Origin: Candidatus Methanomethylicus oleisabuli
GTDB taxonomy: Archaea > Thermoproteota > Methanomethylicia > Methanomethylicales > Methanomethylicaceae
Reading direction: 5' to 3'
DNA length: 42,329 nucleotides
Assembly (NCBI GenBank): GCA_001717025.1
Contig: MAGU01000038.1
Span: 1 to 42,329, forward strand
The position numbers were made by a program, and so were the translations under genes. The notes under the pieces were generated by a model. That model saw only the letters and a program-made list of their open reading frames with translations, was not told the DNA's origin and did not search any database. Positions 1 through 42,329 of this stretch are shown here, one piece after another. Each line of letters opens with the position of its first letter. Position 1 is the stretch's first letter.

Positions 1-60
1 ATCCCATTCTCTGCCCTATCCTGCCCAATCCCATTCTCTGCCCTATCCTGCCCAATCCCA
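1..60. repeat. 27-bp tandem repeat at the window edge
   Basis: A 27-base pyrimidine-rich unit beginning atcccattctctgccc occurs twice head to tail (1-27 and 28-54), and a third copy starts with atccca. The array may extend left of the window. Related atcc-type words continue to about base 100. No coding function is visible. Confidence 0.8.
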
Positions 61-120
61 TTTCATTACATCCCATCCCTTTCGATTCTATCCGATCCAG
101 AGAACTCAACCGCGCCCCCT

Positions 121-855
121 TCAATGCGCCGCCCCCTTCTTCTGTGACGCCGCCGCGGTCTTCAGGCCGCCCGCCGCCCCCTCAGCGACCCCTCCATTCG
201 GCACCGGGTAGCTAACCTTTTCGAGTATGTTTCGGATAACGGACTCGTGAAGGTTCAGCGCCTTCGAGATGTCCTCAACGTTGGCGCTCCTGGTGTCCAG
301 CAGGTAGTGGAGTATCCTCCTCTCGTCGTGCGTCTTCTCCTGCTTCATCATGACGCCGCTCGTCAGCTCCATCACCCTGTTGCGGATGTGCTGGAGCACC
401 GCCTTCTCCCTCTCTACCTCCATGAGCTTCTCGTCGATGTCCCGTAGCAGCCTCCATATCGCCTCGATATTGCCGTCTTGGCCGGGCCCCTCCATCTCGG
501 CAGCCCTCTTCAGAAGCAACTTCGCGTCCTCTGAGAGCTTGGGGGGCAAGGTGTCGAATGTGGCAAAGTGCTCCTGGTATAGGTGAGGCCCGAAACTGAC
601 CGACACGCATGCCGACTGGTTCAGGAAGTAGAGCCTGCGCATCGGTCCAATGGGGCTCTTCATTATCTTAGAGGAGACGATGCCATTCTTCTCCATGATG
701 GAGAGGTGCGTCGTAACGAGCTGCTGCCCGGCACCTATCTCCTTTGCCAGCTCGAGCGCATAGCTCGGCTCCTGGCTCAAGCGCTTGATTATCGCCCTCC
801 TGACCGGATTCCCTATGATCGTCAGCACGGTGTCAAGCCGATTCTGCTCAGTCAT
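121..855 (-). CDS. ArsR-type winged-helix transcriptional regulator, candidate heat-shock regulator
   Basis: This 244-residue protein has an ArsR-like winged helix-turn-helix at about residues 5-80. It contains the GNPVRRAIIKRL start helix, a recognition-helix region around QQLVTTHLSIMEKNGIV, and a basic wing before RRLYFLN. A charged, probably helical middle (about 105-170) is followed by a second helix-turn-helix-like segment near 180-215 (ERRILHYLLDTRSANVEDIS), then an Ala/Gly-rich tail. It lies 49 bases downstream of the hsp20 gene on the same strand with no clear promoter of its own, so the two are probably co-transcribed. An ArsR-type regulator of hsp20 (Phr) is known in Pyrococcus. By inference this protein may bind the paired palindromes in the hsp20 promoter and control its own operon. 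The ligand or signal is unknown. Confidence 0.8.
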   Translation of the reverse strand: MTEQNRLDTVLTIIGNPVRRAIIKRLSQEPSYALELAKEIGAGQQLVTTHLSIMEKNGIVSSKIMKSPIGPMRRLYFLNQSACVSVSFGPHLYQEHFATFDTLPPKLSEDAKLLLKRAAEMEGPGQDGNIEAIWRLLRDIDEKLMEVEREKAVLQHIRNRVMELTSGVMMKQEKTHDERRILHYLLDTRSANVEDISKALNLHESVIRNILEKVSYPVPNGGVAEGAAGGLKTAAASQKKGAAH

Positions 856-904
856 GGGCGCATGCTCCAGTCATAAAAAAATGGGGAGGAGTTTTTTCGC
901 ACTC

Positions 905-1432
905 TCACTTCAGCTCCACCTTGTGGGGCTTCTCCTCCGGCTTCGGCTCCTTCTTGGGCACCTTAACTTCAAGCAGGCCATCCTTCATGGAGCCCTCTGC
1001 CTTAGAGGGGACAACCTCTTCGGGGAAGGCAATCATCCTCTGCAGGGAGGAATATGCCCTCTCGCGGTGGAGGTAGTTCTTCTTCTCCTCCTTCTCTTCC
1101 TTGTATTCCGCCCTTATGGCCATGCCGTCCTTGTTTATCTGAACGTCGATCTGGTCCTTCTGGAACCCGGGGAGCTCGACCGTCACGGTGTACGAGTCTC
1201 CGTTGTCGACGAGGTCGGTTCTGGCCTGCAATATCGATGGCACCGCCGGCAGATCAAGGTCAATCGATAAGGGGAATAATGGTCTCATAAGGTCATCGAA
1301 AGACCTGCGGAACTCGTTGAATATGTCGTCGAACCCCCTCGCCAAACCTGTCTGGTCTGCCCGGGTTGCCAAAACGGAACCAGGCACAGCTGGATTTACA
1401 ACCGCTCTCCGTTTCCCTCTGTCTTCCGCCAT
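905..1432 (-). CDS. Hsp20 / alpha-crystallin family small heat-shock protein
   Basis: This is a small heat-shock chaperone that would hold unfolding proteins in the cytoplasm. The alpha-crystallin domain spans about residues 64-160 of 175, starting ARTDLVDNGDSYTVTVELPG and ending with the family's G-x-L element in KDGLLEVKVPK. The N-terminal arm carries FDDIFNEFRRSFDDL. The tail ends KVELK, where V-E-L resembles the I/V-x-I/V oligomerisation motif. The ATG at 1432 is chosen over an in-frame GTG nine bases upstream because a GAGGTGG ribosome site precedes it. The promoter to its right carries a TATA box and two matching palindromes, so transcription is probably controlled by a repressor. The downstream regulator gene is likely in the same operon. 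Confidence 0.93.
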   Translation of the reverse strand: MAEDRGKRRAVVNPAVPGSVLATRADQTGLARGFDDIFNEFRRSFDDLMRPLFPLSIDLDLPAVPSILQARTDLVDNGDSYTVTVELPGFQKDQIDVQINKDGMAIRAEYKEEKEEKKNYLHRERAYSSLQRMIAFPEEVVPSKAEGSMKDGLLEVKVPKKEPKPEEKPHKVELK

Positions 1433-1445
1433 ACTTACCACCTCT

Positions 1446-1464
1446 ATACAACCTTAAGTTGTAT
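1446..1464. promoter_or_regulatory. hsp20 operator copy 1 (palindrome)
   Basis: This is a perfect inverted repeat, ATACAAC-5 bases-GTTGTAT. It lies just downstream of the expected transcription start of hsp20, in the leader. A near-identical copy sits 28 bases away. Position and symmetry suggest a binding site for a dimeric repressor. Confidence 0.65.
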
Positions 1465-1473
1465 TGTCAACAT

Positions 1474-1492
1474 ATACAACTACTTATTGTAT
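1474..1492. promoter_or_regulatory. hsp20 operator copy 2 (palindrome) next to the TATA box
   Basis: The repeat is ATACAAC-5 bases-ATTGTAT, one mismatch from perfect and with the same 5-base spacer as the other copy. Its right end runs into the TATA box. A bound protein would block TBP/TFB or polymerase. Confidence 0.65.
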
Positions 1493-1501
1493 ATATAAAT
1501 T
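1489..1501 (-). promoter_or_regulatory. hsp20 TATA box
   Basis: On the minus strand this reads atttatatata, a strong archaeal TATA element about 57 bases before the hsp20 ATG. A start site near 1469 is expected. Confidence 0.6.
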
Positions 1502-2175
1502 TTTCGGTCCTTAGGTCCGCCTCCGTGTGGACAAAGTGCCTGCCGCCGCCCGCCCTCCTCTGCCCCATGTATTTCCTGAGCAGCTCCTCCGCCTCTTCAT
1601 TATAGAAGGATGCCCACGCCAGCTTGGTCATCCCTTTAGTCGCCGGGGTCAGCATCCTCTTCTACAGGCTGATCTCGCCCATCCCCAGGCCGAGCAGCTC
1701 CTGCCTCCCCAGCCCCGACGATGCGAAGATCAGGAATATGGCCCTGTCCCTCATGCTGCTGATCGCATCGAAGAATGCCCCCCGCTCCTGCTTGCTGGTG
1801 ATCGCCTTGGGCAATAACACAACTTTGGGGAACCTGAACCCCTCGACCAGCCATGAACCTGCTTGAAGTCCCTGAAGAATGCCCTCCGCGTCGACAGGTT
1901 GTTGCGGTAGGTGTTCTTGTCCCGAGCTTCATGAGGTATTCCTGGATCTCTTTCTGCGAGACCTCCCTCCCGTCATACTCCTCATAGAAGCGCTCGATCA
2001 TAATCAGGAGGCTCGCTACAGCCCTGCCGGTGAGCCGCTTGTTCACCATCAAAAAGCGCCTGAAGCCATCAAAGACCTCGAGGTTGTACTGTATTGGAAA
2101 CGCTGAGGAACATTCAGAACCCGCATCATAAACCGCTTCTTTTCGTGAACGTCTTCTTTCCAAGAAAAGGTTCGA

Positions 2176-2252
2176 TGGAGCCCTAGGAGGGATTTGAACC
2201 CCCGACCAGCGGTTTACGAAACCGTCGCTCTGCCGGGCTGAGCTACTAGGGC
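2176..2252 (-). tRNA. tRNA-Thr (anticodon CGT)
   Basis: The cloverleaf is visible: acceptor GCCCTAG/CTAGGGC, D stem GCTC/GAGC, anticodon loop TTCGTAA (CGT at positions 34-36), T arm GGGGG-TTCAAAT-CCCTC and discriminator T. CCA is encoded at 2178-2176. No intron is present. The top pair of the anticodon stem is an A-C mismatch. Its 3' side borders the integrase remnant, marking it as a former attachment site. Confidence 0.93.
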
Positions 2253-2391
2253 TTACCACGTGAATTATCGGTATAGGGATAAATCCTTTTTCCTAGCCCC
2301 CGCCGGCGCAACCGCGACAGCAGCTTAATTGGCGGAGAAAGCATATTATATGCGTGGGAACATTGCAACGCCTCATACTTGGGAAGGATGC

Positions 2392-3426
2392 ATGATGGGG
2401 AAGAAAGGGGCACTCAAGGCCGCCTCCCTCGGCGAGAGGGGCATCATCGATATGATCCGGTCCGAGCTGGACTCCCGCGGAGCAGCCCAGCCCGACCCTC
2501 CCCTGCCGCACCCCGACGACGCGTCCGCGATGCGCCTTCCAGACGGCCGTTTTCTGGTCATCAAGACCGACATGTTCGTCAGGCGGACCGACGCCCCCCG
2601 GGGCATGCGCCACCAGTCTATGGGCTGGAAGGCGATCACCATGAACGTCAGCGACCTGGCGGCCAAGGGCGCAATGCCTGCAGCGGCGATGGTAGCGATG
2701 GGAATCCCGAGGGGTTACGGAGCAGACGCCCTCCGCCTCTTCTTCCGCGGCCTCTCAGAGGCAGCGCGCCACTACGGCTTCCCCATCCTTGGCGGCGACG
2801 TCGGGGAGGCGAGGGACCTCTCTGCCTCGGTCTTCCTTGCCGGATACGCCAACAAGCTGGTGAGGCGGAGCGGCGCCCGCCCGGGGGACATCCTCGCCGT
2901 CACTGGAGAGTTCGGCAGCACGGGCGCGGCTTACAAGCTCCTCCTTGAGGGGAAGGCTGCCCCGCCGCATCTCAAAAGGGCCCTCCACAGGAGCGTCTTC
3001 AGCCCGCGGGCTCGCCTCGCTGAGGGGGTCGCCCTTGCCGACTCCGGGCTCGCCTCCTCCAGCATGGACTCGAGCGACGGGCTCGCCTTCACGCTCCACT
3101 CGCTGGCGAGATCGAGTAGCTGCGGCTTCGAGATCACTGCACTGCCGGTCTCCGCGCCCGCCCTCGAATTTGCAAGGATCCACGGCATAAGCGCCGAGGG
3201 GCTCGCGCTGCACGGCGGTGAGGAGTACGAGCTCGCCGTAACGATCCCTCCTGACCGGTGGGGCTCGGCTGTTGAGGCGGTCGCGGGCGCCGGAGGCAGG
3301 CTCATCCGGATCGGCGTGGCTACCGAGGGCAGCGGCGTCCGCATGGTGTCGGGCGGGGTCCGGGAGATACCTGAAGACGGATGGGAGCACCTCAGACAGG
3401 AGGGTCACGCCTCGTGCGCGCGCTGA
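2392..3426 (+). CDS. thiL: Thiamine-monophosphate kinase (ThiL), AIR-synthase fold
   Basis: ThiL phosphorylates thiamine monophosphate to the diphosphate cofactor using ATP. The 344-residue protein shows the family order: an N-terminal acidic Mg-binding segment PHPDDASAM, then KTDMFVRRTDAP, NVSDLAAKGA, the GGDVGEA loop, the glycine-rich GEFGSTGAA and a C-terminal MDSSDGLA. Earlier in-frame starts exist (TTG 2329, ATG 2350). However, a TATA-like tattatatg lies at 2345-2351, and ATG 2392, preceded by gggaagg, fits transcription from it. The radical SAM gene downstream overlaps its stop by 13 bases, so the two are translationally linked. Other AIRS-fold kinases are possible but fit less well. 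Confidence 0.85.
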   Translation: MMGKKGALKAASLGERGIIDMIRSELDSRGAAQPDPPLPHPDDASAMRLPDGRFLVIKTDMFVRRTDAPRGMRHQSMGWKAITMNVSDLAAKGAMPAAAMVAMGIPRGYGADALRLFFRGLSEAARHYGFPILGGDVGEARDLSASVFLAGYANKLVRRSGARPGDILAVTGEFGSTGAAYKLLLEGKAAPPHLKRALHRSVFSPRARLAEGVALADSGLASSSMDSSDGLAFTLHSLARSSSCGFEITALPVSAPALEFARIHGISAEGLALHGGEEYELAVTIPPDRWGSAVEAVAGAGGRLIRIGVATEGSGVRMVSGGVREIPEDGWEHLRQEGHASCAR

Positions 3427-5210
3427 TCATCGACGGATACACCGACGAGCCGGCAGGTCTCGGGGTTCCGCCATACATCGACGTCTACCCGCGATACGTC
3501 GCCGGGGCGATCTGGTCCGCCGAGCCGACCGCCGAGGTGCTCTACATGACGATCGACGACGCCAGGAGGCAGGGCGAGCGGCTCAGGTCCCTGGCAGAGG
3601 GGTGCGACCTCTCGGTCCTGATAGCCGGGGTGACCGTCCCTGGCAAGTACCTCAGCGGTGCCCCCGCCACGATCAAGGACATATTGGCGCTGCCCCGGCT
3701 TCTGCCGTCCAAGCGGACAGCGGTATGCGGACCCGCCGTCAGGTTCGGGTTCGGCGGCGGTGCAGGAGGTGGCGGTCGCCGCGGTCATAGCTATGGGCAC
3801 GGTGGCGGTCGACGCCACAGTTATGGCAGCAAGAGCAGTCGCAGCATCCGCAGCAGCCGCGGCTCGGATGCCCCTGACCTCGAGTCTCTTTACACCTTCG
3901 TGATAAGGGGCGACCCGGAGACCGTCATCTACAACCTGATTAAGGACTGCTTCATCGACTTGAGCTACCTGGATGCCGTAAGGGCGAGCGAGGACGAGGT
4001 CAACGCCTTCGCCGAGCGCGGCGCCAGGATCGTGCAGCAGCACCCGCTATACCCCGGCGGGCTGATCTGCGAGATCGAGACATACAGGGGCTGCCCGCGC
4101 TCCCTTGTCGGGGGGTGCTCCTTCTGCACCGAGGCGCTGAACGGGCCCCCTGACTACCGCTCCGTCGAAGGGATAGCCGCCGAGGTCGCAGCCCTCGCCT
4201 CGGTCGGCATAAGGAACTTCAGGTTGGGGAGGCAGCCCGATCTGCTCACCTACGCCTCGAGGGACGAGGGCCTCTCCAACCCCGCCCCGAACCCGGACGC
4301 CGTGCTCCGCCTCTTCAGGTCCGTGAGGGCGTCAGCGCCTGGGCTGAGCGTGCTCCACATCGACAACGTGAACCCTGCGACCGTCAGCTCTTACCCCGAC
4401 CTCTCAGCCGAGGCTCTGAGGCACATCGTCGAGCACCACACCCCGGGGGACGTGGCTGCGCTCGGCATCGAGTCCTTCGACGAGGAGGTGGTCAGGCGCA
4501 ACAACCTCAAGGTCTACCCGGACGAGGCGGTCGCCGCGATAAGGATCATAAACAGCGTCGGCTCCGCGAGGGGCGAGAACGGCCTCCCGCACCTGCTCCC
4601 CGGGGTCAACCTGGTCTACGGCTTGATGGGGGAGACAGCCGAGACCTTCGAGGCGAACCTCTCCTACATGAAGGACATCCTCAACATGGGGCTGATGGTA
4701 AGGAGGATAAACATGCGCCAGGTTATGGTGATGCCATCTACGCGCATGGAGGCTGCCGGCGACTTCCTCGCTAGGAAGCACCACTCGCTCTTCGTCCGGC
4801 ACAAGGAGCGGATGCGCAGTGAGGTTGACCTGCCCATGCTGGAGCGCGTCGTCCCGCGGTACACCGTGCTGAGGGGCGTGAGGGCCGAGCTGGTCCAGGG
4901 AAACACGACGTGGGCGCGCCAGATCGGCTCTTACCCGGTGCTGGTCTGCATCCCGGGCAGGCTGCAGGCGGGCTCGCAGCACGACGTTCTTGTCCTTGGG
5001 CACGGCCCCCGCTCCGTCAGCGCCATACCGACCCCCATAACGATAAACCGGATCGGTCTGAGGGAGCTGGCATCCCTGCCCGGCTTCGGGAGGAGGCGCG
5101 CCGCCCAGGTCATACGCGCCCGCCCATTCGCAAGCGCCGAGGGGCTGCGCTCGGCAATGGATGACCCCAGCATACTGGAGCCGCTCCTGCCGCACATAAG
5201 CCTCTCCTGA
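3414..5210 (+). CDS. Radical SAM protein with C-terminal helix-hairpin-helix (COG1031-like)
   Basis: This 598-residue protein resembles the archaeal COG1031 family: an N-terminal domain, a radical SAM core with a wide cysteine spacing, and a C-terminal helix-hairpin-helix. The cluster motif is [14 protein letters not shown] with Cys227, Cys235 and Cys238 (C-x7-C-x2-C). The core continues through [15 protein letters not shown] and [12 protein letters not shown]. The helix-hairpin-helix (about 545-598) reads [20 protein letters not shown] and suggests nucleic-acid contact. The substrate is unknown. The GTG at 3414 is chosen because it overlaps the thiL stop and follows ggagg. A Gly/His/Arg/Ser-rich insert at about residues 112-152 (twice containing HSYG) is unusual and may be a disordered or metal-binding loop. 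Confidence 0.82.
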
Positions 5211-5260
5211 CCCGTGCCGCCTGCGGAGCCCTTTTAATCGCCTTGGCGCCGCCTTCAACT

Positions 5261-5467
5261 ATGGCGATAAAAACGATCCTCGTACCAGTCGACGGCTCGC
5301 CTTACGTGAGGATCGCCATGGACCACGCCTGCCCGGCATCCAAACTCTTCAACGCCAGCATCACCCTGCTGCACGTGGCGATCATGCCCGTCGCAGGAGA
5401 CATCGGCTATGGTAGATCAGGTTGGGGTCGGTGTGCATTATCCATAAATATCCACCCCGCGCTCTAA
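5261..5467 (+). pseudogene. Truncated universal stress protein (UspA family)
   Basis: The start MAIKTILVPVDGSPYVRIA is a classic UspA N terminus and continues to SITLLHVAIMPV. After about residue 50 the family resemblance stops. The frame runs on through unrelated sequence to 5467, and the ATP-binding C-terminal half (G-x2-G-x9-G-S/T) is absent. A full UspA is about 140 residues. The reading frame runs into the promoter of the next gene, so this is probably a deletion remnant. Confidence 0.75.
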
Positions 5468-5472
5468 TCACT

Positions 5473-6249
5473 ATGGAAATCATCCAAGCCGCGATCCTGG
5501 CGCTGGTGCAGGGCATAACCGAGTGGCTGCCTGTATCGAGCTCTGCCCACCTCCTGATCGCGCAGAGCCTGCTTGGCGCCGAGGTGCCGGTCTCCTTCGA
5601 CGTTGTACTGCACATCGGTACCCTCGCTGCGGTCGCCGCGGTCTTCTGGAGGGACATCCTGGGCATAGCCTCCGCCGTCGTCAGGCTCAGGCGTGCGGAT
5701 CCGCTCTTCAAGGTCGGCATGATGATCATACTCGGCAGCATTCCGACCGCTGCTATCGGATACCTCGTGAGCACGGCTGAGGCGAGCCTCCTCTCGCTGA
5801 CATCCGTCGGCTGCGCCCTCGTGCTGACCTCCATCATCCTCTTCGCCTCTCGCGCCGGGCGCGGGACAGGCACCGTCGGAGCGAAGCACGCCCTGCTGGT
5901 CGGCGCGGTGCAGGGCATCGCCGTGATCCCCGGAATCTCAAGGAGCGGATCGACGATATCTGCTGCTCTCCTGGCAGGGGTCGGCAGGGATGAGGCGTTC
6001 CGGTACTCGATGCTCCTGTCGATACCGGCGATACTCGGCGCCACCATGCTCAAGGCGGGCGAGATAGCGCAGTCCGGGCTCGGCGCGGAGATGCTCCTCG
6101 GCATGGTCATAGCTGCGGTCGTGGGATATGCCTCAATAAGGGCGCTCAGGAGGACGATGACCTCCGGGAGGTTCCACCTCTTCGGCGCATACTGCCTGGT
6201 CGCCGGCTTGGCGGTTGTGGCATACTCGCTCATATGGGCAGGCGCCTGA
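5473..6249 (+). CDS. uppP: Undecaprenyl/polyprenyl-diphosphatase, UppP (BacA) family
   Basis: An integral membrane phosphatase that recycles polyprenyl diphosphate carriers to the monophosphate. In archaea the carrier would serve glycan assembly at the membrane. The 258-residue protein shows both catalytic signatures: QGITEWLPVSSSAHLLIA near residue 16 and PGISRSGSTI near 155. About seven or eight hydrophobic segments are visible, ending in a glycine-rich membrane helix. The ATG at 5473 follows an AT-rich element (cataaatat, 5443-5451) that could be its TATA box. It appears to be transcribed alone. Confidence 0.93.
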   Translation: MEIIQAAILALVQGITEWLPVSSSAHLLIAQSLLGAEVPVSFDVVLHIGTLAAVAAVFWRDILGIASAVVRLRRADPLFKVGMMIILGSIPTAAIGYLVSTAEASLLSLTSVGCALVLTSIILFASRAGRGTGTVGAKHALLVGAVQGIAVIPGISRSGSTISAALLAGVGRDEAFRYSMLLSIPAILGATMLKAGEIAQSGLGAEMLLGMVIAAVVGYASIRALRRTMTSGRFHLFGAYCLVAGLAVVAYSLIWAGA

Positions 6250-6422
6250 CCTTTGTGCGGCACTGCAGAGCCGTGACTCTGGCTAGCCCAAGATCCACTG
6301 TGCAGAAGTCCGCGAACCAGCCAGCTCTTGTACGGTATTAAATGTCAATTTTGTTTGGGCATCCTCTTTTTTGATGAAACTTTTTTCATTAGGGATGTAA
6401 GAAGGCGCTTGAAAAGTTTCAA
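6250..6422. other. Intergenic region between uppP and tRNA-Lys
   Basis: No open frame of note. The right half is T/A-rich and includes a gatgaaac-tttttt-catt stretch that could act as a tRNA-Lys 3' terminator on the minus strand. No RNA gene was recognised. Confidence 0.4.
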
Positions 6423-6499
6423 TGGCGGGCCTGAAGGGATTTGAACCCTTGGCCAATGGGTTAAGAGCCCACCGCTCTACCGTACTGAGCTACAGGCCC
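6423..6499 (-). tRNA. tRNA-Lys (anticodon CTT)
   Basis: Acceptor GGGCCTG/CAGGCCC, D stem GCTC/GAGC, anticodon stem GTGGG/CCCAT with loop CTCTTAA (CTT), T arm AAGGG-TTCAAAT-CCCTT, discriminator G and an encoded CCA. No intron. A minus-strand TATA-like cttaaatta lies about 30 bases upstream (6526-6534). Confidence 0.95.
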
Positions 6500-6569
6500 A
6501 CCTCCATTTCCGTTAAAGAAACAGTAATTTAAGAGTTGCGCTATTACCTTATCATCAATGGTGGTATCG

Positions 6570-7361
6570 ATGGGAACCCTGACGTTCATTGGCATGGGCC
6601 TGTACGACGAGAAGGGCATCAGCCTCCGGGGGCTCGAGGCGGCTCGGTCCGCGCACACTGTCATGCTGGAGGGCTACACCAACCTCATGCCCGGGCTCCG
6701 GCTCGATGCGCTGGAGGCGCTGCTCGGGAAGATGCCGCTCCTCCTCAGCAGGGGGGCGGTAGAGGACGGCGGGGAGATCCTCCGGGCGGCAGAGGAGCGG
6801 GACGTCGCCTTCCTGGTCGCCGGGGACCCCTTCATAGCCACGACCCATGTCGACCTCCGGCTCCGCGCCGCAAGGCGGGGCATCCGCGTCGAGGTCGTCA
6901 ACGCCCCCTCGATAATATCCGTAGCGCCGGGCGCCGCGGGGCTCCAGAACTACAAGTTCGGCAAGTCCGCCACCATCACCTTCCCCCCGCCGCAGTCTGA
7001 CGTCCCCTACGACACGCTCAAGATGAACCGCGCAGCCGGCCTCCACACCCTCTTCTTCCTGGACCTCCGCGCCGAGGAGGGGCAGTTCATGACCGCCAAC
7101 GAGGGCCTGCGCCTGCTCCTGGACGCCGAGCGCCGCAGGGGGGAGGGCGCCTTCGCCCCTGGCACGCTCTCCGTCGCCATCGCCCGAGCCGGCGGCCCTG
7201 AGCAGCTCGTGAGGGCTGGCACCGCAGAGGCGCTCTCCGGCGAGTCCTTCGGCAAGCCCCCCCACTCTCTAATCATCCCGGGGAGGCTGCACTTCATGGA
7301 GTCCGACGCCCTCGTCGCATTCGCCGGCGCAGACAGGGCGCTCGTCAGGGGGTGCGAGTGA
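6570..7361 (+). CDS. dphB: Diphthine synthase (Dph5/DphB)
   Basis: This SAM-dependent methyltransferase makes diphthine on the modified histidine of elongation factor 2. The 263-residue protein begins MGTLTFIGMGLYDEKGIS and has GDPFIATTHVDLRL near 85, NAPSI near 115 and the AGLQNYKFGKSATITFP stretch. These are hallmarks of the family and of the tetrapyrrole-methylase fold. An ATG 12 bases upstream (6558) is possible. Its TGA overlaps the ATG of the next gene, forming an operon with the DUF357 protein and ribL. Confidence 0.93.
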   Translation: MGTLTFIGMGLYDEKGISLRGLEAARSAHTVMLEGYTNLMPGLRLDALEALLGKMPLLLSRGAVEDGGEILRAAEERDVAFLVAGDPFIATTHVDLRLRAARRGIRVEVVNAPSIISVAPGAAGLQNYKFGKSATITFPPPQSDVPYDTLKMNRAAGLHTLFFLDLRAEEGQFMTANEGLRLLLDAERRRGEGAFAPGTLSVAIARAGGPEQLVRAGTAEALSGESFGKPPHSLIIPGRLHFMESDALVAFAGADRALVRGCE

Positions 7362-7651
7362 TGCCGGGGCGGGATTACGAGGGCGAGGCGCGCGAGAAGC
7401 TGCGCAGGTACATCTCCGCGACCGACCGGGTCTTCGCGACGATGATCAGGTCCCCGCCGGGGGACGCCGCCCTCAAGAAGAGGATGGACGAGAACATCTC
7501 CCTCTCAAAGATATATCTGAGCGACAGCAAGTACTACCTCGAAAAAGGCGACCTCGTGACCGCCCTCGTCTGCATCGCCTACTGCGAGGGGCTGATCGAC
7601 GCCTGCAAGAATCTAGGGTGGCTCAGCTATGAGTGGACATTCACCGGGTGA
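7361..7651 (+). CDS. DUF357 family protein
   Basis: A 96-residue helical protein of the archaeal DUF357 family. Recognisable parts are LSKIYLSDSKYYLEKGDLVT and ALVCIAYCEGLIDACKNLGW, a helical pair with regular spacing. No catalytic residues are evident and the role is unknown. It shares the TGATG junction with dphB, and its end overlaps the start of ribL by 23 bases. This places it in a three-gene operon linked to EF2 modification and FAD synthesis. Confidence 0.85.
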   Translation: MPGRDYEGEAREKLRRYISATDRVFATMIRSPPGDAALKKRMDENISLSKIYLSDSKYYLEKGDLVTALVCIAYCEGLIDACKNLGWLSYEWTFTG

Positions 7652-8213
7652 CGCGAGCCGAAACGGCGGGGGCGCCCGCGCTGCTGCAGGCAAGTCTGCA
7701 GGCAACGCCGCCGGTCCCGCCGGCACCATTAACGCCGTTGCTGCATCCGCCCCTGGCACCAAGCCCTCCCCCAAAACCGTGATACTCGCCGCCGGCTGCT
7801 TCGACCTTCTGCACTACGGCCACCTCCGCTACCTCGAGGAGGCGAAGAAGCTTGGCGGGGAGGGCGCCGAGCTCATAGTGGTCGTTGCCAGGGACTCCAC
7901 GATAGTCAAGCGCAAGGGGCGCCCGCCCGTCATGAAGGAGGAGGACAGGCGCGCCCTGGTCGAGGGGCTGAAGCCGGTGGACCGCGCGATCCTCGGGGGG
8001 ACCGAGCTGGACACCGCCAAGGTGATACGCGAGGTCAAGCCAAGCATAATCGCGCTCGGCTACGACCAGGTAGACCTTGCGGAGACGATCCGGAGGACCG
8101 ATCCCTCAGCCAGGGTCGTCCACATCGGCAAGTACGGCGACATCAGCTCGTCGAAGATAAAATCCATCGTCAACTCGTCTTCGGCGAAACCCGTCACTCG
8201 ACGAGAGCCTTGA
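7629..8213 (+). CDS. ribL: FAD synthase (FMN adenylyltransferase), RibL
   Basis: The archaeal cytidylyltransferase-like enzyme that adenylates FMN to FAD. The nucleotidyltransferase core starts at VILAAGCFDLLHYGHLRYLE (HxGH motif), continues with LIVVVARDSTIVKRKGRPP and ends with the KYGDISSSKI motif (the ISST-type signature). The 194-residue frame has an Ala/Gly/Pro-rich extension of about 50 residues before the core. The ATG at 7629 is kept because it overlaps DUF357 behind ggtgg, but a GTG at 7779 would give a core-only enzyme. The gene ends tail to tail with ribK, overlapping it by 20 bases. Confidence 0.9.
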   Translation: MSGHSPGDASRNGGGARAAAGKSAGNAAGPAGTINAVAASAPGTKPSPKTVILAAGCFDLLHYGHLRYLEEAKKLGGEGAELIVVVARDSTIVKRKGRPPVMKEEDRRALVEGLKPVDRAILGGTELDTAKVIREVKPSIIALGYDQVDLAETIRRTDPSARVVHIGKYGDISSSKIKSIVNSSSAKPVTRREP

Positions 8214-8871
8214 GCCGGACGAAGTCGCCGTCCTTGATCCCGTACTTCTTGCGTAGCTGGTCCTTCGCGATCACCTCGATGACGTCCTGCCCGTAGTGCG
8301 TCCGGTGTATCATCAGTATCGCGCCCTCCTCGGCGTCGTTTATCGTCACCTTGAAGCACTTCACGTCGCCGTAGGTCCGCTCGCCGTTCACGAACCCCTT
8401 TATCGTTATCCCCGGCAGCGCCTCGAGCTCCTTCCGCGCCTTGATGTCGTCTATCGACTTGAGCTTGATGTTGAGGGTCCCCGGGAACGGCGTGAAGCCT
8501 AGCTTCTCGCTGAACTGCTCCTTGTAGCCTCCCTTCGTGACGTAGTAGGCGCCCTCGCCGAAGCCCGAGAAGACGCTCCCGTTTATGAATATCGCCCTCC
8601 TGCCTCCCTCGAAGCAGGCCCCGAGCGCCGCGTAGACCTCCCTGAGCGCCTCCATCCCCCTGTCCGTTATCGTTATGTTCTGCCCCTTCGGCGTCAGCTC
8701 CCGCGTGATGTATCCCCCGGCGGCGAGCTGGCTCAGCCTCCTGGATGCCGTCTGCTGCGACTCGCCGCATAGCTTCCCGAAGTCGTCCGTGCCGAGCAGG
8801 ACCTGCCTAGAGTGCCCTCCCATCTTGAATATCTCGAAGAGCGCAAACCAAAGCTTGCCATCCATTTCCAC
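8194..8871 (-). CDS. ribK: CTP-dependent riboflavin kinase with N-terminal helix-turn-helix, RibK
   Basis: Archaeal RibK converts riboflavin to FMN using CTP. The 225-residue protein has an N-terminal winged helix (about 10-85, QQTASRRLSQLAAGGYITRE) and a C-terminal kinase barrel (about 92-225). The barrel carries GSVFSGFGEGAYYV, TPFPGTLNIKL and a terminal KDGDFVRLKALVE. The two-domain form is common in archaea and may let the enzyme regulate flavin genes. It converges on ribL, the next enzyme of the pathway; their last 20 bases overlap. Confidence 0.93.
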   Translation of the reverse strand: MEMDGKLWFALFEIFKMGGHSRQVLLGTDDFGKLCGESQQTASRRLSQLAAGGYITRELTPKGQNITITDRGMEALREVYAALGACFEGGRRAIFINGSVFSGFGEGAYYVTKGGYKEQFSEKLGFTPFPGTLNIKLKSIDDIKARKELEALPGITIKGFVNGERTYGDVKCFKVTINDAEEGAILMIHRTHYGQDVIEVIAKDQLRKKYGIKDGDFVRLKALVE

Positions 8872-8933
8872 GCCAGTCCACTCCGTTGCCTTCCTTACTC
8901 CTTTTTTCCTTCCTTCCTTCCATACTCCCTTGC

Positions 8934-10514
8934 TTACTCCTTCACGACCTCCGAGTAGACCCCAACGAACGCCGGCCCCCGGACGTCTATCTTGCCGTGC
9001 CTGCTCGAGACGTACCTCACGCCGACGTCCGAGACCCTGATGTTGATGTCGCTCGGGAGCTTCGCCATCCTCGTCCTGACCTCCATCCTCCCGTCCCGCT
9101 CGACCCTGGCGGCAGCCATCTTCGCCACCGCGTCAAGGTACCTCACCCCTGTCCTTATGCCCTTGGACCTGGCGTTCCTGATCAGCTCCACGCCCTCCAT
9201 CCCCTCCTCCGGGATGCCCAGTATGTTGCCGTCGTAGACCACCAGCTCGTTGAACGCCGCCGGCCCGACCAGCTTCACGTTCGGGTCCGGCTCGAAGACC
9301 TTTACCCTGACCGCCCTGCCCCCGACCCGCCCCTCGAAGGCGACGAACTCGCAGGGGCTGCCCGCGCCCCTCATCTCCTCGACCTTCCTGACGATCGCCC
9401 TCTCCACCTCCCTCCCCTCGGCGGTCCCCGGCTCCTCTATGAACGATATCTGCCTTGCCAGCGCCGCGTCCGAGAGGATCCACTCTCCGTAGAACTGCGG
9501 GTAAGCCATCTCTCTGATGTCCGAGTAGCCGTTGAGCAGCATGGCGATCCGCTCGACCCCCATCCCGATGTTGAGGACCGGGTGCTCTATCCCGTACCTC
9601 GCAAGCGCGACCGGGCTGTAGAGCCCGAAGTCCATCAGCTCGACCCACCCCGCCTTCTCCGACCTAGCAAAGACCTCGTGCTCCGTCCCAGGCGCGTAGT
9701 ACTTCGCCGTCACCCTCTTCCGCTCCGTCCTGACCTCCTGGAAGCCGAGCCTCCTGAGCACCAGCTCTGCCACTGCACTGCCGTCGTCCACCGAGACCTC
9801 GTCGTCCATTATGACCGACGATGCCGCGTTGTGGAACCTCAGGTGGGAGGCGTCCTCCTGCTGCTCCCTCCTAGCCCTCAGCCCGACGCAGAAGAGCTTC
9901 ACCGGCATCTCCAGCTTGTGCTGTACCGCCAGGCACGTCTGGAACCATGCGCTGGTTATGTGCGACCGCAGGAGCATCTTCGTCGGTTGCGCCTCGACCC
10001 TCCTCAGCTCCGGGAAGACCTCGTTCATTACCTTCAGCGCGAGCGTGTCCGGTACCCCCATCCCTTCCGTCAGCCTCTCCACCAGGTCGTCCCCGTCAAC
10101 CTTCCCCTTCTTGTAGTCGTGGAAGACCCCCCTCACCCTGGCGAGCGCCTCCTCGTCCGTCGGCGCGCCCAGCCTCCTCATCTCCTCGACCTTCTCAGCG
10201 CCGATTCCGATGTCCGGCCTTGGGCGCGTCGCCAGGTAGTAGCACCTGTCCAGTATCGCCGGCGCCTCGTTCCCGTACTGCTTGTAAAGGTCTGCCTCAT
10301 CGACCGTCATGGGGTTCACGACCTCGTCGAAGCCGAGCTCGAGGTAAGCCTCCCTCAGCCTGTTAGCCGTCTCGGAGAGGACGTGCGCCGCCCCCCTCCT
10401 GCCCTGGTTGGGCTGGAACGCCCCCCTCCCTCCAACAAGCCTCCCGGTCTCCGCCCACGCTGCCTCGAAGTCCCTGTCCGCCTTCTCCAGCACCTCCTTT
10501 ATGTTGAACCTCAT
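8934..10514 (-). CDS. sepS: O-phosphoserine--tRNA(Cys) ligase (SepRS)
   Basis: A class II synthetase that charges tRNA-Cys with phosphoserine, which SepCysS then converts to cysteinyl-tRNA. The 526-residue protein shows the pocket segments LLRSHITSAWFQTC and HLRFHNAASSVIMDDEVS, the motif 3 GMGVERIAML and a C-terminal anticodon-binding region. ATG 10514 is preferred over one seven codons earlier because GGAGG precedes it. The partner gene is not in this window. It lies directly behind a translin-family gene. The enzyme is known mainly from methanogens, Archaeoglobus and some uncultured archaea, so it is a strong lineage clue. Confidence 0.93.
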   Translation of the reverse strand: MRFNIKEVLEKADRDFEAAWAETGRLVGGRGAFQPNQGRRGAAHVLSETANRLREAYLELGFDEVVNPMTVDEADLYKQYGNEAPAILDRCYYLATRPRPDIGIGAEKVEEMRRLGAPTDEEALARVRGVFHDYKKGKVDGDDLVERLTEGMGVPDTLALKVMNEVFPELRRVEAQPTKMLLRSHITSAWFQTCLAVQHKLEMPVKLFCVGLRARREQQEDASHLRFHNAASSVIMDDEVSVDDGSAVAELVLRRLGFQEVRTERKRVTAKYYAPGTEHEVFARSEKAGWVELMDFGLYSPVALARYGIEHPVLNIGMGVERIAMLLNGYSDIREMAYPQFYGEWILSDAALARQISFIEEPGTAEGREVERAIVRKVEEMRGAGSPCEFVAFEGRVGGRAVRVKVFEPDPNVKLVGPAAFNELVVYDGNILGIPEEGMEGVELIRNARSKGIRTGVRYLDAVAKMAAARVERDGRMEVRTRMAKLPSDINIRVSDVGVRYVSSRHGKIDVRGPAFVGVYSEVVKE

Positions 10515-10535
10515 CTGCGATGCGCCTCCAACCAT

Positions 10536-11171
10536 TCAATCGTGCACTGCCCTCTCCCGCATAGCCCTCTCCATGCTCTCCCTTATCCGCTGCCCCTGGA
10601 GCGCCAGCGTAACGTCGCCCCGTGTCTCCTCGACGAGCCTCCTGTTGACGTCGACCTTCCTCTTAAGGTTCGGCACGACCGCCCTCGGGAAGTCGAGGCT
10701 CTTGAGCGCCGTGTAGGCCTCCTCCATCACGCCGAGCGCCCTCTCCGCCTCCGCGAAGTCGTCCCTCCTGAGCGAGTCGAGCGCGTGCCTCCGCATCTCC
10801 CCGACGGCGTCGGCTAGCCCGGTTATGTAAGCCTCTACCGGCACCCTCAGCCGCTGCGGCGACGGAGCCTCCTCCCCCCTGATGATCGCGGCGAGGATGT
10901 TTGCCTCCGCGTACTCCTGGAACGCCTGCGGCAGGGGGCCGACGTAGTAGAACTCCTGGCGCCCGGCGCAGACCTCGAGCGCCCCATCGAGCGCCCTGCG
11001 CGCCTCCGCCAGGCTCCCCTCCGCCGCCTGCCGGTCCCCCTTGTGGATGGACAGGACGGCGCTGCCGGACCTCCTGATTATCTCCCTAGAGAACGCGATT
11101 ACCCTCTCCCTGTCCCCGTCCTTCGCCTTCAGGACGGCGTCTATCTCTGACAGCTGCCTCTCGAAGCCCAT
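10536..11171 (-). CDS. Translin-family protein (COG2178-like)
   Basis: A 211-residue all-helical protein resembling archaeal translin/TRAX homologues, which bind nucleic acid and in some cases act as RNases. Visible features are the N-terminal heptad-like helices (GFERQLSEIDAVLKAKDGDR), the conserved REIIRRSGSAVLSIHKGD segment and FQEYAEANILAAIIRGEE. The last carries glutamates like those of the TRAX active site. Its stop codon abuts the SepRS gene, so the two are probably co-transcribed. A second ATG 12 bases upstream is possible. The cellular target is unknown. Confidence 0.8.
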   Translation of the reverse strand: MGFERQLSEIDAVLKAKDGDRERVIAFSREIIRRSGSAVLSIHKGDRQAAEGSLAEARRALDGALEVCAGRQEFYYVGPLPQAFQEYAEANILAAIIRGEEAPSPQRLRVPVEAYITGLADAVGEMRRHALDSLRRDDFAEAERALGVMEEAYTALKSLDFPRAVVPNLKRKVDVNRRLVEETRGDVTLALQGQRIRESMERAMRERAVHD

Positions 11172-11195
11172 ATCCGGCACCACTCAAAAGTGAGT

Positions 11196-12134
11196 TCACC
11201 TCACCTTTTTAGGCTTACCTATCCGGCTGAGCAGGGCGACCCTGCTTATGGGCACCTCGCCCGCCAACTCGTAGCCGGTCATCCCCGCCAGCTCCCCAGC
11301 GAACTCGACGACCTCGCGGTGGCTCGGCATGCTCTCGAACCCGAGCCTCGTCGTGGAGAAGCCGACGTGCATGTAAGCCTTCACCTCGACGTAGGTCGGC
11401 TGGCTCGACGATATGATCCTGGCGTATCCGGCTGGGTCGCAGAGGTTGAGCCCCCTGACCGCCGTGATCCGGACCGCGGTGGGGCACGAGAAGCTCCTGA
11501 GCATGCCGAGGGACTCCATGAGCCGCCCCCAGCTCCCCTCCGAGGTTGGCCTGCAGACCTCGTTGTATACCTCCTCGGACGGCGCGCTGAGGGAGATGTA
11601 GAGCTGGGTGGGCTCCCTGATCCTGCCGAGCGCCGAGGGGTTCGTGCCGTTGGTGACCAGGAACGTCGTCATCCCCCTCTTTGAGAACTCGCCTATCAGC
11701 CCGTCAAGCCTGGAGTACATCGTCGGCTCGCCGCTCAGGCTTATCGCGGCGTTCCTCGGCTCCATAGCCTCCGCGAACCTCGCCATGTCGACCTTCGGGT
11801 GGCCCTTGAAGCCGTTGAGCAGCCTCCTCTGCGCCGCCACCGACTGCTCCGCTATATAAGCCGGGTCGTCCTCCGCCCCCATTGCGCCCCACGCGCCGGC
11901 TGAGCCGTTCTCGCCCGGCAGGAGCCTCCAGCAGTACCTGCACGCGTTGGTGCACCATGCCGCTGCTGGGGACATCTGCAGGCAGCGGTGGCTGCTGATG
12001 CCGTAGAACTTCGCCTTGTAGCACATCTCCCCGCCGGTGAGCGCCTCCTTCGCCCAGTGGCAGACCTTCACCGCCGAGTGGCCTCCGACCGCCCTGTATC
12101 CCTGCGCCCTCAGCGCCCCAAGGGGCGTCAACAA
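11196..12134 (-). CDS. taw1: tRNA 4-demethylwyosine synthase (Taw1/TYW1), radical SAM
   Basis: Taw1 builds the tricyclic base 4-demethylwyosine at position 37 of tRNA-Phe from N1-methylguanosine and pyruvate. The 312-residue protein has both iron-sulfur sites of the family. The radical SAM cluster is CTNACRYCW with Cys61, Cys65 and Cys68. The second site uses Cys25, Cys38 and Cys51, spaced 13 apart as in characterised TYW1. LSGEPTMYSRLDGLI and FLVTNGTNP are further family blocks. The start is a TTG at 12134. It lies 21 bases behind the proteasome beta gene on the same strand. Confidence 0.93.
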   Translation of the reverse strand: MLTPLGALRAQGYRAVGGHSAVKVCHWAKEALTGGEMCYKAKFYGISSHRCLQMSPAAAWCTNACRYCWRLLPGENGSAGAWGAMGAEDDPAYIAEQSVAAQRRLLNGFKGHPKVDMARFAEAMEPRNAAISLSGEPTMYSRLDGLIGEFSKRGMTTFLVTNGTNPSALGRIREPTQLYISLSAPSEEVYNEVCRPTSEGSWGRLMESLGMLRSFSCPTAVRITAVRGLNLCDPAGYARIISSSQPTYVEVKAYMHVGFSTTRLGFESMPSHREVVEFAGELAGMTGYELAGEVPISRVALLSRIGKPKKVR

Positions 12135-12155
12135 TGGATCCGCCCTCCCGGCGGG

Positions 12156-12773
12156 TCACGCCTTCGCGGGCAGGGATTCTTCCTTGAGACCGTTCTTGCA
12201 TATCATTACGACGTCGATGCCGTCGCCTGAGGCGATGTCCCTCGAGATCGCCGCCCTTATGGAGCGCACAGCGAGGTCCCTTCCCTCCTTCGCGGTCATC
12301 TCCTGATTGTAGGCGCCCTCGATTACGCTTATCGCCAGCGAGCCGCCGGTCCCTATCGCCGCATACTTGTCCTCGATCATCGAGCCAAGCGGGTCCAGTA
12401 TGTACATCCTCGGCGCGTCAGGGTCCACCCCTCCGACGATCGTCTCTGCGAATATCGGGAAGTACTTCTGGGAGTACAGCATGTTCGCCAGTATCTTGGC
12501 TGTGGACTTGACGCTCATGGGCGAGTGCGTGTCGAGCTCGTAGAGCCTTGTCTCGGCGCTGAGCCTCCTCATGACCGCCTGCGCGTCCGAGATCAGCCCC
12601 GCGAATGCTACACCAACCCTTTCATTGATGGCGAAGACCTTCTTCCCCGCCTTGGTCATTATAGAAAATCCGTACGCGACGCGCTTCTCTGATGCGAGCA
12701 CGACGCCGTCCTTGCACACTATCCCGACGGTCGTCGCGCCTGCCGATGGATAACCGAACTGCTCTCCGGACAA
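12156..12773 (-). CDS. psmB: Proteasome beta subunit, probably non-catalytic
   Basis: A 20S proteasome beta-fold protein: GATTVGIVCKDGVVLASEKR, GKKVFAI, AIGTGGSLAISVIEG and a C-terminal DGIDVVMICKNG. Aligned with the beta subunit at 28505 (GTTTVGVVCRDGVV), the catalytic Thr1 is Ala13 here and Asp17 is Glu, while Lys33 is kept. Self-processing and peptidase activity are therefore unlikely unless the next Thr substitutes. Crenarchaeal proteasomes are known to mix beta subunits of which one is not processed. The longest frame starts at 12830, but its first codons are the TATA box itself. TTG 12773 fits a start site near 12790 and gives about 205 residues. Confidence 0.85.
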   Translation of the reverse strand: MSGEQFGYPSAGATTVGIVCKDGVVLASEKRVAYGFSIMTKAGKKVFAINERVGVAFAGLISDAQAVMRRLSAETRLYELDTHSPMSVKSTAKILANMLYSQKYFPIFAETIVGGVDPDAPRMYILDPLGSMIEDKYAAIGTGGSLAISVIEGAYNQEMTAKEGRDLAVRSIRAAISRDIASGDGIDVVMICKNGLKEESLPAKA

Positions 12774-12782
12774 CTCTGAAAA

Positions 12783-12808
12783 CCTCTCAACATTCAAAGG
12801 TTGAGAGG
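12783..12808. promoter_or_regulatory. Perfect 9-bp inverted repeat at the psmB promoter
   Basis: CCTCTCAAC and GTTGAGAGG are separated by 8 bases and sit immediately downstream of the minus-strand TATA box, around the expected transcription start. This is a good position for a repressor operator. Confidence 0.55.
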
Positions 12809-12811
12809 CGG

Positions 12812-12822
12812 ATATAATAAAT
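12812..12822 (-). promoter_or_regulatory. TATA box of the 12156-12773 psmB gene
   Basis: On the minus strand this reads atttattata followed by tcc. It lies about 40 bases before TTG 12773. In the longest reading frame it would encode RFIIS, which argues against the upstream start. Confidence 0.6.
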
Positions 12823-12830
12823 CTTATCAT

Positions 12831-13145
12831 GTGGATGCCGGCAAATCGATGATGCAGTCGGGATCAAGGCGCCTCCTTGCTTCGGGCTTGCCCGCCTCCT
12901 GAACGAGCAGTCGGCGCCGGCGCCGCCCTCATGGTAATGCCTGCAAACCCGATCCCGGCGCGCGCCGCTCCGTTAATCCGCAGGGGGATCGTGGTGGAGA
13001 TGGAAGGGAGATGGAGCTACGGAGCGAGGGAGAGGGCGACAAAAAACAACCGCATCCGTTAAAAGCAGGTCTAGATTGGAGGCAAAAACAGGAATCCGCA
13101 TTGCCTCCTCAATCTCGATTCGCCAGCATCTCGGAGAGAGCAAGG
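12831..13145. other. Intergenic region, no gene seen
   Basis: GC-rich, with only short open frames of poor composition. It lies between the psmB promoter and the broken MFS gene. No RNA gene or repeat was recognised. Confidence 0.5.
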
Positions 13146-14407
13146 ATGAGTAGTGGAAGGATCGCGACGAACCTCGGCTTCACGGGGCTCCCCCGCCAGA
13201 TCTACCTCCTCATCGGAATAACATTCGCGCTCTCCTTAGGCAGGAACATCGCATTCCCTTACCTTGCGATCTACCTCACAAGCGGCGCGTCGAACGGGGG
13301 CCTCGGGATAGACCCATCGATAGTAGGATTCATGCTGATGGTCGGCGGGCTGACCTCAATAGCGATGCTGCTCGTAACCGGGAGCCTCTGCGACAGGGTC
13401 GGCAGAAGGAAGACGACGCTAATCTATGCCATCCCGCTGATCTTCCTCACCCTCGCCCTCGTACGTTACCTCGCCATGGGAGTTCATGCTGGTGTACGGG
13501 CTTATGGGCGTCGTCGGGGCGTTCTACGACCCGGCCTATAATGCGATGGTAGCAGATCTCGTCCAGCCGAGCAGGCGTGAGGAGGTCTACGGCCTCTGCT
13601 ACATGACCAATAACATCGGCACGGTCGTGGGCCCACTCATCGGAGGCTTCATGCTCGCAACGACCACTTACTCCGCGCTCTTCAGAGTGATGGCCGCCTT
13701 CGTTGTAGCGGTGTCACTGGCCATATTCTTCGGTATAAAGGAGACCAACCCCTCGGGGGCGGGCCGCGCCCAGACCGGCATCGGGCCGGCAGGGGTCAAC
13801 CCCTTCAGGGGGGACCGCCTCTTCCTCATCTACTGCCCCCTTGCCGCGATGACCAACATCGTATACTCCCAATTCTATGGGTTGCTGTCCGTCTACACGG
13901 AGTATGTCGGCATGCCCGCCTACGAGTTCGGGATACTCTACTCCATAAACGGCGCGATGGTCGTACTGCTGCAGATACCGATAAGGAAGGCGACCATGCA
14001 CATAGGTAGCAAAGTCCTTCATGCTAGCGCAGACTCTGTTCGCGGTGGGATTCTCCACCTTCTTCTTCTCCCGAAACCTATCGCAGTTGGTTGTGGGGGA
14101 CATCATCCTCACCCTCGGGGAGATAACGATAGTGCCCGCGGCAAGCGGCTTCATAGCGAACCTGGCGCCTGCAAGCCAGAGGGGCAGGTACATGGCGTTC
14201 GCGAGCCTCTCCGCAGGGGTGGGCGGCTCTGTTGGGAACTACTTCGGCTTCAAGATCTACAGCCTCATGACATCAAAGGAGTATGTCTGGGCGGCGCTGG
14301 GCGCTGTGGTTTTCCTCACCCTCCCCGGCTATGCATACATGCACATGATGAAAAAGAGGCGGCTCGCGGATGGGGCGCGTCCTTCAGGAGGCGGTAGCTC
14401 AACTTAA
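13146..14407 (+). pseudogene. MFS transporter broken by two frameshifts
   Basis: Three overlapping frames read in order as one major-facilitator transporter of about 420 residues. Frame 1 (from ATG 13146) gives the first helices and the loop signature CDRVGRRKTTLIYAIP. Near 13465-13485 the frame changes to PWEFMLVYGLMGVVGAFYDP and the central helices. Near 14005-14020 it changes again to SFMLAQTLFAVGFSTFFFSR through the last helices, ending KKRRLADGARPSGGGSST. The protein level is well conserved, so the loss is recent or the assembly has errors. The substrate cannot be assigned. The intact gene would export or import a small solute across the cell membrane. Confidence 0.82.
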
Positions 14408-14641
14408 GTCAAAATAACTAAACTTGAATAACGCAAGCAAATGACTTAGTTATCCCGATTCGGCACAACCCGCATTGCCTTAATTTAATTTAATTTAAGT
14501 TAACCTCGGTCAGGCAGGCAGGCAAGCGAGCAACCCGAATAGCTTCTATCAGATCAGCTTAAACTATCTAAGCGCAACTCAACTTAACGCAATCCGCCTC
14601 AACATGGATTGACTAGACTCTGGTCGGCTCGGCTCCGCAGC
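14408..14641. other. Intergenic region with simple repeats
   Basis: AT-rich stretch between converging genes. It contains taattt repeated three times (about 14479-14497) and caggcaggcaggcaagc. No gene was seen; it probably holds the two transcription ends. Confidence 0.5.
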
Positions 14642-16156
14642 TCATCTTAAATCTGCCCTTCCGTCCGGCAGGGTCTCGGGGTACTTGAGTGGGTCGATCT
14701 TCTTGTCGATCCTTCTTCGGAGCTCCCTGACCTTCTTCCGGAAGACCGCCACTAAAACCACTGCTGCCACCACTGCAACCGCGACCGCTATCCTGATCGA
14801 GACGTCGAGCCAGTAGATGCCTATTGCGTCCTGCGCCTGCTTGTATGCGCCCTGGAAGTCCCCTGTCGCATACGTGTCGAACGCCTCCTCGACCGCCGCC
14901 CTCTCGCCGAAGACGTCGAGGACGTAGAACCGCGAGGTGACCCTATCCTTCGCGTCCAGCAGGAACTGCGCCGTCTCGAGAGCAAGCTGCCCATTGGCAT
15001 AGTCCGTCACTTCGATTGTGAACCCCAGGCCGTTGGCGCTCAGCAGCCTCAGCACGACGACCGATACGTCGTTCTCCTCATCCAGGAAGACCGCCGTCTT
15101 GCCGGCCCTCAAGTCGAAGACCGCGTCGTCCAGCGTGCCAGTCGAGGGCGTCGAGTCGATGACCCTCAGCGGGCCGTAGCCGGGCTCGATGCTCTCGTTG
15201 ACGTGGGTGATGAGGACTCCGAAGTCCGGCATCTTCTCGTCGTAGCGTACGGGTAGCCTGCACTCAACAAGGTAGTACGTCCCGTCGTTCAGCTGTATCC
15301 TTATCGCGCCGTAGCGGCTGCCGCTGAGCTTCCCGAGCTCGTTCACGTTGCATGCCGCGGTCTCGCTGGGCATCACCGTCCTGACGCTTCTATCCGGCAT
15401 CCACCCGAGCCTTATTAGGTTCCAGGACGTAAGTGCCGACTCCTCATACCTGTAGTCGTTAGACATTATGTCCCAAGGGCCCGCGTAGAAAGAAAAGTAG
15501 CTCCCGCTCGAGTAGCTGGCGTAGTCGTACAGGTCAGGCAGCCCGAGCGCGTGGCAATATTCGTGCGCAATCAGCACCCACCGGTCATACTCCGCATCGA
15601 TCATGATGCACTCCAGCGTCGCGCCGTCGCCGGTCTCGATCCCGAGCCCGTCCAGGGTGTAAGAGCTGCCCCCGAACTGCGCCGAGGAGCCTGCGTGCAG
15701 TATTACAACGCTGTCGTATGCCGAGAAGTCGACGTCCCCGTCTGCCATGGCAAACGCCTCCTCGGCGAATGCCCTAAGGGCATTGTACCCGTCGCCGCCC
15801 GAGAGGTAATCTCCGATGCTGCGGTTTGCCATATACCACCTCTGGCTCACATTCACCGTGAGGTAAATCTCGCCATAGGAGACCGTGTAGAAGTAAGACG
15901 CGACCCTTGAGAACTCATTCCTTATGCTCGAGATCATGAGGTTGTGCGCAAGGTCCGGGAACTCGACGAGGAGCACCAGCACCTTCTGCTCGCCCTGCCT
16001 CCCGTCCAGCCTAGGGTAGAGGCTGCCCTGTGCAACGTCTTGGGCTTGGGCTGAGGGGGCGGATGTGGCTGAGGCGCCAGCCGCAACTCCCTGTAGCGCC
16101 GCCGTCGAGAGTGCCAGCGCCAGAATTACGCCGATAGCGATCTTGTGAAAAGCCAT
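14642..16156 (-). CDS. Secreted, membrane-anchored M6-type metalloprotease
   Basis: A 504-residue zinc protease exported from the cell. Residues 1-27 form a signal peptide (basic FHK, then a hydrophobic IGVILALALSTAALQGVAAG). The catalytic motif is HEYCHALGLPD (His198, Glu199, His202 and Asp208, HExxHxxGxxD), as in the M6/immune inhibitor A group. YAGPWDIMSND follows with the Met-turn-like methionine. A transmembrane helix lies near 456-476 (IAVAVAVVAAVVLVAVF), followed by a basic cytoplasmic tail (KKVRELRRR). The catalytic domain therefore faces outside. It probably degrades external proteins or processes surface proteins. It appears transcribed alone. Confidence 0.87.
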   Translation of the reverse strand: MAFHKIAIGVILALALSTAALQGVAAGASATSAPSAQAQDVAQGSLYPRLDGRQGEQKVLVLLVEFPDLAHNLMISSIRNEFSRVASYFYTVSYGEIYLTVNVSQRWYMANRSIGDYLSGGDGYNALRAFAEEAFAMADGDVDFSAYDSVVILHAGSSAQFGGSSYTLDGLGIETGDGATLECIMIDAEYDRWVLIAHEYCHALGLPDLYDYASYSSGSYFSFYAGPWDIMSNDYRYEESALTSWNLIRLGWMPDRSVRTVMPSETAACNVNELGKLSGSRYGAIRIQLNDGTYYLVECRLPVRYDEKMPDFGVLITHVNESIEPGYGPLRVIDSTPSTGTLDDAVFDLRAGKTAVFLDEENDVSVVVLRLLSANGLGFTIEVTDYANGQLALETAQFLLDAKDRVTSRFYVLDVFGERAAVEEAFDTYATGDFQGAYKQAQDAIGIYWLDVSIRIAVAVAVVAAVVLVAVFRKKVRELRRRIDKKIDPLKYPETLPDGRADLR

Positions 16157-16425
16157 CCGTCTCTGCCTGCACTGGATTAGACTGTCTGAACAACAGTATA
16201 ATGTTTATGTCGTGCCCTCACCTTCGGGGCGCCGCGTTCAGCGTGTCGCCGCGTGGCATAGTGCTGCCAGGCGGGTCACCCGCTGCTTGCCGGCGCCGGC
16301 TGGCCGCGCCTTAGGGCGCTGGGGCGCGCTACTGCGAAGGCTCAGCTCAATCGGTCACCGGATGGGGCGGCTGGGAAATGCTCAAGTGCACGATCCCACA
16401 CATCTGTCATGCTGGTCTGCTGGCT
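16157..16425. other. Intergenic region upstream of the UPF0248 gene
   Basis: The left 50 bases are AT-rich and hold the protease promoter. The rest is GC-rich with several self-complementary words but no recognised RNA gene. Open frames here look like chance. Confidence 0.4.
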
Positions 16426-16695
16426 ATGCCGACGATAAGGGCCGTCCTTAACAGGCTAAAATGGTCGACCGAGGGCGGGCTATCCGACTGTGAGGTCTTC
16501 ATACTCCACCGTGGGGCGCCGGGCAACCTCAGGTCAATTCAGGGGCGCTACATAAAGGACGTCGCCCCGCGCGCCCTCATCTGCGAGGAGGACGGCGAAG
16601 AAACCCTTATCCCTTACCACCGTGTCAGGTTGATAAAGAAGGGCGCGAAGACGGTCTGGGCGAAGGCCGGCACGCCATCTGCTCGGCGAGGTTAG
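16426..16695 (+). CDS. UPF0248 (DUF504) family protein
   Basis: An 89-residue archaeal protein of the DUF504 family. The signature runs IRAVLNRLKWSTEGGLSDCE, FILHRGAPGN, then IPYHRVRLIKKGAKTVW, with the conserved HRG and PYHR. The function is unknown; related proteins occur near RNA and tRNA-modification genes. ATG 16426 is chosen because the family starts here; the longer frame from 16378 adds an unrelated leader. Confidence 0.85.
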   Translation: MPTIRAVLNRLKWSTEGGLSDCEVFILHRGAPGNLRSIQGRYIKDVAPRALICEEDGEETLIPYHRVRLIKKGAKTVWAKAGTPSARRG

Positions 16696-16870
16696 GGGCG
16701 AAGGAGAAGACGAAGAAGACGAGGGAGAGATGAAAGGGAAAGGAAAGGGAGCCTAAGCGAGAGAGGGAGAGAAAAGCGCCTGAGGATGTTAGCAGGCGGC
16801 CGGGGCGCAGAAGACCGATGCTGCGGGTCCGCGGCGCAGGCGAGCTATATGCTATATGGGTGATTCATAG

Positions 16871-17884
16871 ATGAGGCAGCCATTCGAGACGATGCCGACG
16901 GTCCTGACCTCTGAGGAGATCATAGGCAAGGCGTACAGGGAGAACGCCAAGTCGGAGCTGGAGATGTCCGACCGCGTCCCTGCCATAGTGAAGGCGAAGA
17001 GGCGCGAGGCCGCGCGGATCAAGATAATCGAGGAGACTACGGCGGGGTATATCGAGGGGCTCGTCAAGTCCGTCCCGACGATCGAGAAGCTCCACCCGTT
17101 CTACAGCGACCTGCTGGAGATCCTCGTAGGCACAGAAAAAACCAAGGCGGCGCTGGGCAGGCTGAGCCGCACGGCGCGGATAATCCGCGAAGCCGGAAAG
17201 TCGGCGAACGGGAGGCTCAGGTCTGTGAGGGGCTCGGCTGCAGCGGGGCTGATACGCCGCTCCTACTTCGGGAGGGTCGCGTCGCTCGTTAGGGCTGCAG
17301 ACGCCGACCTGCGCCTAGTCGCGGAGCTGCGGGAGAAGATGAAGGACCTGCCGACCGCAGACCCCTCGATGCCGACCGTCGTCCTCGCCGGGTACCCCGG
17401 CGTCGGCAAGTCCACGATAGTTCGCGCCCTGTCCTCCGCAAAGCCGGAGACGCGCACATACCCCTTCACAACGAAGGAGATCATCATAGGGCACGTGAGG
17501 AGGGGGTACATGACCTTCCAGATCGTAGACACACCCGGGATACTCGACAAGCCGCTCTCCAAGCGCAGCAAGGTGGAGCTTCTCTCGATCAGCGCCTTCG
17601 GGAGGCTCTCGAACGTAATTGCCTTCATAGTCGACGTCTCGGAGGGCAACGAATTCTCGCTCGAGAGCCAGAGGGGGCTCTACGACGACGTCGCGGGTGC
17701 GCTCAAGGATACTCCTATGAAAGTCTTCTTCAACAAGGTCGACCTTGCCACAAAGGAGCAGCTTGCCAAGGCGGAGTCCATATTCGGGCAGTGCGACCGA
17801 CTCTCGGCGCTGAAGGGCGACGGGCTGAACGCGCTAGCCTGGAAGCTTGAGTCCGCCCTCAAGGAGGCATTCTCCGCATCCTGA
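16871..17884 (+). CDS. Nog1-like GTP-binding protein
   Basis: A 337-residue archaeal homologue of the GTPase Nog1, which acts in large ribosomal subunit assembly. The N-terminal helical domain (1-150) includes KAKRREAARIKIIEE. The GTPase domain carries G1 GYPGVGKS (174-181), a threonine in the G2 loop (YPFTTKEI), G3 DTPG and G4 NKVD near 290. It lacks the long C-terminal extension of the eukaryotic protein, as archaeal forms do. A TATA-like gctatatg precedes it at about 16848-16856, and it appears transcribed alone. Confidence 0.9.
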   Translation: MRQPFETMPTVLTSEEIIGKAYRENAKSELEMSDRVPAIVKAKRREAARIKIIEETTAGYIEGLVKSVPTIEKLHPFYSDLLEILVGTEKTKAALGRLSRTARIIREAGKSANGRLRSVRGSAAAGLIRRSYFGRVASLVRAADADLRLVAELREKMKDLPTADPSMPTVVLAGYPGVGKSTIVRALSSAKPETRTYPFTTKEIIIGHVRRGYMTFQIVDTPGILDKPLSKRSKVELLSISAFGRLSNVIAFIVDVSEGNEFSLESQRGLYDDVAGALKDTPMKVFFNKVDLATKEQLAKAESIFGQCDRLSALKGDGLNALAWKLESALKEAFSAS

Positions 17885-17973
17885 CCCGGCCCCGCCCGCA
17901 CGTTCCTTCCGCGGAGCCGTCACGTCCGAGTCCGCCCTCAATGATGCGACCTCCCATCCGGCGCCGCCGCGCC

Positions 17974-19044
17974 CTATCCCAGCAGCGCTGAGCCGTCGAC
18001 CTTCACCAATGCGCTGCCAGTAGCTGCCTTCAGCACGTGCCACTCCGTGCCTAGGAACTCCTTCGTCAGCCACATCATCGTCTCGGCGTGCCCCGTCAGG
18101 CTAGCTACCCCAACCTCTGACTGCCCCCTTGCAGCGGCCAGGTATACTGTGAGCATGTCCGCCATGTGGCTATCCGCCGCCATCCCGCTGCCGAGCTCCG
18201 CAACAAGCCCCCGCGCCGCCTCGGCCCCCACGGCCTCCGCCCTCTTCTCCCTGGCGCCCAAGGCGTCGGCCCCGATCCTGAGCCTCCCCCCGGTCTCAGC
18301 CCACAGCACGACGCCGCTCCCTGGGCTGCCTCCGGTGTTCTGCGCCTCCTCGGAGACCCTCACGTCCCCGAACCCCGCCTCCCTGAGCGCCCGCTCAGCC
18401 GAATCGGCCTGGCGGCGGGCGACGTGAGCCGGCAGGTTCGTGCAGTACGAGACCCCCCTTATCGCCCCGACTGCCCCTCGCTCCCTCTCAACCATGCCGC
18501 GGAGCCCCCTGGAGGGCTCGACGCGGAGGACTGCCTCGCCTCCACCCTTGGGGTAGTGCCCTCTCCTGACAAGCTCAAGTGAAACCCCGCAGACGCCAAC
18601 CGCGCGCAGCCCCGGGATGAAGACCTGCCTCACGTAGTCTATGGGCGGGCTCCACGGCACGTCTGTCCCGCCCAGCATCCTCACCTCAGAGGGGCGATCG
18701 GCGGAGAGCAATATCGGCAGGAGCGTCTGGACGACGAGCGTCACGCTGCCCGCGGTCTTGATGTCTATCGTGTAGCTCCCGCCCGCAGCCCTCCCTGGGG
18801 TGAACCCTATCTCTGTGCTGCCGACCCAGGCGTTGGAGAGCCTGCCCGCGGATACCTCCGCTGCCGCCTGGATGCTTGCGAGATGCTGCGGCTGCAGCCC
18901 AGGCTTGGGTCTGCCTGCCCTTATGTTGAATATCCTGAGGTCCCTGCCAGTGAGGCAGGCGAGCGCGACCGCGCCCCTGAGCACCTGCCCCCCGCCCTCG
19001 CCGTACGAGCCGTCTACCTCTATGCGCCCCTCGCCCAAGACCAA
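17974..19044 (-). CDS. rtcA: RNA 3'-terminal phosphate cyclase (RtcA)
   Basis: RtcA converts an RNA 3'-phosphate to a 2',3'-cyclic phosphate through an adenylated histidine. The 356-residue protein has the family's opening GSYGEGGGQVLRGAVALA and RAGRPKPGLQPQHL. It also has GGTDVPWSPPIDYVRQVFIP, HYPKGGGEAVL and, near 300, the catalytic-histidine region DSHMADMLTVYLAAA. Only a TTG (19044) fits as a start. It is divergent from the alkyltransferase gene, with the two promoters sharing about 130 bases. A role in tRNA-intron or end repair is plausible in a genome with intron-bearing tRNAs. Confidence 0.93.
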   Translation of the reverse strand: MVLGEGRIEVDGSYGEGGGQVLRGAVALACLTGRDLRIFNIRAGRPKPGLQPQHLASIQAAAEVSAGRLSNAWVGSTEIGFTPGRAAGGSYTIDIKTAGSVTLVVQTLLPILLSADRPSEVRMLGGTDVPWSPPIDYVRQVFIPGLRAVGVCGVSLELVRRGHYPKGGGEAVLRVEPSRGLRGMVERERGAVGAIRGVSYCTNLPAHVARRQADSAERALREAGFGDVRVSEEAQNTGGSPGSGVVLWAETGGRLRIGADALGAREKRAEAVGAEAARGLVAELGSGMAADSHMADMLTVYLAAARGQSEVGVASLTGHAETMMWLTKEFLGTEWHVLKAATGSALVKVDGSALLG

Positions 19045-19173
19045 TTTGCATCGCTTTTTATTAGCCGTGCCCCCTATTATCGGTTAGCGGTGGCTGCATT
19101 GTCCGGTGCTATACTCCTCTCGACGGCTCGAGTGCACTGCCTGTGGGTTACTGCGGCGTTCGGCGGCTCCGGG

Positions 19174-19692
19174 ATGCTCTACGCATGCTCGATCCCATCA
19201 GAGGCGAAGGAGCCGTCCAGGGGGATCGTGATCGAGGGCCTTGCCCGCCGCCGCCTCGCCTTCATCGAGCTGGACCCTGGCGACCGCCGGGCTGAGGTGA
19301 TGGCAGAGGCTGTCTATATGGCCGGGCTGGAGAGCGGATGCGAGCCCCGTCTCTCATTCGATGGAATGACGCCGTTCCAGCGGCGGGTGATCGAGCAGGT
19401 CAGGTCGATACCCCGCGGCTCGGTCTCTACATACGGGGACATCGCAGCGGCCGCCGGGCACCCGCGGGCTGCAAGGGCGGCGGGTACCGTCATGGCAAAG
19501 AACCCCTTTCCCTGGGTCGTGCCGTGCCACCGCGTCGTAAAGTCCGATATGCGCCCCGGAATGTTCGGGCAGGAGAGGCTCGGCGACCGCGGGACCGCCG
19601 CCAAGGCGCGCCTCCTCAGCAGCGAGGGGGTCGAGATCTCGGGCGGCAGGATCGCCATCAGGGCGAGGCATCGCCCGGCTCGAGGAATGTGA
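19174..19692 (+). CDS. ogt: Methylated-DNA--protein-cysteine methyltransferase (O6-alkylguanine repair)
   Basis: A suicide repair protein that transfers the alkyl group from O6-alkylguanine to its own cysteine. The DNA-binding domain shows TPFQRRVIEQVRSIPRGSVS and TYGDIAAAAG, then the active-site PCHRVV (Pro-Cys-His-Arg). The start is uncertain. ATG 19174 gives 172 residues, close to the family; in-frame GTGs at 19132 and 19090 would lengthen it. Its end overlaps the 3' end of nadM by 35 bases (convergent). It is divergent from rtcA. Confidence 0.9.
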   Translation: MLYACSIPSEAKEPSRGIVIEGLARRRLAFIELDPGDRRAEVMAEAVYMAGLESGCEPRLSFDGMTPFQRRVIEQVRSIPRGSVSTYGDIAAAAGHPRAARAAGTVMAKNPFPWVVPCHRVVKSDMRPGMFGQERLGDRGTAAKARLLSSEGVEISGGRIAIRARHRPARGM

Positions 19693-20206
19693 TCTTCTCG
19701 CTCATCGCGATGTCCCTTATCCTCTCTATGCCGCGAACACCCTTCACCACCGCTATCGTCTGGGCCGGCACGAGGCTCTCCCAGTCGTCGCCGCGCAGCA
19801 TCCTCCTTCTTATCTCGGTCCCGGAGAACTTCGCCCTGTCGAAGAGCGGAGGGACGCCGACCTCCACGCCCCCCTCCTTGAAGAGCCGCTGGGCGAGCGG
19901 GTTGCCGGTGTAGGCGATTTCGAAGCCCGGCGTGAGCGCCTTCACGTGGTTGACCCAGAGCGCGTTGTTCCATAGGTCCGGTATTGGTATTATGAAAGGG
20001 CACCTGCTGGCAAGCCCCTCGTCCCTGAGGGTGTTGGATATCATCGTCATCCTCTCGCCTGCGGTGAAGGGGTTGGTGAGCGTGTGGCTGATCTGCGCGC
20101 TCCCTATCCCTATGATCATGTCGTCGACCTCCTTGAGTATGCTCTTTATGACCTCAAGGTGCCCCTTGTGGAACGGCTGGTACCTGCCTATGAGCAGACC
20201 GCGCAT
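19658..20206 (-). CDS. nadM: Nicotinamide-nucleotide adenylyltransferase (NadM)
   Basis: The archaeal-type NMN adenylyltransferase, the last step to NAD+. The 182-residue protein begins MRGLLIGRYQPFHKGHLEVI, carrying the HxGH-type motif (HKGH). It has the ISHTLTNPFTAGERM block, a WNNALWV segment and the C-terminal FSGTEIRRRM (the ISxTxxR signature). ATG 20206 is chosen because GAGGTGG lies just before it; the upstream ATG at 20221 overlaps the previous stop. It follows the SAM hydrolase gene as an operon pair. Confidence 0.93.
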   Translation of the reverse strand: MRGLLIGRYQPFHKGHLEVIKSILKEVDDMIIGIGSAQISHTLTNPFTAGERMTMISNTLRDEGLASRCPFIIPIPDLWNNALWVNHVKALTPGFEIAYTGNPLAQRLFKEGGVEVGVPPLFDRAKFSGTEIRRRMLRGDDWESLVPAQTIAVVKGVRGIERIRDIAMSEKITFLEPGDASP

Positions 20207-20217
20207 GCCTTGCCACC

Positions 20218-20988
20218 TCATCCCCTGACTATCGTGACCTTGTCGCCGACCCTCGCCGACATGGCCTCCTTCGCGTTGCCCTTGCTGAGCGACACCTCGT
20301 AATACTTTGCGCTGCCGGGGAGCACCAGCAGCTCACCCTCCCTCCCCTCGGCGTAGGCCTCCACCCTCCTCGCCCTGAACCCCCTGTCGCCTATCGTAAC
20401 CACCAACCTCCCGGTGAGATCGGCGTCCTGCTCCCTGATGCTGGTCGTGAGGTTCCCGAAGTTGTCCACATGGATCACCTCGCCGAAGACTATGTCGCCG
20501 CTGACGGCTCTTTTGAACTCCACCCTCTCGAACCTGTTGAGCCTCTTGCCGAGCTTCCCGGGATCCCCGCCGTCTGCGAGGTAAGCCGCCACGGGCGCGA
20601 AGACGTCCCTGCCGTTGAATGTGGGCGCGACCTCCCTCCCCTCGGTGAACCCCTTCCCGACCTCGAAGACCTCCGATATCCCGTCCTCCTCGGCTGCTGG
20701 CGCCATCACGCCGTTGTCTGGCCCCACGAAGGTGTAGCCCTTCGTCTTTATCACTATGGCCTTCCTAGACGTTCCGACGCCCGGGTCGACGACTACGATG
20801 TGGATCGCCCCCCTCGGGAAGTACCTGTATGATGAGCAGAGCACGAATGCACCGCCCTTGAGGTCGAAGGGCTCAACCTCGGTCGACAGTTCGATGACCT
20901 CTGTCGCGGGCGAGAGGCACTTTATCACGCCCTTCATAATGCCGACATAGTGCCCGTGGAAATCGGTAGTGAGCGTGATGATCGCCAT
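20218..20988 (-). CDS. SAM hydroxide adenosyltransferase / SAM hydrolase (DUF62)
   Basis: This family cleaves S-adenosylmethionine to adenosine and methionine using water and is related to fluorinase. The 256-residue protein has the typical opening ITLTTDFHGHYVGIMKGVIK, then IHIVVVDPGVGTSRKAI, FVGPDNGVMAP, FNGRDVFAPVAAYLADG and the C-terminal HVDNFGNLTTSI. It heads an operon with nadM. Its promoter is divergent from the aminotransferase at 21067. Confidence 0.92.
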   Translation of the reverse strand: MAIITLTTDFHGHYVGIMKGVIKCLSPATEVIELSTEVEPFDLKGGAFVLCSSYRYFPRGAIHIVVVDPGVGTSRKAIVIKTKGYTFVGPDNGVMAPAAEEDGISEVFEVGKGFTEGREVAPTFNGRDVFAPVAAYLADGGDPGKLGKRLNRFERVEFKRAVSGDIVFGEVIHVDNFGNLTTSIREQDADLTGRLVVTIGDRGFRARRVEAYAEGREGELLVLPGSAKYYEVSLSKGNAKEAMSARVGDKVTIVRG

Positions 20989-21016
20989 GATGAATCACAG
21001 CTTGTACTGGTAGAAA

Positions 21017-21041
21017 CATATATAATAAATCTGTTTATAAG
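21017..21041 (+). promoter_or_regulatory. AT-rich promoter of the aminotransferase gene
   Basis: acatatataataaatctgt followed by ttataag supplies one or two TATA-box candidates 30-50 bases before ATG 21067. The same block may also serve the minus-strand DUF62 gene. Confidence 0.55.
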
Positions 21042-21066
21042 TCAACCCCATTGGGGAAATTTAACA

Positions 21067-22215
21067 ATGAGTCTGCCTCAGCTCCTCATGCTTCCTGGCC
21101 CGTCCAATGTGCCGGCCAGGGTTTACGCAGCGATGTGCAAGCCGATGATCAACCACAGGGGCGCCGAATTCCACGATTTGTTCGAGCGCATGACTACTAA
21201 CGGCAAGAAGATCTTCAAGACCGAGGGGGACCTCATTGCCCTGACCGCATCTGGGACCGGGGGCGTCGAGTGCGCCGCCAGCAACGTGCTACTCCCCGGG
21301 GAGAAGGTCCTCGTGCCCGTCTGCGGCACCTTCGGCGAGCGCCTGGCGAGCAACTTCAGGACCTTCGGGGCCAACGTCGTCGAGCTGAATGTCGGCATGG
21401 GCAGGGCGCCGGCAGCGGCGCAGGTCGAGGAAGCCCTCCGCAAGGACAGGGAGATCAAGGCGGTCGCGGTCATCTACAACGAGACCTCGACAGGAACGAC
21501 CGTCAGGGAGCTGCCTGCCATCGGGGCTGCGGCGAAGGACCACGGGGCGCTCTTCATCGTGGATGCGATATCGGTGCTAGGCGGCGACGACCTGCCGGTC
21601 GACAAGTGGGGCATTGACGTCTGCATAACCGCCTCGCAGAAGTGCCTCGCGGCGCCGCCAGGCGTAGCCCTCGTCTCGGTCAGCAAGGATGCGTGGAAGA
21701 TGATCGAGCGGGGCAAGCCGCGCAGCGAGTACTTCAACCTCCTCAGCTACCGGCAGTTCGCCGAGAAGAAGGAGACGCCCTTCACTCCTGCGGTGAGCCT
21801 CTTCTTCGCACTGGACGAGGCCTTCCAGATGATCTTGGAGTACGGGGTCGACGCATGGATCGCCAGGCACAAGAAGGCAGCCGCGGCTTACTACGCCGCC
21901 TTCAAGGGCATGGGGCTGACCTTCTTCGCAGACGAGGGCAGCAGATCCAACGTCGTCATCGCAATAAACATGCCCCCAAAGATCAGCGCAAAGGAGATGA
22001 GGGACAGGCTGAGGAAGAAGTACGGCGTCGTGGTCGCCGGCGGGTTCGGCTCGCTGAAGGACTCGATCTTCCGAGTCGGGAACATGGGTATAGTGACGCC
22101 TCGGGAGGTCATCACCACCGTCTCCGCCACCGAGGCAGCGCTGAGCGAGCTAGGCTTCACAGGGGTAACGGGGGAGGGGCTGAGGGCCGCGATTCCGGTG
22201 CTCAGGGACTTCTGA
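21067..22215 (+). CDS. PLP-dependent aminotransferase, serine--pyruvate / alanine--glyoxylate type
   Basis: A class V fold-type I enzyme of 382 residues. It opens with LLMLPGPSNVPARVYAAM and has TASGTGGVECAASNVLLPGE, IYNETSTGTTV, the aspartate segment FIVDAISVLGGDDLPV and ITASQKCLAAPPG, where Lys192 should bind pyridoxal phosphate. RVGNMG near the C terminus is the substrate-carboxylate arginine block. In archaea these enzymes serve glycine, serine and related pathways; the exact substrate pair cannot be set from sequence. It is transcribed alone. Confidence 0.9.
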   Translation: MSLPQLLMLPGPSNVPARVYAAMCKPMINHRGAEFHDLFERMTTNGKKIFKTEGDLIALTASGTGGVECAASNVLLPGEKVLVPVCGTFGERLASNFRTFGANVVELNVGMGRAPAAAQVEEALRKDREIKAVAVIYNETSTGTTVRELPAIGAAAKDHGALFIVDAISVLGGDDLPVDKWGIDVCITASQKCLAAPPGVALVSVSKDAWKMIERGKPRSEYFNLLSYRQFAEKKETPFTPAVSLFFALDEAFQMILEYGVDAWIARHKKAAAAYYAAFKGMGLTFFADEGSRSNVVIAINMPPKISAKEMRDRLRKKYGVVVAGGFGSLKDSIFRVGNMGIVTPREVITTVSATEAALSELGFTGVTGEGLRAAIPVLRDF

Positions 22216-22434
22216 ACTGAGTTGAATCGAGCCGAGCAGAGCAGAGCCGCTATAAGACGCGATAGCACGAATGCGCTGGGAAGGTGGATAGGGGCGGGCG
22301 AGTGACGCCGCCCTCTTCGCTCTTTCTTTGTTTATGTTTAGTGCGCCGCTCCACAACACTCTGATATGAGCCACGCAGAATGAGTCGCTGAGTAAGGCCA
22401 AGCAGAATCTTCCTCTTCAATCCTTCCTATCCCA

Positions 22435-23532
22435 TCACTGCATCTTGTCCCTGTACTTGTAGGCGATCGAGCACGTCCCCTCTAGGCTGACCATGCACGG
22501 GCCGACCGGGCTCTCCGGCCTGCAGGATCTCCCGAAGAGGGCGCACCCCTCGGGCCTGATCCTGCCCAGGAGGACGTCGCCGCAGCCGCACCCTGCGGGC
22601 ATGCCGTCCGCCGGCACCTCCCCAATTCCGAACCTGACCGCCGCGTCGCTGCCCGCGTACTCCCTGCGCAGCCTGAGGCCGGAGCCCGGGATCCTGCCTA
22701 TGCCGCGCCACTCCGCGTCAGCCCTCTCGAAGACCATCTCCATCGCCTCGACTGCTAGCTCGTTGCCCCTTTGGCTGACCGCCCTGCCGTACATGTTCGA
22801 GACCGTCGCTATCCCAGCCCTCTTCTGCCGGACTATCTCGAGGACCCCCAGCATAACGTCGAGGGGCTCGAAGCCAGCCACTACCATCGGCTTCCCGTAC
22901 CCCTCGGCCAGCCCCCTGTAGGCGTCGGCACCTATTATCGTAGAGACGTGCCCAGGGCATATGAACCCATCAACCTCTATACCCGCCCTGAGCAGGAACT
23001 CCATAGCTGGGGGTATCAGCTTGTGCGTCGAGAAGACGCTCATGTTCGCTGGTAGCCCGCGCCCCACCTCGATCGCTGCCATCGGGGCGGTCGTCTCGAA
23101 GCCTATCGAGAAGTGCACGAACCCCTTCCCCGGCTCGCGCCTCGCCATCCGTATCGCGTCCGCCATGCCGTAGACGACCCTGACGTCGCCCCCGTCCGCC
23201 TTCGCCTCTGCCAGGGACGTCTTCCTGCCGGGCACCCTCACGACGTCCCCGAAGGTGGTTACCGCCGCCCCGCCGCATGCCAGATCCGCCATCGCGTCGA
23301 TCTCGCCGCCGGGCGTGACGCAGACCGGGCAGCCGGGACCGGCAACGACCTCCACCCCCTCGGGCAGCATCTCCCTGAGGCCTGCGTGCGTGATTGCCCA
23401 CTCATGAGTTCCGCAGACGTGCATTATCCGGCACGCCTCGCCGTTAGACGCGCCCCTTACCTCCCTGGCGACCCTCTCGACGAGCGCCCTGTCCCTGAAC
23501 GGCGATAAGATGCTTTTCCCGCCCGCGCTCAA
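22435..23532 (-). CDS. hypD: [NiFe] hydrogenase maturation protein HypD
   Basis: HypD is an iron-sulfur scaffold that, with HypC, receives CN and CO ligands for the Fe(CN)2CO group of [NiFe] hydrogenases. The 365-residue protein shows CGTHEWAI, GPGCPVCVTP, FETTAP and PGHVSTIIG. The cysteine-rich C terminus has AGCGCGDVLLG, FGRSCRPESPVGPC and EGTCSIAYKY. Only a TTG (23532), directly after the hypC stop, fits as a start, so the two are translationally coupled. The organism should make a [NiFe] hydrogenase. Confidence 0.95.
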   Translation of the reverse strand: MSAGGKSILSPFRDRALVERVAREVRGASNGEACRIMHVCGTHEWAITHAGLREMLPEGVEVVAGPGCPVCVTPGGEIDAMADLACGGAAVTTFGDVVRVPGRKTSLAEAKADGGDVRVVYGMADAIRMARREPGKGFVHFSIGFETTAPMAAIEVGRGLPANMSVFSTHKLIPPAMEFLLRAGIEVDGFICPGHVSTIIGADAYRGLAEGYGKPMVVAGFEPLDVMLGVLEIVRQKRAGIATVSNMYGRAVSQRGNELAVEAMEMVFERADAEWRGIGRIPGSGLRLRREYAGSDAAVRFGIGEVPADGMPAGCGCGDVLLGRIRPEGCALFGRSCRPESPVGPCMVSLEGTCSIAYKYRDKMQ

Positions 23533-23772
23533 TTAGGGTGCCCCCCCTTCCTCGGCCCCCACGACCTCCCGCCACGTTGCTAGGATCTCCTCAGCCTCCT
23601 TCTCGTCGACCTTGGTGATGGCGTAGCCGGTGTGGACGAGCACGTAGTCTCCGACCTTGATCCCCATCTTGGCAACCAGCGCAAGCGACGCCTCCTTCCT
23701 TATCCCTCCAAAATCGACCTGGGCGACCTCCCCGTCAATCTCAACGACCCTTCCGGGAACAGCCAAGCACAA
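23533..23772 (-). CDS. hypC: [NiFe] hydrogenase maturation chaperone HypC
   Basis: A 79-residue chaperone that carries the iron group to the hydrogenase large subunit. The family must start Met-Cys, since Cys2 is the ligand after Met removal. The longest frame starts at 23793, but the TTG at 23772 gives (M)CLAVPGRVVEIDGEVAQVDF. This decides the start as TTG. The downstream part GDYVLVHTGYAITKVDEKEA is typical. It is coupled to hypD. Confidence 0.93.
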   Translation of the reverse strand: MCLAVPGRVVEIDGEVAQVDFGGIRKEASLALVAKMGIKVGDYVLVHTGYAITKVDEKEAEEILATWREVVGAEEGGAP

Positions 23773-23842
23773 AGGGAACACCTTAAAAAGCAAAGACAGT
23801 AGAATCTCACTAGTCTAATCTTAAAGCTTTACGGTGGCATCC

Positions 23843-24517
23843 ATGGCAATCAACATCCTCGCCATTTCCGACATCCACGGAAAGGCGTCCTCGCTCGACG
23901 CGATCCTCAGGGAGGCCTCCTCAGAGCGGATAGACCTGATCACCGCCTCCGGCGACCTCACCCATTACGGCTCAGAGGCCGACCTGGCGCAGATTCTGGA
24001 GGCGCTGGACTGGGCTGGCGCCCCCGTCTACTACGTCCTCGGTAACTGCGACCCGAAGGAGTTCCGGAGGGGGACAGGCAGCCACGGCGTCTGCATTGAG
24101 GAGTCCGTTGGTGAGCTCAGCGACCTCTCCGTCGTCGGCGCTGGCGGATCGACCCCGACGCCGTTCGGCACTCCCTTCGAGGTCGAGGAGGGTGACCTGG
24201 TCGCCGGCCTGCGCCAGAGCAGCTCGCGCGCCCCCCTCTCAGCCGGGCGGTCCCTTATGTTCCTAGTCCACAACCCGCCTGCCGGCAGGCTCGTCGACAG
24301 GACGTCCTTCGGGAGGCACGTCGGTAGCAGGATGCTCGCCGACCTCATATCAGCCGTCTCCCCCCTTGTGGTCCAGTGCGGGCACATACACGAGGCAGCC
24401 GGCGTCGAGTCGATAGGGTCGTCAACCGTCTTCAACCCGGGCCCTGCAATGAGAGGCCGTTACGCGCTTGTCAGGATCGATGGGGGTGATGTCGATGTCT
24501 CGCTCAGGTCGGTCTGA
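23843..24517 (+). CDS. Metallophosphoesterase (calcineurin-like)
   Basis: A 224-residue phosphoesterase with the dinuclear metal motifs in order: SDIHG (DxH), SGDLTH (GD), GNCD (GNxD; Cys replaces the usual His), VHNPP and CGHIHE (GHxH). The group includes small archaeal YfcE-like phosphodiesterases and phosphatases. The GN(H/D) change may alter catalysis. ATG 23843 is preferred over GTG 23834. It overlaps the next gene by 23 bases. Confidence 0.87.
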   Translation: MAINILAISDIHGKASSLDAILREASSERIDLITASGDLTHYGSEADLAQILEALDWAGAPVYYVLGNCDPKEFRRGTGSHGVCIEESVGELSDLSVVGAGGSTPTPFGTPFEVEEGDLVAGLRQSSSRAPLSAGRSLMFLVHNPPAGRLVDRTSFGRHVGSRMLADLISAVSPLVVQCGHIHEAAGVESIGSSTVFNPGPAMRGRYALVRIDGGDVDVSLRSV

Positions 24518-25106
24518 CCCGGAGCTTTACCGCCTCAAGGTAGCCCGGCTCGAGGGGCTGTGCAGGCGGCGGTTCGCCGAGTTCGGCTGCCACGGATGGG
24601 AGCATGTCGAGCGGGTGAGGGCGCTTGCAGCCGCCATCGGAAGGCGCGAGGGGGCTGACCTTGCAGTCGTAGACGCCTCCGCCATCTTCCACGACGCAAT
24701 GCGCTCCGAAGATGACCACGCGCTTGCGAGCGCCAAGTTTGCCGAGTCCGCCCTCCTATCCGAGGGGTTCAGCGCCGGCTTCGCATCGGCGGTCTATGGC
24801 GCGGTCTCGTCCCATAGCTTCTCCGCCGGCAGGTCCGCCGAGACGGTAGAGGCAAAGGTGCTAGCCGACGCAGACAGGCTGGACGCAATGGGCGCAATCG
24901 GGATATACCGCACGGTCCAGTACAACCTGGAACACGGCTTCCCAGCAGAGAGGGTGGCGCAGCACATAAGAGAGAAGCTACTTAAGCTCCCGAGCCTCAT
25001 GCACACAGCAGGCGCGCGAGAGATGGCGATGAGGCGCCTTCCGGCGCTCCAGTCCTATCTCTCGGCCCTGGAATCCGAGCTCCTCGACGCCAGCAGCTCG
25101 AGGTAG
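24495..25106 (+). CDS. HD-domain phosphohydrolase
   Basis: A 203-residue protein of the HD superfamily. Metal ligands are visible in HGWEHVERVRAL (first His), AIFHDAMRSEDDH (HD pair), SSHSFSAG and the distal LADADRLDAMGAIGI (Asp). It resembles the YedJ/YpgQ type, which hydrolyses nucleotides or related phosphates. ATG 24495 is chosen because of an upstream gggggtga; ATG 24480 and 24489 are also in frame. It forms an operon with the phosphoesterase, and its end overlaps the CYTH gene by 52 bases (convergent). Confidence 0.85.
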   Translation: MSRSGRSDPELYRLKVARLEGLCRRRFAEFGCHGWEHVERVRALAAAIGRREGADLAVVDASAIFHDAMRSEDDHALASAKFAESALLSEGFSAGFASAVYGAVSSHSFSAGRSAETVEAKVLADADRLDAMGAIGIYRTVQYNLEHGFPAERVAQHIREKLLKLPSLMHTAGAREMAMRRLPALQSYLSALESELLDASSSR

Positions 25107-25726
25107 GAGTCGGTGAGCAGCCTCTCGCGCCCTATGCCTAGCCGGTCGGTTATCGAGAAGAGCTCCCTTCTGGCCTCGTCTAGTGCTAGTGGGGCAGTGC
25201 CTGCACTAATCCCTATCCCCGCCTCCATCTCCTGGCGCGCACCCTTGCCCTTGCTTTTACCAGTGCCAGTGCGCGCCTTGACCTCAACCTCGATGAATAT
25301 GCCGAGTCCGTCAACGGCGTCTATGACGACCTCCGCCCCTCCAACCCTGAACTCCCTCCTCCTCTTCACTATCTTGGCGGCGGGCGAGAACCCTAGCCTC
25401 TCGAATATCGCGAGAGCTTGGTCGAAGCCGGCGACCTCCAGCCCCACCTCCTGCTCCTCCCTCGTCTTGGCGTCGCCCCCCTCCCTCCTCCCCTTGAATG
25501 TGAGGAAGCCTGCATCCCCCTCCCTCCTCAGCCTGAGCGCCTCGTCCCTGACAACGAGGTCCCTGCACGGGTGCCGCAGGTAGACGTCCTCCTGAAGCGC
25601 CTCCCTTACGAACGCGCCTCCAGCCCTGCGTATCGCATCCTCCGCCGCCGCGACGCTGGGGACTCGCGCCTTCACCTCCACCTCGGCCACCTGCCCGACG
25701 CCTCCCCGCTCCAGCCCCTTCTCCAT
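25055..25726 (-). CDS. CYTH-domain protein (CyaB / class IV adenylate cyclase-like)
   Basis: The CYTH triphosphate tunnel fold acts on triphosphates such as thiamine triphosphate, RNA ends or ATP. The protein has the signature AEVEVKARVP (ExExK) and paired strands with the expected residues: RDEALRLRREGDAGFLTFKG, KIVKRRREFRVGGAEVVIDA and GIFIEVEVKA. At 223 residues it is slightly longer than CyaB-type proteins. The ATG at 25726 is a guess; a longer frame starts at 25777. The activity is not predictable. Confidence 0.85.
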   Translation of the reverse strand: MEKGLERGGVGQVAEVEVKARVPSVAAAEDAIRRAGGAFVREALQEDVYLRHPCRDLVVRDEALRLRREGDAGFLTFKGRREGGDAKTREEQEVGLEVAGFDQALAIFERLGFSPAAKIVKRRREFRVGGAEVVIDAVDGLGIFIEVEVKARTGTGKSKGKGARQEMEAGIGISAGTAPLALDEARRELFSITDRLGIGRERLLTDSYLELLASRSSDSRAER

Positions 25727-25844
25727 ATCTCGATCATTATCCTGATCCTGCCCCGGCAAAATCATCGCCAGCGCCATCTATCTTGCTACCCCTATATCTT
25801 GTTCGCCCCCGCGCGGAACCATCAGCCATCATCGGCATTAAGGA

Positions 25845-25860
25845 AAAGATTTAAAGAGGA
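25845..25860 (+). promoter_or_regulatory. TATA/BRE promoter of the FKBP gene
   Basis: The block aaaagatttaaagag has a purine-rich BRE-like upstream part and a TTTAAA core about 45 bases before ATG 25898. Confidence 0.55.
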
Positions 25861-25897
25861 ATTCGCTGTTTGTAAGCCGAAGCGTGGTGCATCATTG

Positions 25898-26731
25898 ATG
25901 CCTATCAAGAATGGAGATTTCGTAGTCATAGATTACATCCTCACGGTCAAGGATACCGGAGAGGTCTTCGACGTTACGATGGAGGGGAAGGCGAAGTCGG
26001 CTAATGTATACGACCCGCAAGAGGTTTACGAGCCAAAGCTTGTTGTGGTCGGCCAGTCGTGGCTGCTCAAGGGCATAGACGAGCTGCTCGTCGGCGCAGA
26101 GGAAGGCCAGGAGAAGGAGGCAGAGATACCCCCCGAGAAGGCGTTTGGCATCAGGGACGGCAAGAAGGTCGCTATTGTCCCAGCAAGGCAGCTCACGAGC
26201 CAGGGGATAAAGCCTATCCCTGGCCAGAGGATCGAGGTTCAGGGACAGCTGGCGACGATCCGGGCGGTAAGCGGCGGCAGGGTTACGGTCGATTACAACC
26301 ACCCGCTAGCCGGCAGGACGCTCGGCGCTAAGGTTTACGTGAGGAGGAACGTGACCGCCCCTGAGGAGAGGATACGCGAGCTGATCCACAGGAGGATACG
26401 CGAGGTTCCGAAGGACCGCTTCCTCGTCTCTGACATGGGCACCATGGTGAGCATCCAGATGCCGGAGGAGTCCTTCACCCTAGAGAACATACAGTACGCC
26501 AAGAAGGGCCTCGCAAAGGAGATATCGCGCTACTTCCCGGACGTAACGACCGTCCAGTTCATCGAGTCGCATACCGTCAAGGCGCCGGCGCCAAAGCCTG
26601 CCGAGGAGGCAACAGGTGCGGCGGCTGAGCAGGCTCCAGCGGGCGCGGAGAAGCCTGCGGAGGCGGCAGAGGAGACCGGCAGGGCAGATGAAGCTGCGAC
26701 CGGGGCTGCCGGCGAGGCAGATAGGAAGTAG
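25898..26731 (+). CDS. FKBP-type peptidyl-prolyl isomerase (SlyD-like long archaeal form)
   Basis: A 277-residue cytoplasmic proline isomerase and chaperone. The FKBP domain begins NGDFVVIDYILTVKDTGEVFD, has GQSWLLKGIDELLVGAEEGQ, and is split by an insert-in-flap segment (IPPEKAFGIRDGKKVAIVPA). The domain returns with VDYNHPLAGRTL. A C-terminal domain (about 150-235, PEERIRELIHRRIREVPKDR) is typical of archaeal long FKBPs. The last 40 residues are Ala/Glu-rich and probably flexible. It appears to be transcribed alone. Confidence 0.92.
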   Translation: MPIKNGDFVVIDYILTVKDTGEVFDVTMEGKAKSANVYDPQEVYEPKLVVVGQSWLLKGIDELLVGAEEGQEKEAEIPPEKAFGIRDGKKVAIVPARQLTSQGIKPIPGQRIEVQGQLATIRAVSGGRVTVDYNHPLAGRTLGAKVYVRRNVTAPEERIRELIHRRIREVPKDRFLVSDMGTMVSIQMPEESFTLENIQYAKKGLAKEISRYFPDVTTVQFIESHTVKAPAPKPAEEATGAAAEQAPAGAEKPAEAAEETGRADEAATGAAGEADRK

Positions 26732-26747
26732 AGGCAGATAGGAAGTA
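26714..26747. repeat. 17-bp tandem duplication across the FKBP stop codon
   Basis: gaggcagataggaagta is repeated immediately (26714-26730 and 26731-26747). The TAG stop lies at the junction, so the second copy is untranslated. It is a recent slippage duplication. Confidence 0.85.
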
Positions 26748-26764
26748 AGGGAAGGAATGGAAGG

Positions 26765-27223
26765 CTAAGCGCTCTCTGCAATCCGTGCAGTGACCTTCCT
26801 GACCTTCTTCCCGCACACCGCCATCTCCGAGACGTCCTCCAGTACCTTCTCTATTTTTATCTTAGACTTCTTCCCCTTTGTTGCCCACTCGGGCATGCAC
26901 AGCGATTCCAGCGGGCACTTCCTGTCGCAGTCCTCGTCGTCCATCGTCACGATCGCCCCCTCGACGGCGCTCTGTGGTTTGACCAGCGCCTCAACAGTCG
27001 TCTCAACGACCTTCACTACCCTTACCTTGTCCTCGTAGAGGGGGCAGTAGTGCTCCATATCCTTCACATCTATGACTTCATACGCCCTTCCAGCCTTGAG
27101 CCTTGACATGCACGCCTGGTATAGCTTGCATGAGGTGCAGACCTCTGGGGCAGGTGAAGCCACAAACTTGTAACCCCTCCTCGCGTTTATCTCCCCTACA
27201 AAAGTGACTATCTCTTTTACCAT
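26765..27223 (-). CDS. UPF0179 family protein, cysteine-rich
   Basis: A 152-residue archaeal protein of the UPF0179 family. Cysteines are arranged as PEVCTSCKLYQACM (C-x2-C-x5-C), EHYCPLYE, DDEDCDRKCPLESLC and AVCGKK. This implies metal or iron-sulfur binding, probably two sites. It begins VKEIVTFVGEINARRGYKFV, a strand-rich region. The function is unknown. It precedes egsA on the same strand but in a separate unit, judging from the 56-base gap. Confidence 0.88.
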   Translation of the reverse strand: MVKEIVTFVGEINARRGYKFVASPAPEVCTSCKLYQACMSRLKAGRAYEVIDVKDMEHYCPLYEDKVRVVKVVETTVEALVKPQSAVEGAIVTMDDEDCDRKCPLESLCMPEWATKGKKSKIKIEKVLEDVSEMAVCGKKVRKVTARIAESA

Positions 27224-27279
27224 TATTCTGACGCTCCATCCATCTGATCAGGTGCATCCTGCCTGGCGCGCGAATGTGA

Positions 27280-28332
27280 TCAGCAGATCACGCCCGTTAT
27301 CCTGGCGAGGTCCCAAGCCGCCTCCGGCGATATGCCCTTCTCGCCGAGCACCGTGTACCTCTCCGGCCTTATCGTGTGGGCCATGCAGAGCGCGTCCACT
27401 AGCTGCTGGTCCGTGATGCCCAGCTGCTTGGCAGTCGTGGGCGCCCCGACCTTCGTGAGGACCTCCTTAACGCTCTTCCAGTCCCCTCCTTGCAGGTACA
27501 TCATCATGATCGTCCCGACCCCGCACTTCTCGCCGTGCATCGCCCTCCCAGCGCCTATCTTGTCCAGCGCGTGTGCGAATAGATGCTCCGAGCCGCTGCA
27601 GGGTCTGCTGCTCCCGGCGATGCACATCGCATAGCCGCAGCTTATCAACCCCTCTATGATCGCATGTATGCCGACGTCGAGGCCCCTTGCCACGAGGTCT
27701 ATGTCCTCGGTCACGAGCTCCGCGGACATCAGCGCAAGCGACGCCGCGTACTCGCCGTAGTATTCGCCCCTTAGCCTGTGCGCCAGTCCCCAGTCCCTGA
27801 CCGCTGTGTACTTGGCGATGATGTCGCCGCAGCCGCTTATCAGGAACCGCCTGGGCGCGCCGCCTATTATCTCCGTGTCCGCGATGAGCGCTATCGGAGG
27901 TTGCGCCATGACCGAGAACGGTCCGCCCGCGCTCTTAACGGAGGCTATCGGTGATGCTATTCCGTCGTGTGATGCCGACGTCGGTATGCTTATAAAAGGC
28001 AGCCTCTGCTTGTTCGACGCCATCTTGGCGACGTCGATGCTCTTCCCCCCGCCGACCGCCATCACCATCGACGACTTGGACTCGCAGACCGCCCGCTCCA
28101 CCTCGGCGACCGTCTGCTCCGTTGCGTCCTTCGCGATGAAGCGCCTGACATCAAGCCCCATCTTGGCGACGCTCTCCTCGACCTGCTCCGCAGGCGCCTT
28201 GGTGTAGCTGTCGCCGCTAACCAGAAGGACGTTGCCCTTGACATTAAGCCTCGTCATTATGTCGGTGACGTTCGGCAGCACGTTTGGCCCAACAACAACG
28301 AACCTGGGAAGATTTATCGCGTGTATGTGCAT
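27280..28332 (-). CDS. egsA: sn-Glycerol-1-phosphate dehydrogenase (EgsA)
   Basis: This archaeal enzyme makes glycerol-1-phosphate from dihydroxyacetone phosphate, which sets the stereochemistry of membrane lipids. The 350-residue protein begins MHIHAINLPRFVVVGPNVLP. It has AVGGGKSIDVAKMAS (NAD(P) binding), PTSASHDGIASP and metal ligands in the SGSEHLFAHALD and HGEKCGVGT segments. ATG 28332 is preferred to ATG 28368. It matches the usual family start and length, and a TATA box (ttatatag, 28374-28382 on the minus strand) lies about 45 bases upstream. Confidence 0.95.
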   Translation of the reverse strand: MHIHAINLPRFVVVGPNVLPNVTDIMTRLNVKGNVLLVSGDSYTKAPAEQVEESVAKMGLDVRRFIAKDATEQTVAEVERAVCESKSSMVMAVGGGKSIDVAKMASNKQRLPFISIPTSASHDGIASPIASVKSAGGPFSVMAQPPIALIADTEIIGGAPRRFLISGCGDIIAKYTAVRDWGLAHRLRGEYYGEYAASLALMSAELVTEDIDLVARGLDVGIHAIIEGLISCGYAMCIAGSSRPCSGSEHLFAHALDKIGAGRAMHGEKCGVGTIMMMYLQGGDWKSVKEVLTKVGAPTTAKQLGITDQQLVDALCMAHTIRPERYTVLGEKGISPEAAWDLARITGVIC

Positions 28333-28504
28333 ACTGCATGTCGCCCCATCACCAAGAACTATGTCCATAGCCCTATATAATCGAATAGCCGGCGGCCGGC
28401 TCACGGATTCGGAGCCAACCTGCAGACGGTTATCCTTAAATATCTGCTGATTGTGGAATAAACTAACTTCGCTAATTCTACGCTCTGAAGCGGAGGCGTT
28501 TGGC

Positions 28505-29158
28505 TTGTTGCCACGGGAATTGACTGACAAATCAGCGCTTTACGATAAGCTTAAGCACGGGACCACGACGGTCGGGGTAGTCTGCAGGGATGGTGTCGTC
28601 CTTGCCACCGACAGGCGCGCGACCGCCGGCACGTACGTTGCCCACAAGCGGGCCAAGAAGATGTTCATGCTAGACGACAACAAGGCTGCGACGATAGCCG
28701 GGCTCGTCGCCGATGCCCAGATGATCATGGACTCATTGAAGTCTCAGATATACCTCATGAAGATGGATGCTAAGGGACCAGTCTCTACCAAGAGCGTAGC
28801 CACCTACGTTTCAAACGTCCTCTTCAGCTCGCGTGGTTACCCTTACATCGTGCAGTTCATTATCGCAGGATATGACGATAGCGGTCCATCGATATACGTG
28901 CTAGACTGGTTCGGGACGCTGACGCAGGAGCGTTTCATAACGACCGGCTCCGGGTCGCCATATGCCATCGGAGTCCTCGAGGCAAGCCTAAAGAGGGAGC
29001 CGACGCTGGACGATGCCCTGCCCGTCATCGCAAGGGCAGTCAGGTCGTCTATAGAGCGCGACCCGGGGAGCGGCGAAGGGATAGACATGCTCACGATTAG
29101 CAAGGAAGGGCTGAGGGAGCTCACCGACGCGGAGATATCTGGGCTGCTTGCCCGCTGA
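28505..29158 (+). CDS. psmB: Proteasome beta subunit, catalytic
   Basis: This active beta subunit of the 20S proteasome has a self-cleaving propeptide. From TTG 28505 (behind GCGGAGG) a 19-residue propeptide ends ...DKLKHG, and the mature chain begins TTTVGVVCRDGVVLATDRR, so Thr20 is the catalytic Thr1. The equivalents of Asp17 and Lys33 are present in ATDRR and KRAKKMF. Downstream are GLVADAQMIMDSL, TTGSGSPYAIGVLE and GEGIDMLTISKEG. The longest frame starts at 28451, but a TATA-like cttaaatat at about 28436-28446 puts transcription after that. With the Ala1 subunit at 12156 the cell has one catalytic and one probably silent beta subunit. Confidence 0.93.
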   Translation: MLPRELTDKSALYDKLKHGTTTVGVVCRDGVVLATDRRATAGTYVAHKRAKKMFMLDDNKAATIAGLVADAQMIMDSLKSQIYLMKMDAKGPVSTKSVATYVSNVLFSSRGYPYIVQFIIAGYDDSGPSIYVLDWFGTLTQERFITTGSGSPYAIGVLEASLKREPTLDDALPVIARAVRSSIERDPGSGEGIDMLTISKEGLRELTDAEISGLLAR

Positions 29159-29239
29159 CGGTTGAGCGTATGCTAAGCAGGCGACGGGCGGTTGAACGCC
29201 GGCCCCGATGCCTTACCATTATGCGAGGCGCTATGTTTG

Positions 29240-31159
29240 ATGATTGCAGGTAATGTGGACACTTTCGGTGAGATAAAGAGGGTGATCTCTAGGGAGATCC
29301 CCGCAGAGGCAAAGCTGACGAAGGTAGAGTTCGAGGGGCCTTCGATCGTGATCTACGCCGAGAACCCTAACTTCCTCATCGACGATAGCGAGCCTATAAA
29401 GAGGATCGTCCGCGAGATCAAGAAGAGGGTCATCATCCGGGCTGACCCGCACGCTAGGAAGAGGACTGAGGAGGCCAAGGCCATCATCTCTGCGCTCATA
29501 CCTGCGGAGGCCGAGATCACGGACTCTCACTTCGACGACGGGACGGGCGAGGTTATAATACTCGCGAAGAAGCCAGGCCTCGTCATAGGTAAGGGCGGAT
29601 CGACCCTCAGGGACATCGCATCCCAGACCGGCTGGCGCCCCACGATAATCCGGTCGCCCCCGCTCAAGTCAAGGATAATCGAGCAGACCCTGTACTACCA
29701 GCAGAATGAGAACGAGTACCGCCTCGAATTCCTGCGTAAGGTCGGCAGGAGGATACACCGCCCAAGGGTCTACAACGATAGCTGGATCACGATCTCGGCG
29801 CTCGGCGGGTTCAGGGAGGTGGGGAGACAGGCAATCCTGATCGAGACCCTGGACAGCAAGGTGCTTATCGACTGCGGCGTCAGGCCCGGCGCGCAGTCCT
29901 ACATTGACGAGTTCCCGCGCCTCGACATAGCCGAGTTCAACATCGAGGAGCTAGATGCCGTAATCGTGACGCACGCCCACCTCGACCACTGCGGGCTCGT
30001 CCCGATCCTCTTCAAGTACGGCTACGGCGGCCCGATATACTGCACGAAGCCGACCAAGAGCCTTATGACCCTCCTGCAGCTCGACTACCTCGACGTGGCA
30101 GTCAAGGAGGGGAAGCCGACGCCCTATGGGCTGAGGGAGGTGAAGAAGGAGCTCCTTCACACCATACCGCTGGAGTACGGCGAGGTCACCGACATCACCC
30201 CGGACATCAGGGTGACGCTGCACAACGCCGGGCACATACTCGGCTCGGCGATGGTGCACCTCCACATCGGAGACGGGCTGTACAATATCGTCTACACAGG
30301 GGACTTCAAATACGCCCGGACGCGCCTCCTTGAGCCGGCCGCCGCGGCGTTCCCGCGCGCGGAGACCCTCATAATGGAGAGCACATACGGCGCGCCGAGC
30401 GACATCGTCCCTACGCGGGAGGAGTCTGAGCAGCAGCTGATCGAGACCCTGAGGACCACAATCCAGCTTGGAGGGAAGGCGCTGATACCGATCTTGGCGG
30501 TCGGCAGGGCGCAGGAGATAATGATAGTGCTCGACGAGGCGATAAAGTCCGGGGCGCTGCCGCAGGTGCCTGTATACATCGAGGGCATGCTGCAGGAGGT
30601 CACCGCCATACACACTGCCTACCCCGAGGAGCTTGCCCGTGACCTGAAGAACCGTATCTTCCACAAGGGCGAGAACCCCTTCCTCTCCGAGCACTTCGTA
30701 AGCGTCGACGATAAGAGCGCTAGGCCGGAGATCGCGGAGGGGGGGCCATGCATAATCATGGCAACATCAGGAATGCTCACCGGGGGGCCCGCTCTGGAAT
30801 ACTTCAAGCTCCTCGCGCCGAACCCGAGCAACACCATGATCTTCGTGAACTACCAGATAGAGGGTACCCTGGGCAGGTCCATCCTGAAGGGGCTCAAGGA
30901 GATCCCTCTGGCGAACTCGGCGGGCAAGATGGACGTCATACAGGTCAGGATGAGCGTGAAGTCCATAGACGGCTTCTCCGGGCACAGCGACCGGAAGCAG
31001 CTCCTCAAGTTCGTGAACAACCTCTCCCCGCGGCCGAAGCAGGTGATCATCGTCCACGGCGAGGAGTCGAAGTGCATCGGGATGGCGGACTCCGTCAAGC
31101 GCTTCTTCCGCATCGAAGCCATCGCCCCCAACGTAGGAGACCGGATCAGGGTAAAGTAA
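29240..31159 (+). CDS. fttA: aCPSF1/FttA, KH and beta-CASP ribonuclease for transcription termination
   Basis: The archaeal homologue of eukaryotic CPSF73, which cleaves nascent RNA and ends transcription. The 639-residue protein starts with two KH-type domains (about 1-180, with the GKGGSTLRDI loop). A metallo-beta-lactamase domain has HAHLDH (245-250) and HNAGHILGSAM. The beta-CASP domain has VYTGDFK, MESTYG and a GFSGHSDRKQLL motif, with VHGEESKC near the C terminus. ATG 29240 is chosen over a TTG 16 codons upstream and gives the usual length. It follows the catalytic psmB by 81 bases. Confidence 0.95.
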   Translation: MIAGNVDTFGEIKRVISREIPAEAKLTKVEFEGPSIVIYAENPNFLIDDSEPIKRIVREIKKRVIIRADPHARKRTEEAKAIISALIPAEAEITDSHFDDGTGEVIILAKKPGLVIGKGGSTLRDIASQTGWRPTIIRSPPLKSRIIEQTLYYQQNENEYRLEFLRKVGRRIHRPRVYNDSWITISALGGFREVGRQAILIETLDSKVLIDCGVRPGAQSYIDEFPRLDIAEFNIEELDAVIVTHAHLDHCGLVPILFKYGYGGPIYCTKPTKSLMTLLQLDYLDVAVKEGKPTPYGLREVKKELLHTIPLEYGEVTDITPDIRVTLHNAGHILGSAMVHLHIGDGLYNIVYTGDFKYARTRLLEPAAAAFPRAETLIMESTYGAPSDIVPTREESEQQLIETLRTTIQLGGKALIPILAVGRAQEIMIVLDEAIKSGALPQVPVYIEGMLQEVTAIHTAYPEELARDLKNRIFHKGENPFLSEHFVSVDDKSARPEIAEGGPCIIMATSGMLTGGPALEYFKLLAPNPSNTMIFVNYQIEGTLGRSILKGLKEIPLANSAGKMDVIQVRMSVKSIDGFSGHSDRKQLLKFVNNLSPRPKQVIIVHGEESKCIGMADSVKRFFRIEAIAPNVGDRIRVK

Positions 31160-31260
31160 ACTAAAGTAAACTAATATCTGATATATATGATCTGGTGCCC
31201 CTGCCCATAATGCCGTTGCCCGCCGCGCACCCGCGCCGAGCCTGTTCCAGACATGGCGCC

Positions 31261-31767
31261 TTATGACCCCTTAAGGGCAAGCATGCCGTTCCATATTTCG
31301 TCGCCGACGTGGTGGATGTTCTTCACAGCCTTGCCCTTGACCTTCTGCAGGATCTGTTCCCTCTCCATCAGAAGTATGCCTACGGCGAGCCCCTTCGCAT
31401 ACTTCTCGTCCTGAACTATCACGACGTCGCCGACCTTCGCGCCCTCCGTGATCGACCTTATGCCGGGCGCCATTATGTCTGCCCCCTTCACCACGAACGG
31501 CACGGCCCCCATGTCCACGACGACCTTGGCTATCTTAGAGAGCACAGCGGGAGCCGCTGTAAGCGCTGGCATGATCTTCCCGGTGTGCTCTATCAGAATG
31601 GGCTTCCCTTCCTGCATGTAGATCCTCTCGCCGTCCTCCAGCTCGACCATCTCCGCGCCCTTCCGCCGGTCTATCGAGCCGACCATCTCGGGCGCCACCT
31701 TCGCGACCTCCTCCAGTACCGCCTTCAGGTCCTTGGAGCTGATCTGGTGCCTCTTCTTGACGAGCAA
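31261..31767 (-). CDS. PUA-domain RNA-binding protein (MCTS1/Tma20-like)
   Basis: A 168-residue protein with an N-terminal domain (LVKKRHQISSKDLKAVLEEV) and a C-terminal PUA domain (VVVDMGAVPFVVKGADIMAP, IRSITEGAKVGDVVIV, LAVGILLMERE). This layout matches archaeal relatives of eukaryotic MCTS1/Tma20, which act at the ribosome. The start is a TTG at 31767 behind ggatgag. It is divergent from the LSm operon, sharing about 80 bases of promoter region. Confidence 0.85.
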   Translation of the reverse strand: MLVKKRHQISSKDLKAVLEEVAKVAPEMVGSIDRRKGAEMVELEDGERIYMQEGKPILIEHTGKIMPALTAAPAVLSKIAKVVVDMGAVPFVVKGADIMAPGIRSITEGAKVGDVVIVQDEKYAKGLAVGILLMEREQILQKVKGKAVKNIHHVGDEIWNGMLALKGS

Positions 31768-31847
31768 CTCATCCGCTCTCCGATAAACTTAAATAATGTT
31801 TCCCCTAATGCGAAAATGCTAATTAATCTTTACGGCAGGAACCAACA

Positions 31848-32078
31848 ATGAGCGAAATTGGCGCCACTGAAATGCTTAGCGAATCCCTCGGCTCCTTCGT
31901 CCTCGTAAAGCTGAAAGGGGGAAGGGAAGTGAGGGGCCTCATGAAGAGCTTTGATCAGCACCTCAACCTAGTCCTCGACAACGCAGAGGAGCTCGTGCCG
32001 GACAAGGAGCCTAAGAAGCTCGGTGCTATAATCGTAAGAGGGGACAACGTAGTCATCGTTTCTCCATCTCCGAGGTGA
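31848..32078 (+). CDS. LSm (Sm-like) RNA-binding protein
   Basis: A 76-residue Sm-fold protein that forms a heptameric ring on U-rich RNA. The Sm1 motif is [20 protein letters not shown] with [12 protein letters not shown]. The Sm2 motif is [16 protein letters not shown]. It starts at ATG 31848, and eL37 follows after five bases. The LSm-eL37 pair is a conserved archaeal operon linking RNA metabolism and the ribosome. Confidence 0.95.
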
Positions 32079-32083
32079 ACTTC

Positions 32084-32227
32084 ATGAAGGGGACAACGTC
32101 ATTCGGTCGCAGGAACAGGGGCATGACCCACATACCGTGCAGGCGGTGCGGCCACCACTCATACCACATCAGGAAGAAGTTCTGCTCGCACTGCGGGTAC
32201 GGAAAGACTCCGAAGCTCCGCCAGTAG
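32084..32227 (+). CDS. rpl37e: Large ribosomal subunit protein eL37, short form
   Basis: This 47-residue protein is too short for common ORF cut-offs. It begins MKGTTSFGRRNRGMTHIPCR and carries the zinc knuckle RRCGHHSYHIRKKFCSHCGYG (C-x2-C...C-x2-C). The family normally continues for about 12 basic residues after the GKTxKxR block; here a TAG stops it after KTPKLRQ. The following bases in frame include a second TAG. The shortened tail could be real, or reflect a mutation. It is coupled to LSm, five bases upstream. Confidence 0.9.
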   Translation: MKGTTSFGRRNRGMTHIPCRRCGHHSYHIRKKFCSHCGYGKTPKLRQ

Positions 32228-32368
32228 GCTGAGCTGCCCCAGTAGCGGGGGCGAAGGCGAAGGGGCAACAAACGCGAAGAAGCCCCCCTCACACTTTTCA
32301 TCGGCAGACCGCGCCGGAGCCGTTAAGCTTTATTATCGCCCGAAGCACCGTTAATAGTGTGATAATGC

Positions 32369-32641
32369 ATGTCAGAGATACCCGCATCTACGCCGACCGA
32401 AGAGAAGCTGCCGACAAATGAGATGATAAAGGTGATCGACTACATCACGATCTCCAAGAGCGCTAATTGGTGGACCGCCGTCGTCCTCGCCGGCGAAGAG
32501 GGGAGGAAGAAGGTCATGCTATACATGTGGAACAAGCGCGGCGACAAGTGGTCAAGGAAGCAGAAGTTCACGATAGCAAGGAAGGCGGACTGGGCGAAGT
32601 ACAAGGAGGCCATCGAGAAGCTCCTGGAGAAGGTGGACTGA
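32369..32641 (+). CDS. Conserved small basic protein, unknown
   Basis: A 90-residue protein with a disordered N terminus (about 1-18) and a compact Trp-rich part: ISKSANWWTAVVLA, KKVMLYMWNKRGDKWSRKQK and ARKADWAKYKEAIEKLLEKV. The strand-strand-strand-helix pattern with many Trp, Lys and Arg suggests nucleic-acid binding. It loosely resembles PC4 or ThermoDBP-like single-strand binding proteins, but I cannot assign it. A TATA-like ctttattat lies at 32328-32336. It appears to be a single gene. Confidence 0.7.
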   Translation: MSEIPASTPTEEKLPTNEMIKVIDYITISKSANWWTAVVLAGEEGRKKVMLYMWNKRGDKWSRKQKFTIARKADWAKYKEAIEKLLEKVD

Positions 32642-32860
32642 GCAAGTCGCGCCTCCTGCCCCCATTTAAGTCGCAGCGCTGCCCATCATAAGCGGCGTTC
32701 AACGCCATACTTCGCGTCCCATCCGGCAAGGTAAGAAGGCAGGCGCAGAGCGGTGCTATAAGCGAAAAGAATGAATAGAGCCACAGGTTACAATAAACGC
32801 TGAGACCAAAGTTCAGCTCACAGCTTTTGCACAATCGCTTAAATATTAAAATAAAAATTA
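32642..32860. other. Intergenic region with a TATA box
   Basis: No gene seen. The final 25 bases (cttaaatattaaaataaaaa, 32838-32857) are a strong TATA-type promoter for the next gene. Confidence 0.5.
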
Positions 32861-33310
32861 ATGCGATTCGGGGTCGGATTTACATTGGTTAAGGATAAGG
32901 ATGATGATAAATTCAAGGATAACGATGCTGCCTCGGCTAACGATGCCGATCAAGGCGAGGCAAACGAGAAGGGGGCAGCGGAGAAGCCAAAGCCCAAGGC
33001 TACTAGGGTCACTTCTAAAGATGTCTTGGAAGAGATCAACCAGCTGGATGGCAAGGTAGAGTCCTTGGGGACAAAGGTGGAGTCGCTCGCCGAGTCGATG
33101 AAGGCTGGGCAGATGGCAACACCATCGCCTCTCCATAGCCCGTGGCTGGGGCTCTTCCTTGTGGGGATAGCCGGCGCGGCGGTCGGAACGATCTTGATGG
33201 CGATCTTGCAGCCAGTCATAATCGGGCTGTTGGTCGTTGGGGCAGGGGCGGTCATCGGCGCGATATCCGCCTTGAAGCTGTGGGGCAAGAACCCATCAAA
33301 GAGTGCTTGA
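32861..33310 (+). CDS. Coiled-coil protein with two C-terminal membrane helices
   Basis: A 149-residue protein. It has an acidic, disordered N-terminal part (DKDDDKFKDNDAASANDADQ), a short coiled coil (about 55-80, VLEEINQLDGKVESLGTKVE), then two hydrophobic helices (about 95-115 GLFLVGIAGAAVGTILMAIL and 118-138 VIIGLLVVGAGAVIGAISAL). It probably has its N terminus in the cytoplasm. The function is unknown. ATG 32861 is used, but the TATA at 32838 favours TTG 32885 (VKDKDDDK) as the translated start. Confidence 0.7.
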   Translation: MRFGVGFTLVKDKDDDKFKDNDAASANDADQGEANEKGAAEKPKPKATRVTSKDVLEEINQLDGKVESLGTKVESLAESMKAGQMATPSPLHSPWLGLFLVGIAGAAVGTILMAILQPVIIGLLVVGAGAVIGAISALKLWGKNPSKSA

Positions 33311-33410
33311 GCCTGGCACCATATGCGCCGAATGCATAGCATCTGCCCCATAGGCGCGCCTTTAGAAAAACATAACTTTTTAATAGTAATCCGTTTTATT
33401 CCACTGAAGA

Positions 33411-33526
33411 GGGCCGGTAGCTCAGACTGGCAGAGCGCCCGCTTGGCAATGCGGGCTTGCAATGCCGTTGCAGCCACCGCACCAGAGTGCGGGAGGCCAC
33501 GGGTTCGAATCCCGTCCGGTCCACCA
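33411..33526 (+). tRNA. tRNA-Ala (anticodon GGC) with an intron of about 39 bases
   Basis: The acceptor GGGCCGG/CCGGTCC includes the G3-U70 pair that marks alanine tRNA. The D stem is GCTC/GAGC, the anticodon stem CCCGC/GCGGG with loop TTGGCA, and the T arm ACGGG-TTCGAAT-CCCGT. The discriminator is A and CCA is encoded. The 3' half of the anticodon stem lies 39 bases too far away, so an intron sits at about 33449-33487. The intron contains an inner hairpin TGCAA/TTGCA. A canonical position 37/38 is assumed. Confidence 0.9.
33449..33487 (+). other. tRNA-Ala intron
   Basis: The 39-base insert lies between positions 37 and 38 of tRNA-Ala, with one base of ambiguity. It can pair GCGG with CCGC near its ends and TGCAA with TTGCA inside. 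This is the expected substrate form for the archaeal splicing endonuclease. Confidence 0.7.
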
Positions 33527-34190
33527 CCGTCAATTTTGCCATCAATCATCATTAAATTGTAGCATCAAATGCTGTTGCAAGCCTATATGGCGGCGAAACC
33601 CAAAACGGTCCGCCCTTTCAATCTTTTTCATTTTGCTTAAAATGCTCAATATTGGAAAGCACGCTGCCATCTGTGTGATAAGGATGGCTGCCAAAAATAT
33701 TGTTGTAGGCAAGAAAGTCCGTCCTATTTCACTGTCATGAGAAGATCGAGGCGTCGACGACCAAGGTTTCTTCTAAGGGAGCAGCCGTCCCTGAGACCGT
33801 GCGCCGAGCTTCTAGCCTCAGCAAGGGGGAGCGGATCTTGGCAATGGCAATAGCAATAGACGATGCTGTGGCTCTGAAGACGACTATCGACCGATCTTCT
33901 GAGGAGTCTATGAAGCCGGTCTGGGCGAAGGTCCGGATGATGGGCATCTGAGGGCGATATAAACGCCCTCATCGAGGAAGCGAGGGCCTAGGGCGGTCCT
34001 AGACACAACACAAACGTCTGGGCCTCTGCACTGCTCTGGTGTGAAAAGCGGGTCGAGGCGATCAAAGCTGCCGAAAACCGGAAACTGAATCTTCACCTCC
34101 GAAGAGGTGATCTGGGCAATAAGCAGCTCCAAGCCGTAGCAACGCTCCATGCGGTCGCCAGTCCGACGGTGGCCCGCTTCGCCTTGCGCA
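33527..34190. other. Gene-poor, degenerate region after tRNA-Ala
   Basis: No intact gene is visible. The plus strand has a startless open stretch at about 33710-33952 ending GERILAMAIAIDDAVALKTT ... VWAKVRMMGI. In another frame, about 33995-34200, it reads NVWASALLWCEKRVEAIKAA then LQAVATLHAVASPTVARFAL. These look like fragments of a broken gene or genes that I do not recognise. The position directly 3' of a tRNA gene fits an old insertion. Confidence 0.45.
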
Positions 34191-35816
34191 TCAGAGGAAC
34201 TGCGAGAGCCTGCTCTGGTCCTTTGGAAGCGGCTTGGGGAGGTCCTCCTCGACCATGTGTTGAGTGAAACCGTAGACCCTCTCCACCTTCCTCTTGACGC
34301 CTATGAGCTTGTTCATCTCGTGGGTCTGGGTCGTTATCAGAGCGTATGTCTTTGCCACCGATTTGCCCTCGGACTGCCTGAGTATCCTGCCAAAGCGCTG
34401 TATCCACTTCTTCGGGTTGCTCGGCGGGTCGACCCACACCTCTATGTCCGCCGCCGGGACGTCGAGCCCCTCTTCCCCTATGCTGGTGCAGATGAGGATG
34501 CTCGCCCTCTCCCTGAACTGCAGCAGCGCCGATGCCTGCTGCTCCATTGACATGCCCCCCTTCCCAACGAGCACCGCAACGTCCTCGTGCCCCCTCTGGC
34601 TGTGGAGGATTGCCCCCATCTGCTTCGCAGCCTCAACCGACTCGACGAATATTATGGCCTTCTTGAAGCGCTCGCAGGCTATGATGTCCATGGCAGCCGC
34701 GATCTTGTGGTTCTGGCATTCGCCTAGCACCTCGCGGTACGCCTCGTAGATGCTCATGCCCCCCAGCTCGCGGACCGGCGCCTTCAGCTCGCCAAGCCTC
34801 CACGTCCCGTACTCGCTGACGCTGCTCGCCCCGTCCTCGACGATCCTCGACCTCATCACCTTCAGCGCTATGAGGCAGACGCAGAGGCCGTGCTTCGTGC
34901 AGTAGCCCCTCGCGTGGGCGGCGCCGTAGACCCTTGCCGCCTTGACCTGGTAACTCTTTATGACCTCGCCGAGCTGGCGGTATATCGCGAGCAGCTTCGG
35001 CGGGGCCTCGACCCGCGTCATGACTATCAGCCTCTCCGGCATCTGCGCCTTTATCTCAGGCTCCTCGACCGAGACCGCCTCGACCTTGTCGAATATCTGC
35101 TTCAGCTCCCTCAGCCGATTCGGCGCGTGCAGCTGCGGCGTTGCGCTGAGCGCCAGTATCTTCGCCCCGGACGCCTTTGCGGCGAGGAGTATGGCGTGCC
35201 CGTCAGTCTCGCCTATGTAGCCGTGGCACTCGTCAGCGACGACGAGGGAGTAGGGGAATTGGAACCTCGCACCCCGGAGCCTTGCGGAAAGATCCGCGAC
35301 CGGGTCCTCCGCCCCCTTAGCCGCCCCTATGTGCGTGGCGAGCCCCTCGAGGACGTCGTTGTAGAACGTCTGCGGGGTAGTGACCGCGAACGCCGCGTTC
35401 CAAACCATCAGCTCCCTCCTGCGCTCCGGGGGGATGCTCCCTGAGATGAAGTACGCCTCCTTCAGTCCTAGCATCCTGCGCGCGAAGAGTGTCTGCTGCA
35501 CGCCCAGCGGAACCGAGGGCGTGAGGAAGAGCACCCTGCACCCCGGGGTTCTCGCCTCCTCGGCGATGAATGCCCCCGCCAGGTAGGTCTTGCCGAGCCC
35601 AGTCGGCAGGCCGACGATGAGCGTGTCCTTCCCCATCCTCTGCAGTATCCTCTCCTGGAAGGGCCAGAGGCGGTAACCCATCTGCTCGATGACGACCTCG
35701 CCGCGTGTGCGGATCGGCTCCGAGGGCGAGAGGTTGGTCGTCATGAGCTGCAGCGAGTAGGGGCTCTCATCCAAAAAGCGAAGGTAGCCCTCCCATGCCC
35801 CTGCCCGTCTCGCCAT
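34191..35816 (-). CDS. Hef/FANCM-like superfamily 2 helicase with C-terminal PCNA-binding motif
   Basis: A 541-residue DNA helicase. Motif I is GLPTGLGKT (69-77), motif II DECH (195-198), motif III SATP (224-227) and motif VI QRFGRILRQ near 485. A helical insert between the RecA domains (about 270-400) is typical of Hef and MDA5-like helicases. There is no XPF-type nuclease or helix-hairpin-helix domain after the helicase. The chain ends QSRLSQFL (534-541), a PIP box (Q-x2-L-x2-F-L) that should dock it to PCNA. It probably remodels stalled replication forks. A second start, MTTNLSPSEP, lies 24 codons in. Confidence 0.88.
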   Translation of the reverse strand: MARRAGAWEGYLRFLDESPYSLQLMTTNLSPSEPIRTRGEVVIEQMGYRLWPFQERILQRMGKDTLIVGLPTGLGKTYLAGAFIAEEARTPGCRVLFLTPSVPLGVQQTLFARRMLGLKEAYFISGSIPPERRRELMVWNAAFAVTTPQTFYNDVLEGLATHIGAAKGAEDPVADLSARLRGARFQFPYSLVVADECHGYIGETDGHAILLAAKASGAKILALSATPQLHAPNRLRELKQIFDKVEAVSVEEPEIKAQMPERLIVMTRVEAPPKLLAIYRQLGEVIKSYQVKAARVYGAAHARGYCTKHGLCVCLIALKVMRSRIVEDGASSVSEYGTWRLGELKAPVRELGGMSIYEAYREVLGECQNHKIAAAMDIIACERFKKAIIFVESVEAAKQMGAILHSQRGHEDVAVLVGKGGMSMEQQASALLQFRERASILICTSIGEEGLDVPAADIEVWVDPPSNPKKWIQRFGRILRQSEGKSVAKTYALITTQTHEMNKLIGVKRKVERVYGFTQHMVEEDLPKPLPKDQSRLSQFL

Positions 35817-35914
35817 GGTTCAAATATCCGAAGAGATTCCCAATATACCTTTACCCGCGCCTCGCATGGAGCCTGCGAAAGGCTTAATATTGTTTGTTTT
35901 TTGTGACAGAGTAA

Positions 35915-36009
35915 GCTCTGGTAGTATAGTCCGGTCAAGTATACTGGCCTCTCGGGCCGCAAGGCGGAGACAGTCAGTGACACGGGTTCGAATCCCGTCC
36001 AGAGCACCA
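35915..36009 (+). tRNA. tRNA-Glu (anticodon CTC) with an intron of about 17 bases
   Basis: Acceptor GCTCTGG/CCAGAGC, the AGTCCGGTCAA D loop typical of archaeal tRNA-Glu, anticodon stem CTGGC/GTCAG and loop CTCTCG...A (CTC at 34-36). The T arm is ACGGG-TTCGAAT-CCCGT and CCA is encoded at 36007-36009. A 17-base intron (35955-35971) separates positions 37 and 38. The D stem is not ideal. A TATA-like cttaatatt lies about 30 bases upstream. The integrase begins just past the 3' end, so this tRNA is the likely attachment site. Confidence 0.82.
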
Positions 36010-36010
36010 A

Positions 36011-36057
36011 TGAACCTTTTTTGACCTCTTTTTATGCCCCTGTTGAAAAAAGGTTCA
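36011..36057. repeat. 12-bp perfect inverted repeat between tRNA-Glu and integrase
   Basis: TGAACCTTTTTT (36011-36022) and AAAAAAGGTTCA (36046-36057) are exact inverted copies 23 bases apart. The left arm overlaps the possible TTG start of the integrase and the right arm lies within it. It could be an integrase-binding site, a tRNA terminator or an RNA hairpin limiting integrase translation. Confidence 0.8.
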
Positions 36058-36911
36058 TCAAAAAAGGCCAGCCTGGCGGAAAGTTGCCTGGCTGCAAAGT
36101 ACAAGTCCTTGCCGGCTTCATCGACTATTGCGAGGTGGACAGGCGGCTCAATCACAAGACCGCCGTCAACCATAAGCGGCGCATCGAGCGCATTTTGGAG
36201 TTCTGCGGCGCCGGGAACGGCGGCGGAGTGTCAACGGCATCGATAAGGGCGTTCCTCAGGACCCTGAACGTTGGGCATGCCAACAACTTCGTCAAGTCGC
36301 TGCGCGTCTATTTCCGGGACTACATGAAGCAGGGTTACCTCGTCGACACTTTCAGGATTGTCCAGGCCGACGCGTCCCCTCCCCGGCTGTTCACGAAAGC
36401 CGAGCTGAGGGCGTTCTATCTCGCTTTGGGGTTCCCCGCCGAGCGCGCCCTGTTCCTGCTTTACGCCACTTCCGGCCGCCGGCGCCTGGAAATCCTGAAT
36501 CTCAGGCTGCCCGACCTGGACTTGGCCAACCTGGTGATTATGCCGAACAGCCAGAGCCAGACCAAGCACACGTGGTACAGTTTCTTCAACCGGGAGTGCG
36601 CCGGTGCCCTCAGCGAATACTTCAAAATGCGCGCCGACAGGTTTGGCACAGGGCGGGTCTTCATCCTCCCATCATACAAGCGCGACAGGCTCTTCGCGGG
36701 CGCCAGGCAAAAGACAGGGCTGAAGATCACCCCCCGCGTGCTGCGCTTCTGGTTCGCCAACGAGATGGCGAGGCTCGGCGTGCAGGACCGGTTCATAGAC
36801 GCCTTCCAGGGGAGGGTCCCGAGGAAGGTCCTGGCAAGGCACTACACCGACTACTCCATGGAAACCCTGAAGCGGATCTACGACACGGCGGGGCTGAAGG
36901 TGCTGGAGTGA
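36021..36911 (+). CDS. Archaeal tyrosine integrase at tRNA-Glu
   Basis: A 296-residue site-specific recombinase. The N-terminal core-binding part (about 27-110) leads to a catalytic domain. It has LLYATSGRRRLEIL (box I arginine), QTKHTWYSFF (Lys182), TPRVLRFW (box II, Arg239-x2-Arg242 with Arg in place of His), QGRVPRKV and LARHYTDYSM (Tyr275 or Tyr278). The substituted box II is seen in other archaeal integrases. The start is unclear. TTG 36021 is the first option, but the frame is open back through the tRNA, so this could be the C-terminal half of an integrase split at its own attachment site. Its end overlaps the methyltransferase remnant. Confidence 0.85.
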   Translation: MTSFYAPVEKRFIKKGQPGGKLPGCKVQVLAGFIDYCEVDRRLNHKTAVNHKRRIERILEFCGAGNGGGVSTASIRAFLRTLNVGHANNFVKSLRVYFRDYMKQGYLVDTFRIVQADASPPRLFTKAELRAFYLALGFPAERALFLLYATSGRRRLEILNLRLPDLDLANLVIMPNSQSQTKHTWYSFFNRECAGALSEYFKMRADRFGTGRVFILPSYKRDRLFAGARQKTGLKITPRVLRFWFANEMARLGVQDRFIDAFQGRVPRKVLARHYTDYSMETLKRIYDTAGLKVLE

Positions 36912-37676
36912 AGCCTCCCCTCAGTCATTGCTGCGTATTCCTTGTTGACCTCGATCCCCGTGCACGCCCTCCCCAGCCCCCGGCAGGCGACCATCGTTGT
37001 CCCCGAGCCGACGAAGGGGTCGAGCACAGAGGTCGCCCGGGTAGCTGAACGCCCTGACCAGCCTCCCCACGAGCTCGAGGGGCTTCTGGGTAGGGTGGGG
37101 CGTCCGCTCGCCCTTCCTGAAGTGGCACTTGTTGGGGGCGAAGAGGACGTCTGTCATGTACCTGCCCCCCAGGCACTCTGCGCTGCTCCTGCGCTCGACG
37201 TCGTAGAATGAGCACCCCGTTGGTATCCGCTTCCTGTATGGCCCTCCGGGGCCCTTCGCCTCATCGGGGTTGTACCGCAGCCTCCCCTTGCTCCAGACCG
37301 ATATGAGCTCGTGCCTTGACAGCGGCTTCTGCCGGCACTGGAGGAAGTTGACGGGCCCGGGCTTTACCCAGACGATGTCCGTGCAGTACCTGAACCCGGC
37401 TGCAGAGATCTCTGGCCCGAGGCGCATGAATGTCGAGGCGTGCCCGAATAGGAGCATGGCGCGGTCGTCCTTCAGGATGCGGTAAAGCTCCCCGAAGACC
37501 AGCGGCCACCTGATGCGGCTGCCATCGAGGGCGGGCATGTGCTCCTTCCTCACGCGGGGGGCGTTGCCGAAGAGGTACGGCGGGTCGGTGAGGACGAGGT
37601 CGAACGACTCAGTGGGGAGCTCCGGGAGCGCGCCGTGGGCGTCGCGGTTCATGAGGGACATTCCATCGGGGAGCAC
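36878..37676 (-). pseudogene. DNA methyltransferase (DPPY type) with a single frameshift
   Basis: A beta-class DNA adenine or cytosine-N4 methyltransferase. Motif IV is LVLTDPPYLFG (Asp31-Tyr34), with a target-recognition region between. The conserved PHPTQKPLELVGRLV precedes motif I. After SYPGD the frame is lost. One base further along, VLDPFVGSGTTMVACRGLGR and TGIEVNKEYA (motif I, SAM binding) appear in another frame and run to a TAG at 36878. So one extra base near 37030-37033 breaks it, unless it is a sequencing error. The start could be GTG 37676 or ATG 37661. Its end overlaps the integrase 3' end tail to tail. Confidence 0.85.
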
Positions 37677-37975
37677 GTGCGCACGTCCCGCCCTGGCGTA
37701 ATAACAATATGGTTAGCCCGGAAGAGGGGGGAAGCGAAAGTGCGCGGGACGCGGGGCGGTTATGCGCGCGCCGTGAGCAAGATATATATAACTAATTAAC
37801 GAGGGAGCGCGGCGGGGAGGGGGGTGATGGTGGAAACACCATGGTTTTTACAGTCTAGGCATAGATTGGAAGCCGTGGGGATGCTTCTCAGGGTTTTTGA
37901 GTCCCCCCGGTGGGATGGGGCACACGCGGTGCTCCGTCTCGGGACGGCGGGGAGGATGGCGATGGACAGAAAAAG
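37677..37975. other. Intergenic region with a TATA-like block and a hairpin
   Basis: It holds aagatatatataact (about 37779-37793) and a 6-bp stem hairpin atggtg-gaaa-caccat at 37827-37842 followed by ggttttta. The hairpin may be a terminator or operator. No gene was recognised. Confidence 0.45.
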
Positions 37976-38818
37976 CTAAGCCCGCTCGATGAGGAGCTTG
38001 CCGAAGTAAGCCTGCCAGGACAGGTCGAGGTAGCGGCACATCGTCCTCGACATCCCCGCGGACTTGAGGGTCCAGCCGCAGTAGTAGGCGAGGTGGGCGG
38101 GCTCCCTGGCGAAGCCGTAGAATGAGGCGAGTTCGGATGAGCGGAGGTGCCTGAGGAAGTGGACACCGGCGCCGCGCTCGTGGGCGGGGACTTTGGCGCC
38201 ATCTATGAGCTGCTCCTCTATCCCGTAGGTGAGCCCATCGAAGGCCTCTGAGGCGTAGCTGTGGAGGGTCTGCCGGGTGAAGGGGAAGGCGAGCTCCTGG
38301 CCCCGGGCTTTGAAATAGTCGAGGAGCGGCTGCGCCCACGGCTCGTATTTCTGCTCGAGCGGGAGCGCCACGTAGCGGATCCTGCCTCCCCTCTTCGCCG
38401 TCCGGACAGTGAAGACAGCAGCCCTGACTGGCTGCTCGCCCCTGCCGGGCTGGTAGGGCTGCTCGGATGCGTCAGCCCCCCGGGGGCCGTATGGGGTGGT
38501 GGTATCCGATCCGGAGGCTACGCCGACGACCTCGGACGCCCGGGCTGCCCAGAGGTAGGCTGCCATAAGCGCCAGGCGGACGTCCTCCCTCTGCACACGG
38601 GCTATCCTGGAGCGGGTTTCGACAACGCCCTCCGGGAGCTCGTAGACCCTGTAAAAGCCGCCCTCGCCGTCTGGGACTGAGGTGTCGAGGGTGCCCTTCG
38701 GGATGAGCTGCAGCGCCAGCCCGTACGGGATCTTCCTGCCCGAGCCGTAGCGCCTGTGCTTCCTCAGTTCGCAGAGGGTGACCTCGCCCCTGTGCTTCGC
38801 GACGCGGAGGAAGGTCAT
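37976..38818 (-). CDS. Tyrosine recombinase, second in the region
   Basis: A 280-residue recombinase with the full catalytic set spaced as expected: Arg93 in AARASEVVG, Lys142 in RTAKRGGRIRYVAL, His220-x2-Arg223 in GVHFLRHLRSSEL, Trp249 in YYCGWT (in place of the usual His) and Tyr263 in CRYLDLSW. Its N-terminal DNA-binding part is short. It is the last gene of a four-gene minus-strand operon; its ATG overlaps the stop of the 35-residue gene by the ATGA junction. It is only distantly like the integrase at 36021. It may be a resolvase-like or mobility enzyme of the same element. Confidence 0.85.
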   Translation of the reverse strand: MTFLRVAKHRGEVTLCELRKHRRYGSGRKIPYGLALQLIPKGTLDTSVPDGEGGFYRVYELPEGVVETRSRIARVQREDVRLALMAAYLWAARASEVVGVASGSDTTTPYGPRGADASEQPYQPGRGEQPVRAAVFTVRTAKRGGRIRYVALPLEQKYEPWAQPLLDYFKARGQELAFPFTRQTLHSYASEAFDGLTYGIEEQLIDGAKVPAHERGAGVHFLRHLRSSELASFYGFAREPAHLAYYCGWTLKSAGMSRTMCRYLDLSWQAYFGKLLIERA

Positions 38819-38922
38819 GCCGGAGCAGCCTCCTTTGGCTTCATGTGCTCAGGGCAGCACGTGTCCCTGCCATTCGTCTCGTTGGGGCAGCCTGCTATCA
38901 CGCAGCGCCTGTGCCCGCTCAT
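38815..38922 (-). CDS. 35-residue cysteine-rich protein
   Basis: This tiny gene is easily missed. It reads MSGHRRCVIAGCPNETNGRD, then TCCPEHMKPKEAAPA. Cys7, Cys12, Cys22, Cys23 and His26 form a C-x4-C...CC-x2-H pattern that probably binds one zinc ion. GGAGG lies 11 bases upstream of the ATG. Its stop overlaps the recombinase start, and its start overlaps the stop of the 44-residue gene, both as ATGA. The coupling argues that it is real and acts with the recombinase. I do not recognise a family. Confidence 0.75.
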   Translation of the reverse strand: MSGHRRCVIAGCPNETNGRDTCCPEHMKPKEAAPA

Positions 38923-39053
38923 GCATGAGCAGCCTCCTTGTTCCCGCCGAGCTCGAACGCTTTGCATTCGCACGCGGCAGCGCGGTCGCAGCGCCGGCAC
39001 TCCGTCGAACCGGAGGGCCACTGCCCCCAGCAGAAATACTTGCCGCGCCTCAT
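38919..39053 (-). CDS. 44-residue cysteine-rich protein
   Basis: A second tiny gene, beginning MRRGKYFCWGQWPSGSTECR and continuing RCDRAAACECKAFELGGNKE. Cys8, Cys19, Cys22, Cys28 and Cys30 suggest a zinc or iron-sulfur site (C-x2-C with C-x-C). It overlaps the RHH gene before it and the 35-residue gene after it by ATGA junctions. No homologue is known to me. It is probably a partner or regulator of the recombinase. Confidence 0.75.
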   Translation of the reverse strand: MRRGKYFCWGQWPSGSTECRRCDRAAACECKAFELGGNKEAAHA

Positions 39054-39238
39054 GCGGGGACCCCCGCGAGCTTTGCCTTTGTCCTGCCGACCTCCTCCCA
39101 GAGCGCCCTGCGGATGAAATCGTTCCTAGAGACGCACCGGGCCTTGGGCCACAGGTCATCCACCTCGTCCAGGAGCCCCTGCGGGACCTTGACGAGGACA
39201 TCCTGCCCGTCTATTCCGGGTCTTCCAATCTTAGACAT
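39050..39238 (-). CDS. Ribbon-helix-helix DNA-binding protein
   Basis: A 62-residue RHH (MetJ/Arc-type) regulator. The strand is VLVKVPQGLLDEVDDL and helix two SRNDFIRRALWEEVGR. It would bind as a dimer through the strand. ATG 39238 is chosen over a GTG nine bases upstream. It is the first gene of the recombinase operon and probably represses its own divergent promoter region. Confidence 0.87.
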   Translation of the reverse strand: MSKIGRPGIDGQDVLVKVPQGLLDEVDDLWPKARCVSRNDFIRRALWEEVGRTKAKLAGVPA

Positions 39239-39247
39239 GTTCAACAC

Positions 39248-39359
39248 CTTATTATTGCTTATATATTATGTATATGCGCTATATAAAAATAGTGCTTAAC
39301 GATAATGTATAAGCATTAATAACAATTATCTATCGCTTATCGATAATCAATATAATTGA
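39248..39359. promoter_or_regulatory. Divergent promoter region with repeated operator-like words
   Basis: A very AT-rich spacer between the RHH operon and the winged-helix gene. GCTTAACGATAAT (39294-39306) and GCTTATCGATAAT (39335-39347) are near-identical direct repeats 41 bases apart. The second contains the palindrome TTATCGATAA. TATA-like blocks (tatatatta, gctatataaaa) occur at about 39261-39283. These are candidate sites for the RHH or winged-helix protein. Confidence 0.6.
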
Positions 39360-39365
39360 GTGACT

Positions 39366-39650
39366 ATGCATTCTTTAGAGATACTTGAGCAGACAAGCGC
39401 CTGCAGAGTATTGGTATATTTATTGAATAATCCCTCCGTGCCTGTTTCTGAAGTGATGAATAAAGGGGATTTTTCGCAAACTTCGCTTTACAACGCCCTC
39501 CGGAAGCTCAAGGACGCCGGCCTGATTGAAGAGAAGATGGAAGCAACGTTTCCACGGAGGCGGCTGATCTCGCTCACCGAGAAGGGGATGACCGTGGCGA
39601 AGAAACTCGAAGAAATTGAAAGAACGATTGAAGCAACTATTACCCTTTAA
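39366..39650 (+). CDS. Winged-helix transcriptional regulator
   Basis: A 94-residue MarR/PadR-like winged helix: ILEQTSACRVLVYLLNNPSV, then SQTSLYNALRKLKDAGLIEE as the recognition helix and a wing RRRLISLTEKG. A helical tail (AKKLEEIERTIEATITL) could form a dimer. ATG 39366 or GTG 39360 may be used. It is divergent from the recombinase operon and may regulate it. Its end overlaps the TcmP gene by 11 bases. Confidence 0.87.
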   Translation: MHSLEILEQTSACRVLVYLLNNPSVPVSEVMNKGDFSQTSLYNALRKLKDAGLIEEKMEATFPRRRLISLTEKGMTVAKKLEEIERTIEATITL

Positions 39651-40728
39651 AGTTTAGAGTAGCATTTTCATCAGAGTAAGTAAATGCTCTTTTTCTATTC
39701 CCAACATATTCAAACCTATTTTCTTTTTCGAGTTGTTTGAGAATACTTTGCCGCCATATGAAAGGCGTGTTCAATGTTGCCCAATTAATTAATTCGTGTT
39801 GTTTAACGGACGTCCCTCTATACTTTTCATAAATGCAATCTGCTGCCTGTCTGACCCAATCTTGCTGATAATCTAATAATAGTTTCTGATTGAAGTTATA
39901 ATCAGAATAAATATATTGCTTACTAATTTTCCACATAGACTCCTTCATTTGTTTTATTCCGTCGATGCTTTTTGTAAAGAAAGTTAGGTAATATAGGGTA
40001 GTGTTTTTGTCCCCCCTCATTGCAAAAGATAGGTTATAAATTTCCTTGCCTGTGAGCTCTGACAATTTATTCTTAAGTAAGGATAGCCATTTTCTCTCTC
40101 GCTCTTCTTTAGGATGAGTTTTTAATTCATCAAGTGTTTCTTGGTTAATCCCTAATATTTCGCAAATTCCTCCACAGTGCTTGATATCATAAGAAAAGCG
40201 ATCCAAAAAGCCAACTACATAAGTGATGAGTAATTCACACTTGCGGTTTTTCAGAATCTTTGCCAATAAATCTAATCGAATATCCAAGTAGCCATATGGG
40301 TCAATAAAAGCAAAAGTTGGGATGAGCGAGTGCTTATCTTCATCTATTTCACCCAGCATTTGCTCAATTACTTTATTGAAGTCCCCTTTTTCTATCATCG
40401 GTGTAGAAATAAACTTAGGTAGTTCCCCCAAATCTTTTACATTTTTACACAGTGATTCATAATTTTGTTCGTCTAATTCAACGAAGAAGAACTTTAAATC
40501 CTTAAAATATTTTGATAAAACGTGATCACGAGCAGCTTTTATTGCAATAATTGGTGAACCATCTTCACCATCGTCATATTTTCCACGCCCAGCAAAACCA
40601 TCAATATAAGCTATTTTTGTTTCATTTTTTGAAATTATTGGAAACCACGCATCTAAATACGTCTTCAAAATAGCATGCTTTGCTTTGGTATGCGGTTTAA
40701 GATTCCACGAATAATCCTCGTTTACCAT
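39640..40728 (-). CDS. Three-Cys-motif partner protein, TcmP family
   Basis: A 362-residue protein of the TcmP family, which occurs next to radical SAM-like three-Cys proteins. It opens KPHTKAKHAILKTYLDAWFP and has IAYIDGFAGRGKYDDGEDGS, a methyltransferase-like SAM loop, FFFVELDEQN and FAFIDPYGY (a DPPY-like segment). A C-terminal winged region holds the FIWRQSILKQLEKENRFEYV block. The Rossmann-type motifs suggest a methyltransferase-related enzyme, but the activity is not established here. Its ATG overlaps the stop of the radical SAM gene (ATGGTAA). The gene is much more AT-rich than its partner. A role in nucleic-acid modification by mobile DNA is inference. Confidence 0.85.
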   Translation of the reverse strand: MVNEDYSWNLKPHTKAKHAILKTYLDAWFPIISKNETKIAYIDGFAGRGKYDDGEDGSPIIAIKAARDHVLSKYFKDLKFFFVELDEQNYESLCKNVKDLGELPKFISTPMIEKGDFNKVIEQMLGEIDEDKHSLIPTFAFIDPYGYLDIRLDLLAKILKNRKCELLITYVVGFLDRFSYDIKHCGGICEILGINQETLDELKTHPKEERERKWLSLLKNKLSELTGKEIYNLSFAMRGDKNTTLYYLTFFTKSIDGIKQMKESMWKISKQYIYSDYNFNQKLLLDYQQDWVRQAADCIYEKYRGTSVKQHELINWATLNTPFIWRQSILKQLEKENRFEYVGNRKRAFTYSDENATLNFKG

Positions 40729-41735
40729 GTGCAATTGCACCTGCAGTGCTTCCAGTCCATCCCGAGCGCTTCCCACATAGAAACCGGCTCCTTGCATAGC
40801 GCCAGATTGTTGTAGTTATGCTCGTTCTGGATATATTGCAGTATCGATGAGAAGATGTCGAAGCGCTGGGCGAACGGGATCCTGCGACCCCACTTCGACC
40901 TCTCTGCCAGGTATTCAGTCCACGTCCTGTCCTTGGAATTGTTGATGGTGGATTGCAGGCCCCTCAGCGAGCCTATCGTTATCCTGCTGGGTGCCAGCCT
41001 CTTGAAGACACAGTCAATCAGAGTAGTGTAACCCCCGAGCCATTCCTCAGGGTATGCGACTATCGGATCGATCCGGAACCTGACCTCATAACCCGCATCG
41101 AAGAGCTTTCCTGCAGCCTCAACCCTCCTTGACGGCGTGGGTGCGCCCATTTCCCAACGCTTGGCAACTGCCTCTGAATTGATGCTGAACGACGCGATGA
41201 CGTTCTTCTTCAGCTCTTCATCGAGCTGGAGCAGGTTGTCGATCCAGTCCAGCTTGCTCACCAGCAAAACCCGGTGCTTCGCCCCCTTGAACATCGGCAG
41301 GATCTTCTTGCTCAGGGCATCCTCCGACCTTTCCCACATAAGCGAGTCCGCGAGCTCGCCCGAGTTGAGGACCTCCGGTCTTTTGACTTCATCCAAGAAA
41401 CGCTTCACAGCAGGCTCTATGTCCTCAACAGGCCGCTTATTGGGCGCCTTCTTGTTCGGAAGGAACCGCAGAGTGCCCTGCAGGTAGCAGTAGGCGCACT
41501 GGAGCGGGCAGCCGTAGCCCCACTTGAGCTCTAGGAAGTGCGGGCAGACGATGTCCTCGCCGGCAACTGCGGTGCCCGTCCTGTCGAACCGCTTTATTAT
41601 GCGGCCATCACCCACCCTTGAGATGAGCTTCTTACTCTTGCCATCAAGGGTCTGGTAAACCTGGTAAGTCATGAAGCCGTCCTCCTGCCAGAGGCTTGCA
41701 TCTAATCTTGTTTGATAGTTGTTGCAGGAGGCCAT
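40722..41735 (-). CDS. Spore-photolyase-like radical SAM protein (three-Cys motif), partner of TcmP
   Basis: A 337-residue radical SAM protein. The cluster motif is WGYGCPLQCAYCYLQ (Cys76, Cys80 and Cys83), and CYLQ is typical of spore photoproduct lyase relatives. It continues with ELADSLMWERSEDALSKKIL and VRFRIDPIVAYPEEW. The C terminus carries HCRCNCTW, with Cys331, Cys333 and Cys335 as a possible second metal site. A second ATG (41672) preceded by GGAGG is also a likely start. It overlaps the TcmP gene by the ATGGTAA junction, so the products should be made together. Such pairs are known in mobile and phage-like contexts; the substrate is unknown. Confidence 0.85.
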   Translation of the reverse strand: MASCNNYQTRLDASLWQEDGFMTYQVYQTLDGKSKKLISRVGDGRIIKRFDRTGTAVAGEDIVCPHFLELKWGYGCPLQCAYCYLQGTLRFLPNKKAPNKRPVEDIEPAVKRFLDEVKRPEVLNSGELADSLMWERSEDALSKKILPMFKGAKHRVLLVSKLDWIDNLLQLDEELKKNVIASFSINSEAVAKRWEMGAPTPSRRVEAAGKLFDAGYEVRFRIDPIVAYPEEWLGGYTTLIDCVFKRLAPSRITIGSLRGLQSTINNSKDRTWTEYLAERSKWGRRIPFAQRFDIFSSILQYIQNEHNYNNLALCKEPVSMWEALGMDWKHCRCNCTW

Positions 41736-41829
41736 TTAGCCTTTCCCATGTTTAACATCGTCTATCATGGATTAAAATATTTTCGAAAGGAGCTTCTCTG
41801 GTGCAGATCGAATATATTTACCTGTTATC

Positions 41830-42129
41830 CTATTTTTTGAATGCTGCCCCAATAATGCCCATAAGTGCAAGAATGCCCAGCCCGGCCGTTTCCCAATCCC
41901 CCATTGCCCCGCCTATCAATATGAACACCGCAGCAAAACTAAGACCGCCAGAGAATGACGCGATTATCGATGTAACGAGATCTGCGCCTACTACAACGAT
42001 TATCAATAGCCAAACATACCATGGCGAACTGAAGACAGCAAGTGTAGGCAATACAACATACTGAATAATAAGTCCAAAAACAACGCCGCCAATTGCTTCA
42101 TATATCGACTCTTCAAAATCTTTACCCAT
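41830..42129 (-). CDS. Small membrane protein, unknown
   Basis: A 99-residue protein with three hydrophobic segments: GGVVFGLIIQYVVLPTLAVF (about 14-33), WYVWLLIIVVVGADLVTSII (about 37-56) and SFAAVFILIGGAMG to GLGILALMGIIGAA (about 64-96, perhaps two helices). It has a charged N terminus and ends FKK. No family was recognised. A minus-strand TATA-like element (atttaatac, about 42145-42160) precedes it. It may belong to the mobile region. Confidence 0.7.
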   Translation of the reverse strand: MGKDFEESIYEAIGGVVFGLIIQYVVLPTLAVFSSPWYVWLLIIVVVGADLVTSIIASFSGGLSFAAVFILIGGAMGDWETAGLGILALMGIIGAAFKK

Positions 42130-42329
42130 AATTTCCTCTTCTATTTAAAAGGTATTAAATACGGTTTTCAGATGCGTGACGGCTGCTGCGTTATTAGTTA
42201 ATGTTTTGCCGCACTGAGAGTGACGGAAATCTATTATGGTTTTTTTAATATGGTCTCTATTTCACTCTTTTTTAAGTATAACCCCGCCATAGAAACTGAT
42301 TTGTTGATTTTGATAGGATTCGAAAAATC
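42130..42329. other. AT-rich right edge, no gene seen
   Basis: Only short frames and the promoter of the membrane-protein gene. No copy of the tRNA-Glu 3' end is visible, so the right attachment site, if any, lies beyond the window. Confidence 0.5.

Follow-up and report, generated by a model that had tools for sequence, protein, structure and literature searches.

The four-gene operon at positions 37976 to 39238 of a contig from a Methanomethylicia archaeon is best explained, with a probability of roughly 0.7, as an early operon that starts with a gene for an RHH protein and belongs to a virus- or plasmid-like element integrated at tRNA-Glu, with one tyrosine recombinase (int1) beside the tRNA gene and a second, fused one (int2) in the operon itself. 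The family of integrated elements to which this one belongs is apparently undescribed, and int2 is best read as a second recombinase with an accessory role in its early operon. A literature search, mostly outside the subscription journals, returned no description of these elements; in the literature searched, few viruses are described for the Methanomethylicia, which are methane-cycling archaea. In int2, a natural fusion appears to have replaced the part that normally directs a tyrosine recombinase to its DNA, and the protein could help to reveal how enzymes of this kind acquire new targets.

The element at tRNA-Glu and its relatives

The sequence analyzed here (the window) is one whole contig of 42,329 bases from a 1.37-Mb assembly. 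The gene for tRNA-Glu(ctc) is located on the plus strand at 35915 to 36009, and int1, a full-length tyrosine integrase (36021 to 36911, plus strand), starts 11 nt past it. By analogy with two related elements described below (G021 and C71), the 3' end of the tRNA gene (approximately 35988 to 36009) is the putative attachment site. The enzyme int1 would most likely integrate and excise the element. An inverted repeat, TGAACCTTTTTT / AAAAAAGGTTCA, directly follows the tRNA gene (36010 to 36060); C71 and G015 have similar AT-rich repeats at the corresponding position, and these repeats may be core sites of int1. A DNA methyltransferase gene (36921 to 37676, minus strand) separates int1 from the operon. 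Beyond the operon, the genes for TcmP (three-Cys-motif partner) and a radical SAM protein of the spore-photoproduct-lyase type (39640 to 41735, minus strand) are probable cargo; TcmP matches TIGR04474 (E = 1e-52) and is a candidate defence protein of the PADLOC type PDC-M30A. This pair is found near the slot that holds a 963-aa restriction-type protein in the G021 element. A 99-aa membrane protein (41830 to 42129, minus strand) is common to the G021 element (approximately 62% over 89 aa), and thus the window element probably runs from about 35,990 to past the end of the contig. The contig stops at 42329, and the second (right) att repeat was not found in it; no capsid or replication gene was recognized in the window element. 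Elsewhere in the window (33245 to 33526), an ARAGORN tmRNA call overlaps tRNA-Gly and is probably false.

Two full-length relatives were found, in G021 (JACIVP010000008.1, Ca. Methanosuratincola MAG-2) and in G015 (JACIVQ010000018.1, Methanomethylicales MAG-3), with int1 at 57 to 64% identity and adjoining tRNA-Arg. Both share with the window the winged helix/RHH layout, int1 beside a tRNA gene, 4-nt overlaps, and small Cys-rich genes. Unlike the window, both contain a PF12187-type nuclease, an ATPase, what appear to be membrane proteins, and, on the other strand, a different tyrosine recombinase of 166 aa, and G015 additionally has a Cas4-like nuclease. Direct repeats of a tRNA 3' end are present at both ends of two elements: in G021, 45 nt of the 3' half of tRNA-Arg are repeated approximately 21 kb away, defining the att sites, and C71, another contig of the genome that the window comes from, contains a sister element of 4.8 kb flanked by a 20-nt tRNA-Val repeat. 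This sister element encodes a relative of int1 and a methyltransferase, and of int2 it retains a C-terminal fragment. A 280-nt patch comprising the 3' end of int1 and the end of the methyltransferase gene (36697 to 36976 in the window) is 94% identical to C71, whereas the other shared parts are 73 to 88% identical, which suggests recent exchange between the two elements. In G021 (positions 9376 to 17085 of locus L015), approximately 4 kb is present in two near-identical tandem copies, reflecting either biological duplication or an assembly artefact. Scans of IMG/VR with profiles of int2, RHH, ATPase, int1, and the recombinases found nothing, and plasmid and phage records contained no match to int2.

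The operon, its regulators, and the small Cys-rich proteins

The operon consists of four minus-strand ORFs encoding the RHH (CopG-like) DNA-binding protein of 62 aa (39053 to 39238), a 44-aa Cys-rich protein (38922 to 39053; C-x10-C-x2-C-x5-C-x-C), a 35-aa Cys/His protein (38818 to 38922; C-x4-C-x9-CC-x2-H), and, as the last gene product, int2 of 280 aa (37976 to 38818). Three ATGA overlaps (39050 to 39053, 38919 to 38922, and 38815 to 38818) couple these ORFs, so that the compact operon proposed in a sequence-only reading of this DNA is indeed present; a single copy of this four-gene arrangement is known. The GC content of the operon region is 64 to 68%, and that of most of the adjoining 39250 to 40750 is 35 to 38%.

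The same reading had named the first gene product an RHH protein, and this assignment probably holds: the match to PF01402 is weak (E = 0.0056, 17 bits against a cut-off of 20.5), yet the protein is conserved at 61 to 71% identity in four other Methanomethylicia genomes, it matches the repressor PHROG 4738 (E = 0.0004), and the dN/dS ratio between the window and G003 is approximately 0.18. Relatives are kept on five named contigs (G003, G011, G015, G021, and L032), four of which are labelled Methanomethylicia, Methanosuratincola, Methanomethylicales, or Methanomethyliaceae. The 3.6-kb contig L032, which has the winged helix, RHH, and the module found at the N terminus of int2, is labelled Thermodesulfovibrionales bacterium and is probably misbinned. 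Divergent from the RHH gene is that of a winged-helix regulator (PadR/F-93-like; 39360 to 39650, plus strand), which accompanies the RHH relatives on five other contigs; the relatives of this element in Methanosuratincola and other Methanomethylicales share the winged helix/RHH start. Two operator-like sites are found between the two genes (39290 to 39350), TTGATTATCGATAAGCGATAGATAATTG at 39350 to 39323 and ATTATCGTTAAGCACTA at 39306 to 39290. They are 41 bp apart, with identical spacing in the window, G011, and G015, and a TATA-like box adjoins the second site toward RHH. The RHH protein, the winged-helix protein, or both would act on the operon as a switch between maintenance and induction.

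The two tiny genes are probably real, as judged from their translation signals and reading frames. AAGGAGG ribosome sites on the minus strand (38933 to 38939 and 38829 to 38835) are equally spaced before the starts of the 35-aa ORF and int2, as they are before several starts in related operons, and it is these sites that make the tiny ORFs credible. The annotated frame is favoured by the frame scores for all four ORFs, weakly so for the 44-aa ORF, and in a six-frame comparison the own frame was the best for both tiny ORFs, the 44-aa score again being weak. The overlaps alone are not decisive, since 2.3% of dinucleotide shuffles yielded two ATGA-coupled ORFs (at least 20 aa each) that exactly bridge the 235-nt gap. 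That figure, together with the weak codon score of the 44-aa ORF and the lack of relatives of either, would suit the view that both frames are open only by chance in the GC-rich stretch from the RHH gene to that of the recombinase; the matched AAGGAGG sites, the best-of-six frames, and the ordered Cys spacing argue against this view, which we consider highly improbable.

The sequence-only reading went further and suggested, from the fixed coupling, that the small proteins are obligate partners of the recombinase, possibly in a new recombination module. This part is unsupported. In the G021 operon, six of nine junctions are 4-nt RTGA overlaps that also join unrelated genes, which makes the overlap a general style of the operon family; the ATGA overlaps would provide translational coupling in general without marking partnership. 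Neither the 44-aa nor the 35-aa protein has convincing relatives in 40 genomes of the class, and the weak matches of the 35-aa protein proved to be chance motifs where inspected. The inspected relatives of int2 occur without these two proteins, and the RHH relatives precede other genes (in G021, a different gene of 43 aa). A dedicated module, with the tiny proteins serving as directionality or targeting factors, is consistent with the tight coupling and the ribosome sites, with the modulation of the SNJ2 integrase by the co-operonic Orf2 and Orf3 (PMC8371274), and with two further cases: a very distant int2 relative, G459, forms an RHH-small-small-recombinase operon, and the recombinase gene of G446 is preceded, at a distance of 159 nt, by one for a CxxC..HxxC protein. 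On the other hand, the small proteins of G459 are not Cys-rich, and together with the missing relatives, the other inspected recombinase relatives, which lack the tiny proteins, and the generality of the overlaps, this renders such a module very unlikely.

From their Cys/His spacing, the tiny proteins may bind metal. The C-x2-C-x5-C pattern of the 44-aa protein is a possible Fe-S site; its spacing loosely resembles that of a 56-aa protein of G021 and that of the Fe-S motifs of Cas4-like nucleases. The 56-aa protein is one of three small Cys-rich proteins (44, 79, and 56 aa) encoded in the G021 operon, all distinct from the pair in the window. As part of the early operon, the tiny proteins would be metal-binding, and probably nucleic-acid-binding, accessory proteins.

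The chimeric recombinase int2

The catalytic domain of int2 (approximately residues 63 to 280; 37979 to 38632, minus strand) has the full R-K-HxxR-W-Y set of a tyrosine recombinase, as the sequence-only reading had recognized: R93, K142, H220xxR223, W249, and Y263 are all conserved in relatives at 32 to 49% identity. Pfam PF00589 does not match int2 itself, and its matches in the relatives (E = 0.001 to 0.004) fall below the cut-off. The AlphaFold model, which was built from nine sequences (an earlier model from two was uninformative), has a mean pLDDT of 69.8 and a pTM of 0.71, with pLDDT mostly above 70 at residues 61 to 230 and below 50 in the N-terminal module. The top 13 Foldseek matches of this model are all lambda Int or topoisomerase IB, with probabilities of 0.75 to 1.0 and E values above 0.001.

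The canonical N-terminal core-binding (SAM-like) domain is absent from int2, and an unrelated module of approximately 62 residues (N-module; 38633 to 38818, minus strand) takes its place. Searches of PDB, PHROGs, and Pfam returned no match to the N-module, whose homologues are free-standing proteins of approximately 60 aa encoded straight after RHH in G003, G015, and L032 (47 to 53% identity); the module is absent from G021, and the 44/35-aa pair is found in neither G015 nor G021. In profile searches, residues from approximately 57 to 280 have stand-alone relatives of approximately 220 to 250 aa in another order of the phylum. Nine of these (G103, G115, G146, G270, G403, G406, G446, G433, and G487) share the catalytic domain and active-site residues of int2 and, unlike int2, have no N-module but begin directly at the catalytic domain. 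In the six stand-alone relatives whose upstream sequence was examined, neither RHH nor a counterpart of the 44- and 35-aa ORFs was found there. Because the N-module is free-standing in some relatives and the catalytic domain stands by itself in others, int2 is, by sequence comparison, a fusion of an element-specific module with a catalytic-domain-only tyrosine recombinase. With hhalign, int2 gave no alignment to int1 or the 166-aa recombinase, so that it is no recognizable copy of either. In one genus, the stand-alone recombinase has a constant position in the chromosome, between methyltransferase and ABC-transporter ATPase genes (L033, L035, and L051), as if domesticated.

With a separate integrase at the tRNA gene, int2 need not integrate the element; its most likely role is in a second reaction on DNA. 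Guided by the N-module, it would, for example, resolve dimers or invert DNA of the element; a repeat search revealed no convincing inversion sites. Alternatively, int2 may be a leftover of a rearrangement that joined the N-module to a recombinase, the window element being a decaying remnant that has no working second recombinase. The central genes of G015 and G021 are missing from the window element, only a C-terminal int2 fragment remains in C71, and the dN/dS ratio of 0.48 between int2 and that fragment indicates weak constraint. Against such decay, the 280-aa frame is open, contains all catalytic residues, shows good codon usage, and is preceded by a strong ribosome site; moreover, no counterpart of the catalytic domain was detected in G015 or G021, and therefore int2 would not have arisen simply by loss of their central part. 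We regard the leftover as unlikely and retain int2 as an accessory second recombinase. A broader proposal, to which we assign a rather low probability, is that of a two-recombinase family in which one enzyme serves tRNA integration and the other, catalytic-only enzyme is retargeted by the fused early DNA-binding module, while small metal-binding proteins translated together with it would assist programmed rearrangement or multimer resolution.

Comparison with known viruses and integrases

The virus SSV1 encodes small RHH, zinc-finger, and F93-type winged-helix regulators together with a tyrosine integrase (PMC9608457). The window shares RHH and winged-helix regulators and a tyrosine integrase with fuselloviruses such as SSV1, and its relatives encode the viral/archaeal nuclease PF12187. 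It differs from them in int2, the N-module, and the tiny ORFs, for which no homology was detected, and no fusellovirus capsid gene was recognized. The suicidal integrase of the Fuselloviridae, with the att site inside its gene, is not seen here: int1 is intact beside tRNA-Glu, and the att repeats of the relatives are located in the tRNA.

Characterized archaeal integrases work without directionality factors, and the SNJ2 integrase is aided by two operon partners (PMC8371274). The SNJ2 operon orf1-3, in which the integrase shares its transcript with small helper genes influencing recombination (PMC8371274, PMC13107129), resembles the window in layout, with no apparent relation in sequence; in the window, however, the operon recombinase is not the one beside the att site. 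Taken together, these comparisons suggest that the early-regulatory-gene pattern as in SSV1 fits the window better than a unit of a recombinase plus partners.
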